From Tubulanus polymorphus (lineage: Eukaryota > Nemertea > Palaeonemertea > Tubulaniformes > Tubulanidae): 64,000 bases of DNA. The position numbers were made by a program, and so were the translations under genes. The stretch lies in contig NC_134028.1 in the NCBI RefSeq assembly GCF_964204645.1, forward strand, positions 5,988,501 through 6,052,500, read 5' to 3'. Of the stretch, positions 1-64,000 are shown in pieces; position 1 is the first letter of the stretch, and each line of letters starts with the position of its first letter. Below the pieces are notes generated by a model. The model saw only the letters and a list, made by a program, of their open reading frames with translations, was not told the DNA's origin and made no database searches.

Positions 1-285
1 GAAAATATTGATTTCAAATGCGAGAAAGCCCACGCAAAAGCATCCATTTTTGGAAGCGTACTAGCAAATGCCACTTCGTGGGGTCACTGCAAAAACGAAT
101 TTTCAAATTTCTAGATTTGATACGCCGTGAGCCTGAGGCAGACCCCGAGGTGGTGCGATAAAATCTAGGCCGACTAGCTCAACAGCATTCAGTATGAGCG
201 GATTCATGAAAAGATACAGCATCAAGATTATTCAATGTTTCCGCTGTGTGAGATGATTCATAATGTGAAATAGCAGCATAGACGA

Positions 286-440
286 AACCAAGCATCACTG
301 ATAAAATGACCCACAAAACCAAGCATCACTGATAAAATGACCCACAAAACCAAGCATTACTGATAAAATGACCCACAAAACCAAGCATCACTGATAAAAT
401 GACCCACAAGACCAATCATCACTGATAAAATGACCCGCTA
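286..440. repeat. 31-bp tandem repeat, five copies
   Basis: Five head-to-tail copies of a unit beginning AACCAAGCATCACTGATAAA and ending TGACCCACAA, with only a few substitutions and the last copy most diverged. Copies are directly adjacent without spacers, so this is a minisatellite and not a CRISPR-like array. Confidence 0.85.
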
Positions 441-983
441 AATCTGGCCCCGTGTTCCCTGCACTTGTAATATCAATAAAACGAATGTCTGATCGGATAT
501 AAACCATTGTCTTTATTCATATATTCATTTTTTATTTCTCGGTGCGTTACAGTACGAAGCATGAAGCGCATAGTAATAACACAACTGTGAACGAGGGGCG
601 TTAATTTCTCATCACAACCGACGAGTAAGAGCCTCGGCTTGACATACGGTGTCAGCTTATCATCAGAACTTATCATCCCGCGATATAATTCGCAATTACA
701 CGGACCAGCATCGCATCTACTACACGGAAAGTCTGGAATGACCAATCATGTTGACGAGCTGTGATGTAAACATCTAAGCGGAATAGAAGAATCAAACACT
801 TACTGTAGATAATGAAGAATTCCCACAATCGAATTTTATATTTATTTTTCAGTCAATGTTCGGCCGTTGATTGACAGCCATCATCAGGTGGAGTTTTCCA
901 ACAGCAGAAACATGGTTTCATCTAAATAGATTCTGTTGTATAACATTCAATTGTGGGATATTCATTTATCTAGAACCTTTAGG

Positions 984-1093
984 CCTAACCCTTTCAGTGC
1001 ATCTACACCCCAGTGCGGTGTATAAATCGGTGATGGATTACGCTGGTACATCGCACTTTAGGGTATTAATCAGTCAGCACTGATAGGATTAAT
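984..1093. mobile_element. Decayed copy of the TTAA MITE
   Basis: It shares AACCCTTTCAGTGCATCTACACC and the following GTGCGGTGTATAAATC block with the element at 8848-9149, then jumps to a right end resembling GCACTGATAGGATTAA. It appears internally deleted, and its left target site has decayed from TTAA to CTAA. Confidence 0.55.
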
Positions 1094-1319
1094 CTAAAAA
1101 CACCGCTCTGCTGGTAAACTTATGAAGCTGTGCGGGTTCGTACATACTAAAAATAATCTACAAAATTCCATGACTTTCCAAGACCTTTCTTCCTAATTTT
1201 CCATGTTATTTCCAGACACGTAGGCCCTACCTCCAAAATTCTATGATTTCCCAGACGTCTAGGGAAATTTCAACTCGGCAACCTAACCAATAGGCCTAAC
1301 AGTCGAGCAAGGCATACCT

Positions 1320-1496
1320 TTACCTAAATGGTTCTCCCAAGAACCCTGTCAAGAACCATTTGATAATATTGAAAGGGTTCTAACAAGAACCCTTTATACG
1401 AAATGGTTCTTCAAACCTTTAGGGGTTCTCCCTGGGAGGCAAGCCCAAGAACCCCTAAAGGTTCTACGGTAGAACCCTTTGTTCTAAGAGTGTAGA
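1320..1496. mobile_element. Non-autonomous element rich in AGAACC motifs
   Basis: A 170-base block built from repeated GGTTCT/AGAACC words in both orientations, ending TTCTAAGAGTGTAG. It resembles short non-coding DNA transposons seen in many animal genomes. The left boundary is uncertain. Confidence 0.35.
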
Positions 1497-2230
1497 TTCC
1501 CGAAGATGAAATGTTTGTCATAGGTCATCAGAGGCAACAAAAAGATGTGCATTCAATAAAGACTAGAAAATATCATCATAACACCAAAAATTCTACTAAA
1601 GCGCTGAAATTCCCTAACTTTCAAACACCTGGAAAACAAATTTCTATATAACGATTTCCCAGGATTTTCGCTGTCCACGGAACCCTGCGCGCACTTCCAA
1701 CTCCAGGATCTCAGGAGAGAAATCATCATCATCGCCGAAACAAAGAATCGATATCTTATTAACGAGGGTACGAAAGTAAGTTAATTAGAGAGACGTGGTA
1801 CTCTTAACTAACGCACGCGCGCGCAAAGTGGCGAATCCAATAAATGGACAGAGAACACCGATGCACATTTAAACGTATCGCCAGTCGATACAGAATTGAT
1901 ACAAATCAATTACAGGTTCATTCGTATTTATCGAAGGCCGAATAGAAAGTTTCGTTGATGTACGCCGGGCAATAATCGACGACGACAGCCATGTTCTTAG
2001 AAGAGATGAATGAATTCACGCATTAATCACTCGTGCGCAAAGCCGGAGATATACGCAACATCGATGAGTGTGAGAAGGGGTTAGAACTGAAACGTCTCGG
2101 CCTTGAATGAAGTTGTATCCGGCATCTCCTTGAACAATCGCGATAACAATAACAGGAAAAGTTAATTACTATGTTTTTACACATTCGAGCCATCCAACCT
2201 TACCAGAGCTAACCATCAAATTGAACAATT

Positions 2231-2457
2231 TCCACCCAATTATAAATTCCCTGATTTTTCCCTGCGATTACGAAAAATTTCCTGAGTGAATCGAGAGAAA
2301 TTTCTAGGCTTAAAAAATTCCTCTTTCCTTGAATCGCGTACTGATAAAGAAACACGCGGTCAATAGCATTATCCCCTATTATCATTCCTTAGAGTTTTTC
2401 AGGTTTTTATTAAAATTTGTCAAATTCCCTGAGTTTTCCCAGTCAGTGGCCATCCTG
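2231..2457 (-). mobile_element. CAGGGTGGCC-family MITE, copy 1
   Basis: It contains AAATTCCCTGA, TTTCTAGGCTTAAA and a right end GTGGCCATCCTG matching other copies near 17015, 20738, 23620 and 30282. The family consists of AT-rich non-coding DNA dense in CAGGGAAT/ATTCCCTG words. Confidence 0.5.
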
Positions 2458-5400
2458 TTGTAAGCTTCATGATCCAAACAACCTTCCTTGCCAGAGCTAA
2501 CAAATTCTACAATCCAAACGATTAATTTCGTCTAAAGAGCATTTTTATTTCACAAAAGAGGTGGATCCAGGGCCAGTATTTTTGGACGTTCCAATTGACG
2601 TGGAACATGCCCCAGTGGTGCCTCCGCAGAAAATGTATACTCTGGCTTTACAAGCGATATAATACCAATCTTCCTCTTTAAGCAAGATATCACTTCTGTA
2701 TTTCAATTCCCAATCCGGCAAATCCAGCCCGAATCCGCCCCAGAAGCAACAAATTAATCATGAATTTAAATTCTCCAAGCTAACATGGTTATAATCTACA
2801 GCTGCTGAAATATTTATCGCATTCACACTAGCTGCACACTCAATAAATATTCATATAATCATCTAGCTATTCGTGAGATGTATAGATACCTATTAAATAG
2901 CCTACAGTCAATCAATAAAATTATAAAGAATATAAGAAGCAGAGGTTGCCGTTTCCATGCAAGCTCTTGGCCGAATTCTGAAAATCGATAATCCATTCAA
3001 CCGTGATAACTGCTGATAAGACGGAATATACACGATAGGTAATTACCTTATAAAGGTAAGGACAGTCACTTCATACATATATAATTACCACATCTAGACG
3101 GCTAGCTTTATCTACCGGTATCAATAAGATATCCCATTTCCGCTGCATTCCCGGAGATGAGGGGTTGAGATGTGTCAGGTGCTAAGCCAGACACAATATA
3201 GACCCTAAACCAAGCCTCTGATATCATTAGCCTATCATTCCAATAGGATTTATACCCAATTAATAACACTGAAAATGACCTAGGTTCTAAGTCACGCTGA
3301 AGACAAATTCGTGAATTTAGATCCACTATCACAAACACAAACGTAATTTACATAATTCGCCGACATGCAAGTCGACTTTTATTAGGCTATATCATCTAAA
3401 TGCTGGGGCAGAATAAATGTTCAAATCGAATGTGGTTCAAATTGTTTACTAAGACGGGAAGGTCAGACGAGCAGGGACACTCATTCAGTACTACATAGCC
3501 TTTAACACAGCAGGTTTACAGTTCCAGTAGAATAGTAACGATTGGTTATCGGTGCACCTAAGCTGTTACCGTAGTACCGCCTTTGTATTTATTCAGTAGG
3601 CTTGGAATAATCCTGTATTTTGGACATATAAGTACTACTAGCCATAGCCAGGGCATGCCTGGGCACTGCAATATCCAAAACAAAATCAGTCAACAGTAGT
3701 TAGCCTAAAGTAGGCCTAAACCCTAACCTGTCATATAGGCCCTAGACTAGTCAAATACAAAAATTGTCAAATGAAAATTACTCAAATGAGTCAAAAATAT
3801 TAATCAATTATAAAGATTTGATGTAACCCAGTAGTAATATTCTCTACATCCCCATGGGCAAAAAATGTTAGCCTACCAGTTTATTTCTTTTCTCTTTTAA
3901 ACTGGAAAATCTCATCTATTTCACACATGAAACTTACCATCAACAGCGTGGGAGCAATAAAATGCTGATTGCACAGTTGGCCATATTATCCTATGACTTT
4001 TCCAAACAAGCTGAAATACGCGAAAAAAGAAATTGCATTATTAATATTAGGAAGTTGGAACAAGATATAACAGGCCACTTCAGAATCGGCATAGGCCCAT
4101 ATTGACACTTCAGTACCTAACAGTTGAATGTATGAAAATGGCTCATTCTAAAAGAAATCTATCATCCATTCATCATATACAAATGTACTACCAGCAACAT
4201 TTTTAAATCTGCACTATTTCTATGCATTATTTCTAAACCGGAAAGAAAAATGTTCGAACACCTCAAAACGAGTTGTTTCTTTTTTTGTTGTTAGATCCGA
4301 GACGATTCTTAATCTTAATAGAAGTTCATACTGCACTTTTTATAACGCGACATATCAGGTATATCCACCGCTTGGTAAGCTTAATGTATACTTTAATACG
4401 AACAATTAAATGTTTACCTACCAAACACTTCGCTTTCGGCTGGTGTGCCGCGATACTTTTCAGTAAAATCGCGCTGGAAGATATCCCTGCAAGCCCTCTC
4501 GCTGCCATTTTTACTATGATTTTAGTTACGCTTGTCATCGCATTGGAAACGAGGGCACCACCTCCTTGACACGGGTGATTATGTATCTATGCACCGTTAA
4601 AAATTATCAGAATTACTAAATCATGGAAACGCACCAGTATTTTTAAATCTAGCCAAATTTTGTTTGTTTCAAAATGTTTAAATGAGATCGTCCATTTATG
4701 CAAGTCAAATAAAATCTCTTGTTTAAATGCTTATATTGTTGATTTTTGTCCTTATTGATTTTATGAAATATTGTATCCTCTACAAACCTTGGTCAGAAAG
4801 TAATTGACTGTTGCATTATTGTAATTGATTCATCAGGTTGGTTCAACACACATTTTTGGGATCGACCGCGACATCCTCTTAGCTGGGTTAAGTCACAGTA
4901 ATCAGCAAAATGTGAGCCGAGCCATTCTAGCCCATCCTTGGTACATTGCCTGCAGTGGATTTTATGGCTATAACAACCGTGTCAATCACACACAATTGAA
5001 AACAAACAAATAAACACTAATCTTTACCAGTAAATGGCACTTCTCAAAAATATATTATCGCAAAAATTATAGTTGTACAAAATAATTCTTTTCATAATTA
5101 TGACATCGATCGCATCATTTTATATTTTGAGCTAAAAATCTTTTTCGAGACGACTGAAAAAATTTCATTGACAAAAAATCGAAAATAAGTTCATTCTATT
5201 CACAGTTCAGCAGAACCGATGCATAAATCATCATAAAATCAATTTTAAAGAAGCTCATGAAATATCTAGATACGACTAATAGAGTAAAATTGCGTTTTTT
5301 CATTCTTATGAACCGAATTTCATTTTACAGTAGAGTATTAAGCTACGCTCAAGTTGGATCATTTTGATGAAAAATTGTCCAAAATTGTTGGATGCAATAC

Positions 5401-6429
5401 AACAAGCACCAGAAAAATATCTTAACAATATATTATTTAATTTGTATACTTATCATTTGTATAGTAGGAAAAGCCTTTCTTTTGATATACTTTATATATT
5501 CAAATTCCGAGTTGACTTGAGCGGAGTCAACTGTAATGATGATAATTATATTTATTTACAAGTTATTGACCATAAAATGTACAAAACAAACAACTAAAGC
5601 ATCAACAACATTTAATATTATTCAGACATTTTATATCTTTTTATAGATTGCATAAAATACTTTTATTACACTTAGACATAAATTGAAAAATAATCCATTC
5701 CTATACATAGGCTTTAACTTTACCCAAGGAGTCACTGAGTTTGTCACTAGCAAACTAATCATCAGTTTGTGTTTTTAACAGAAATGCAGTCACTGAGAAA
5801 ATGCTTTCGTTGAAAAAATATTTTTTCAAAAATGCTAAAAATACTGGTCTTGACAAGTTATGTCAAAAGCTGTGAATGCAACATTAATCTTTTTAGTTTA
5901 TCAAGATAAATGCTTTTAAATACTGGAAAATCTTTAAAAAATATCATGTACAAAATTTATGGAAGACTTTCAATTGTTATAAAAATAATCAACAAATCTC
6001 ATGTTAAGGAATTTTGTGTTTTTTTCAACAATTTTGTGGAATGTTGAGCAAAATGCAGCATTTTAACCTCTTCAATGTATCAAGTGATACAAGAGGGAAG
6101 TGTACTATAGCGCGACATCATAATACACCATGACCGGGTGATTGAATAAAATTTATTTCTGAAAGTGGGTTAACAATACTGAGTATTACCGGTATTCTAT
6201 TGAAATGTAAACATCTTAGATGGGTAAAATCTTTCACAGACGGCAAAAATCGCATCCTCCCACACTAGCCCGAGTGCGCAGCTTAGATGATGTCATTATT
6301 AGCCAAGCAGAAATCCTGTTTTATTTTAGCCCGGGTTTTTCCGGTTATAGTTTATCTGTGAAATTCTCCTCAGCAATCATACAACGGGCAATCTGATTGG
6401 CGCCGTAATTTTTCTTGCAGCAAACCTGC

Positions 6430-6505
6430 GCTCCTGGTCTAGTGTGACAGGGTTCGTGCTGTGACTGAGTCCATCAGGTTCAAATCCCTGCTGAGTCGAA
6501 AAAAT
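6430..6505 (+). repeat. tRNA-like fragment (SINE head?)
   Basis: It has TGGTCTAGTGTGACAG, resembling an A box, followed at tRNA-like spacing by CAGGTTCAAATCCCTG, a good B box. No clean cloverleaf was found. It overlaps the stop region of the PIDD-like gene, so it may contribute its 3' end. Confidence 0.35.
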
Positions 6506-6514
6506 CGAAAATCA

Positions 6515-9500
6515 CTAGCAAACTGACCGTTCGCTGGGGGTAATACCACGACAAAACTTGCGTGCCACACCGGACAAAGCATTCTCGCAAAGCAGCCGAT
6601 AAATATGTCCATATTTGCATTTTTTCGGGTAGCGCTCTTGGAATTTTAGCAGCATTTGATACGCGCATTCGCGGGTGTCGTCTTTGTTCGCGTGTTGAAT
6701 GCAGAGCAGATCTTCTTCGGGTAAATTCAACGAACGCCCGAACGATTTCCACGACTGCAACAATCCCTCGGATATACGCCACATATCCGACGTCGAGATT
6801 TCCTGCCGGTTTTCGAGGATGCTCTGTTCGTCGAACGAGTTGTCGCTGAGCGGTTGTTGTTCGTCCTCGACGGATTGTCGTCGATTTCTTTTGGCAGACG
6901 GACCGGGACTTTCTCGGTTGATCGAACGTTTTCTTTTCGGAGTTGAATTACTGTTTGGTTTACAGCCTAAAGAGAATAAATCATCGATTCGTGAGTGAAT
7001 TTTCTAAGCACAATCAGAGCCGTATTTGGTAGAGTGGTAGAGTGCCCACTTGCATCTGCTTGTCTGCTTGTACCCTTATCCAAAATCTTTCTGTATTCAT
7101 ACAGTAGATTCCACCTAAAGAGTTAGCACCAGGACCCAAATGTTACCGAGACAAATACCGGTAGGCCTATATGAATTTTGGTATATGAAATATTATCGTC
7201 ACATCCAATAGAAATCTATTGTAGAAATCCTTCACTTGGGACTGACAAGCATTGCTATAGGCCTGACAGAGTTGTTAGGGCCTATAAGAATAATTGTTAC
7301 ATCTGTGTTTAATTCTAGGTAACTAACTGCCCTTTTTAGGATTTTTCTCCCCCTCCCTCATATTCAAATGCTAAATACGACCATGTGCGAGAGCTTCAAG
7401 TAACTTTCAAATACATAAACGAGGAACTGATCTCTGACTGACTAATTGAACTTACCCAGTCTACTGATCACTTCGCTTAAACTCTCATCGAGATCATCTT
7501 CTTCTAAACTGCTGTCGATTTTCTGCGGTGGATCCTTAATCTTGAAGCCGATCTGATCGAGACTTCGGTCGTCCTTGACGCCGTTCGCGTTCAGGCGAAT
7601 ATTACGCCCGACCTCGTATAATGCCTGAACGAACTCGTCGGGAGTTCCGCCGCGAGTTTGAAATATGCTCAGCATGAACGCGAACGGGTCCATCGTCGAG
7701 CCGAGTTTATGGTTGACCTCGTGAGCAGTGAAACCGAGGTGTTTCGCGAAAACTTTCCAATTATCGTCGTTGTTGATGCCCAACATACCTGAAATGAGAA
7801 ATTCATATTCATATAGAAAAGAAAAGAAACGTTTTTCAAATCCACTTCTTACACTACCATAGGCAACATTTATATGTTCTGCATAATTAGTACAACAAAA
7901 GAGTTCATAGTGTCCATGACAAATATTATCTAATGACTTTCAAGGCCTATTTTGACTCGGATTACAGCACTTGAACTGTCATGCTTAAGCCAGGAATCAT
8001 GAAATCTACATTTTTCAGGCATTCCAGATTTCAAGAGCTGCTGTAAAAGTGAAGTTATATAATTGGATCTGCAGATGATAAATTATGTCTGATGCCGAAT
8101 GATTTAAGGATTCTAGAGCCTATTCCACGATAATCATGTCCTTGAATTGACCCATTCCCATTATAACTTATAAGGACCTTCAAGGACTGCTATGAACCCG
8201 GCAATGAGGATTAGAGATTTTTCAATGGAGAACACCGAACCCAGAACTTACTGGCTAATTCTTTTACAGCTAATAATGACCACCTGTCAGTCGAGTCGAG
8301 TAACGTCTCAGCTTCATTTCCACTCTACAGAATAAATAAACACAGAATCACTCTAGCACTTATCAGTTATAGGAAGATAATCAATCATTGTGATGGATAT
8401 AGTACCTTAGTGAGATTGAATTCAAACAATGGCTCCATTACTCCAGCCTGGACCATCCTTTCAACTATCACTTTACCAAATACTCCCTTTTCTTTGACGT
8501 TTCCCTTTGAAATTCGAAAGAAACCTCATCATTTTCAACGTCATCATCGATAATAAACAACGTTCAAACATTTTAGGGTTTAGCGACCTCACCTTGTAGA
8601 CGCAAGCGAATTGTTTTTCAAATTCTCGTCCTCGAAAACCGAATTCAACTTTTCTCAGTTCTTGCTCTTCGCCGTTTTCGACATCTGCCTCAAAAACTTC
8701 CGATTTCAAACGAATTACTATTGCACCTGAATAACAAGAAAATCATTTTTACAAATGTTTTCAAACTGGAGGAAGATTTAAATCAAAAGACATCGTACTT
8801 TTATAAGGTTGGCATAAAATAGGACCCAGAACTCCACAGTTGTGAGATTAACCCTTTCAGTGCATCTACACCGCAGTGCGGTGTATAAATCAGTGATTGA
8901 CTTTGCTAGTACACCACACTGCAGTGTATCAACGTATTTGGTAATTAGTTTTAATCAATCCAATAAACGACTGCAGCACCCGTCAAACACTCTTGAATAT
9001 AAGTACCGGTAACTAGCAATACACCGCAGGGCAGTGTAGACTATAGCAGTATGCCCATTATTCAATGTACTAGGGAGGAATTTTTCAAAAATTTTAAAAC
9101 TAACTCCAGCACTTTCAGGGTATTTACTAGTCAGCATTGAAAGGGTTAAGTTCAATTCAATTGTTTAACAAAATGCTGAACCGCAAATGAACCTCGCAAA
9201 TGTGCAACTGGGTCCACATTGTGTCTGGTGCATATACCTGGTTTGACCATCCTCGGTCTGAGACTTCCGCCGACGCGATGCCGATAATTACCGACCTCCG
9301 GGAATCGCTTATCGCTACGATAGCAAATCACCTCCAGTCCGAACGATTTCGAGTCGACGTTCTCGTCCATCATTCCTTGACACATCATCGAAAACTGAAT
9401 GTACGGATAAACGTACGAAACGCCGATCTTACACTCGTACAAACTCGACGCCAGACAATCCCACATCGCTCGATACCACGAAAAATGCGGCACGTTCATT

Positions 9501-11440
9501 TCTAAACTATAATTACCGTTGGCGCCAACGGCGATGCGGTAATCAACGTGGATCCGTTCCCATTGCAACGGCTCTGTTTCGTCGGTATCGCTGCACCAAA
9601 GCGTTATTTGATTATGCGGATTCAAATTCAATCGATTCATGATCGTCAGACAATCGGGTATCGGTAGCTTCAGCGTGACGGGCACCGTCGCGTCGCGTCG
9701 AAACCGACAACCGTGCGGCGCGAGATATACGACCGGAGTCGCGAGAGCGCGTGGCGCGTCGTTCGAAAAATCTAAACAATACGGCTCGTCTCCGTAGACG
9801 ACCTTTATCCGCGCGTCGATATCTTCGACTAGCGACCCTCGCGGAAAATTCACCTCCACGTCTTCGACCTCGTTTACTCTCAACGCGCCGCCGACGTCGG
9901 CTTCAATGCGCCGCCGCGCCACCGGGTACGACTTCTTTACGATCACCGTAAACAGACTGAAATGCCAGGTCTTTATGCAAACGCGATCGTCCTTCAAAAC
10001 GAAACAATCGCGGTCCATCTCGCACCAATCGGTCGGTTCGCCGACTCCGGAATCGCTACACAAGCAAATAATCTCATTACCCGAATCGACCGGTACAGCT
10101 AGAGGTATATCCAAAATGGCCGGTTGACTTTGATAGAATTTTGTTCCGTGCGGCTCTAAACTGACGACCTGACTAGCCTGCGTCGCTCGATCCGATATAT
10201 CTGGCGCATACGACAAATCTTCAACGATATCCAATTCGAATAAATCGTTGGCGTAACCGGAGAGATTTTTCGCCGGGATCGAAACGGCGACGTTTTTATA
10301 CTTGAGTCGTTTCGTGCCGCTGTTCGTCACGAATTCGCGGCATTCGCCGATTTCGTCAGTTTCCGAATCGTCGGAGCAGATCTCGAGGAACGACCGATTC
10401 AGCAAATCCGAATCGGAGTCGTCGATATCGCTGGCGTCGCCGATGCTGCCGTGGTCGCCGTAAACGCTGTCCGTATCGTCGGTCGCGCCACTGCAAATTC
10501 CGATCGAGCATTTCTCATCGGTCGGCGTGGCCAACGATCCGTAATCGCTTGTGACACGCGGTGTCGTACCGCCCGATGCCGGAAACAAGTTTCTCGGGCG
10601 AAAAGATGCGTTCGCCGATGCCTCGGTTGGAACGCTACAATGCGACGAATCGATAACGACAGCTTTCATCGGTTCTAATTTCGGCTTCGTGAATTCCAAA
10701 TCGTCGTCTGGTTTATGATGATTGAAGGTGAATTTTGACGGTAATCCGTCGAAGCTGAACGCGCGACGAACGCGAGACACGTGCTGCTGCTGCTGCTGCT
10801 GTTTGGGTTGTTCATTTTCCTTGTCTTTTTTCGGCGTTACGCGTAATTTCAAATTGCGCAATTCGTCGAGAAACGAATACTCGGCGTTGTTCGCATCGTT
10901 GTCGTCGCAACTAGGAACGTGAACGTCGATTTTGAAATGTCTCCGTAACGCGACGAGACCGCCGAGGAACTCGTCTTTCGGCACGTTCGCGATCGGGTTT
11001 TTCGAAATGAAGAATTTTCGCAATCGCGGCAAATACAATATCAACTCGTCCAGATGACCGATCAGATTGCCGGAAAAATTCAAATACTGCAACAGTTGAA
11101 GTTTTATTAAAGACGCGGGAATGAATTTTATTTCGTTATGAGAAACGTCGAGATGTTTCAACTTTTTCAAACACTCGATGCTCGAAGAAACCTCTTGTAA
11201 CGCGTTGTGCGTAACCGTAAGGTGTTCAAGATTCACCAGCGCCCATAAACAAAACGGTAACTGCTTCAAAACATTATGACTGAGGTCTAATTTCGACATA
11301 GTCGTTATTAACGGTTCTTGGCACAACGACGGCGGAATCGAAGATAAATTCGACCCGCGTAGTTTGACGTCTTTTTTCTTCCATTTTTTCGCCTCGATGA
11401 CTACGCTTTCTACATAAGATATACCCCTTAAAGGAAGCAT
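6515..11440 (-). CDS. PIDD1-like: PIDD1-like protein (LRR-ZU5-ZU5-UPA-death domain-death domain)
   Basis: Six coding exons on the minus strand: 11440-9193, 8726-8593, 8504-8406, 8324-8252, 7788-7456, 6966-6515; 3339 bases, about 1112 residues. The start is the ATG at 11440, because an in-frame TGA lies just upstream; GTG at 11455 is not a real start. Seen in the translation: about five leucine-rich repeats (residues 45-160), a low-complexity acidic/polyQ linker, two ZU5 domains (about 375-495 and 505-655), each ending in His-Phe-Ser (Ser about 495 and 654), a UPA-like region, a first death domain (about 835-920), a basic linker with KRKR and KRNRR, and a second death domain at the C-terminus. 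In vertebrate PIDD1 the HFS sites are autoproteolytic and the single death domain recruits RAIDD (caspase-2) or RIP1. The second death domain is not part of vertebrate PIDD1. The first donor (GTTCAT) is weak but gives a clean frame. A UNC5/ankyrin-type relative is less likely because of the LRRs and HFS pairs. Confidence 0.85.
8848..9149. mobile_element. TTAA-flanked MITE (piggyBac-type)
   Basis: The segment is bounded by TTAA on both sides, with inverted ends CCCTTTCAGTGC (left) and the complement of GCATTGAAAGGG (right). TTAA target duplications are typical of piggyBac-like elements. It has no coding capacity and sits in PIDD-like intron 1, starting 42 bases beyond the exon 1 donor. A related, decayed copy is at about 984-1093. 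Confidence 0.65.
9479..9487 (-). other. Second HFS autoproteolysis motif (end of ZU5-2)
   Basis: The codons read His-Phe-Ser in the context PHFSWY at the end of the second ZU5 domain. Human PIDD1 has an HFSWY-type site at the corresponding place, whose cleavage yields the pro-death PIDD-CC fragment. Both sites being intact suggests the two-step processing is ancestral. Confidence 0.7.
9956..9964 (-). other. First HFS autoproteolysis motif (end of ZU5-1)
   Basis: The codons read His-Phe-Ser in the context KTWHFSLF at the end of the first ZU5 domain. In human PIDD1, cleavage between Phe and Ser at the corresponding position yields PIDD-C. Cleavage here is inferred from the conserved motif and position. 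Confidence 0.7.
10782..10801 (-). repeat. CAG/CTG microsatellite coding a short polyglutamine
   Basis: A run of GCTGCT units on the plus strand reads as about seven glutamines in the PIDD-like linker between the LRRs and the first ZU5. It lies in a region without other domains and is likely length-polymorphic. Confidence 0.8.
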
Positions 11441-12486
11441 ACTGTAGCGCCACACCTTATTTCCACGCTTAATTCACCTGAAATATTTCAGAGTTTTTAT
11501 TAAAGCTGACCATACCCTAACCACAACAAGACAGACAAATCACTAAATACCACCAGCACACAAGCTTAAGTCTGACACCCATGGCTAATACATTGTTATA
11601 TTTTCATGGTCTATATCACCTATAGACAGTATCCAGTTGATGCCCATTCAGAAACAGAAAACATCAATTTTTCAAATTATAGTAACTATCAACATAACTC
11701 AAACAACATAATTAATAGTAACCCAATTGAAATTATTCCACAGGGACCAGGGTGACACGAGATGCTTAATTAGCAAACCTATTCATCAATTGAATAGGAA
11801 TAAATTAGCTTCTCTTCCACAAACTAGGCCTACAATAATTAGGCTTGAGGAGAGGGCCTAACTGAAATAATACCCCCAACTTTTCTATACTATTCAAGTC
11901 TAGAGAATTAGGCTAATTAGTTCCACATTTCCATACTGTCAGTACAGTCTAGATCGGAGGGCTAGGCCTCATGTAGCATGTAAACAGTAAATAAATCATA
12001 TCTCAAAAAAGGACTACGTCACACACATATTCTTGCATCTCATCTTGCTGAACCTTAAGTGAGATCTGACTGAGGATTTGCCAGATCCTGTGGTACCTGG
12101 CAGGTGCTGCCGCGCTGCTCAACGCTCCCCCAACACCAGCACAGCAGCAAGCTCTGACTGACTGACTGACTCTGGACTGACTGACGTGTGACGACGTAAA
12201 ATTCAAGAAAAAGGTCTTGCGTGATGCACATTACCCGATGACAACGTTAGATTCGACTGATTATGGTACACTGTTAATAAATTCAATACTTACATCAACT
12301 TTCAGTATCCTCCTACGGTGCATAAACATGGAACGCATCCCTTTGTGAAAAAATGAAGAATTAAAAATTTTCGAATCTAGCAACAAAGCGCCACCTGCAG
12401 GGATTCTGTCCTCACATGCCACTAATTCAATTAAACTTTATTGTCATGATTAAACAACAAAAATTTAATGTTATCAAAATATTATA

Positions 12487-12507
12487 CAGTGGAACCTCGT
12501 TATAACG
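12487..12507 (+). mobile_element. Pogo/Tigger-type terminal repeat
   Basis: CAGTGGAACCTCGTTATAAC preceded by TA is typical of the termini of Tigger/pogo DNA transposons. Only this end is clear; the opposite end was not found. Confidence 0.4.
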
Positions 12508-12590
12508 ATTTACCCGCTATTTTACAAATCTAAAATTCTCCTAATATAGGGCAATTTTTATAAATTTCATCCTGCGAGTAATATTTGTAC

Positions 12591-12651
12591 CAGTGGCAGT
12601 GGGATTGTGTGTTACAACCACTACTAGGTTGTAACGCACAAAATCCCACTG
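12591..12651. repeat. Inverted repeat (hairpin)
   Basis: Arms near CAGTGGGATTGTGTGTTACA and its imperfect complement (TTGTAACGCACAAAATCCCA) are separated by about 7 bases. Probably a small fold-back element. Confidence 0.6.
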
Positions 12652-12693
12652 GTAAAAATGTATTTGCAAATTCTACCACAGTTCAGAGCTAAA

Positions 12694-12848
12694 TTGGGAT
12701 CATTCGTTAATAACACATGCATGAAATTTGACTTTTTCAATCCCTCCGTACGCAGTCGGCCGTTTTTTCATATACATTAAGCATTATAGTACGCAATTGC
12801 ACGGACCCTCCACCCCTAATGCGTACGTAATAAATGAATGATCCCATT
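12694..12848. mobile_element. MITE with TGGGATCATTC ends, copy A
   Basis: Inverted ends TGGGATCATTCGTTAATAA and AATAAATGAATGATCCCA. The interior (GACTTTTTCAATCCC, CGGCCGTTTTTTCATATACA, CCTCCACC) is shared in the same orientation with the copy at 13397-13554. Confidence 0.65.
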
Positions 12849-13106
12849 TGGCTTTTTCTCCTGAAACCCATTCAACTATGTGCATGAAACAAGCCAATAA
12901 CACTTTCCCAAGTTGAATATCACAAGATCACCACAATCCCAGCCTCAGTGACCAGAAACATCATTTGAAAAGTTTTGAATACTCATATCCTCAGAACCAA
13001 AAACTCCTTATAAAAATATAGATCCTCAGCGAAATCACAAAGTAAACTTGAATAGAACAACTTTTCAAGGTCCAAGAAATGTAAGCTTTAATTATTTCTT
13101 TCGTTA

Positions 13107-13112
13107 TTTATT
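13107..13112 (-). terminator. RPS14 poly(A) signal
   Basis: AATAAA on the minus strand about 17 bases after the TAA stop, giving the very short 3' UTR usual for ribosomal protein genes. Confidence 0.7.
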
Positions 13113-13128
13113 ACACAGGTATAAATTT

Positions 13129-14574
<1,446 letters not shown>

Positions 14575-15017
14575 TCTGAAATGTAAAAAAGATGAAACAT
14601 TTACTCTAAATTCGTGGTGTAGTAATTGTGTGTGAAGAAGTCGAAAAAGAATGCTGGTGGAGTAGCATTTGACAGGTACAAATCAATTACTTCCATTAGC
14701 TTTTACACTCTCTGACAAGATCTTCACTTCTGATATTTAGGTAAACTAATTTGGCAAAAAACCAAAACAAATCTATTCATTATCTACCAAATGACAATTA
14801 ACTTAAATTTAGCGTCGAACGTGTGATAAAAAAAAAGTAAACACAGGGGGTACACTTGGAATCGGAGCCTATATTTTAGAGGCCGCTTACGATACAGAAG
14901 ATCCAGTTAGGACCCTACGTAGAATAACAATTCTATTTTTCGCCAAGTATCTCAAAAAGTTGTAAATATCGCTATTTAACCCGATGAAAGTAGATTAAAA
15001 GACACGTTTTATCGCAC

Positions 15018-15067
15018 CTGAAATTTCAATATGGCGGAAATACGACGAGAGAACGGAAGCGGAAGTT
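15018..15067 (-). promoter_or_regulatory. RPS14 5' UTR exon with TOP-like start
   Basis: Reading the minus strand, CTTCCGCTTCCGTTCTCTC precedes GCCATATTGAAATTTCAG and a GT donor. A pyrimidine-rich first exon fits the 5' terminal oligopyrimidine tracts that place ribosomal protein mRNAs under mTOR control. The exact start base cannot be read from sequence. Confidence 0.55.
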
Positions 15068-15772
15068 TGTTCGGCGAATAGTTAATTGAATTCAATTCAA
15101 CTTTATTAGAACCCATAAATTTCTTCCTAAATCATTTTTGTGCTTATCACATGCCATGGAATGGTCTCAATAAATGGAAAAATGTTCAAAGTTCTTTTTT
15201 TAATTCATGGTTTTTGAATAATTAAATGTCACGTAAAAACAAATACAAAATCTTTTTTTATTCTTTTAAAAAGTTATTTGGTCCCTTAATACTTTGGCTC
15301 TTTCATTCTTGTCTGCTGATTAGGAATATTGCCAGCTTTTTATTAGTGACCAGTAGACTACTCTTTCAAGCAAAAAAATTAATTTGATTGAATTGCTTCG
15401 TCCCGATCTCCGGAAATCTCCGACGAAATCCGTGGCTTTCCGAGGAAGGCCGATGAAATCTTGTTATTGTTATGGAGGTGGAATTATTATTCGGACGAAA
15501 ATAATGCCCCAAATCGGCCTTTTAGATATCGAAATGCGACCCGACTTTACGTCGAAATGAATATCTAAACATTGATCTTCACGTTTAACGCACGCAATCG
15601 CGAATAAACGCGCGATTAATCCTGCAATTGGCTTCAGGAAATAGGCGAGTTGTCACTCACTTTTTTTTCGATATTAACACTTTGAACTACGTTTCAATTA
15701 CCTGGAAATCAGCTGTCTTTGTTCACTAACTAGTGCAGTACGGTGTGCAGTTGTTTTCGTCAGGTGTGAGAA
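15068..15772. promoter_or_regulatory. Divergent promoter region RPS14 / ZSWIM8
   Basis: About 700 bases separate the two divergent genes. The right half contains unmethylated-looking CpG-bearing words and the ZSWIM8 leader. No TATA box is obvious. Function as a shared promoter is inferred only from the head-to-head arrangement. Confidence 0.4.
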
Positions 15773-18700
15773 ATGGATTTCATGTTCGACTGGGAAGCTG
15801 AAGGTGATCGGTTCTCGTTCGAAGACAGCGACCGATTTGAAGAAGATTCACTATGTTCGTGGATCAGCGAACCAGAAAGTCTTTGTAACAATTGGCGCGG
15901 TTGGAGAAAAAATGGTGGTGGCGGAGGCCAACAGGGCCAGTCTCATGCTAGAGGTATTTAATTTGTTAATTTACACCATGCTTTTATCAATATTAAGCCT
16001 AATTTAGTGGATTTTACATTTTTTGCAGCAGTTTGTTCATTGTTGCATGACCTCATTATGATGTGTGACAAGTTTTGTCTTACTATTTGAATTAAACAAC
16101 AGTGATAAATAAAAGTTATTATATATTTTTTAATCTGCGATGTTTAAAATCCACCCAAAAATTCTAGAAGTCTGAAAATTTATTTTATGATTTTTTTCTA
16201 GTTTACAGAAAGTTTAATCTTGTCGAATTGTTGTCAAAGAGCGTTGACAAATTTTTTCTGTATTTATTCCAGAGGGTCGTGTAACGTCATTGGTTGAACT
16301 TGCTGCACAAGCTGTCGCTCAGTATATCCCATTCGAAGTGGTCGAACATTTCTATCCACCAATTCCTGAACAATTGCAACTGCGAATCGCTTTCTGGAGC
16401 TTCCCGGAAAATGAAGAAGATATCAGGTATATCTTTACTCTGGTTCTTCATGATCCATCCTTTTAGTTCATTTGATTAATTAGTTGCATTAACCCCATGG
16501 TCCTGTTTTCTTAATTTGTTTAAACTTTGGAATTAGGTATTAACTCTGCTATTAATTATTATCTTCAATTGACTTAAACTAATGGTTAAAGTTAAATCTG
16601 GTTTTTATAAAAAGTATCTCGGGCTCTTTTTAGTAAGTGTCTTCATTTGGTATTGGTATTTTTCAAATAGGCCTACATTTGTGTTAACTTTCACACATCA
16701 ATGAGCACTTCACCAACTATCATTTTCATTAAAATCAGGGCAGATAAGATCTTAATCACTGTTCTTTAGCGTGTTCAATGTTCTGAATCCTTTTGCAATG
16801 ATTGAACCTTTTTATGAATTTTTTGTACTCGTCATTTCAGGCTTTATTCATGTCTGGCCAATGGAAGCGCTGATGAATTCCACAAAGGAGAACATTTGTA
16901 CAATAATAAATCTGTAAAAGATGTCCTTCAAATCGGTAAGTTTTCCTTCAATACGCCGAAATCACTTAGTGCCAGTTTTAAATTCAACCCCAGTCTTAGT
17001 TTCAACAAAGTAGCGGTGGCCTTGACCTGGAAAACTCAGGGAATCAGAAAAATCTAGAAGAAAAAATCTGAAAAACTTGACAAATTTTACCAAAAACTTG
17101 GAAACTGGAGGAATTCCCATAATACTATTGACCATGTGTTTCTTCATCAATACGATATTCAACTAAAAATGAATAAATTGCAACATTTTTAACCTAGAAA
17201 TTTCTCTGATTCACTCAGGGAATTTTGTGATCACGTGGAAAAATCAGGGATATTTAAGGGCGATTTATAAATGGGCGGAAAGTGGCCAACCTGAAATTTA
17301 AATCATAAATCCATTGAGGATGAGATGTTATATCATGGATAATGCCATCGCTTAATTTACCTAATCCCCTCTTGAACCCCAGGGCCACTAATAATAATAA
17401 TTAGTAATAATGATTATTTAGCCTATAATCCATATAAAATATGCTCATTAGCTTTACATCATATATAAAAAGCGAACATAGAAACAGCGAAAACTAAAAC
17501 TGGTTTGATGAAAAGCTTTGATGAACAAATGGGTTTTGAGATTAGATTTAACGACATCGATTGAAGGACTAGATTTAATTGGACTAGGTGAATTATTACT
17601 GGGGCAGAGTTTGCAAAGGCTCTGTGCCCAGCTGAGACACTACTCAAAATGGTCTATTCTGATTTTCAGGATTCCACCTGAGTGGAACAGTAACTCCTGC
17701 TCAAGCCTATGCACCATCGAAAGGCACGTTCAATGTAGCAGTAGTGTTCGATAGACGTCGTATAACCTCATGTACATGTACATGTAACGGAACAGCCTCT
17801 TGGTGCGCTCATGTTGTAGCATTGTGTCTTCATAGGATCATTCAGGTAATTCATATTACATCAATCAGAGAAATACAAGCGAACGGGAAGGTCGACTCCT
17901 CAAAAATCCGCTAGGCACTGCTAGTAATCTTGTGTTTTGTTCAGCGCCCTCACCTGTGGCGATAAGCAATAGATTTTGTAGACGGGTTGACAGTCTCTTT
18001 TCTTAATTTAGCGTTTTTCATTGATTTGTTTAATTCTCAATACCAAATCTTGAAAAACAGTAATGTTCAATGCTCGTAGTGATTAATCTAATCGAAAATC
18101 TTTCCGAGAACCTATTGTTTATCGCCACCGGTGAAGGCGCTGATCAATTTCGAAGATAGCTAAGGCAAATGTATAGTGACGTCACGGATTGGACTTCCCT
18201 TTCGCTTATAGTTCTATGCATCAATTCACAACGAAAATAGTATCTTTTCCTAGAGCCTACATTTTAGGGTCAAGAGTTAAAACTTTTGAATATGAAATGA
18301 TCTTAATGGTACACGTGTATAAGAATCAAATGTGACTGATCAAGGTTTCATCGGCCAGAGGCAATTGATTCTTGGCGGTCTGAAATATCCATCAGGGTTC
18401 ATGGTTTCAAATCCTGGAAATGCTGGTATTGATGAAAGATGCTCGTTGCTTGAATTACGTTGAACAATGTGTGCGTATATATGATTTATTTTTCCAGGCT
18501 ACGTCAGTGTGCCTTCGTGCTCCGGTATCAGAATCATTATCCCGTCTTCATCGAGATCAGCTTCAGAAATTTGCTCAGTATCTCATCAGTGAATTACCAC
18601 AACAGGTCAGTTCGATTCCCGATCTTATATTCAATCTGGTCCACCGGGAAATACGGTTTACCGTCGTTTGAATATACATGTAATGGTACTGGGTCCTCAA

Positions 18701-21700
18701 GAATCGAATCCATAAATGATGGAAACCATTGCAACTAGATACAATATATGTGAGAATTGTTGAATATGTCTGAATTTACTAGAGCCAGTTCCTCAATCAT
18801 AAAGGCACTTAGTAAAGCCACAGTGGCGGATCCAGAGGGCAGTTGAAACCCCCTTTCTGGCCAAGTGCCCTTTTGAAAATCCGCTTGATATAGGCTTCAT
18901 ATCCCCTGTACTGATCTCGATCTTATGTGCACTAAAATTGGATAAAATGTCTCAAATTTTTAAAAGCCTGACCCCCTGCAGGCACTTCGCACCTTTGGCT
19001 CTCGTCGCAGCTAAAAAAGTATAAGGTGAACCCCCCTTTCTTCCAGCCTGGATCCAGCCCCTGTAAGCCATTGTGGTAATATCTAAGGTGATAAGATCAT
19101 TATTGAATTAAATCCAGTTTGGCTCTATTTTTCCAAAATATAAACTCTGTCTTAGATATAGCTTTGACTGCTATTTCAACTGGCTCAAGGTTTTGCATCG
19201 AGGTGGTATGAATGTTCGGAATTTCAGTTCAGCTTCAAAACTAATGTTTTTTTTGCATAGCGCATAGTTACCCACTTGAAATCAATGCTGTAAACTGTTG
19301 AAATGAATCTCTATCAGGTCACATGAAAAAAAAATTGTTTTTGTAAATGTTGGTTTTGAATTTGGAGCAAGGGGAATCCTCTCCGATATCAAATAGCCGG
19401 TTTAATCGATTCATATGCATTCGTACCTAGGTGTTTTAAGATGAGTCATCACATTTTTATGCACATTCAGCTCATCTGTGATATTAGAATTTGCTAGAAA
19501 TTCATTTTCAAGATCGCTTGTCATTGAGCCACACGCGCGCACCACACATAAATTCAAGCAGTTATTTCGATGTTTTTAGATCAATAAATACCTTACTATG
19601 CAATACTAACATCTACCGTCATAGATATAAGACTCGTGTATAGATTTGTATATGCCCTACGGGTAAAGATCTTCACGCTACTGTGTAATGTAATCGAAAA
19701 GGAAATTTTGCTGAGCTGATCACAAACGTGTTGTTGTTTCGAGCTTCGAACTGAGCAACGATGATGATGATTCCCGGCGCGAACGAATCTAACCCCCCTA
19801 GGACTGGGAGTAGCAGCATTCTCTAATACCAGTACATTGATTCGGTCTAATAGATCGGTAGTTGACATCTAACCCGCTCGATATAAATAATAATGACGGC
19901 GTTACTACGGGGCACGCTAGATTGTCGTTCGGTTCGATCGATATCCGGCCCTTCGGTTGTGGCTACCGGGGGTTAACGTCGGTATCACGATTCTTTTGAT
20001 TCGGTCTATCGGAGGGAATTGGAATTTCTATCAAAGGTATAAGATTTGAAATAAGTTTTGTAGCGCTCATCTAGATCTTATAGTGGTTTTACTTACAAAT
20101 ATTTGTCATTTGCAGACTTTGAGGGAATGCTGGATGCCAAGAGGCTGCAACAAACCCAAGTTTTTAATTCATTGGTTAATTGAATGTATAGATTCAACCA
20201 GCAGAGCTTTTTGATAAACCCAATTGCTCAATAAAGAAAATGTTGCAACCATGTTTTTACGTGCTTAGTTTAAGAACAATTGTGTACTTTTACCTTTGCC
20301 TAAAAAATGTTTTAGATAAAAAATTAGACCCCAATTTAAAAGAATAGAATCGTACTTATACGTCTTGATAGCAGTTTTGTCCGCCGAAGACTTTTAAGGC
20401 GGCCTTAAAAATTCCAATATCAATATGATACCTCTGGGAAGAAAAGTATTTATTAGCGCCGGTGGCAAAAACAGTCTAAATTCATTTGATTAATGGTGAA
20501 AAGCGCTACACAGGTTGAGAGTATAGTTCCACTGCATCGTTTCAAACTCATAAATTATTTCATAGCAGACGGTTTTATTTGTCTCTATATGAGAAAACCT
20601 ATACATGTATGCCCCTCTCTGTAATAAGAGGGACAATTACATTATATGCAAATATAATTTGTTGCTATTTGGAAATGTTGAAACGTTTTCCTTTGTTCCC
20701 ATGTTTTCTAGCTTCAATTTGTCACTAGAAGTACTGGGTGGTGCACTGAGCTGGAAATCTCAGGGAATCCGAAACAAATCTAGAAAAAGTCAGGGAAAAC
20801 TCAAGAGAATTTGACAAATTTTATTTTTATAAAACCTCAGGGAACTTGGATATTCTATTTTCTTTGTCAATATGCGGTTCATGCAAAATTTCTCGGATTT
20901 ACTCGAGGAATTTTGTCTTATAACATGGAAAACTCAAGGAATTTGTAATTTGGCAGAATGTGGCCACCCTGTAGCTGTACTAGACTTGCAAAATTAATGA
21001 GTGAATTTCAAAAAAATTAATGTACCGGTATCTTTGAATTGAAAAAAAAATGTTTCATTTTCTATTTTTCTAGATCCTTCCAACTGCTCAGCGATTATTA
21101 GATGAACTTCTATCTTCCCAACAAAATGCTATTAACACAGTTTGCGGAGCACCAGGTACTGTACCGTATAAACCTGACACCCGAGTGTCCAACAATTATG
21201 TTGAGTGCTTATTTAAATGACAAACATTTCTATGATGCGCTGAAAAAAATAATTTCAAGGCTCATAATAATCAATCGACTCTGACGACAGCACTACCGGG
21301 GCTAATGAGGATACGCTAATGCAAAGCTAGTCTTCCATATTGCGTTGCAATTGATTGAAAATTAATGTCAATCAAAAAAAGAGCTTTACCTGTGTATGAC
21401 TTGTTCATGAAATACTGAGTAAAAAGTTAAATTCTTATGATTTTGATCATCAAGTAATACAACAATAACATATCTGGCAGAACGAGTCCCCAATAAAATG
21501 TAAGGAAAATGTTTATTCAGTGATGATGATATTGTTACAGATCCGACTGCTGGTCCGTCTGCTAGCGAACAGACGTGTTGGTGTCTCGATGAGGAAACCC
21601 TTCACGAAAATATCAAGAAAACACTCATTAAGTTCTGCGTACCGTCGCCGATAGTTTTCAGGTAAAAAAAAAGCACAAAAACCGTGATATGTTCATATCT

Positions 21701-24700
21701 ATTCTTATGTGTATTTTTTTGTAACAAGAAAACTAATTCTATAGTTTATTGACGTCTTGTAAAATAACACATTGCTTGATATTGTCAGCAATGAATCATC
21801 AGAGAATCGCTACGTTCTATAGAATAAAAAAGGGCCAATAAAGCTACATGTATTTCGTTTTTGAATATATTCAACATTGAATTATATTGAATTGACCGAC
21901 AAACAGTCTAGCCCCAATATTGATTGCTAGTGCACATCCACTCACCCAATATCCTATCCACCATATCCTATATTTATTATTAAAAACTCATAAGACAGAA
22001 GATGAAATTGATGATGTAGTGCACATTGACTCTCAGAGAAACCCATAATTATAGCCTAATGCAGAGTAGATATAGAAACATTTTTGTAAAGGTTTTTACA
22101 ACGCAAAAAAGAATTAATCTAGAAAAAGTTTGTACCTTCCAAAATGACTTGAGGAAGCCATCTTATTTTATATACCTGTAGATTGTATTCCATATTGAAT
22201 ATTTCATTAGAACTTAATTGACTTATTAATACATTTCAGCGATGTGAACTATCTATCATCGACAGCGCCCCCTGCTGCTTCAGAATGGCAGAGTCTGCTG
22301 CGTCCGCTCCGCGGCCGCGAACCGGAGGGCATGTGGAACCTGTTGTCGATCATACGCGAGTTGTTCCGTCGCCGCGACAGCAACGCCATTCCGCTGCTCG
22401 AAATCCTCACCGACGAGGTGTTATCGTGCGAACAACTTTTGCTGTGGTGGTTCAACACGAAAATCTCCGCCGCGCACAATTCGTCGAGCGGCCACAACAA
22501 CCGTAACAGCAACAACGGCACGAGTTCGTCGCAGCACGCCGCGTCGAGTTTATGCGACGAGATCGTTAGTTTATGGCGTCTGGCGGCGTTGAATCCGGCG
22601 TTGTCGCCGATTCAACGCGACGACCTGGTCGTCATGCTCAAAGACTGGCATATCATCATCATCGACAAAGTTCGCAAGGCGAAAAACAACAGCATCCCGA
22701 ACGGCGGCAACGCCGTCAAGAAATCCGACATCGAGATTTTCCCCGGGTTCAAGCCGTCGATCGAAGCGTGTCAACTCGACTGGTCGAATTACAAAATCGC
22801 CGGCGTTACGTACGTCGAGAAGACTTGGACACCCGTCTGTATGGGTCAAGATTCCGAGGGTCGCAAGCATAAATCGCGTAATCTAAGCGGGGGTGGCGAT
22901 CTCGGCGGTACAGGGTTAATTACTCGCACGAGTAACAAGCCTGTCGACTCGACGCGTAAGTTACTAACTCAGGTCAATTCGACCGATACTCAAACCGACG
23001 GCGGACTGAGTTCGAGTTCGGAAGGATTTTGCGAGAATTTCAAAGATTACAAAGCGGATGCTTCTTCGACCGCCGCGGGACAACGGCGAGATTCCGATTC
23101 GAGTTTTGTCGATGAAGCCACCGGCGGCGATGACAAAAATAAAAATTCATCTGAAACGCAGCCGAAAGTGAGTTCGGTAGTCGTTTCGGTCGGTCGCGGT
23201 GACACGACGACGGGACTGGTCGCGACAGTCGCGTCGAGCGATGCCGACACGCAGGCCTCAGGCGCGGTCGGTCCGGCCGTCGCAGTCGTCGTAGCGAATA
23301 CATCTCCGAAAAAGAACACGTCTTCCGGTCACGGCGGCGCCGCTGCGGATAACTCGGAGTCGCAACAATCGAGCGACGAGTACCAGGTTTATTATTACGA
23401 CCCGAAGGCGAAACTCGGCGCGGATTCCGGCGACAAGAAGAAAAAGAGCGACGAGCCGAATTATTTCGCCGGAATTAAGCGAATGGAAAACAAACAAGAG
23501 GTCGGTTTACGAATTATTGGGAAATAGTTAATTGAATCGAATTGGAACTTATTATGACAAAAGAAAAGCACAGATAAGAATTACAAGTACTCAAATATAG
23601 ATTAATATAGATAAATTTACAAAAATGTGTCAAGGATTTATGATCAGAAAAATCTACAAATTGGGAAAACTCAAGGAATTTGACAAATTTTCCCAAATCC
23701 TGGAAAACTTGGAATTTGGATATTTTATGACCACATGTTTCTTTGTCACACATGACTCAATGAAAAATGAGTGAATTGAAACATTTCACAAACTTAGAAA
23801 TTTCTCTAATTCACTCAGTGAATTTTGTTTTATCACCTGAAAAAAACAGGGAAGGCTTTGCTTTGTAAATGGATGGAAAGTGGCCACCCTGCATATAAAG
23901 TGTAGAAAGAATCCTCATATTAAGGAAGGTTTCGATAAAGATTAAGGTTTCTTCAGGTGTTAAACATTTGGTTGATGATTTCAGATTTTGTTTGCTCGCG
24001 CAGAAGCTTTACACGCTCACGGACATACGAGAGAAGCATGTCGACTCGCTCAACAGTTAGCTGAAGAAATGCTAGCGAATCCACCAGATCTCACTATTGA
24101 ACCTCTACCCAGTACTGGCAAAAGTATGCGCGCTTCTAAAAATTTGCACCCTGAAACCAAGTTCATTAGCCTAATTTAAGCATCATGCGTTTCTTTGTAT
24201 TTCTTTTTTGTAGGTAAGAAAAAGAAACATCAGAACAATACGAGTTCGTTTGCCAGCACGACTTTGGCAAAAGCAGCGTTTTTGTGCAACGTTCTTCTCG
24301 AAGACCCTGATTGCCATCATCTGGCGTTTAAAGTTGGAATGTTCGGACTTGAAATGCCGAGACAACCGGCGTCGAGCAAAGCTCTTGAGGTACGTAAGGG
24401 AGTGTAAACTAGGTTTTATTATGAATACCGGGTAATCAATTGCTGAAAACTTTTTTATGGTGTTGATGTATTTGTTAATTATAGTGAGCAAATAATGAAT
24501 GTTTGACTTACTGTAACAACAAAAAAATATCTGGAAAATGTAGTTGAGATTGGCTTGGACATTATCTCAACATAGATATATTCAAATGAAATAAAGGGTA
24601 AAACATAAAAGATTTTCACATTCCTAACCAAATTTTTGTTTGCATAGGTAAAATTGGCAAATCAAGAAGCCGAACTTACTATCTTATTGAAGAAGATTCC

Positions 24701-27700
24701 ATTGGGTCTGGCGGAGTTGAACGTAATCCGAGAACGAGCTGAACAGCTACGAGATGGTAAACTACGCTCGCGGGGCGAAGCTCTTCTACCCCTGACTCTG
24801 GCTAGTTTTATATTCGATTCGCTATGTTTGCCAGGTTAGTGTATCTTAATTTAGTCCCTCAACAGGTATTGAAGAATCTTACTGAAGCCATCATCAGATG
24901 GAGGAAATTTTACCTGTTCCACTTAATCTGCCAGCTGAGGTGAATCTACAGATTATTCGCGCAATATAGATCACATTCTGTATAATGGTTGATAATCTAT
25001 TGCAGCAAATCCAGTTACGAACTCAAATAGTCGTCCGCCTAGTCGTAGTGTTCAGATCACTGCTAGACTCACCACTGATGAAAAGCTCGGTTTTGAGGCT
25101 GCAGTCGCTGCTTTAGGTAAGTTCAAATGGTTTTGATTAGAATCGGGCATCGGGCTTGGTTCCACATACCAGATTTGGCTTTAAAAATGAGTTTTAACTT
25201 GAAGAAACCACTAACCTTGGTTATAAGATTATTGTTGGTCTCGTCTTATGATTCTCAATCGTCAAACCATCGCCTGAATAAAGCAGAAATAATATTTGAC
25301 ATTTCAGGATTGAAGGCCAATGTATCAGAGGCTGATCATCCTCTGCTGTGTGAGGGCACTAGACGTCAGAGAGGTGAACTGGCTATTGCTATGTTGTTCC
25401 ATTACAAAGACGACCAACCAAAACTTTCCAAGGTATGAAACACGATCTGGTTCGATCATAATACCAATCAGAATTATCAAATGATTCGGTATTCAATTAA
25501 ATAATTCATTTTCTTCGCTTGAAGATCATGGATAAAGTTTTGGACCCGGAAATTCATCAGCTCTACAAAGCGCAGGCAGCGAGTTTGATACGTAGTTATA
25601 TGATGGGAGCCAGACCGAGTCAGGTTCACCAGGACAACCATCACCACGGTAATAGTAACAATAGCCATACTACAGCGGCGACTGTCAGCATCGAAACCGG
25701 TATTCGTAAGGAGCATAAAATTGAAACGGCGAAAACTGAAGCTGAAAACCAGTCAAATACGACTACTGATTCTCGGTAAGTATGCTTTCTAAACGACCCC
25801 TTGATTCCTTAAAACCTTCTAAATGGACAATGCTTTTAAAAGTGTGTGAAACTCTTTTAATTTATCAAAATGCCTGAAGCTCCTTCAATTTTGAGAAATA
25901 GGTGATTAGAAATTTTGTCTAGTTTGTAGTTGTATAGTAAACTATACCTAAATTGGTACAGTTGGGATTTGTTTTTACCCTATTGGGCGGTTACCAAATT
26001 AGAAACCAAGTTAAGGTAGTCTTGAGGATAAAAATTTGCTCGCCGTACAAAACCCCGAAATTAATTGTTTACCGAGATAAACAGTACCAATTTAGGAGGG
26101 GTCTACAGTAATTGCAATGCAGACACTTCCTCGAAATTTGAAACTTTCTAATGTATTTCAAACATGTTTATTTTAGTTCGAAGGCTGCTGAATTGTCCGC
26201 TTGTCAGAATACTGCCACGCCTGGTTCGAATTGGCAGACGGTCACTGTTACGAACGGCGTCCAAAATCTAGAATACCTGAATTTAGAGCAGAAATTCACT
26301 CAATTGAGCACCCACGCTACCAACGGTGGAGCGCGTCCTAAAGCTACATCAGGAATCTACAACAGGTAGTATATACAAAATCTGTCCCCAGGGTATGGAG
26401 AAAAATGTGTTTGTATTGTGATTAATTGAGATATCTTCTATTTTTGTAGCAATAGGGACACGGATAGTTCAGCTTTGGAAGATGACGGTGAAGGTAGTGG
26501 GGACTATAAAGCTTGGGAGGCCAAGTTCAGATGTACAAATCTAAAAACATTCAAGAAATCATCCGGAGGTGAGTTCACTTAATAGTTATTTCTAATACGG
26601 TACAGCTTAGAATTACTTACTCTCGATCGGAACATGTTTGAAAGGATAGGATATTTATTTTTTTAAGTGCACTATATAATTATGAAGGATCCAGTGTTGT
26701 CTAGCCGGCTGTACTTAGTACAAAGGCACTGAACCCTGTGCATGGTGCAAACGGGTGCAAGATGCATGAACAATTGATGATAAAGCCGATGAAACAATGT
26801 ACACTGTTCATGATTTGATTTATTTACAAACACTAATCAATTTGTATTTTAAACATGAACAAAATTACGAGAATTGTTAATCGATTTTTAGTTAGTTTTT
26901 TGTTGAACTGTAATGCTAGGTGTTTGGGTATATTATCGTTGCTTTATCGTGAAACTGTATTGTCTATTTCCAGGAATGGCCAGCATCGACAGCAGCGCGC
27001 CGGAGACGACGTCTAGCGACAATTCACCGACGCTTGTTCGTCGTAATAAAAGCAAACACCAGGGTCCGGGAAGCGATTGTAGCAGTAGCGGTAAGAGTAG
27101 CGATTCACTCGGCTCGAGCAGCTCGGGCGATAAGGGCGCCGCTAGTAAAATACGAGATAACGAAAGCCCGATCGGGCCGTTCGTGACCGGTCGAATGAAC
27201 GTGCTCGATCCACGCACGCCGGGTATGGCCTGTCTGAAAGGTGGAAGGTATGTATCGGTCGGGACCCTGGGGCAAATGACCGATTCCTATAAATGAGCTT
27301 ATCTCCTCAGTCCTGAGCTAGGTCTGGTCAGTGTCTTAGTCTTAATGTAACTGGATCCAGTTTTCCTAGAGCTAATATTTAGTAACGAACTGACATTTGG
27401 TTGCTTAAGTCTGTAAACAGTCAATAAATCATGATAAGAAAGGTTTAAACACCAACCCTTTGAAACCCGCCCAAGTTGAATTTGTAATAGTAATTCAATT
27501 CCTATAGCGCCCTTTCTCTAAGTGGTACGATGTTCAAAGCTGCTTTCCATTGAATTGGTATTATTACGTATTATTAAACTCTTAACCACGTATCAGTCAT
27601 CAGGCCAGGTACCCATTTACTACTCGAGTAAACCCATGACCTGGAGTTGAACGCTCTAACCACTCATTCATACCGCCTTATATCACTGCTATTTGTCATC

Positions 27701-30700
27701 TATTCCAGACATAAGAATAAGAATCGAATGCCGACGATCCCGAATCAGCCGAGCGAGGCACTCGCTCATTTCATGTTCGAATTGGCTAAAACTGTTCTGA
27801 CTAAAGCCGGCGGAAACAGTTCGACGTCATTGTTTACCCAACCGTCGAACAATAACGCTCCTAGTGGACCACATAGGAACTTACATCTGTGCGCATTCCA
27901 AATCGGACTGTACGCATTGGGTATACATAATTGTGTATCTCCGAACTGGTTATCACGTACTTACTCGTCTCATGTGTCCTGGATTACTGGTGAGTATTCA
28001 TGAACCTGTTGTGATGAATATTTAACGCAACAGGGTTTACTGTTGACAATGAGCTCATTTTGAAAAATCTGAACTTGGTGTTCAACTGTTTTATCCATTC
28101 AACTGTTTTATCCATTTTTATCCAGTCAATTTATATATTGTTTGAATCTGTTTGACCTTAAAAATGACGTCTTTTTTATAGGTCAAGCGATGGAGATAGG
28201 CAGCGCGGCTGTCAATATTTTAATCGATACCTGGGAGGGGCATCTGACTCCGCCGGAAGCTGCTAACCTAGCCGACCGCGCTTCGCGAGGGCGCGATCCG
28301 AACATGGTTCGAGTCGCCGCCGAACTAGCGTTGGCGTGTTTACCGAACGCTTCGTCGTTGAATCCGAACGAGATCCAGCGAGCTTTAATTCAGTGTAAAG
28401 AGCAGAGTCAACAGATGCTCGAACGCGCGTGCCTCGCCGTCGAAAGCGCCGCGAAAGATGGCGGCGTTTACCCGGAGGTTTTATTCGACGTCGCTAGACG
28501 TTGGTACGAGCTGTACGAAGAGGCGAAACAGGGACACGCCGTCGCGACGCAATCGGACGTGCGCGGCGGACCGGTACCCGCGCACGTCGTCGAAGAGATG
28601 CAGGCGGTCGTGCCGGTCGCGTTGGACCGAAATAGTCCGCAGTCCGTTCTACAGATGGTTCCGTTCCAGCAGATTCCGACGTCGAGCGTCGGTCAGTCGA
28701 CGCAGCAGGCGATCGTGCGCGGACAACATCCGCAAGCAGCGACCGTTACGATACCGTACACGATCCCTCAGGCGGCGCCGACTCATCAGATCTATCCGTA
28801 CGCGTACAGCTACGTGCAGGTTCCGGCGTTCGGTCACCACCAGCCGACGCAGCCGACGCATATTCATCAGATTCCCGCTCAAGTTCACCCGGCGTACGTC
28901 GCGACGACGTACTCGTATCCGAACCAGGCGCAACATCACTTCACGAACATACAAAACATGCACGGCAGCAACGCGTCGATGTACCACCACGCGAACCACG
29001 CCGCCGCCGGTCACATTCGACCGGGCATGCCGACATTCGTGCACACCGGCCATACGGTTAATAATTTACAGCCGCCGAGAGTGTTAGCCGCTCAAGGACA
29101 GGTTCAAGGCGTTCCGAGTATCGAACACGTGGCCATAGATCATTCGCAGATCGAGTCTCAACATCAACAGGTTCGTTTTCGAACAGGGTGTGGGTGGGTC
29201 GTATAGTCATTCAAGTCGTATAGTCATCCATTTCCAAAATAAATCGGAAATGTGCGCATTTTCGCATTTTACCTAGATGCTTGATAGCTAGATTGCTTGT
29301 AAAATCAAATGGTTTTCGTCTACTGGTATGTCTAATGTATTTGACTGTGTTAATTGATTGGGTTCGTAGCAGATAAAGTCAGGTTAAACTAGGTACATGT
29401 CAGGGAATTTAACCAATTTAAATCAAAGATATGGTTTTATAGCTAGCAAATTACTTGTACCAGCTTGATAGTTAAAGTTTTGAGTTGAATTTGAATCAGA
29501 TATTTTTCAAATGCAGTCAATCCATTGAAAATTAAAAAGAACAAACATTTGGACTAATCCTGACTTAACATATCAAACCTTAGTTTGTGTAGATAAATGA
29601 ATTTGTGTACTTTTTTTAGGCTGCCGCGAACAGTCCACAGTCGGTTGGTCAACAATATCTACTAGCTACGTACAGAGTAGGTATGTTAGCGATGGAGACT
29701 TTAGCTCGACGAGTACACGATGACCGGCCACTGGCTAAATACGCTAGAAATCCACCGTACGGGGAAGACGTCAAGTGGGTACTATCGATAACTAAAAAAC
29801 TAGGTAGGACCCGTTTAGAAAAAGTTCTCAAGAATCTGGCGATGGAATGCACTTGAAAGTAAAAGGTTAAATGTGATTTTCTTTTCTCCATTCCGATACA
29901 GGAACGAGTTATCTGTCGCAGTTTTGTGCTAGCGCCGTAAATGCCGTAGTCAGTCCGTTTATTCTTTACGAGATCACGATCGACGTCGCTCATTTCCTGG
30001 CCAGGAATAATCCTACACAGGTGTCGAATCAACTACGTTCACCGATTCTTAGTCCAGTCGTACAGAAGTGTCTGCAAATGTGAGTTCTTTTATTTTCTTT
30101 TTAATGAGTAGGGGATGAAATGTACTTTTTCGAAACATGCAATCATAACTCAATGGGCTTGAATTTCTGGCCTGTAGTTAGATCGATTGCAATACAAATG
30201 ATTAGACCAGAGATGCCAAGAAAGATGCACTGCATGAGGCTGAACAATTTTAGATTGGATCTCTTTGTGCCTGTGAAAGAGCAGGGTGGCCCCTTCACCT
30301 GGAAATCAAGGAAATATCACAGGGAATTTTCTTTTCTTAAAAGATATTATGGAAATTTGTTATGATTGCTAGATGGCATGTGAGATCAAACGGTTTTCGT
30401 CTTTGCCTTGCATATTTGACTGTGTTAATCGATTGGATTCTTAGCTGATCAAGTCAGGGAAAACAATGTGCATGTCAGGGAATAGTCTGGGGAAAAAGCA
30501 AGTCGACTAATAGTGGCCACCCTGAAGTGTTTTACGCTGTGAATCTAGAGAAATTTCTAGCTAGCAATTTTATCTAATCGATGTGGTCACTTTTCTTTGC
30601 AGGTTTGTTACGTGCAGTCACCAGCGTATCAGTCATATAACACAGGCAGATTACGACGATTTCGTCGGTATCGTTTGTAGCGCTCGCAACGCGTTCTGCA

Positions 30701-30822
30701 TGACGCCCGGCGGCATGGTACAATTCAATGAACTGTTGCAGAGTCTTCGCCGTTCGAAGTTCTGCAAAAAGGATCTCTGGCAGAGAATCGTCAATGGCTT
30801 AGCGACCGGAAATATATCTTAA
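15773..30822 (+). CDS. ZSWIM8: Zinc finger SWIM domain-containing protein 8
   Basis: Twenty-two exons: 15773-15953, 16273-16426, 16841-16935, 17670-17845, 18498-18605, 21074-21155, 21541-21661, 22240-23500, 23985-24123, 24214-24389, 24648-24834, 25006-25116, 25308-25432, 25525-25775, 26177-26365, 26450-26568, 26974-27247, 27709-27989, 28182-29170, 29620-29803, 29902-30079, 30603-30822. They total 5601 bases (1866 residues) with matching phases. The start has an in-frame TGA just upstream. ZSWIM8 is the substrate receptor of a Cullin-3/Elongin B-C ubiquitin ligase that destroys Argonaute during target-directed microRNA degradation. Seen: the SFEDSDRFEEDSLCS N-terminus, a BC-box-like segment SLVELAAQAVAQYIPFEVVE, a CxCx6CxH SWIM finger (residues 180-191), conserved blocks LLRPLRGREPEG, LCEGTRR, PNWLSRTYSSHVSWITG, a His/Tyr/Pro/Gln-rich stretch, and a conserved C-terminus. 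Length is close to the human protein. Confidence 0.96.
17015..17293 (+). mobile_element. CAGGGTGGCC-family MITE, copy 2
   Basis: It contains GGTGGCCTTGACCTGGAAAA, CTCAGGGAATCAG, TTGACAAATTTTACC, GAAATTTCTCTGATTCACTCA and ends AGTGGCCAACCTG, in ZSWIM8 intron 3. The same word order occurs in the other copies. Confidence 0.55.
17771..17812 (+). other. SWIM zinc finger of ZSWIM8
   Basis: The codons read SCTCTCNGTASWCAH from the first Cys; the CxC pair (residues 180, 182) and CxH pair (189, 191) make the CxCxnCxH zinc-binding signature. All four ligands are intact. Confidence 0.85.
18821..19063. mobile_element. DNA-transposon remnant with CAGTGGCGGATCCAG ends
   Basis: The left end CAGTGGCGGATCCAG and right end CTGGATCCAGCCCCTG form imperfect inverted repeats around a non-coding interior with runs of C. 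This type is common among hAT-like non-autonomous elements; the superfamily is a guess. It lies in ZSWIM8 intron 5. Confidence 0.5.
19596..19868 (-). other. Unassigned antisense open frame in ZSWIM8 intron 5
   Basis: A 90-codon open frame begins at a true ATG within a locally GC-richer block (about 19690-20010) of an AT-rich intron. The predicted protein is not recognised, has no signal peptide or membrane segment, and could be chance. Confidence 0.2.
20738..20971 (+). mobile_element. CAGGGTGGCC-family MITE, copy 3
   Basis: GGGTGGTGCACTGAGCTGGA, AATCTCAGGGAATCCG, TTTCTCGGATTTACTCGAGG and the right end GTGGCCACCCTG match the family. It lies in ZSWIM8 intron 5. Confidence 0.6.
23620..23891 (+). 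mobile_element. CAGGGTGGCC-family MITE, copy 4
   Basis: It shares CAAGGAATTTGACAAATTTT, TTTCTTTGTCA, GAAATTTCTCTAATTCACTC and the right end GTGGCCACCCTG with other copies. The left end is not clear. It occupies most of ZSWIM8 intron 8. Confidence 0.55.
25947..26096. mobile_element. Fold-back element in ZSWIM8 intron 14
   Basis: Arms CCTAAATTGGTACAGT and ACAGTACCAATTTAGG are inverted repeats with one mismatch around a 118-base interior. Size and arms fit a small MITE. Confidence 0.55.
27600..27690 (-). repeat. tRNA-like (SINE-type) fragment in ZSWIM8 intron 17
   Basis: On the minus strand GAATGAGTGGTTAGAGCG resembles an A box and CATGGGTTTACTCGAGTAG a B box split by a short insertion. Probably a decayed tRNA-derived SINE. 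Confidence 0.3.
30282..30524 (+). mobile_element. CAGGGTGGCC-family MITE, complete copy
   Basis: This copy has both ends: CAGGGTGGCC on the left and GGCCACCCTG on the right, a perfect 10-bp inverted repeat around 220 bases of non-coding DNA. It lies in ZSWIM8 intron 21 and defines the family boundaries. Confidence 0.7.
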
Positions 30823-31556
30823 CGCCGGCCACGTTTAGGCCAATATTTAGACACAGAAATGAACTTTACAATTTAGATTTAGAAAAGATTTGAAAGAAAA
30901 AAATCTTCGCCAGAAGAAAAATTTATAAAAACAAAACAAAAAACATTAAAACGAAAGATTATAATAATATATTTATTTCTAATTGATTTGATTGTAAAAA
31001 CTTTTTTGAAATATCCAATGTTTTTATTATGCACCTATTGCCCCTTTTCCCTTAGAATGGTCTAGTCGGATGTCCATGTTATTTCATAAGTGGAAGTTAC
31101 CATTTCGGGTGGGGTGAGGGCTTGACTGTCATCCGAAGTAGCAGTCTTTGTTATATCAAAAGAACTTTATATCTTTTTGAGCAATGAAATCATTACAGTA
31201 ATGTAAAATGTTAGGAATAGAGACTTTTTTTTAAACATAAAAACAGACAAGCTTCTATTGTGTACATGAGATTAATTGGTAGGTCGCAAAAGCTCTCGAA
31301 ATCTGCTGATAATTTATTTGAGAATCTATCCTGCATTGGGAGTGCGATAGATTATAATCAGGACAACCGCAAATCGGCGTGATGTCAGGATTTGAAATTT
31401 CCAGCAGATTGCGACCGGTTTTATCGCCTACGCAAAAAATAATATTACTACGCGTGACTTTTTGGACGAAGAATCGTTCTTCATCACCCCCGATCGCTAA
31501 CAACTCTCAGGAATATAATATTAGAACAATAGCGTATGTCAGTAGTTAAAGTTGAA

Positions 31557-31724
<168 letters not shown>

Positions 31725-33617
31725 ATGTAGATTTAGTCAGCTTAATTTAATAGTTATTATGATATGATCTATAATCTTAATGTATAGTAAGTATGCAAGA
31801 AGAAAAGAGATATTTTTATGATTAGGATTAGTTTGATTTGCACGATTAAATTTTACACCCGATTTTGAAATATTGTACGTACGTGTTATTATAAGTTGAT
31901 ATATTCCAGAGTGGTTCTCTCTTGTGCATCGCTATTTCGCTACTGATTCATGCTATTTTCACTATTCGATGTTCATCTCTATTTTTCAAGATCTCTTTAT
32001 CGCGTATAGAATGGAAGATATGTTAATGAATTATTATTCTATGATCAACGTAAAGTGAGTTGGAATGACGGTTGCACCTGTGCAACATGTTGAGTCCTTC
32101 CAGTCAGTTTAAGTAACTGTTGCGGGTTGGATCAGAATCAGAAAAAGTTAAAAAGATTTTACAAGTATCTGGAAAGTTAGGAGCAGTAGCAAAATTGGTA
32201 GTTTGATTATTTGATAGCTGGGCTGGTTTTGATGATGTGAAATTCTACTTAGTTGCACAATCAACCTTTGAGTCGGTGTTACCTAACACTTATTTGAAAA
32301 CCAAAAATTCTCTTCATCCTTTTTAGTACACAGGCAAATTGTTGAATGAATTAACTTTTTGCTTGCTCAAAATCAAAATTAACCTACATTTGTATTTGTA
32401 TATACATATACATTTTGCTGGTATATATTTTGACGTAATGACATATTCCTTCGTGAGTATCTGTGCGCGCATGCGTTTTTCGTGTTTAAAACTCTTTGAA
32501 ATTCTATACACAAAAAAAGTAAACTAGATGAAAATATTCACTATTAGTAATGAACCATCCTGCCCATATACATGTGACATTAATGTTATTATTAGCCCAT
32601 TCGGGGGAAGCCCCAGATGACTATTGCATTCACCTTTCATCCGTCCGTTCACTCGCGTAAGGAATCAAATTACTTGTACTTTGGCAAGTTTTCAACATGC
32701 TATTGGAATATATATTCTAATTTTCAATTTCGACCGGTACCTGTGCAAATATTTTGTGATCACAATCATTTGCAAAGTTGTAGCCCATGATGGTGGGGGG
32801 CAATGAAAATTGAAATTGTCAGATTGTCAAGCACTTCAGTACCGCTTCTCAAGTGGGTATGGTGTCTCTGGACCCCCTAGTTATTATTTGGATGAATATT
32901 AGAATTTGTTTGTGCGTTTGTAAACAAAACTACTATTTAAAAAAAAACTACCTACTTGCCTTCTGTACGTACTTTCAAACGTATAGACAAAAAAATAAAA
33001 ACAAAACTTTTTATCTGCTTTAAAAACTACTGTTGGACTGTTGGAATAAGTCATCATCAGTGACATCTACATCATCACCATCATCATCATTATTGGCGCG
33101 ATCTATATATCATCCTTATTATTATCATCATTATTATTATCATTATTATTATTATTATTATATTATGATGAATATTATTACGATTATATGACAGTTTTTA
33201 CTAGTCAAAATTGTGTGTATTGTGTCATCTTCGTGAACTAAAAAAATACATATAACGATTGTTGTTGAAGAAAAAAAATCATTTCGAAATCAGTCTCTGT
33301 CAAACTTCATTCATTGTTGTTGTTGTTTATGTTATTGCATGTTTTTAAAGATCAAAATGTGCTCGTAACGATGCCCATTTTAATACGGGATTTTAGATTC
33401 GCAAATTGTGTGCGAATTTTTAACCATATGCGTACATATTATATTGCTCACTGTTGTAGCTTATGGTTTACTAAAGAAGTTTGTGGCGCCGTAAGCCGTG
33501 TAATCATAATTCATTCTTTGACTGTATGATTCGAAGTCCATCTCTGACTCTTATAAGTGATGTCACGCTTATAAGTAGTAGTCTCGGTCGGACTCATATG
33601 GGTAATAGTCATTATCT

Positions 33618-33806
33618 AAAATAGAGAATCCCACACTGATATGACGAAAGATGACGTCGGAAAAGTTTCCTCACAACCAATGATTTATCAATTCAACGTT
33701 TCGACTATAACCTCATCTTCAGGAATACTGAAGTCATTATCTTAAAGTATTAGATGACTTGTGGTGTGAAGACTATGGTTACAGAACTTTGTTCGACTCT
33801 ATAGCG
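33618..33806. mobile_element. Inverted-repeat element with hammerhead-like core, copy A
   Basis: It starts near TAGAGAATCCCACACTGAT, ends near GACTCTATAG, and carries on the minus strand CCTGAAGATGAGG followed by TTATAGTCGAAACG. It is related to the copy at 37809-37962. Confidence 0.45.
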
Positions 33807-35838
33807 TACTGTGGTGTACTATGATATGTCTGGTTGCAACACTTACCGGTATTGCTTGAATAACAGTGGAATACTTACTTGATAATTTAAGAAAGGCTCT
33901 TGCTGATTGATAAAGCCGTGTTGGTTTTGATTGTAAGCATTTGATTACGGTGCACATTGATTTATTATTAGCATAAGGTAGATTTCTTCGATGAATGTAC
34001 GGATTATTACCTATGTTCTTATAACAGACAAAATTGAATCATCACCAAATATATCAGGCTTCTTGTAGGTTTTGGAAAGCTATGGAAATTATGCTTTAAT
34101 CTCTGTGACTAAGTAAAAACTATGGAAAATCGGAAAACGGTCTCAAAAAGAATTTCCCTTGCATTTTGAATTTTAGGCTTTATGGCTAATTGTCTTGCTC
34201 AGAATTTTGATAACAACAAGGATGTGTTACCATATCACATTGTTCACGGCCATAACACCTTTGAGAACAATCTTTATGGAAACACGTCAATGATATTTAT
34301 TGATAATGAAACTGGCCAACCCGTAAGAACCCTGGTATGTTCTCGCTGAAGCTTATTGTCAAAGCACTATCATAGCTCTCATGAAGACCACAGATCAGCC
34401 GGGTACCTAAGAATTTTTCCTAAACCCAGGCCCAAAGAAATGAATTCAAACTCGAAATCATTTGACATAATGTTAGTTGCTGTTGACATTTTTCAACCAG
34501 ATTAACATTTTAGTTCTGGTAAAACCCAGTATATGAAATGGAATATACCACAAAGGCCCACTGGTAAAATATCTCTAAATCAGCCACACACAAACATGCA
34601 GAATAGATTATATATGATAAAAACCCAGTTTGAACAAATTTGATAGCAAAATTTTATTATTCAAAAATTAAAAATTTGAAAGCAAAATTTAACTACTCAA
34701 AAATAAAAAACAGAGGGAACTTGACGATGATCTCAAGAGATAATTTGAATCGTTGAGTCCTCGGTTTTTAATTTTTGAATTATGAATATTACTTTAAAAT
34801 TTGTCCATAGTGGGTGGTTTTTATCGTACATGTATATTCTACCAAGGTGTTTGTTGCGGAAAAACATCTGTAGTGGTGTGTAGACCCATTATCATCATCA
34901 TCATATTACACGTTCTTGTCGCGTACATGCGCATGTGAGCCACATGTTGATAAACATGCGCGCGAGTCTCGTAGTATGATGTGTATATAGAGTTGTATAA
35001 GGGGGATATTGTATTATAGATTGTGTATGTAATAAAAAAAAACGATGCTTTTTGTAGTAATTTTACGTAGTGAATTGTGGTGTATCGTATGTTTGTGTGT
35101 GTTAGCGAGAAATTACACTTTCTCCGACACAAAATAGCAAATTGATGATGATAATAATTTTTAATATATGATATTAATGAGATAATAATGATTATTATGT
35201 TATGATTATTATCATTATTATCGACGATTATCATTTATTTCGAAATGCAAATTTTTGCTCATTATTTCATGTCGTGTACTAGATAATCAATAATCCGAAA
35301 ATAACTGTTATCGATAATTATGATTATTAATTATTAATATTATCGGTATTAATATTAGTATATTATATAAATCAGTAGGCAGTATCGATATGTGAAATTA
35401 TCGTATTTGACAGAAGAAAAGAAAACTTTTTATACAAATTTTCAATGATTCGTCGATATTCATTTATTCATGATATTAACTTGTTGATCCATATTTTTTG
35501 TTGAGATGAAATATCGGCCTTGACCTGTTAAGTCTAATTTCTCGGGCTGGAAATGATCAAATCGTTGCCAAAAATGTGTTTTTGCTTTGTGAAGAAATCA
35601 TAACGAAGGAATCGTTGATAGATATACATATTGACTTAGCTGCTTTAGGTCATATCTTGTTTAAGTCTTAATTTAACGGTGTTTTAAAGATTTTTGAAAG
35701 TTTTTGCAAATTGTTGAAATTTTATTATATAGCCTTACTCAGCGATTAGAAAAACGTTTTGCTTGATATTACCAAAATATCCATTTCCTATTAGACTAAA
35801 CAGGTCGATGGTCAATATTTTTTCTGTTGTTTCACTCA

Positions 35839-35877
<39 letters not shown>

Positions 35878-36883
35878 TGTTGAGAATTCAAAGTTCATCC
35901 ATTGATAGAATGTATAATTTTACACTAATATTGAATATAGATAAACGAAGAGGCTGTTTACAAAATGTTTAACGAAGATTTCTATTTTTTAAAAGAGATT
36001 TCATTGAAATGATGAGCTGTATTTCCAACCATTTCAGTAATCGATGTGTCATCTACCATCATGTGTTGTATGTCCAAAAAGTCTGTGTCTTTGAAAATAC
36101 CTAATGTAGCCACAAGCCAGTTTCCGTTTATTTTCTCTGAAAGTTAGTAAGTACCGGGTTGTAGTGGTCATATCCGATTGTTTAGTTAAGATCTAACTGG
36201 ATCCCCTGAACTGGAAACTGCGTAGTTTGAGCCAGTTATACGGTAGTCACATTAGTTTGACAACTCTGTCTATTTCAGTCGATCCATGTGCTGTGACAAG
36301 TTTCTCAGTTCGGGAATCGGTAATGATTGAGTTGGTTATTTGATTTTGTATCTGAAGACTCAGAATTTCTAAAAGTATCAATAGTTTAGGATCAATTATT
36401 ATTTTTTTGAATACTGTTTGTCATTCCCTTGAAATGTTTGTAATAACGGCATGGTATTTTTTTGTGTCAATAATAATTTTTCGGCCATTGTGGGCAAACA
36501 TTTTTCAGATGATGATGAACTTTGACCTTTTCACTGTCGAGTTGTTTCAGGATTTCGAAAAGCGGATAATATATTATGACATATTATCATGCCTTAGCTT
36601 GTTATTTTGCACACATTTTACTTTTTAGACGGAATAAACCACATTTTTGAAATTCTGTTACTGTATCGCTTCACTTTCAGTTAGAGAATTCAAATCGAAA
36701 TGCGTTTCTATCCATTGCGAACTTTGGGTGCACGGATTTGTATCAGATGGTTGGCCTCACCACTTTACCCAAATAAATAAGAAGAAAACCCTGAGGTCGA
36801 CCTTAGTTATGACCACCCCTGCACCTGAATGTCACCCAGACTGTTGTAACTTACTTAACTGTGAAAATTGTTGATCAAGCGCC

Positions 36884-36985
36884 CCAGTTTCATGAAAAAG
36901 ATTTAAGTCCTAAATTGATTCAATATAAACTGATGAAGAAATTAAATCGATGCAAAACTTTTTCATGAAACCGAACATTTCATCG
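36884..36985. mobile_element. Small MITE with GTTTCATGAAA arms
   Basis: CCCCAGTTTCATGAAAAAG on the left and CTTTTTCATGAAACCG on the right form inverted arms around about 65 bases. Similar GCCAGTTTCAT ends occur near 40068. Confidence 0.5.
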
Positions 36986-37808
36986 CCTGGTTGTGTGTTA
37001 CTACTGAATAAGTAAAATTCATTGTCATTTTGCATACACTGTATTACCATCACCAACACCATCATCATCGTCGTCATCATCATCATCATTGTATAACGTG
37101 AACTTTGAAGAGTATAATGATTATTGATATATAGTTCTACATAAAAAAATTATACATATATTAAACAATATTATATATAACTAACTATACTTGACAATAT
37201 TTTTATTTTGTAAATATAACTTACAACAATTCTTTTTTCGTCTTTTATTATTATGATTATTATTGATTACTGAATTAATGATGATGTTTTTATGTTGACA
37301 ATTTCAACTGTATCTGTTACGATTGATGAATTGAAGGGAATAAATACAACAAGTAACAGGTCTGTATCTTGTTTATGTGTCAAAAACTTTTATTTTCGCT
37401 TTGTCTTAATTTCACGGTTTTGCTTCTCTCCCCCAGGGAACCACAATCCATCTGACCTTATCGAACATGGTTCCATACTACTCCAAGGTTCAATAGATTC
37501 AGTATTGATTTTCATCCAACTGAATATTGTGCTCAAGTAAACTTTCAGATATTCGAGGAGGCCATATGTTACTCTGGTTGGCCATGCTGTCACCATTCAG
37601 CAGCTGGGTTTGGGATCTTTTTACTAGCAATCAATATCAATACGTGGCGATACTAATTACCGTACTAGAAATCCATGACGTAGCAAGTTTGTTTTGTTCA
37701 ATATATGATTGCACCCAATTCTGCTGAAAGAGCTATTTACATTCTCCACACTCATTTCATCCAAGGGACTTCAGAGATTAGGAATCAATGACATCATAAG
37801 GCTCCATA

Positions 37809-37962
37809 TATAGAGGATCCAACACTAACCTAACGAGAAAGATTAAGTCCGAAAAACCTTCCTTTCAAGCTGATAATTGTTTCGACTACAACCTAATGGT
37901 CATCTTCAAGAATATTGAAGATGACTTCATCTTTCACACTAGCGTGGAATCCTCTATAGTTA
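37809..37962. mobile_element. Inverted-repeat element with hammerhead-like core, copy B
   Basis: Ends TATAGAGGATCCAACACTA and the complement of TAGCGTGGAATCCTCTATA are inverted repeats. The interior on the minus strand reads TTGAAGATGACC then GGTTGTAGTCGAAACA, as in copy A. Confidence 0.5.
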
Positions 37963-38142
37963 CAATGAACATAGTGATTCACCAATGGTTATCCCAAGGC
38001 TCCATTTTATTCCCCCTTGGTGTAGGTAGTCTCATCATACATGTACTAGTCTCATCATACATGTAACTGTAATTTGTATATATGCATGTGACAATAATGT
38101 ATTTTCTTTTCTGTGCTCGAAATTTTGTTAAAAAAATGGAGC

Positions 38143-38148
38143 AATAAA
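38143..38148 (+). terminator. Plus-strand poly(A) signal
   Basis: AATAAA in GCAATAAAGATAATAATA. It is the last plus-strand signal before the convergent ALYREF 3' end, so it may end the ZSWIM8 transcript. Confidence 0.4.
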
Positions 38149-38264
38149 GATAATAATAATATTTAGTTCTTCCTCCAAAGAGCAGTCTCCGTCCATATAT
38201 TTTTTTATCAATGCTTCGAAAGAAACAACTGAATCTAAAGCAAAATAATTTACATATAAAATCA

Positions 38265-38270
38265 TTTATT
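38265..38270 (-). terminator. ALYREF poly(A) signal candidate
   Basis: AATAAA on the minus strand about 1.0 kb after the ALYREF stop. With the plus-strand signal 120 bases away it would make two tail-to-tail genes. Confidence 0.45.
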
Positions 38271-39275
38271 CACATGTTTTTTTTTTCATTCAGATACAAA
38301 AATGGGGTTTAAACAGTCGATAAGACAAATGAATGAACATAAGGCATATTTTCAATTAAAACCAATTTCATTTACATGCTTTTAAATTCCCAAGGGTCGG
38401 AGCTGATAAATGCATTTAGTTTTCAACACGCAGCTCAGATGAAGAATTACAAAAACAAAATTTAAAACCCTAAAATATCAATTGTATGGTTTTTGGTCCC
38501 ATACACTGCGATTGTCAACAGTGTATATAATTTGTAGGAAAAATAGCTTCGCTGGACCAAAATCGACATTTTCTTTTGCCACGTTGAAAAAATAAAGAGT
38601 CACAGGATATGTCGAACTCAGTCGAGCTGAGAGGCATTACCACCATTTTGAATTTCAAAATACTGCATTGTTCGAATAAAACGCCACTTAAATACTATGA
38701 GTGATAAAAATTCTGGTTACAGAGAAAACTAATGATATTCTGCCAGGTTCGCCGGACTAATCGTAAGATTAATGTGAATTTGATACAATTTAAAACCTTT
38801 ACTCTGCTAATGCTATGTACAATGAAATATCAACACAAGACAAATCTACAATAGATGAGGTCCTAGCCGCCGTTATCACCATAACAAACATATCCGTGAT
38901 ATTTTGTTCCACTGACTTAAATAATGGCCCAGCATCGTAGGCAAACTAAAAACGTTTTCACAAGTCGCCCCTGCAGAATCGGCACAGTTGCGGCGGATGG
39001 ATTTAACAGTTTATTTTGACGCGCGAGGAATACAGTTTCGAAATAGTCTGAAAACCGCTTTCCAAACTTCATTCATCGATATATGTAATATTTGAAAGTA
39101 AAACGCTGCACATCTCTTGTGAAATGAATAACTTATTATTATGTTTTTTGTTATGAAATGAACGACGCTCTTTTCAGCGCGGGCTTCGGTCGACGGGAAA
39201 TTTTTTCGGCCACAACACCCTCTGATTTAAGCAGATCAATTCTCGAGAATATTTAGCACCTACGCGATCTTTTGG

Positions 39276-41950
39276 TTATTCAATCTCCATCTGAAAACAG
39301 AACGAAGAAAACGATTAAAGAGAAGTTCTTCAATCAAGAAATTACAGTTCATTATGAATTGCTGAGAAACTATGTGCCGATTTTTTACATCTATTTTTAT
39401 TTCAACCCTTCGCTGAACAAAATAATAATCAAATGAATCGTTACTCCAAGGGCCAGTTCCAAGAACAGTCTAAGACTCTTAGTTCTACAGCTATCTAATT
39501 ACTTAAGACCAGTCTATGAAATGACCTCAGGTGAACCCCCAAGACAGGGCAATCCATACTCCAAAGCAAGGGTCGTACAAAATCTATCAAAATGCTAGGA
39601 CACGAACAATAATCAAAACAAACGGGATAAGATTCTCATGCAACTTAATCAAGTTAAGCTGAACAGCTGTATCAATGAGGAAAGGCTAAGCTCAGTTTGA
39701 TTCTACAAGTTGAAGGGATCTGCAGTACAGAGGAGTCGACTACTTACTTTTGAGTTGTATGCGTCTAATTGAGCGTCGAGTTCTTCGGCTGATAATTGTT
39801 TACGAGACGCGCGTCCACCTCCGGCACCTCTTCCCCTACCTCTTCCTCGCCCGGCACCTCCTCGCCTGCAAAAACAACCATGCGTTAAAATTCATACTCT
39901 TTTCTACATGTTGATTCATCAGTTGAATATTCTAGAACTATAACATTGGCAAATTGCGATTTAAGCATAGATTTCAAACATTTCCATACTCTGAAAACCC
40001 ACTTAGTAATCAATCGCTTTTCATGATTAATTCAATACAGTTTTTGAATGATCTTGAATGATTCAGAGCCAGTTTCATTAAACTAAGAACTTTACATTTC
40101 AAAAGAGCTACTTGAAATAAACGAATTTCGACAAAGCGACAACTAGTGTCAACTTGATGTAAATTTAAGCAGATTATAATGAAACATGTCATCAATGATT
40201 TTGAATGCACGTACGTTTGTCTAGTTCGAGCACCTCGGCCGGTTCTCGCTGCTGTTGCTGCCGCATTCAAAAACGGCGTATACGAATCGGTGACCTGATT
40301 ATTATTACCGGCTAGTTGAATTTTCATCGCTCGTCCTGGAAAAATATCAAATGAAACATAAATTAAAACTATTGCTTCCATTTAAGAAATAATCCCTATT
40401 ATCGTGCATCCATAGTTCAGTGACACGCTACAGTCAGTACACCCCAATACTGCCATTGCAATCAGTGTAACTTGAACTTGAGATAAAAGCAAATTAATTA
40501 ATTCAAATCAAGTTGAATTTTAACTAGATTGAAGAACTGACCAACCAGGTCCATCTTCCTCTGTCTAGTTTAGAGTTTAGAAGAGTTTTTACGTCCCAAC
40601 TGCAATTAGTTACAGTGTAACCCTAGTGGGTCTTAAGAGACGACCAGGGCTTTTTTATAGGTTGTTATGGCTCACAACTTGACTAAGTTAGCAGAGCTTA
40701 GTCCATATATGTGCCTCGACAGCCAACCCCAGATGTGGTTTCGAACTAGGGACCTCTTGGTTCCCAGTCCTCCACTCAACCAACTGAGCTAACTGCACAG
40801 GACCTAGCAGAATTAAAACTAGACCCCCAGACTTACCATCTAGAGGAACGTTATTATATTGTTTCATGGCTTTCACCGCGTCTGTATATCGTTCGAACAC
40901 GATATCAGCTTCTCCGAGAGATCGGCCCGACTGGTCGTAATGTACTGCTGCCTTCTTTAACGGTCCGAACTCGGCGAACAATTCCTACAATTTATAGATT
41001 CAGTATCTCATCAAATTATCCGGTCAACCGTGTACGAAGATGAGCCCAGAATATACTTAACCCCTTAGGGTTTCTAGCGGTAAGGCCAGGGTAAAAAGAA
41101 GTACTACGAAGAACTTTTTCGGCAAATTCAAGTGAATGCATATGTCCAAAACCGTGACCCTCGGGGAACAAACTTAAAAGATATGGCCAAAACCCTTAAG
41201 GGGTTGAAGGTTGATTCGGCGATTTAACGTTTTTCAAACTGACCTGAATATCAGAGTCGTTGACTCCGAAGTCTAAATTTTTTACCATCAGTTTACCCTG
41301 GTTACCACCACCGCCGCCGCCAGAGTTCATTCTTCTAATCGGACCGCTTCCACCGTCGAACATATCATGCTGCCACACGTCGGGGATTCCTCCTCGCTAC
41401 ACAAAATATATGAATGAAACATGAATTTAGTTCGGCTTTCACCACACAGGCACAGGCACGCAAAAGTGGCCTAACCTCAACAATAGTAATCTTGTCTATT
41501 TCTACCCGTATGCCATTACTTGCATAATCATATTACAATTAAAAAATGAAGTGAAGGCCCTGATTAGTTTCAACTATCTCATGATAAAGCTTTTTTGTGA
41601 AAATGAACTCGAAATGAAAGAAACTGTACCCCTTTTATTCTTGACTTAGTATTAACAGTTTTTGTAACAATTTTCGAGTTTTTTCTGTTTAGTTCACTTA
41701 CCCGAGTTGCTTGCGCTGAAAAACGCGCTCCTCTCGTTCGTTTTTGTATACCACCTCCGCGAGTTGCACCAGCACCAGTTCTACCACGGCGTCCGGCTCC
41801 TGTTGTTACACCACCGGCCCGACGTCCTCCTCGATTCCCACCTCTCTGTCCACCGCCAGTTCGAGCTCCTCCGCCTCTCTTCTTCGATTTTCTATTCAGG
41901 GCGATGATCTCGTCCAAGCTCATGTCGATTTTGTCGCCTTTTTCCGTCAT
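39276..41950 (-). CDS. ALYREF: Aly/REF mRNA export factor (THO complex subunit 4)
   Basis: Six exons on the minus strand: 41950-41702, 41396-41244, 40984-40837, 40335-40215, 39865-39748, 39290-39276; 804 bases, 267 residues (human 257). ALYREF is the nuclear TREX adaptor that binds UAP56 and hands spliced mRNA to NXF1. Seen: N-terminal UAP56-binding motif [15 protein letters not shown], an Arg/Gly-rich box, an RRM from [11 protein letters not shown] through [15 protein letters not shown] (about residues 115-190) with RNP-type strands, a second Arg/Gly stretch, and a C-terminal UAP56-binding motif [16 protein letters not shown]. The last exon is only 15 bases and codes MEIE plus stop. A tRNA-derived repeat lies in intron 3. 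Confidence 0.96.
40690..40803 (-). repeat. tRNA-derived SINE-like repeat in ALYREF intron 3
   Basis: On the minus strand TTAGCTCAGTTGGTTGAG (40775-40792) is an excellent A box and GGTCCCTAGTTCGAAACC (40738-40754) a good B box. Acceptor and anticodon stems do not pair well, so this is a degenerate tRNA-like head and not an intact tRNA gene. Confidence 0.55.
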
Positions 41951-43700
41951 TTTCGCGGCGAATTGTTGTTAATTTGAGGCGACAAAAAGAAGAATTTCAA
42001 CGTGACAAAAGTTAAAATGGCGTTCACGCTGAAATGATACTGTGTTCAGTCGCTAGGTGGCGGAACGAGACGGTTGCGTTGAATGCGGCGGTTAGTTTGC
42101 GGGGCCGGATCGACACCGGGGACTGCTACCGCGCTTGGCTGACTAGAAATATGAGTTCTATTGTCAAAGTACTACTCAGCCTGAGTGCTGTTTTGAGCAC
42201 GCAATGGTCCTTAATAGCGTCAGTGAATGCTTCGGTTCAGTGTTCTGCCCGAAAAAATGTTTCAAAAAATGTTGCTGAGTGACAAACCTTCGGGAGTAAT
42301 CATTGAATAGCCCTTTGCAATTTGAGATAATTATTCGTAGGTCCTAATGAGGTCCACCAAGGGACAAACTACCGGAGAGTAGCAAATGAACTTTTGAACT
42401 GAAATTTCTTCCACGTCTCACTGGCCGGGTACTACTACATTTCAGCACCAGTATCCATCTAAAACAAATACAAACCGATACCGCAGATCATCGCATAGCG
42501 AATCATTGAAATACAAATGATGAACATTTAGAAATAATGAAACACAAATATTTACTGTCGTGCGAATGAAATGCAGTATTTGACAAAACTGTAGCGAGTG
42601 GAAGGCCTATTTCATAGGTTGCATTAGCGCTAAGCGATGAGTGCTGCTTTTTTACTATTCATGAGTCTGTTGCCCGGAGGTAAATCTGATATCAAAACAG
42701 ATTTTTTTTCGTGGAATACGAAGCCAGTATTACCGGTACGTATTATTTTGCACGCGATGTCTGCAAATTTTTCGGAAACGCCAAGAGAAGGGCCCCATTA
42801 AATAAAACATTATGTTCTTTATCAATGTGCATTTGATGGTGCGAAGGGAACTTTGTTTGTAACACTTTTTGAAATTATCAGCGCGAAAATTGTACATATT
42901 TCAACACTACAAGGTTCGATATGCTGTTTGCAGATGGTCATACATAATGTACGTATCATACCTACTGTATTAGCAGAAACTCTGTGAGAGAAATTGAAGA
43001 CAATACATATTAATGTTTATGTACGACGGACGTATGAATATTTCATCTGATTTGTGTGCACCGTCGACTGAAACACGATTGAAATGGTTCTATATTTCGA
43101 TGAGATATCACAGGGTGACTTGATTAATTAACGTCGCATACGTGGACTGAGCGTTGGAGAGTTGCGGTTCCGTCGCGGAAAATCGATGCAGTATGGTCAC
43201 CCGTCTCAAAAAACTTCAAAAACTTTGAAATAGGGACGTCATAATAATTTCATAAGGAGGTCAAATTAAATCTACTTCAAAAGAAGAGAAATTAAAATCC
43301 CATTAGGTATTGGTGTGTATCGATTATAGAACCATGCTTAAGAATGCGGACTTATATAAAGAGATCTGTTTATAAGAATAGAACGGGCTCGCGCTTATGT
43401 GACAACGGCGTGGTGGTTATAGGGTGACATACCAGTTCCGCCTGTGTGATTTTCGCTACTATATACAGATCTTTATATCATGAATTGTAGGTGCGGTCGC
43501 TAGATCGAGTTTGACGACGTACTACCGTAAATTCTTCAAGGCAGCCAGTATCTGGTGACTATTGGCGACTGTGTAATGAAATTATCAACAATTCGGTGTT
43601 CATAACAATTTAGAGATATTACAGTTATTTGGAGTTATTTGGATTTCACCTTCAACTCGGATGATATTGAGTTAATACATACTGGAATATCTTGTGAAAA
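41951..43700. other. Divergent spacer ALYREF / claudin-like gene
   Basis: The left 100 bases are CpG-containing and probably the ALYREF promoter. The remainder is AT-rich with no recognised repeat or gene; the claudin-like leader lies at its right end. An 82-codon plus-strand frame at 42034 looks spurious. Confidence 0.4.
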
Positions 43701-45590
43701 ATGGGTAGCTCGGTGAATCTAGGGATCGCTGTTGTTTTAACAGTCCTGTCGTTGCTGGCAGTGGCCCTGTGTTTCGCTACGGATCACTGGGCAATGTGGA
43801 TGGTGCAAGAGGAACAAATGAAGAATTCGGCCGATGCTAATATCGCGCAGGAATTCAACAAAAAGCCCGAATACCATACGCGTCATTGGGGAATGTTCCG
43901 AGTGTGTTTTCCATCGAATAACACCGAATGTAAGTGAAATTTAAAATAAAAAAACTAAATCAACTTGTGGAATTGTATTATCACTACATGTATAACAAAG
44001 AACTGGGATTTGTTTATTCTAATCAATTTGAGGTCGAAAACAAACTTGTTGAGCTTCCACACGGTCAGTCAATTCTTGAATTACACTATCTTATGGCCAG
44101 CGAATTCATTTAGAAAACGTGTTTATAATGATTTAGATTTAGTGTAAAATAAACATAAACTGGACTCTCAATGCAAATTTTACAAGCAATACAAATATAT
44201 ATGTACGTATTCACGATGTTGAATGGTAGGATGTTTATGATGTGTAATTTTTCTCTTCCAGTTCTTAACAATTATCAAGTTGTCGATGGAAATTGTATAA
44301 GCATGAATTATGAGCTTCCAGAAACTGCCGCCTCGGTGTCAAAATCGGAAAATTACTGGACTCGGATACGTAAGTTTTAGCTAATTATAGAACATAGTGT
44401 CCACGTGAACGGAATACCTTAATGTGGCTGACAAACTATCTTTAGTTCAGACGACCAAGATCGCCACTACTGTATCTAAGTCCAGCAACGGCAAGAATTT
44501 TCTGCCAACAAAAAAAGTTATATTAAGTTTTTAGTTGGGAATTCTATTTTTCTCTAGATGATTTCCTCTGCTAAGCTTTGCCCTCACGATTTTCCTCTAG
44601 AATATTTGATAAATCATTTTGGGCAACCAGCGATTCACACAATATTCTCTACGGCATTTCCAGACCCGAACCTTCTTCTGGTGAAAGATATGAATTTTTT
44701 TTCATTTCAGATTTATTGCGATGTCAGTTCGCATTTCTAGTAGTCGGTATGTTAATGCATGTGTTTGCTTTTACGACCGGTACCTGGGCGTGTTGGAAGG
44801 TCAGCCAGGGCGGATCGTTCATCGGAGGACTATGTGATTTGGTTGGAGGTATGCTGTTTAATGCACTCTCTCAACTGAATTAATCATTCTTTCTCTCACA
44901 AATCAAATTAACTTCTAGAGATCTTAAATTCAATTCATAATCGGCGGTTGTCACATCTTCTTCGATGGTTACACGATGCTAGGTTAACATAATTGAAATA
45001 TGACCATCAATGTTTATCACCAATTCTAGGCTTACTGGTTGGTGGCGCAATGGCCTGCTTCCATGGTATAGATTACTTAGAAAGGAACAAAATAAAAGAC
45101 GCCGGGTTTTGCCTGACCTGGCCAAAGGTATACTCAGCACCATTTCGTTTATCTTGAAAATATTATTCGTCATTCTCAATGTCAAAGTTCTGATTTTATG
45201 TATTCTGACTGTTCATTAGTGCCTATAAGTACTTAAGATTTCTTTCTTGAATAGGCATTGAAAGATGGTTCAACATTTATGTTAGCTTGGTCATACATGC
45301 TGGGTTGGATTGCCTGTGGACTGGGGCTATTAGGCGCCCTGTTTTACCTCGTCGAATCGTGCCACATCTCGAGCAAGAAGAAAACCGCCCGACGTCGAAA
45401 AGCTGATGTGATCAACCGATTTTTGGACTACGAAGACCGCAGATCGCAGATAAGCACACTACCCCGCAGTGCCATCACTGATAACCACCATAAAAAGCGA
45501 AATAGTCCTTACGAGGATAACTGGGAGAACGCGAATAGACTGGTCCCGGTCTTAGTTTACGACAAAAACGATCCCGGTACCCGGTATTGA
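43701..45590 (+). CDS. Claudin/PMP22-superfamily four-TM protein
   Basis: Five exons: 43701-43929, 44262-44369, 44711-44848, 45030-45127, 45255-45590; 909 bases, 302 residues, intron phases 1, 1, 1, 0. Seen: TM1 about residues 7-27, a long first extracellular loop with W..GMFRVC resembling the family W-GLW-C signature, a possible N-glycosylation site NNTE, TM2 about 115-135, TM3 about 147-167, TM4 about 197-222, and a basic cytoplasmic tail starting SSKKKTARRRK. The topology suits claudins, calcium-channel gamma/TARP subunits, LHFPL or TMEM178-type proteins. I cannot place it in one subgroup; the tail ends GTRY, not a typical PDZ ligand. A poly(A) signal is at 45725. Confidence 0.75.
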
Positions 45591-45724
45591 CCGAACGATT
45601 CGACACTTCCTGGTGTTAAAACAAAGGAATGCCAAGAGTATCATGATATAAAACATTATAAATATCTAATGAACCATAAATATAAACACAAGGAGGAAAT
45701 CAAAATCAGTTAAGAATTGTGTAA

Positions 45725-45730
45725 AATAAA
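45725..45730 (+). terminator. Poly(A) signal of the claudin-like gene
   Basis: AATAAA about 135 bases after the TGA stop. The following 300 bases to the convergent HYKK stop show nothing recognisable. Confidence 0.6.
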
Positions 45731-46045
45731 TCTATTTGTATATGTATTACATGTATAGTCTTTCGCATAATCATTGATAAATATGAAAGTATTGCACAAC
45801 AATCGCAGTTGGGATTTTTTTTTGGAAAGTTAATTGGATTCATAATTCATTGATTTAAAGCTACACGGGCTTTTCGTAGATTTTCCTTCAGAAAACAAAT
45901 GCTCGTAATTAAAAGAGATACCGAGATTCATCTACCTCTACATATGTAGATGTGCCTGTTGGGTAAAGCGCCATCTCTTTTCAGAAGGCCTTTTCGATGA
46001 GGTTACTAGTGAAAGAATTTTTCTTTCGCCTTTGTCCATCACCAA

Positions 46046-48997
46046 TCACTGTCCGTTGGATATAATGCTAATTCTTTCCTTCAATCTTATCAGTAGATCT
46101 TCTTTCGTGTACTTTCTGAGTTCTGCAAGCTGAATCCAGCCACGTCTGGCGGTGACCAGCACGTAATCGTTACTGGGGTCGCGACTGTACGCGTGAGCCC
46201 CCATCACCAGCGACTGGGCGTAACGAGCCGCTACCAATACGGGTACCATTGACATTTCAAGGTCATTGAGTGGCGCGTAACTTAAATACCCCGCTAAACA
46301 TTGCGCGCAAACTTCTAAAACATCAAAGTTAGCCACAGCAACGGAACTGGAACAATATGCCATCATAATGGCGACGTCCACTACCCTATACGATGTGTTA
46401 ATACAACCAAAATCCAGTATTCCTGAAAGTCTGGCTACTTTATTTCCGTCAGTGTCGATTACGGTATCTATGAGGATGTTCTGCTCGCTGAAATCTCCAT
46501 GAATCATTACTTGAAATAGAGAAATATACAGTGACGACTAAATATATAGCACGTTTTATAAAGCTAAAATCAATTAAACCATCACTCCAGATGATTTATT
46601 AATTCATATGAAAGATACCGTCGTTCTATCTAATATTTTAAATCTTAAGGTCTAAATAGCATATTTTTGCCATAGAAGATAAATCCATAGAAGAACAAAC
46701 ATTCGTGTCATTTTTCATGTATATATCTTGTTGAAATCAATAAGTCGAACGTTTTTGGGTGAACATAATATACCCCTTATCAAAACAAGTCACAAATGAT
46801 GTAAAACTACAGTATACGTTAAGATATGAAATTACAAAAACAGGTCAATACGATGCTAATAAAATTGTTTGTATTGGAAAATAATCTTTCTCACCTTTCT
46901 TTAGTTTTTGAAAATGTGTTAACACAGATTCTAAATCTGTGAATACATCACTAACAAGTTGTCGTCGTATTGGGTCGGCAATGGCGTGCATGTATTTACG
47001 GACTCGGTATGCTTGCGTAAGATCCCAAATCGTCTGAGGCATTTTACATTCTATATCCTGAAACAACAACAAACCGAAAATGACAATGGTCATCAATTCC
47101 GTAGTTATGAATTTATTATGATTTAGTCCATTGGTAAATGAACTAGCCACATTGGAAAAAAATCGTTTAATAATCTATATCAATCATTATAAATTATTTG
47201 TCAATAAGTCCGTTTTGTTGGTTGCCGATTCGGGTCAAGTAAGAAATGATAATTCCGCGCAATACGCCATGCAAGGAAATCGTTTCGATTTGGGGTCCGT
47301 TTTCGCAGAAACGCGCAAAACGAGCGAAGCTTCGTTCCTGCGTCCGTTTCTGCGCGTAATTGTGCGGAATTTATTCTCATTGGCCCGAATCTATCACCAA
47401 AGGATAGGCATCGAACACACAAAACTCTACGAGGTGGTTAGATTTGTGTTCGTTTCTGTTGGGAAAAATCGTTTCTACCTCTATGACGCGGTCCATCCTA
47501 GCACACGTGGCTCCAATTTCAAACAGTAATTCCGGTGTAACGTCGTTGACCTCGTCAAATATTGTTCCAGGAATGAAGGTCACAATCCGAACCATGAACT
47601 CACTGAATTTAGTGTGTTCTTTCGCATCTGAAATACAAGCGTAGGAAACGTAGGTAAAATCGAATGGTTTATTCGTAACTACTGAAATACTCTCGCCGTG
47701 TTTTTTTTCATATTGTTGGTTTTTCTTCAATTCAATTAGATAGTTACTTGTCTATTGAAACCAAAAATCAAAGTTGTGGTCGCCTTACAGTAAAACGGTA
47801 AATCTAAAGATATACGGTAGATCTAAAGACACATCGAAAGCATGTGTACAATTACTTCGCAATTACTGAAAATCAAACATCAATGAAAGTGACTACCCGG
47901 AGTGACTAATAAAAAGGTGGGTTTTGTAGATCTTTTAATTAAAAGTATCGTTCCAACAAGCCAAGAAGGAACTATTGGTGCTTGACTAAATGACGATGAT
48001 ATTTGCGTTGGGTTTCGTAATTCGACTTGATTCTATTTTGTTCATTTCCTAAGGCTAAGCATTGGACATAAGAATTACCCTTCTGTAAAACACCATTCGC
48101 ATATACTCGCTCCATCGAATAATAAACACCGCTGGAGGTAAGAACAGGAGCCTGCACTGGGAAGTTATTTTCCGATAACCTCTTCATTATCTTTATCTGA
48201 GCAGCTGGATAAAGAAATAACACGAAAACCAAACATAAATAATCTTATTTGAAAACGATGTTTGTGGTGTGTTGGTTCAGAATATATACGTATATACACG
48301 TGAAGATCATTTTTTAGAAAACAACTCTACTAGAGTGTTAGAAATTTTGTATTGAAAAAAAAGAATCATCTGAGCTCTATTCCCTGTGTTTTTAATCAAT
48401 TATGTAAACAATTATTTGTCGGTACGTGTATACATGCATGCAATGAATAAAACGAAATCATATATGCAAGAGCTACATTTTCGACCCGGGTTTTTTCGAT
48501 CCAGGTCTAATGCCCACCCGTCCTAAATTTCAATTAAAGCAAGTACTGCTCCTATTTTGTCGATGGTTTGGTGGCTCAGGAAGTATGGAAAAATATAAAT
48601 CGTGAAAACGTGAACTTGGGTATAATTTTCATAATCAATATCGAGATATCTTAATCTGGCGATCTCTCTCGAAATTCAATTTCAACCCTGGTCTCACGTC
48701 TAATGTCTGGACGACCAACCGGCCGGGTCGAAAATGCTAGTGTAGACACAGATAGTTACCAAACATATCGGTATTTTTTGAATCGAGAGAATTGACCACT
48801 TTGAATACATATCCCTCAGGACAAAGACGGAGGATGTTCTGATTTGAGAATTGGTCGTCGACTTCTATGTAATAGTTTTTGTCGAAGTAACCGGAAAAGG
48901 TTTTGATCTTGCGCACGTTCAGTCCGTAGAGCTTTTCGACGACTTCGCGAATTTGCGCTTCGGTCAATTCCGGAATTTCCTTCGGTGAGTCCACCAT
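46046..48997 (-). CDS. HYKK: Hydroxylysine kinase (aminoglycoside phosphotransferase family)
   Basis: Five exons on the minus strand: 48997-48760, 48204-48079, 47627-47479, 47057-46895, 46509-46046; 1140 bases, 379 residues (human HYKK 373). HYKK phosphorylates 5-hydroxy-L-lysine with GTP in lysine/collagen catabolism. Seen: N-terminal lobe with IPELTEAQIREVVEKLYGL, VRIVTFIPG, then the catalytic loop IHGDFSEQNIL (Asp base and Asn) and the metal-binding GILDFG, followed by the family segment RYAQSLVMGAHAY and DYVLVTARRGW. All catalytic residues are present. The start is supported by an in-frame TAA 18 bases upstream in the same exon, whose acceptor appears to be at about 49020. Confidence 0.93.
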
Positions 48998-49400
48998 TGC
49001 CTGCTGTAAAACTTAATCTGAAATAGAGCACGTCGCGCACAAACTTTTTACGGAAGATCTAATAGGAATCTCTAATCTAGCTGACGCTAATTTGTAGAAT
49101 TGAAGTGATACAAACTTTGCTTAATTGTCAAATCTTTGAAATCTATGATATACAAGATGAACTTCAGAAAATATCTTTGATATTGCTTTGCTATAGTAAC
49201 GTTAAATTGTCTAAATAGAAATTGATTACGAAAGATATGATTTGACATGTTTTCAATTGGTTAAATCACAGTTAATAGAATATATAATAGCATTTTATAA
49301 TCAGAATAGTAATTAGTGGAGAAATGAAGGCTAATATACATGTCTCTTCATTAGAAATTCATTAGAAATTCAGCTACAATGTTCCATCAAAACCATTTAC

Positions 49401-49434
49401 CTTCAGTGAATAGTGGTGATTCGTGAGCCTGGTC
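49401..49434 (-). other. Possible 34-base upstream exon
   Basis: On the minus strand an acceptor CATTTTCACAG and donor GAAG/GTAAAT flank 34 bases that read DQAHESPLFTE. If joined to the HYKK first coding exon at 49020 the frame stops after one more residue, so it would be 5' UTR with a short upstream frame, or the end of another protein. Confidence 0.35.
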
Positions 49435-52400
49435 CTGTGAAAATGAAGTGATTTGTAATTTGTCATATAACCTAGATAGTCGCGTTTAGTAATTAACTGC
49501 TAGGATAGTATGTTAGCACAAAAACGTCAAGGGGACATTGTTTTTAATGGGGACAGTTAGTAACCCATTTAGTATTCTTGATTTACCGTATTTAAGCAGA
49601 AAATCGCAATGATTGTTACATGTATATCACAAAATTATATCTCTTAATTGCTTTGATAATGACAATAACACAGTTTACAAAATGACTTTTTTAAACACAC
49701 GAATAAAACGGTCGATTTATACGGTGAGTATGGACTAATGCAACTTTTTTTAGCTCGACTTGAAATTTGACTTGTTGTTCCATTAATGAGCATTAACTAT
49801 GCTGATACACCACGTCGACTTGTATACCGGCAACGGTAATATTTCTTCCGTTTTAGAATTAACCCCAAACTCGAAGAAAAATATTCTTCCATTCATTTAT
49901 CTTTTTGGGTTTTATGGAAGGGAAGCGTGTTTAGGATTTTAACCCGAATTTCTTAGAGAAAAACAAGCAATTTTCCCTAATAAATATATTGATATTTTTC
50001 TCAAAAAGCATTCCCCATTTATGAACAAGGGCTGATGCTACTAAGATGGCTGAGTAAAATATCAAGAAGCCCGTATAGTGAACTTGGGATGGATGAATTG
50101 ACAAATCTGTCGGACACACTTTAGGTACCGTGTAATATTCCCTCCGTCCGTCGTCCAGCCGGCGTTTGTTTTAAATTGCTACTAAGTCCGACAGTTTTAA
50201 CGCAATAGCTTTCATCAGTTACTTTTAGAAACGAAACTAACGCGTACAGCAATTTGTGCAATTGCAATAAACTAGAATTTTCTGGGATAAAATCATATAA
50301 CCTCACTCACCTAAGTATTGATTATTGATCTGACTCGAATTGAGTATAGTCAAGATTGAAGTTGGTCATCAATTCTAGACCAGTTATGTTTGTAGTTAAG
50401 ATTAGTACTTACGTCGTTGGTTCGTTGTTGTTTTTTTTCGTCTGCCAACCTGGGAATCGACGACTTTTTGTGGCGAAAATCTACGTTAATTAATAATAGT
50501 CTTGGCAGAAAATCCGAAAACCGATTATACTCTAGGCCAGTTAAAAGCGAAGAAGACGGCTACGAAGGAACAAAAATAACTAAGTTTGAAGAAGAACTAT
50601 GGAGCTACGAGTTGTATAGATTAAAGTACTGATCTAATGCATATTCCCAGGAGAGAGGGGAGGGTTCAAATGCTGTACACTCTTACAGGATACAAGGTTG
50701 GAACTTTATGATGTTTGCGTACATCAAGGATATACATGAATTTACGAGTTAGAATTAAGATAGGCCTCGTTTTCTCCCAGTTCACGTCATAGTGCTTTAC
50801 TTATCAAATTTTCTATTGTTGCTCAATCAAGAAGACTGTCGAGTAGTATGTAGATTTTCGGTTGAGAATTAAATGTATAGTAAAACCACAGCAGAATCAC
50901 AACAATCAAAAACTTAATAACTGAATAATTGCGTAGAGAACGTATTTTCTGTTTGAAATAACAAATTCTAGTCTTTTTTTAATGTTCACGAATAATAAAC
51001 GGTTTTTCAGTAACACTGAGAGCAGATAATTACTTTCATGTGGAAAGGGAAATCTCAAGATGTACATCTGCAACTTATACTGTATCAATGGGTTTTGCTA
51101 CTGTACTGATTTTCTGCATCTGTTACATTCATACATGTAGCTATTGAGAGAAAATTTTACTCAGAGTGACTAATTGAAAATGTACTCTGGAGTCAAATCT
51201 TACATTACCAAGAACTGTGGAACTGCTTCCTATGGATCGTTCGTACTACAGTGGTGTCGACGAAAATAGAAAGATCGCGATCATAGTGAAAATGAAAGGA
51301 AACGACTGTTTGATTAGTTCTGTTAATCTTTATTCGGATACAATTGTTGAACATTATGGTGCCTGTATGACAATACAATACACTACACAAACATAAAACA
51401 AAATAAAGAAAAAAAATAAAATACTGTAAACTTTAATATACAATCTCTTAGGACCTGAGTTTATTTACAATGTTATGTTTTCATTCATTATGTATAAGTA
51501 TATTTGCAATATAATTTATATATCTATCGGTGTATTTCACGTCCGTTGAAGACAAAACATCTCTCTTGAAATTCCCGACACTGAACCGATTAATTTTTCT
51601 CGGCTGCCCGATCCGATCTATACTGGCAATTTCATATCGTCAGATGATGTTTCCCATTAAAGCTCAACGCACACGACACGGAGAAACAAAGAAACATAGA
51701 AAAATCAAACATGTATCATCCTTGGAAACATTGAAGATTGCTTCTCGCTTCTCGTTCACGCACACGACATAGGGAAACGCTCGGAAACATGTTTATGTAT
51801 CCTGTTTCCGTGTTTCCCTGCGTCGTGTGCGTTGGGCTTTAAGGTCAATCGTTGTTGAACCCAGCCCTGGGATGCGAGCCCTGTACCAACAACGTATCAT
51901 TACTCCGATGAAAAACTTCGTTGATCTATTTACAATGATTGATAATATACATCTAAGTACGTGCACAGATATTGAAAAGATATGATACCCGCGTTGAGAA
52001 TATAGCTAAACGATAATATGCAATATGACAACAGACGAAAACCGCTTCAAGACGAAATATCACATCTTACAAAACCGATGGTAGTTGGGTTTATAAGGAG
52101 CCAGTTGCGAGGTCAGATTTTAGATAAGCTTGTCATCGGGTAGAGCTGTGGTTTGTGTTGATGCCTATATCACGAAACGAAACCCGAGACACAGTCCCGA
52201 CTGATTCAAAACCTGCCCGAGTTTATCGATTTCGGTTTTTATAGCCAATCTAGATCAATTTCAAATTCTAAAACAATTTTCCATCGAGGTTACGACCGAC
52301 CGCGCAACTTAGGGCTCTTGGGTTAAGAGATGCAATTTTCACAAATATTAGATACGACTTGAACATGATAGGATATCCCTTATATTATAGAGAATCCGTA

Positions 52401-52638
52401 ACTACATTAGATCTTATACGTGGTAAACGGGTGCTGGGCATTGTTTTAAAATGGTTTTAGGTTATAAGGCTATACCCACAGTAATGTTCGCATTTTTGCA
52501 CACAACAACCCGATTTCTAGGTTCCGGTATTTGCAGCGCTATCCCGGGCAGTGTCAAACGATTTCGAGCATGTTAATTTTGTGCGAGTTTTTCGACGAGG
52601 ATTCATTCCGTCAAAAGTTTTTTTGTCTTATTACGTTT
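49435..52638. other. Non-coding DNA and probable BMP3-like 3' UTR
   Basis: Apart from the segment at 50413-50632 no gene is evident. The right part probably contains the 3' UTR of the BMP3-like gene; a minus-strand AATAAA lies near 51459. No recognisable mobile element was seen. Confidence 0.4.
50413..50632. other. Exon-like segment of unclear strand
   Basis: Minus strand: acceptor TTTGTTCCTTCGTAG, 49 open codons (50559-50413), donor GAC/GTAAGT, phase 0 and joinable to the 34-base exon at 49434. Plus strand: an open frame ends at 50632 with KITKFEEELWSYELYRLKY and a stop, resembling a terminal exon and purine-rich as coding strands usually are. Neither protein is recognised, and at most one is likely to be real. 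Confidence 0.35.
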
Positions 52639-54490
52639 TTATCTACAGGCACAGGACTGCACGCTCATTCCCGGGTAGTTTTTTAACACGACATTGTGAC
52701 TTTCGTCGAAGTAAAGAAGCGTTACTGACGTCATACTGTCAGGCACACAACATGGCGCTGGTACGTTCGCGTACATCCCAATGGCGTGAACAATGCTCTG
52801 TATCGTGGCGTGGTTTGTCGGTCGCATTCCCTAAAAAGATTATTCAAAATATAACATTATTCAGAGCGAACTAGATATTTCATCACCATCTTATTACTTC
52901 GATGATTAACTAACGATCTCTAAGTTATTTGAATATGCAGATGAGTTTAACAGTTTCAACAATGAAGGCGATTGTTTATGCTCACCTTAGTCAATGGAAA
53001 AGGACACGATCCTCCGCAGTAATGTGCCTCGAACGATTTCGGTGAGATAATCCATTCTCCCCAGCCGATGTCGGCAAAGTCCACCTGAAGTTTGCGCTTT
53101 GCGCACAATTGTTCATTTTGGTTATCTGGCCAGGCTTCATTTTTGCGCCGCCCGTGTGACCAAAAATTGGGCAACGTTTTGCTTTTGTGGTATCGGTTTT
53201 TGTTCTTTCGTCGGCTGTGTTTCCGATTACGGTTACGTCGTCGGTCGGTCTCGTACGAGTCGGGAAACGGGATGAGTTTCGAGTCTCCGCGATTTTTGTT
53301 TCGGTGTTTTCGATTTCGCGATCGTCTGCCTTGTAACATGCCCGGATGTGTAATCGGTATGCTGTAACCACGATGTCTCTGGCTGTATAGATCAACCGCC
53401 GGTACTTCGGGAATTTCGTTATCGATAATCGACCTTCGTTTTCGGCTGCGGCTCGCTTCACCTTTCGTCTTACTAGTTTCATCACGTGGTTCGTCTGCCA
53501 CGGGCGGCTCTTTTACCATGTAAGAATCTTCATAATCGAACTTCGCTTTTGTTTTCGTTTTCTTGAACGGGATCGGTTTACCAACCGGCCCTATCATGAT
53601 AAGATTCTTACCGGGTTCCTCTCCCGGTATGATCGACACGACCTCCTTGTCGATATCGCGGTTCTCATTTTTAGGCGGTAACTTCTTTTTGGTTTCTTTT
53701 TCTGTCTCCGTTTTGTCGGCTTTATGCGCTGTTTCAACGTTTTCGAAATCGCCCGGCGAAAACTCTCTATTTTCGTTATCCTCGTGTCCGACCATCGCTA
53801 ATTTCTTGTCATCTCGATTCACGGTGATTCTCACCACCCCTTTACCTTTACCGGGCGCTTCTATTTTACGATTCAGAATCGGGTCCAATAATTTCTCGTC
53901 GAAGAAAAAATGTCGTTGTTTCTTAGAGTTGCGACCTTGGCCTTTATGTTTAGGCGGGATCGTTTCGTTGTCGATAGTGGCCGACTCTTCGCTGCTGACG
54001 TCATCGCCGCCCGGGAAGCCGGTCTCGGCTAACTGTTTGTTCAATTCGATCAAATCTTTCGGTTTGAAATGCGGATCGATGTGGTCTATGGTGAGATTTT
54101 GCGTGTCGTTCGAATAGATAATCAAGAACGGTTTCGAATGATGGCGGATGAATTTCTTCAAGGGGATATCAACGTTCGGATTCCCGCCGCCGGAGCGGAA
54201 CATCAACCCGAACAGATGCTCTCGTCTGCGTGACTTGACGCGTAAACACGTCTGCAGGGCCCTCGTGACGTCATAGATTTGCCATCCGTACGTTTTCGAG
54301 CTGATAAATACGTCGCCCAAAGTGTTCAGGTTCACTTTGGAGACGTCGAACATGATCAGACTGATGTCGGAGCCCATACGACGAGTTTTCATCTGTTTCT
54401 TGTACAAGTGAATTTCGGCGCTGAACACTTTCTCGCTCGGTAGAACAGAGCTGAGGTTGAACAGGAATATCCGATGCCTATTGACCGTAC
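52639..54490 (-). CDS. BMP3-like: BMP3/GDF10-type TGF-beta ligand (5' exon missing)
   Basis: Two exons on the minus strand: 54490-52986 and 52830-52639 (stop). The first starts in phase with one base missing and so needs an upstream signal-peptide exon, not found in the window. Seen: prodomain beginning [20 protein letters not shown], a long hydrophilic basic region, a furin-type site SRSRKRRS (codons 53430-53458) and further basic clusters, then a mature cystine-knot domain with seven cysteines. Its words [37 protein letters not shown] and the end SCACR are diagnostic of the BMP3/GDF10 branch. These are secreted ligands that in vertebrates antagonise BMP/activin signalling. The intron after FPLTK splits the mature domain as I recall for vertebrate BMP3. 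The reading upstream of 54490 in the same frame is intronic. Confidence 0.92.
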
Positions 54491-55112
54491 CTGAAAAACA
54501 TAGATCAATATACGGCATTAGATCGATTATACACAGGGTCAAGAGATTGGAATTCAAAGTGAACTGAAAAAAAACGCAGCGCCAATTGAATATGTCGAGT
54601 AAAAATCTTTTCCTGGCCCGAATTTGCCTGGATAGCTTTACTCCCTTCCATAAAAAAATGAAAAACGATAAACTTGAATTTCAATAGCTTTACGGGCGGC
54701 AAAACAAATTATAGTTTTATAGTTTACGCGACATTAACCACTATTAACAAACCGACCCTGCGGTGTGTATATATCAAAATATATGAAAGCAAGCTGGCAA
54801 ATTTCATCTCGTAACTCAAATCTGATCTGACGCTTTTTGTGGCAGGTTTGGCAAAAAATTCAATGTTCGCTTTGTGAGACTTTGAATATTGCATACGAAG
54901 TTTTTGATCTTGCGTTTTGATTGAATGATACCTATTACTTGGTATTTATTTTCCCAAGTCGAAGAATCACGGTTTAGTTCTTGTTAAACGCAGCGGAAGC
55001 ATAGTTGACAAGAGTTGCCCTCGCCAGTTTATTCATGGAATTTTTATTGCACAATTTCATTTACTGTTAAATAATCAAAACTAATTAATTTCTGTCATAA
55101 TTTCAAGAACCC

Positions 55113-55231
55113 TGGGCCTGGTTTTATAGACTGGTATTGCCTTTAACCCGGAGGCTTACTCAATTGATAATGAATCTAATTGAGTTAACCCCCGGGTTAA
55201 AGGTAATACCAGTCTATAAAACCGGCCCCAG
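55113..55231. mobile_element. Long hairpin (fold-back element)
   Basis: Arms of about 45 bases (TTTTATAGACTGGTATTGCC ... and its complement) are nearly perfect inverted repeats around about 15 bases, within GGGCCTGG/CCGGCCCC flanks. Non-coding. Confidence 0.75.
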
Positions 55232-55385
55232 GTGATTATCTGTTGCAGTGACCAAAAACCACGTCAATTTGAAAATAGATAAATTCATAAACAATTCATG
55301 ATATCAATATATCTCTTGACTTTGGGTATTTTCGATCGCATGTCCATACACTCGCTCGAAATATGAGCGTTAATAATCTTTCTAC

Positions 55386-55742
55386 CTAAAACCTAAATCG
55401 AAAAGATACCTTTGCGTCAACATCAGTGCACGAAAACAGCGTGTGACTGTTGTGAAAATTCGACGTAGCGAAATTTCCGTGAGACGGAAAAAAAGAAACA
55501 TCAGAAGTCAAACGCGTTCTGTAAATCAACAATCGACGGGCTTTTGAAGTGAGATGATTATTTTCTATCGCAGAAAGAACAGATTCCATTTCACTAGGAT
55601 TAGCCGGTTTTAGTTCGCTCGTTCTTTCTAACGGTATTAATGTTGCATTAATAATCATTATCGCTAATCCAAAATCTCTCGTTTCTATCCGGATTGAATT
55701 CGTAAAATGGTCGCCGTGATTGGATTTTCTGAACTTGTACAA
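55386..55742 (-). other. Unassigned open frame upstream of BMP3-like exons
   Basis: A 118-codon frame (no upstream ATG until an internal one) ends just past GCAAAG/GTATCT, a possible donor. Codon use looks plausible but the end phase does not match the next BMP3-like exon, and the protein is not recognised. Confidence 0.2.
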
Positions 55743-58700
55743 AGAGACGCCTTCGATTTCAAATAGATTCGGGAAATATTAAGTCGGATCATTATTACTG
55801 AAATATGACATCGATATGAATTAAAGATTCGTCACTCTTGGGTCTGTGAAATGGATTGGATAATGATAAGCTATTGCGGTAAATAAAATAGAAACCTATC
55901 AATTAAAAATGATAACATTTACGTAACAATATAAAATTAAAGAATCATGATCATCTTGATGATTACATCTTCATCTTTCTCATTTGCTTATTGTCAATAC
56001 CATCACTGTCGTTATCATCTTTTTGTAAATAATCTTTCTTAGGGCAATGGCACTCAACTACAGCCTCCTGGCTTGCCCATTGTCCTTTCTACTTCATACA
56101 GATTGCCGGATGCTTTATTCATAAAATTGTTAAATAGGAGATTGATAAAGAAATATTATTATTATAATTATTACAAACTGTTCGTTTATGAAGTAATGAA
56201 TGCTAGAGTCAGTAGGTTCATCAACGTTGTCCATTTACCATTAGCAGAAATATCATTACTAAAATACTGATACGTGATATTGCTCTTGATTTATGACATC
56301 GTTAGAATCCGCATAAAAATCCATTTAGTCTACTAGAACGATCGTTTCTGAACCGATGTTTCGAACCATGGGCCCTTAGACTCATTCTAGAGTCCATGTT
56401 AAAACTAAAATTCTGTAAACTCGACCGTCGATCACACAACTATAGCTGTACTTCGATTTCCGATTGCAAAATCAAACCCCCTGTTTCGCTCCCGGCAGGT
56501 GTGGTGGGTTTGTAAGGGACACTCAATCAAAAAAATCAAACGAAATTTACCAACCAAACAAATAACAGGGTCAATCCCTATTTTAAGATAAACAAAAACT
56601 AAACATTCATACGAATTATTTCATTACCGACGATTTCTAGTTTCAAGTGTTGCCAGTTTTCTTATTGCCATGACAGAATCTTCCCATCTTGAATGGACAA
56701 CTCAAAAGGTTTGGAAGAAAGGAATTTGTATTTTCATCAGACTAGAGGTCGTCAGAATCGAGAAGCTTTCAGGTTTTAGAATTTGTTTTATGAAACTGGG
56801 GCCTCAACGTAAGAAGTACCCATTCCACGAAATTCCACTTATATCAACCTTACGTTGATACACGTTTATAGTTCTGTACGCGCGGGTTCCTAACAGACCC
56901 CTATCGAAACAGATAAATACACGGGATTCTATAGATGAGCGTGAGATACTATAAACACCGAAAACAGACCACGATAGAAACTTAATCGAGCGTTATATAT
57001 TTAGTCATAGAATTTATGGCTTAAGGTTTTTCTTTCAGGCCCGACACACTGGTTGTCAGAAGGTCGCTAAAAGTGGCGCCATTTCGGCCGCATAATCCAG
57101 TTAGACGCTAGTGACAATAATGCGATTTTATGGTCAACAAAGTCGAGTGGCGACGAAACTTCTCTAAGATCGGAAACCACACGGCAATTAAATCAATGAA
57201 ACGGATTGAATGACGACGCTCTAGTAGTATATATCTAACCGACACCCAATAAACAAAATACTTTAAATGGAAATTACATTTCTTAAGTCGAAGAACTTTA
57301 AATTAGTTCCATTGAAATGTATTCGAAAACAAAGCGCAACGTAACAGACAACGGTTTAATTGTATAAGTGGAGGAGGCTGCTACTTGAAAATGAACACAT
57401 GAACAACCTTAACTACCATTGATTTTGAAATTTCAAATATTAACGGTTAAAAACTGATGGAGAAAGTTTTCGAAATTTGAAATGATTTAATCGATAATGC
57501 CTACGTAGTAAAGTTGTAGTACTACGCGTTTGAATAGGTCCTGTCGAAACTGGGAGATGCTTCATCAAATATGAATCTACATAATTGATCGTTTGTAAAG
57601 AAGATAATACGAATATATGCATGCATAATGGCCGCCAAACGCTCAGTGAAAACCGACCAGGCGCTCATCGTTCCGCGCGGCGCGGTTCGAATGCGTTTTT
57701 TTCGGAAGTGAGTCAAAAAGAATTACTATTTATCAAGAGCACTCAGTGGCGCCAGTCACAAAACTCAATCATCTATTTTTCATCGGAAACTCTATAAAAC
57801 CCTACAAGACCTATATTTTATACAACCACTTGAACCGCTCAGCCATCACACGGGCTTGTCTCCAGGATAACATGTTTACTTTACCTTTTCTGGCTTTTTA
57901 AAGACCAGTCTACCGATTGTACACAGAGCCATAATATCGGTTACACCGAATGACAATGGAAGCAGAAGTCACCGGATCAGAAAATAAAATGCATGTCGAT
58001 TCAATTTCATATCTGCTTTTCAATTCTACCAAAAAGGCTTTTCGTTGTTGTTGAAACGTTCTTTTTTCTAATGTATATAAACGTAATGTTTTCTCACGTG
58101 AATCTATATGTAGAGCGCTAATAAGTAAGAACCACAGGTGATGATTATAACCTTTATTGTCTGTCAGTTTCGGCGTTTTTCTAAATTCCAGCATCAGAGA
58201 AGCGAATTACTCATAATTATTATGACATTTTTGTTTCTCGCTGATGGAGTTTTGATAAACTCCAAAACTGTCAGACAACCAACGTTCTAATCATCAACTG
58301 TAGGCTTTTAGTTATTAACTCTGAAAACTGAGATTGATATCAGTACACCAGTCATGTAAAGAGCTATCGATTTAGTTCGCAAATTAGTTATAATGGAGGA
58401 AAAGCAAATAGTAAGAAATTAGAATATACCGTAAGAAAGAAAATCTTGATTAGAAAAATCTAATTCAATAGAATTTTGGTCTTTGTATGAAATAAGATTT
58501 TTTTTAATCGTGTGCGAAATATACGAAAGCAAAACGTGACGGTTGAACAGCGACGCTAACGTAATGTCCTATATTAGTTATGAAGAATTCAATCAGATGT
58601 GCAAGTGCAGTGCCAGGTGTCGTCTCTGCTGTTGATCATAACAAAAATCGTCTACTTCAATTAAATCATTAAGGTTGTCTTATCGAATTAACTGCATTTC

Positions 58701-61700
58701 GACTTCAAAACAGAATTGTTTACGCATATTTTCCGACCCGAAAGAATCACAGAATTCCGACGGTTTGCTCGCACGTGGTAGGTATGCCGATTCATATGTA
58801 TATATATTTACATCATTCCGTATGCATATTTTGGTAATAGCAGAAAACATAGAGTAAGAAGTAATTGATATAAGTGTTGACGTGTGTGTAATAAACACCC
58901 ATCGCCATATCAAGTACATTGATTTCTTGCGGAGAATGAAGATGAATTTTTCGCAACCTCCCTAAGCATAAAGGTGTGAGTGAGGTAGAGCATTCGACGA
59001 AAACAGTAAAATAACTGCGGTTTTTACCATAATTGAAAGGCGCCAATTCTCAGATCGGTTAGTTCATCGACATATCTAAACGATGTATAAGGATATTTTG
59101 ATGTTCGGAAATATCTTTACCGACAAACCCTTCCCAGATCCATAAATCGGTGTGCCCCGCGCGTAAATATTATGTGGTCATAACAAAATTACCACTCAGC
59201 GATTTTAAGAACCGCTTCCACGCAGTTGGCATCGAGGATAAAATGTGAAACGTTTCGAGGGGCTGTTGTAAGCAGCTTGCCTCAATTTATCACCGACATT
59301 ACACAATGAAGTGTCAAAAACCTATTACTGATGTGAAACGAGGTTTAAGTGAAATCTACTGACGCTGATGAATAGATGCTCTTTGTTGCAATTACGGTTC
59401 TGTTCGAAACGTTCTGGGATAATTGCCCCGTTAATTCCGAGCTAAACGTTTTAGTTCTTGTATCGCAGCGCCTGTCGGCCCGTTTACACTCTTACATAAA
59501 TGTTTGTTTAGCTAAACATCGCTTCCCAGCAGCGAGGTTTTACCGGCAAGACGGTTACTGAACGCCGGCTTCTTGCAGCGAGATTCAAAACCAATCTGTT
59601 TACACAGAGAGAAACTATATTTCTATATTTCTATATGATTTAGAACACGATGTTTTTAGGGAAATGTATTCATATTGTATAGAATTACGATTCCGGGCAC
59701 GGTTTTGGCCATTTTTGATAGTTTTGCCGAAAATATACATAGAAAACGATACAAAATTGACTTATATATGTTAAGTTCGTATCTGCTTCACGACGACAAT
59801 TCAAATTACCAAAAATACATCAAATCTATGAGCAAGAACTTATCACTGTTGGAATAGAATTATGACTATTTAGAAGTTTGAGCATCATTAGTGAATAAGC
59901 CGATTAAATGTTATCTCCGATAATCCGGATTATCTAGCAAATCCTGGTCGCTACTACGGCAACGATGTGTGTATATATCCAAATGAAAATTGTGAACTGC
60001 ACGAGTTTATTATTCACGGAGAAAGTTTGCAAATACATCACAACAGGTAAACAGCAAACTATGAACAACCGCGCAACCGACAAATGCACCTTCAAGTTGG
60101 CTTCTCATTTCATCGGTATCTGACATGTGTAAAATTCCTAGCATTCAAACAGTTCGACACGTTATAAATACATTATTTCAGTGCTCGGAGACGCGTTTAG
60201 TGTAAAACTATGAAAGAAATTGAAAAAGATGAGAAGAATTGAGAAAAATATTCAAAAAATGCTTTTCCGTATTGATCAAGAATGCTGGAATCTAGATTAA
60301 GCCAATTAACATCTTCCGATCAATGTTTACGGATCGTTTCCCCACCGGTATTAACAACGGAAGCAATGAAATCTGGTTTATGAAGTAATTAAACATTTTT
60401 TTGTTAAACGAAAAAAAAGATCTTCGAGAAAGTTTACGTTCTGCATTTTCTAGTTCTGGAGAGGTCAAGGCCACAATACTATGCACGTACGTGGTTATGC
60501 GCATTTTTATACTGGCTCCCATAATTTTCTCATAATCTGATAAAATCAAAGGAAAATATGAAGAGGCGACGACTGTGTTGATAAGAATGTAAAAAGCCAA
60601 TTCATTCACGTTGCAAGGAAAACACGAAACGAACCAATTTCCCTTAGACGCTTGTGGATCAGAGATGTATCATATACTTACTGCAATAGCTTGATATGAT
60701 CCGAATTTCATTATTACAAAATATACCATGCCAGGCGTTCCCAGTAAAAGTTCTATGTCTTAACTTGATATTCGCCTGTTTATTAGAAGCTTAATTCTTT
60801 AGAACTCTAGCGGATAAGGCAATCATTTTCTTCGGTAGATACGTACGTACGTAGCAGTGAATTTTGGTTTTGAAAATGTATGTATCTAAAGTGCCTGAGG
60901 ATGTCGGAAGATGATTGAATTCAGTGAATGATATGAAATACATGTTATCGAACTAATTTTGATTTAGATAGAATGGTTTAATCGAAAGCCGGGTTGCTTT
61001 CCCAAATAGCGTATGCATCTGTAAATATTAAACTTGGCGTAATATATAAGGACCATCGATATGAACGAGGAAAACAAACGCGGCGTGGATTGTAAGTGAT
61101 TGTATGTATCGAAAGAAAATCGGAAAAATCTTATCAACACGACGGGTTTTTGATAGCGTATGCGATATTCAGTTTAAGTGAAGGAGAATTCATATGCAGT
61201 TTGACTCAATTCAGCAGACGACCGCGCCATAACTTCTCAGAATAAATATGCGGAAGCCCATGGATTTAGCTAATTACCAGTTCTCGTATTTTTGTATCAA
61301 CATTCGTAAAATAACAACACGACGGGAGATTTTCTTGAATATTGCACTCGATGACGGCAGTCTATTTGTACTCTCGGTGATTTTTGTTCATAAACGAGGT
61401 TGGTGGACTCACAAAAAGTCCTAGCTGTATACAAAAGACAAACCGTCGGACCATCCCAGAAGAGTGAAATCTTTCACAATTTTACTATCAGAATGACTGG
61501 AAAAGTCAAACAATAATGAAAAAATTCTTGAAGTTTTAGTAAGACACCATGGAAGGTGGGAAAGAGTTAAGGAATAAAAGGAGTTTCGTGTCTCGCACTA
61601 TATGCAAAACGATTTATAGAAAAAACAACTTCTTATTTTCCATTGCTCATTCATACGCGGAGAATAGGACGTAAATTGTTCGGCGGGGTATCAGTTCACA

Positions 61701-64000
61701 AAACATCGTTTATAAAGCCGAGCCGAAGGAAGCTGCGTATAGAGGAAGGAAAGATGGAATAGTGGCAAAATACTAAACATATCGCCAGAGGGCAGGAAAT
61801 CAGAAAATAACTGCCTACAATCCGTGTTATTATTTCTCATACACAAGAGTAGCCCTTATCTCCATAAAATCGTCGACCACTTCACATCATTCATCGTCAG
61901 CTCGGAAATAAAGTTTACGATTTTAAGAGATTTCTATGAAATTGGCCGTCTTGACTTTTAGACAGATGTTTAGCATTAATACGGTGAATGTAAAGCGCTT
62001 TGTCCGCACATTGTTTGGCCTCTCGAACGCTAAAATGTGGGCCGGAACGCTCCATTACGGTACAAGCATTTCAGATCGGAAAATCAATTCATCTCGTTTA
62101 TGGACTTTTACGTGTGCGAATTATCTTAATGTGTTGTTGTTCTCGCGATATTTCAAAAATGAAGTACATCCCGGAACTACCCGGAAACGATTGAACTACC
62201 GGCGGCCATTGGATAGTCGGCTCCACTTCCGTTTTCTATATGAGACAGGAAGTCAGATCGTCTTTCGAGGAATGTTTTCGCTATAAATCGATAGAGAAAA
62301 TGGGAATGAGAATTGAAAGACAGAATTAGGGAATGGAAAGAGAGAACTTCTTCGGACTTTCGATCCAAAAGTTCTTTTCTAATGATTACCTATAGAGAAC
62401 TTGTAAATAATATTTCCTATATTTCATACGTATGTAACAGCGTCGGTTATACACATAAATGCTTTACTATATATTATGATAATAAAGATAATGGTTTATC
62501 GTTTAGGCCTGAACGTTTTTACTGAATGGTATCTCCCTACAATTTATATTACATAGAAATATATACAACTCTATACTCTTTAAAGTAGAGCAGGGATGCT
62601 TCTTAAAGGTTACCCCTCTATGTCAGTGTACATGTAGTAGACACAATAGGTAAGATTTTCACAAAAAGTCAAATTTTTGCGATATAAGGATATAGGATTT
62701 TGAAATCTGAATACCTGAAAGTATACCCAACAAACCATTGGTCATGAAGAATTTATTAGTTTGAATTCATTTTCGGTGATCCTTGGGCACTTTTGGGGCA
62801 AGCGTTTATCTTTGTAGTGATATTTTCAAATCTATTGGACTTTAAACATTATAGATATATACAAGACGTATGTCGAATGTATCTATGTTGATTATCGAAT
62901 GTGGTCGGTGGATAAGTATTCATTGTTTTATTTGTCGAGGGTATTTACTCATTACGGTTTCCAATAATTAGTCGCTGTCCGGCTCTCAGAGGAGTCGACG
63001 AAACAAAAGCTGTCAGGACTATTGATCATAATATTCACCATCTCGAGATGCCGACTGACATTCGAGCGTGATACGGGTACAGACACCAAGGATGATAAGA
63101 TGACGCTACTTAATATCGCTGCCTCGACGTCCGAGGATGTGGAAACTTGTTAATTATTCAAAACATGACACTTTTCAACCACCTGGCGTATTCCTCGACA
63201 GTTGTGGATTTTCGTGACTTACCACTACCCCTCGGCAAGCTATCGAGTGTTTAACCGGGTGCCGCACTCTGCGATCGCCGAAGTACTGCTGCCTTATTTT
63301 TAAATCGTTCCCTGTTTTTCGGAATCGGACGTGCAGAGATGACCAAATTGCATTCAATCGAATCGAAAAACAAATACGTAAAAAAAACACAGGCCTGTGC
63401 CGTTTGTTACCCCCGAACTCCCTAGAATGTATGTCCTTCAAAAAGTCAGTGTAAAAACATCGGGGCAAGATTTTACGAAATTTGGATACAATTTCTATGT
63501 TTTTTTCTTTAAGTAAAATGTAATCCATTCTCAAATTACCTGTAAAACATTATGTATATTCGAAATGCAACCTTTGTCCGCACTTTGGGAACTCACTTTC
63601 TAACTCATCGAAAAGCTAATCTTACAGACTTTCGTATTGGTTTTAACATTAATAAATCGAATTGTGATATTCTAATCTAATTCAAATTTCCATTTTGAAT
63701 TTGTTCTCGGGTCTATCTCCCGTTAGCAATGTTGATCATAATCGACTTGAACTTTGTATTATAATGTGGATTAAATTGACTATGTTCGACCTATGAATAT
63801 CGCTTCGCAATCAGATAATTATTAAACTAGTAAATATTTGTAGAAGGTTTATGTCGTTGAGACCCTTATCAGTTTTTATTTCCAAGTTTGTTTTAGTTCG
63901 AAGCGCGGCTAAATACTATCTCCGGACAAATATAGAACACGGGATTCTTTGTTTTAGGAAACCCTAAGTATTATTATAACCTTATTGTAGTATTTTGAGG

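Follow-up and report, generated by a model that had tools for sequence, protein, structure and literature searches.

The window, a stretch of 64,000 nucleotides of Tubulanus polymorphus DNA, carries on its minus strand a predicted gene for a PIDD-like protein with two HFS sites and two death domains, an architecture supported by splice sites, motif searches and domain profiles. The two domains, here called DD1 (after the UPA-like region) and DD2 (at the C-terminus), are unlike each other and could alter the assembly of a caspase-activating complex.

Gene model and coding signal

Six exons between positions 11440 and 6515 have GT..AG borders and matching phases, and join into a product of 1,097 residues with the order LRRs, ZU5 and HFS, ZU5 and HFS, UPA-like region, DD1, basic linker and C-terminal DD2 (Table 1). 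Coordinates, borders and phases all agree with an earlier description of this DNA (the sequence-only reading). Exon 1 is an open frame with the donor GTATAT. Codon preference (score per codon, with exon 1 as the training set and introns as the background) was 0.33 for exon 5 in the expected frame versus -0.17 and -0.27 in the others, and 0.20 for exon 6 versus 0.02 and 0.00. Exons 2 to 4 scored 0.09, -0.01 and -0.03, each the highest of its own three frames, and introns 1, 4 and 5 and the 3' flank scored -0.28 to -0.54.

Table 1. Predicted exons, domains and motifs, in window positions and residues of the joined protein
Feature	Position	Strand	Residues	Content or basis
Exon 1	9238..11440	-	1-734	Start codon, LRRs, ZU5-1, HFS-1, ZU5-2, HFS-2, UPA-like start
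Exon 2	8593..8726	-		UPA-like region; splice sites and phase
Exon 3	8406..8504	-		UPA-like region end; splice sites and phase
Exon 4	8252..8324	-		DD1 start (helix 1 region); splice sites and phase
Exon 5	7456..7788	-		Remainder of DD1, then acidic linker
Exon 6	6515..6966	-		Basic linker, DD2, stop codon; acceptor and phase, codon preference
ZU5-1	10058..10324	-	373-461	Pfam ZU5, best stretch
HFS site 1	9956..9964	-	493-495	Motif search
ZU5-2	9662..9892	-	about 517-593	Pfam ZU5 on fragment
HFS site 2	9479..9487	-	652-654	Motif search
DD1 profile match	about 7786-7601	-	838-899	Exon 5; Pfam Death, below cut-off
NLS-like basic clusters, KRKR ... KRNRR	6878..6937	-	958-977	Pattern search
DD2	6557..6781	-	1010-1084	Pfam Death; RIPK1/ankyrin-subtype profile

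The exon 5-exon 6 junction, on which the co-occurrence of both death domains in one protein depends, is predicted from sequence alone, namely from splice sites and phase. That exon 6 belongs to another gene, so that DD1 and DD2 never meet in one protein, is very improbable given that the two splice sites are phase-matched, 489 bp apart and on the same strand, and that the first ATG in the exon 6 frame lies where DD2 starts. Read-through of the exon 5 donor would instead yield an isoform whose one death domain is DD1, with the long form as a minor or alternative product; the exon 5 frame does meet a stop after just three further codons (K, F, N) past 7456. Against this, the donor reads GTAAGT, and exon 6 combines codon preference in its expected frame with a death domain that is significant; we consider such a pair of isoforms rather unlikely. 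An origin of the exons from repeats was rejected, exons 5 and 6 having no further copy in the 64-kb window; a search of the genome with the exon 5 protein (E up to 10) recovered only itself, one candidate being scored. No known RNA family reached gathering scores within the window. Also, 368 residues of exon 1, a query that excludes the death domains, gave 2 and 23 pattern stretches in viral and prokaryotic collections, none of which was confirmed.

Domain content and the two death domains

The N-terminal LRRs are present, with LRR_8 at residues 93-150 (E 4.2e-13, Pfam, joined protein), and Pfam ZU5 recognizes two stretches in the whole protein, the second of which scores E 2.1e-4 as a fragment alone (21.9 bits, cut-off 21). 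Both HFS motifs are kept, as the sequence-only reading had claimed, with one after each ZU5 at residues 493 and 652; 0.095 such motifs are expected by chance, and at least two occurred in 7 of 2,000 whole-protein shuffles. The UPA-like region gave no Pfam UPA match in the joined protein or in fragments, and the alignment with the ankyrin-3 ZU5-ZU5 region runs as far as its start.

Two stretches were found with Pfam Death in the joined protein (stretches counted at E up to 1), the better one being that of DD2 (E 1e-11 for the whole protein), which is significant alone as well (E 4.5e-9, 36.8 bits, cut-off 22.6). DD1 alone fell below the cut-off in all three cuttings (E 0.0016, 0.014 and 0.0035); its best PDB match is the NF-kB p105 death domain (E 0.089), with a score reached by none of 1,000 shuffles. 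Modelling of the DD1 stretch gave four helices, their confidence being low to middling, and no sixth helix, with helix 1 lying outside the modelled piece. The two fold models made in this analysis are of low confidence (mean pLDDT 54.6 and 58.3). Death stretches are found in both regions where death domains had been proposed, and the observation of two such domains in a PIDD-like protein, DD2 significant and DD1 p105-like, is confirmed at sequence level.

The basic linker contains KRKR (958) and KRNRR (973), which fit a bipartite NLS pattern. The clusters described earlier are present, yet they stand weakly above chance: a pattern as basic arose in 94 of 2,000 shuffles, and the match is weak evidence because 718 of 2,000 shuffles yield some pattern of this kind.

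Recent tandem duplication of a single death domain is unlikely, since DD1 and DD2 have no mutual similarity, their score being reached by 151 of 1,000 and by 185, 228 and 193 of 2,000 shuffles. Comparison with PIDD was made with the human death domain, the sole PIDD part among solved chains, which is absent among the PDB matches of both DD2 (15, E up to 10) and DD1 (3). With the RIPK1/ankyrin-subtype profile DD2 scores 46.6 bits, human PIDD 54.0 and DD1 17.0; residues between helices 3 and 4 are also present in human PIDD and DD2 and missing from DD1. By profile, DD2 probably shares its subtype with the death domain of human PIDD, a placement with which the 18-domain tree disagrees, DD2 grouping there with FAS and TNFR1.

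In the sequence-only reading DD1 was, by implication, the domain that corresponds to the single death domain of vertebrate PIDD, and DD2 the one added at the C-terminus. The argument for this is that DD1 directly follows UPA, and it shares with 2of5 chain H the AET before helix 1, W...A.HLG and VQAL. In the tree, human PIDD also lies nearer DD1 than DD2, at a weak support of 0.621, and pairwise the human domain is equally close to both (z 5.4 with DD1, 5.5 with DD2), the lead flipping with the gap penalty. Against it stand the low subtype score of DD1 and its lack of the helix 3-4 residues. We regard this assignment as possible but doubtful, and lean, contrary to that framing, towards DD1 as the extra domain.

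The affinities of DD1 point weakly towards the UNC5/MyD88 group. Its score against the UNC5B death domain was reached by 5 of 2,000 shuffles, and it obtained 18.9 bits with the UNC5/p105/MyD88-set profile, about as low as with the RIPK1/ankyrin set. Comparisons with the UNC5 (partial exon) and MyD88-like domains of its own genome gave z 0.4 and 0.5, and that with one RIPK1/ankyrin-subtype domain z 8.4.

Proposed mechanism and candidate partners

We tentatively favor, at somewhat less than even likelihood, a PIDD1-type gene whose self-cut product would recruit an adaptor through DD2 while DD1 works with UPA. Self-cleavage at both HFS sites, as in human PIDD1, would yield an LRR part (residues 1-494), a C part spanning residues 495-1097 and, from residue 654 to 1097, a CC part of about 49 kDa with UPA, DD1 and DD2. 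DD2 would then recruit a CARD and death domain adaptor, the product of another gene of this genome, and, via this adaptor, a CARD-caspase. DD1, placed directly after UPA, may aid UPA oligomerization or keep the module closed until cleavage, and the basic linker may direct the fragment to the nucleus. Nuclear delivery, and a PIDDosome-type platform that is larger or of a different kind, both proposed earlier, are conceivable. A scaffold with two outputs, in which UPA and DD1 form one assembly, or else a lock, while DD2 forms a second, and of which vertebrate PIDD1 has lost one death domain, seems unlikely.

Candidate partners occur in the same genome, a RAIDD-like gene and a CARD-caspase gene, both named by architecture only. 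The former has CARD and death domain exons within 1.2 kb on one strand, and its death domain is the best match of DD2 among 19 other death domains (z 14.7); at C7:16.74 Mb a CARD piece is followed by caspase exons. CRADD is absent among the PDB matches listed for the adaptor's CARD (21) and death domain (33), which are led by Apaf-1 and RIPK1, respectively.

Comparison with known proteins

Human PIDD1, a stress scaffold, self-cleaves at both HFS sites into fragments that differ in their outputs, and RAIDD binding and caspase-2 activation are among its functions. Its layout of LRRs, two ZU5 with HFS sites, UPA and a C-terminal death domain, as given in two reports (PMC11637483, PMC8385073), is reproduced here, with a UPA-like region in the place of UPA and DD2 as the C-terminal death domain. 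In contrast to vertebrate PIDD1 (LRDD), which has one death domain, two unlike ones separated by a long basic linker are found; we treat this as variation in layout and not in what defines the PIDD1 family.

UNC5 netrin receptors resemble the protein in that their death domain follows ZU5 and UPA (here a UPA-like region), and in the likeness of DD1 to the UNC5B domain. However, UNC5 is a receptor that is not known to carry such LRRs and that has extracellular Ig and thrombospondin domains, none of which is among the nine Pfam families listed for the protein, and a separate UNC5-like gene lies at C4:5.43 Mb, whose partial death domain exon shows no match to DD1 (score reached by 656 of 2,000 shuffles). 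Ankyrins share the ZU5-ZU5 region (ankyrin-1, E 7.4e-6), but an ankyrin-like gene is separate (C4:7.72-7.73 Mb) and ankyrin repeats are likewise absent from those nine families. Likeness to NF-kB p105, otherwise unrelated, is confined to its death domain and DD1. In NLRP1 and CARD8, UPA is described as promoting the assembly of the CARD next to it (PMC7794386).

A PIDD with two death domains was not found in the literature searched, which consisted of openly accessible papers; for clams and oysters, from which PIDD homologues have been reported, the available text does not describe such a layout. A natural protein that carries two unlike death domains behind UPA would make it possible to ask which step each controls, and whether the one-domain vertebrate PIDD1 is reduced. 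The literature matches, as far as the accessible portions go, concerned p75NTR, engineered FADD (tandem death domains) and bivalve caspases.

Gene model and domain layout

The DNA analyzed (C4:5988501-6052500, from a genome of 268 Mb in 77 contigs) carries a PIDD-like gene whose six exons, as proposed by the sequence-only reading, can be joined at GT..AG borders in compatible phases, giving 3,294 bases with a terminal stop and a predicted protein of 1,097 residues. Among its neighbours in the window are a frame resembling ZSWIM8 and a ligand of the TGF-beta family; together with the spliced genes they point to an animal, probably an invertebrate. Exons 5 and 6 are richer in G+C (50% and 49%) than introns 1, 4 and 5 (35-38%). 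With exon 1 as the training set, codon preference supports the expected frame of each, clearly in exon 5 and modestly in exon 6. The first ATG in the exon 6 frame is the one at the start of the second death domain (DD2), and the lack of an earlier one speaks for exon 6 being the terminal exon of the PIDD-like gene, not a separate gene.

Features of the window and loci elsewhere in the same genome
Feature	Location	Remarks
Exon 1	window 11440-9238, minus strand	
Exon 2	window 8726-8593, minus strand	
Exon 3	window 8504-8406, minus strand	
Exon 4	window 8324-8252, minus strand	first death domain (DD1), with exon 5
Exon 5	window 7788-7456, minus strand	DD1, with exon 4
Exon 6	window 6966-6515, minus strand	DD2
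Part of intron 1	window 8849-8932	84-base stretch
Second copy of this stretch	window 986-1069	near window start, 84.5% identity
31-base unit	window 285-436	4.9 copies
TA run	window 31558-31720	perfect, 81.5 copies
TGF-beta-family ligand frame	window 52959-54680	with propeptide
L011	C11:7168000-7177999	includes death-domain exon L005 (Death, E 1.2e-11)
L012	C1:27380000-27389999	includes death-domain exon L008
L032	C5:23591001-23601000	includes CARD exon
CARD matches	C8:10.34 Mb; C2:28.03 Mb	

Pfam recognizes LRRs, two ZU5 and two Death domains in the protein and gives no match to UPA. Ankyrin-1 (E 7.4e-6) and ankyrin-3 (E 1.7e-4) both align with the ZU5 region, and the ankyrin-3 alignment extends to the UPA start. 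HFS motifs occur at residues 493 and 652, and two or more arose by chance in 7 of 2,000 shuffles. The initial description of a PIDD-like protein with both HFS sites and tandem death domains was right. The order of the sites is that of human PIDD1, in which S446 is flanked by the two ZU5 domains and S588 by ZU5-2 and UPA (PMC11637483).

Two unlike death domains

Taken alone, DD2 matches Pfam Death significantly (E 4.5e-9), with RIPK1 as its closest, weak, solved chain (E 0.054). DD1 alone stays below the curated cut-off, with E 0.0016 in one cutting and 0.014 and 0.0035 in two others; its closest solved relative is p105 (E 0.089), at a pairwise score reached in 0 of 1,000 shuffles. The comparison set for both comprised 19 other death domains: nine taken from solved chains, not all of them complete, and 10 of the genome's 11 remaining Death matches (all but C1:25.84 Mb), several as single exons only. 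The two highest z values for DD1 were 9.2, with p105, and 8.4, with the C2:29.18 Mb domain of the same genome; for DD2 they were 14.7 (L001) and 11.5 (L002), both loci of this genome too. DD1 and DD2 scored against each other at chance level. The single-sequence fold model of exon 6 is weak (mean pLDDT 54.6), the DD2 stretch being helical. That of exon 5, built without helix 1 (mean pLDDT 58.3), has four helices and 10-residue block means of about 68-79 across the DD1 stretch, with no sixth helix there. These weak models agree with helical folds of both domains and are no proof alone.

The domain in the last exon had been implied to be the added one, and the reverse may hold. In two small subtype profiles (6 and 9 sequences) from a hand-picked panel, human PIDD scores 54.0 bits in the RIPK1/ankyrin set and 15.1 in the UNC5/p105/MyD88 set. 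DD2 reaches 46.6 bits in the former, a score raised because its best matches, L001 and L002, sit within that profile, and is unreported by the latter. Neither set clearly claims DD1 (17.0 bits with RIPK1/ankyrin, 18.9 with UNC5/p105/MyD88). On these profiles we lean towards DD1 as the extra domain and DD2 as the PIDD counterpart. DD1 may instead be the counterpart, DD2 having been added. Against our preference, pairwise scores with human PIDD are equal (z 5.4 for DD1, 5.5 for DD2, the leader varying with gap penalty), and a FastTree tree of 18 death domains places human PIDD closer to DD1 than to DD2 (support 0.621). The same tree groups DD2 with FAS (0.632) and TNFR1, and DD1 with UNC5B, p105, MyD88 and L005 (0.895). 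The kinship of DD1 to UNC5 and MyD88 is itself weak. Scores against it are at chance level for this genome's UNC5-like exon (z 0.4) and MyD88-like domain (z 0.5), and its second-best match, the C2:29.18 Mb domain, falls by profile in the RIPK1/ankyrin set. The two-death-domain form of PIDD may be common in records beyond this genome.

Proposed working of the protein

The basic NLS-like pattern was equalled in strength in 94 of 2,000 shuffles, and nuclear delivery is possible; a nucleolar PIDDosome has reportedly been described, going by a paper's title, which would give nuclear action a precedent. Cleavage of human PIDD1 at the second HFS yields the active CC form, and expressed PIDD1-CC, not PIDD1-C, killed cells, the death domain alone causing no evident cell death (PMC11637483); this points to UPA. 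By analogy, cleavage at the second HFS would give an active CC form here. In NLRP1 and CARD8, UPA oligomers promote the filament of the adjoining CARD (PMC7794386). Here the UPA-like region is adjoined by DD1, with DD2 about 100 residues farther; owing to this position, UPA may assemble or restrain DD1, and DD2 could recruit the adaptor.

Partner genes in the genome

Components of a PIDDosome-type pathway seem to be present. Exon-level profile matches in the genome number at least 12 for Death, at least 6 for ZU5 and at least 6 for CARD. ZU5 loci also occur on contigs C2 and C12, and the gene studied is not claimed as the sole PIDD gene. In one gene a CARD exon (E 3.6e-13) shares its strand with a Death exon (E 8.1e-13, L001), which resembles RAIDD/CRADD in architecture only; neither exon has CRADD among its listed solved relatives. 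At C7:16.74 Mb, a CARD piece (E 1.7e-4) covers profile positions 40-83 and has a TAG in frame at its margin; downstream of it come two caspase-domain frames (E 1.2e-8 and 1.2e-16) carrying QACRG, a motif that fits caspase-2. Two other CARDs were assigned by reading, one to an Apaf-1-like gene and one to a CARD-NACHT gene.

By eye, the L032 CARD exon is followed by a 780-residue NACHT-LRR-like frame with the short internal repeat ELSGVNRGIT and, farther along, by a 621-residue frame built of a tandem repeat. Also by eye, same-strand TIR-like open frames follow the death-domain exon of L011, and a TNF receptor-like cysteine-rich repeat frame lies upstream of that of L012.
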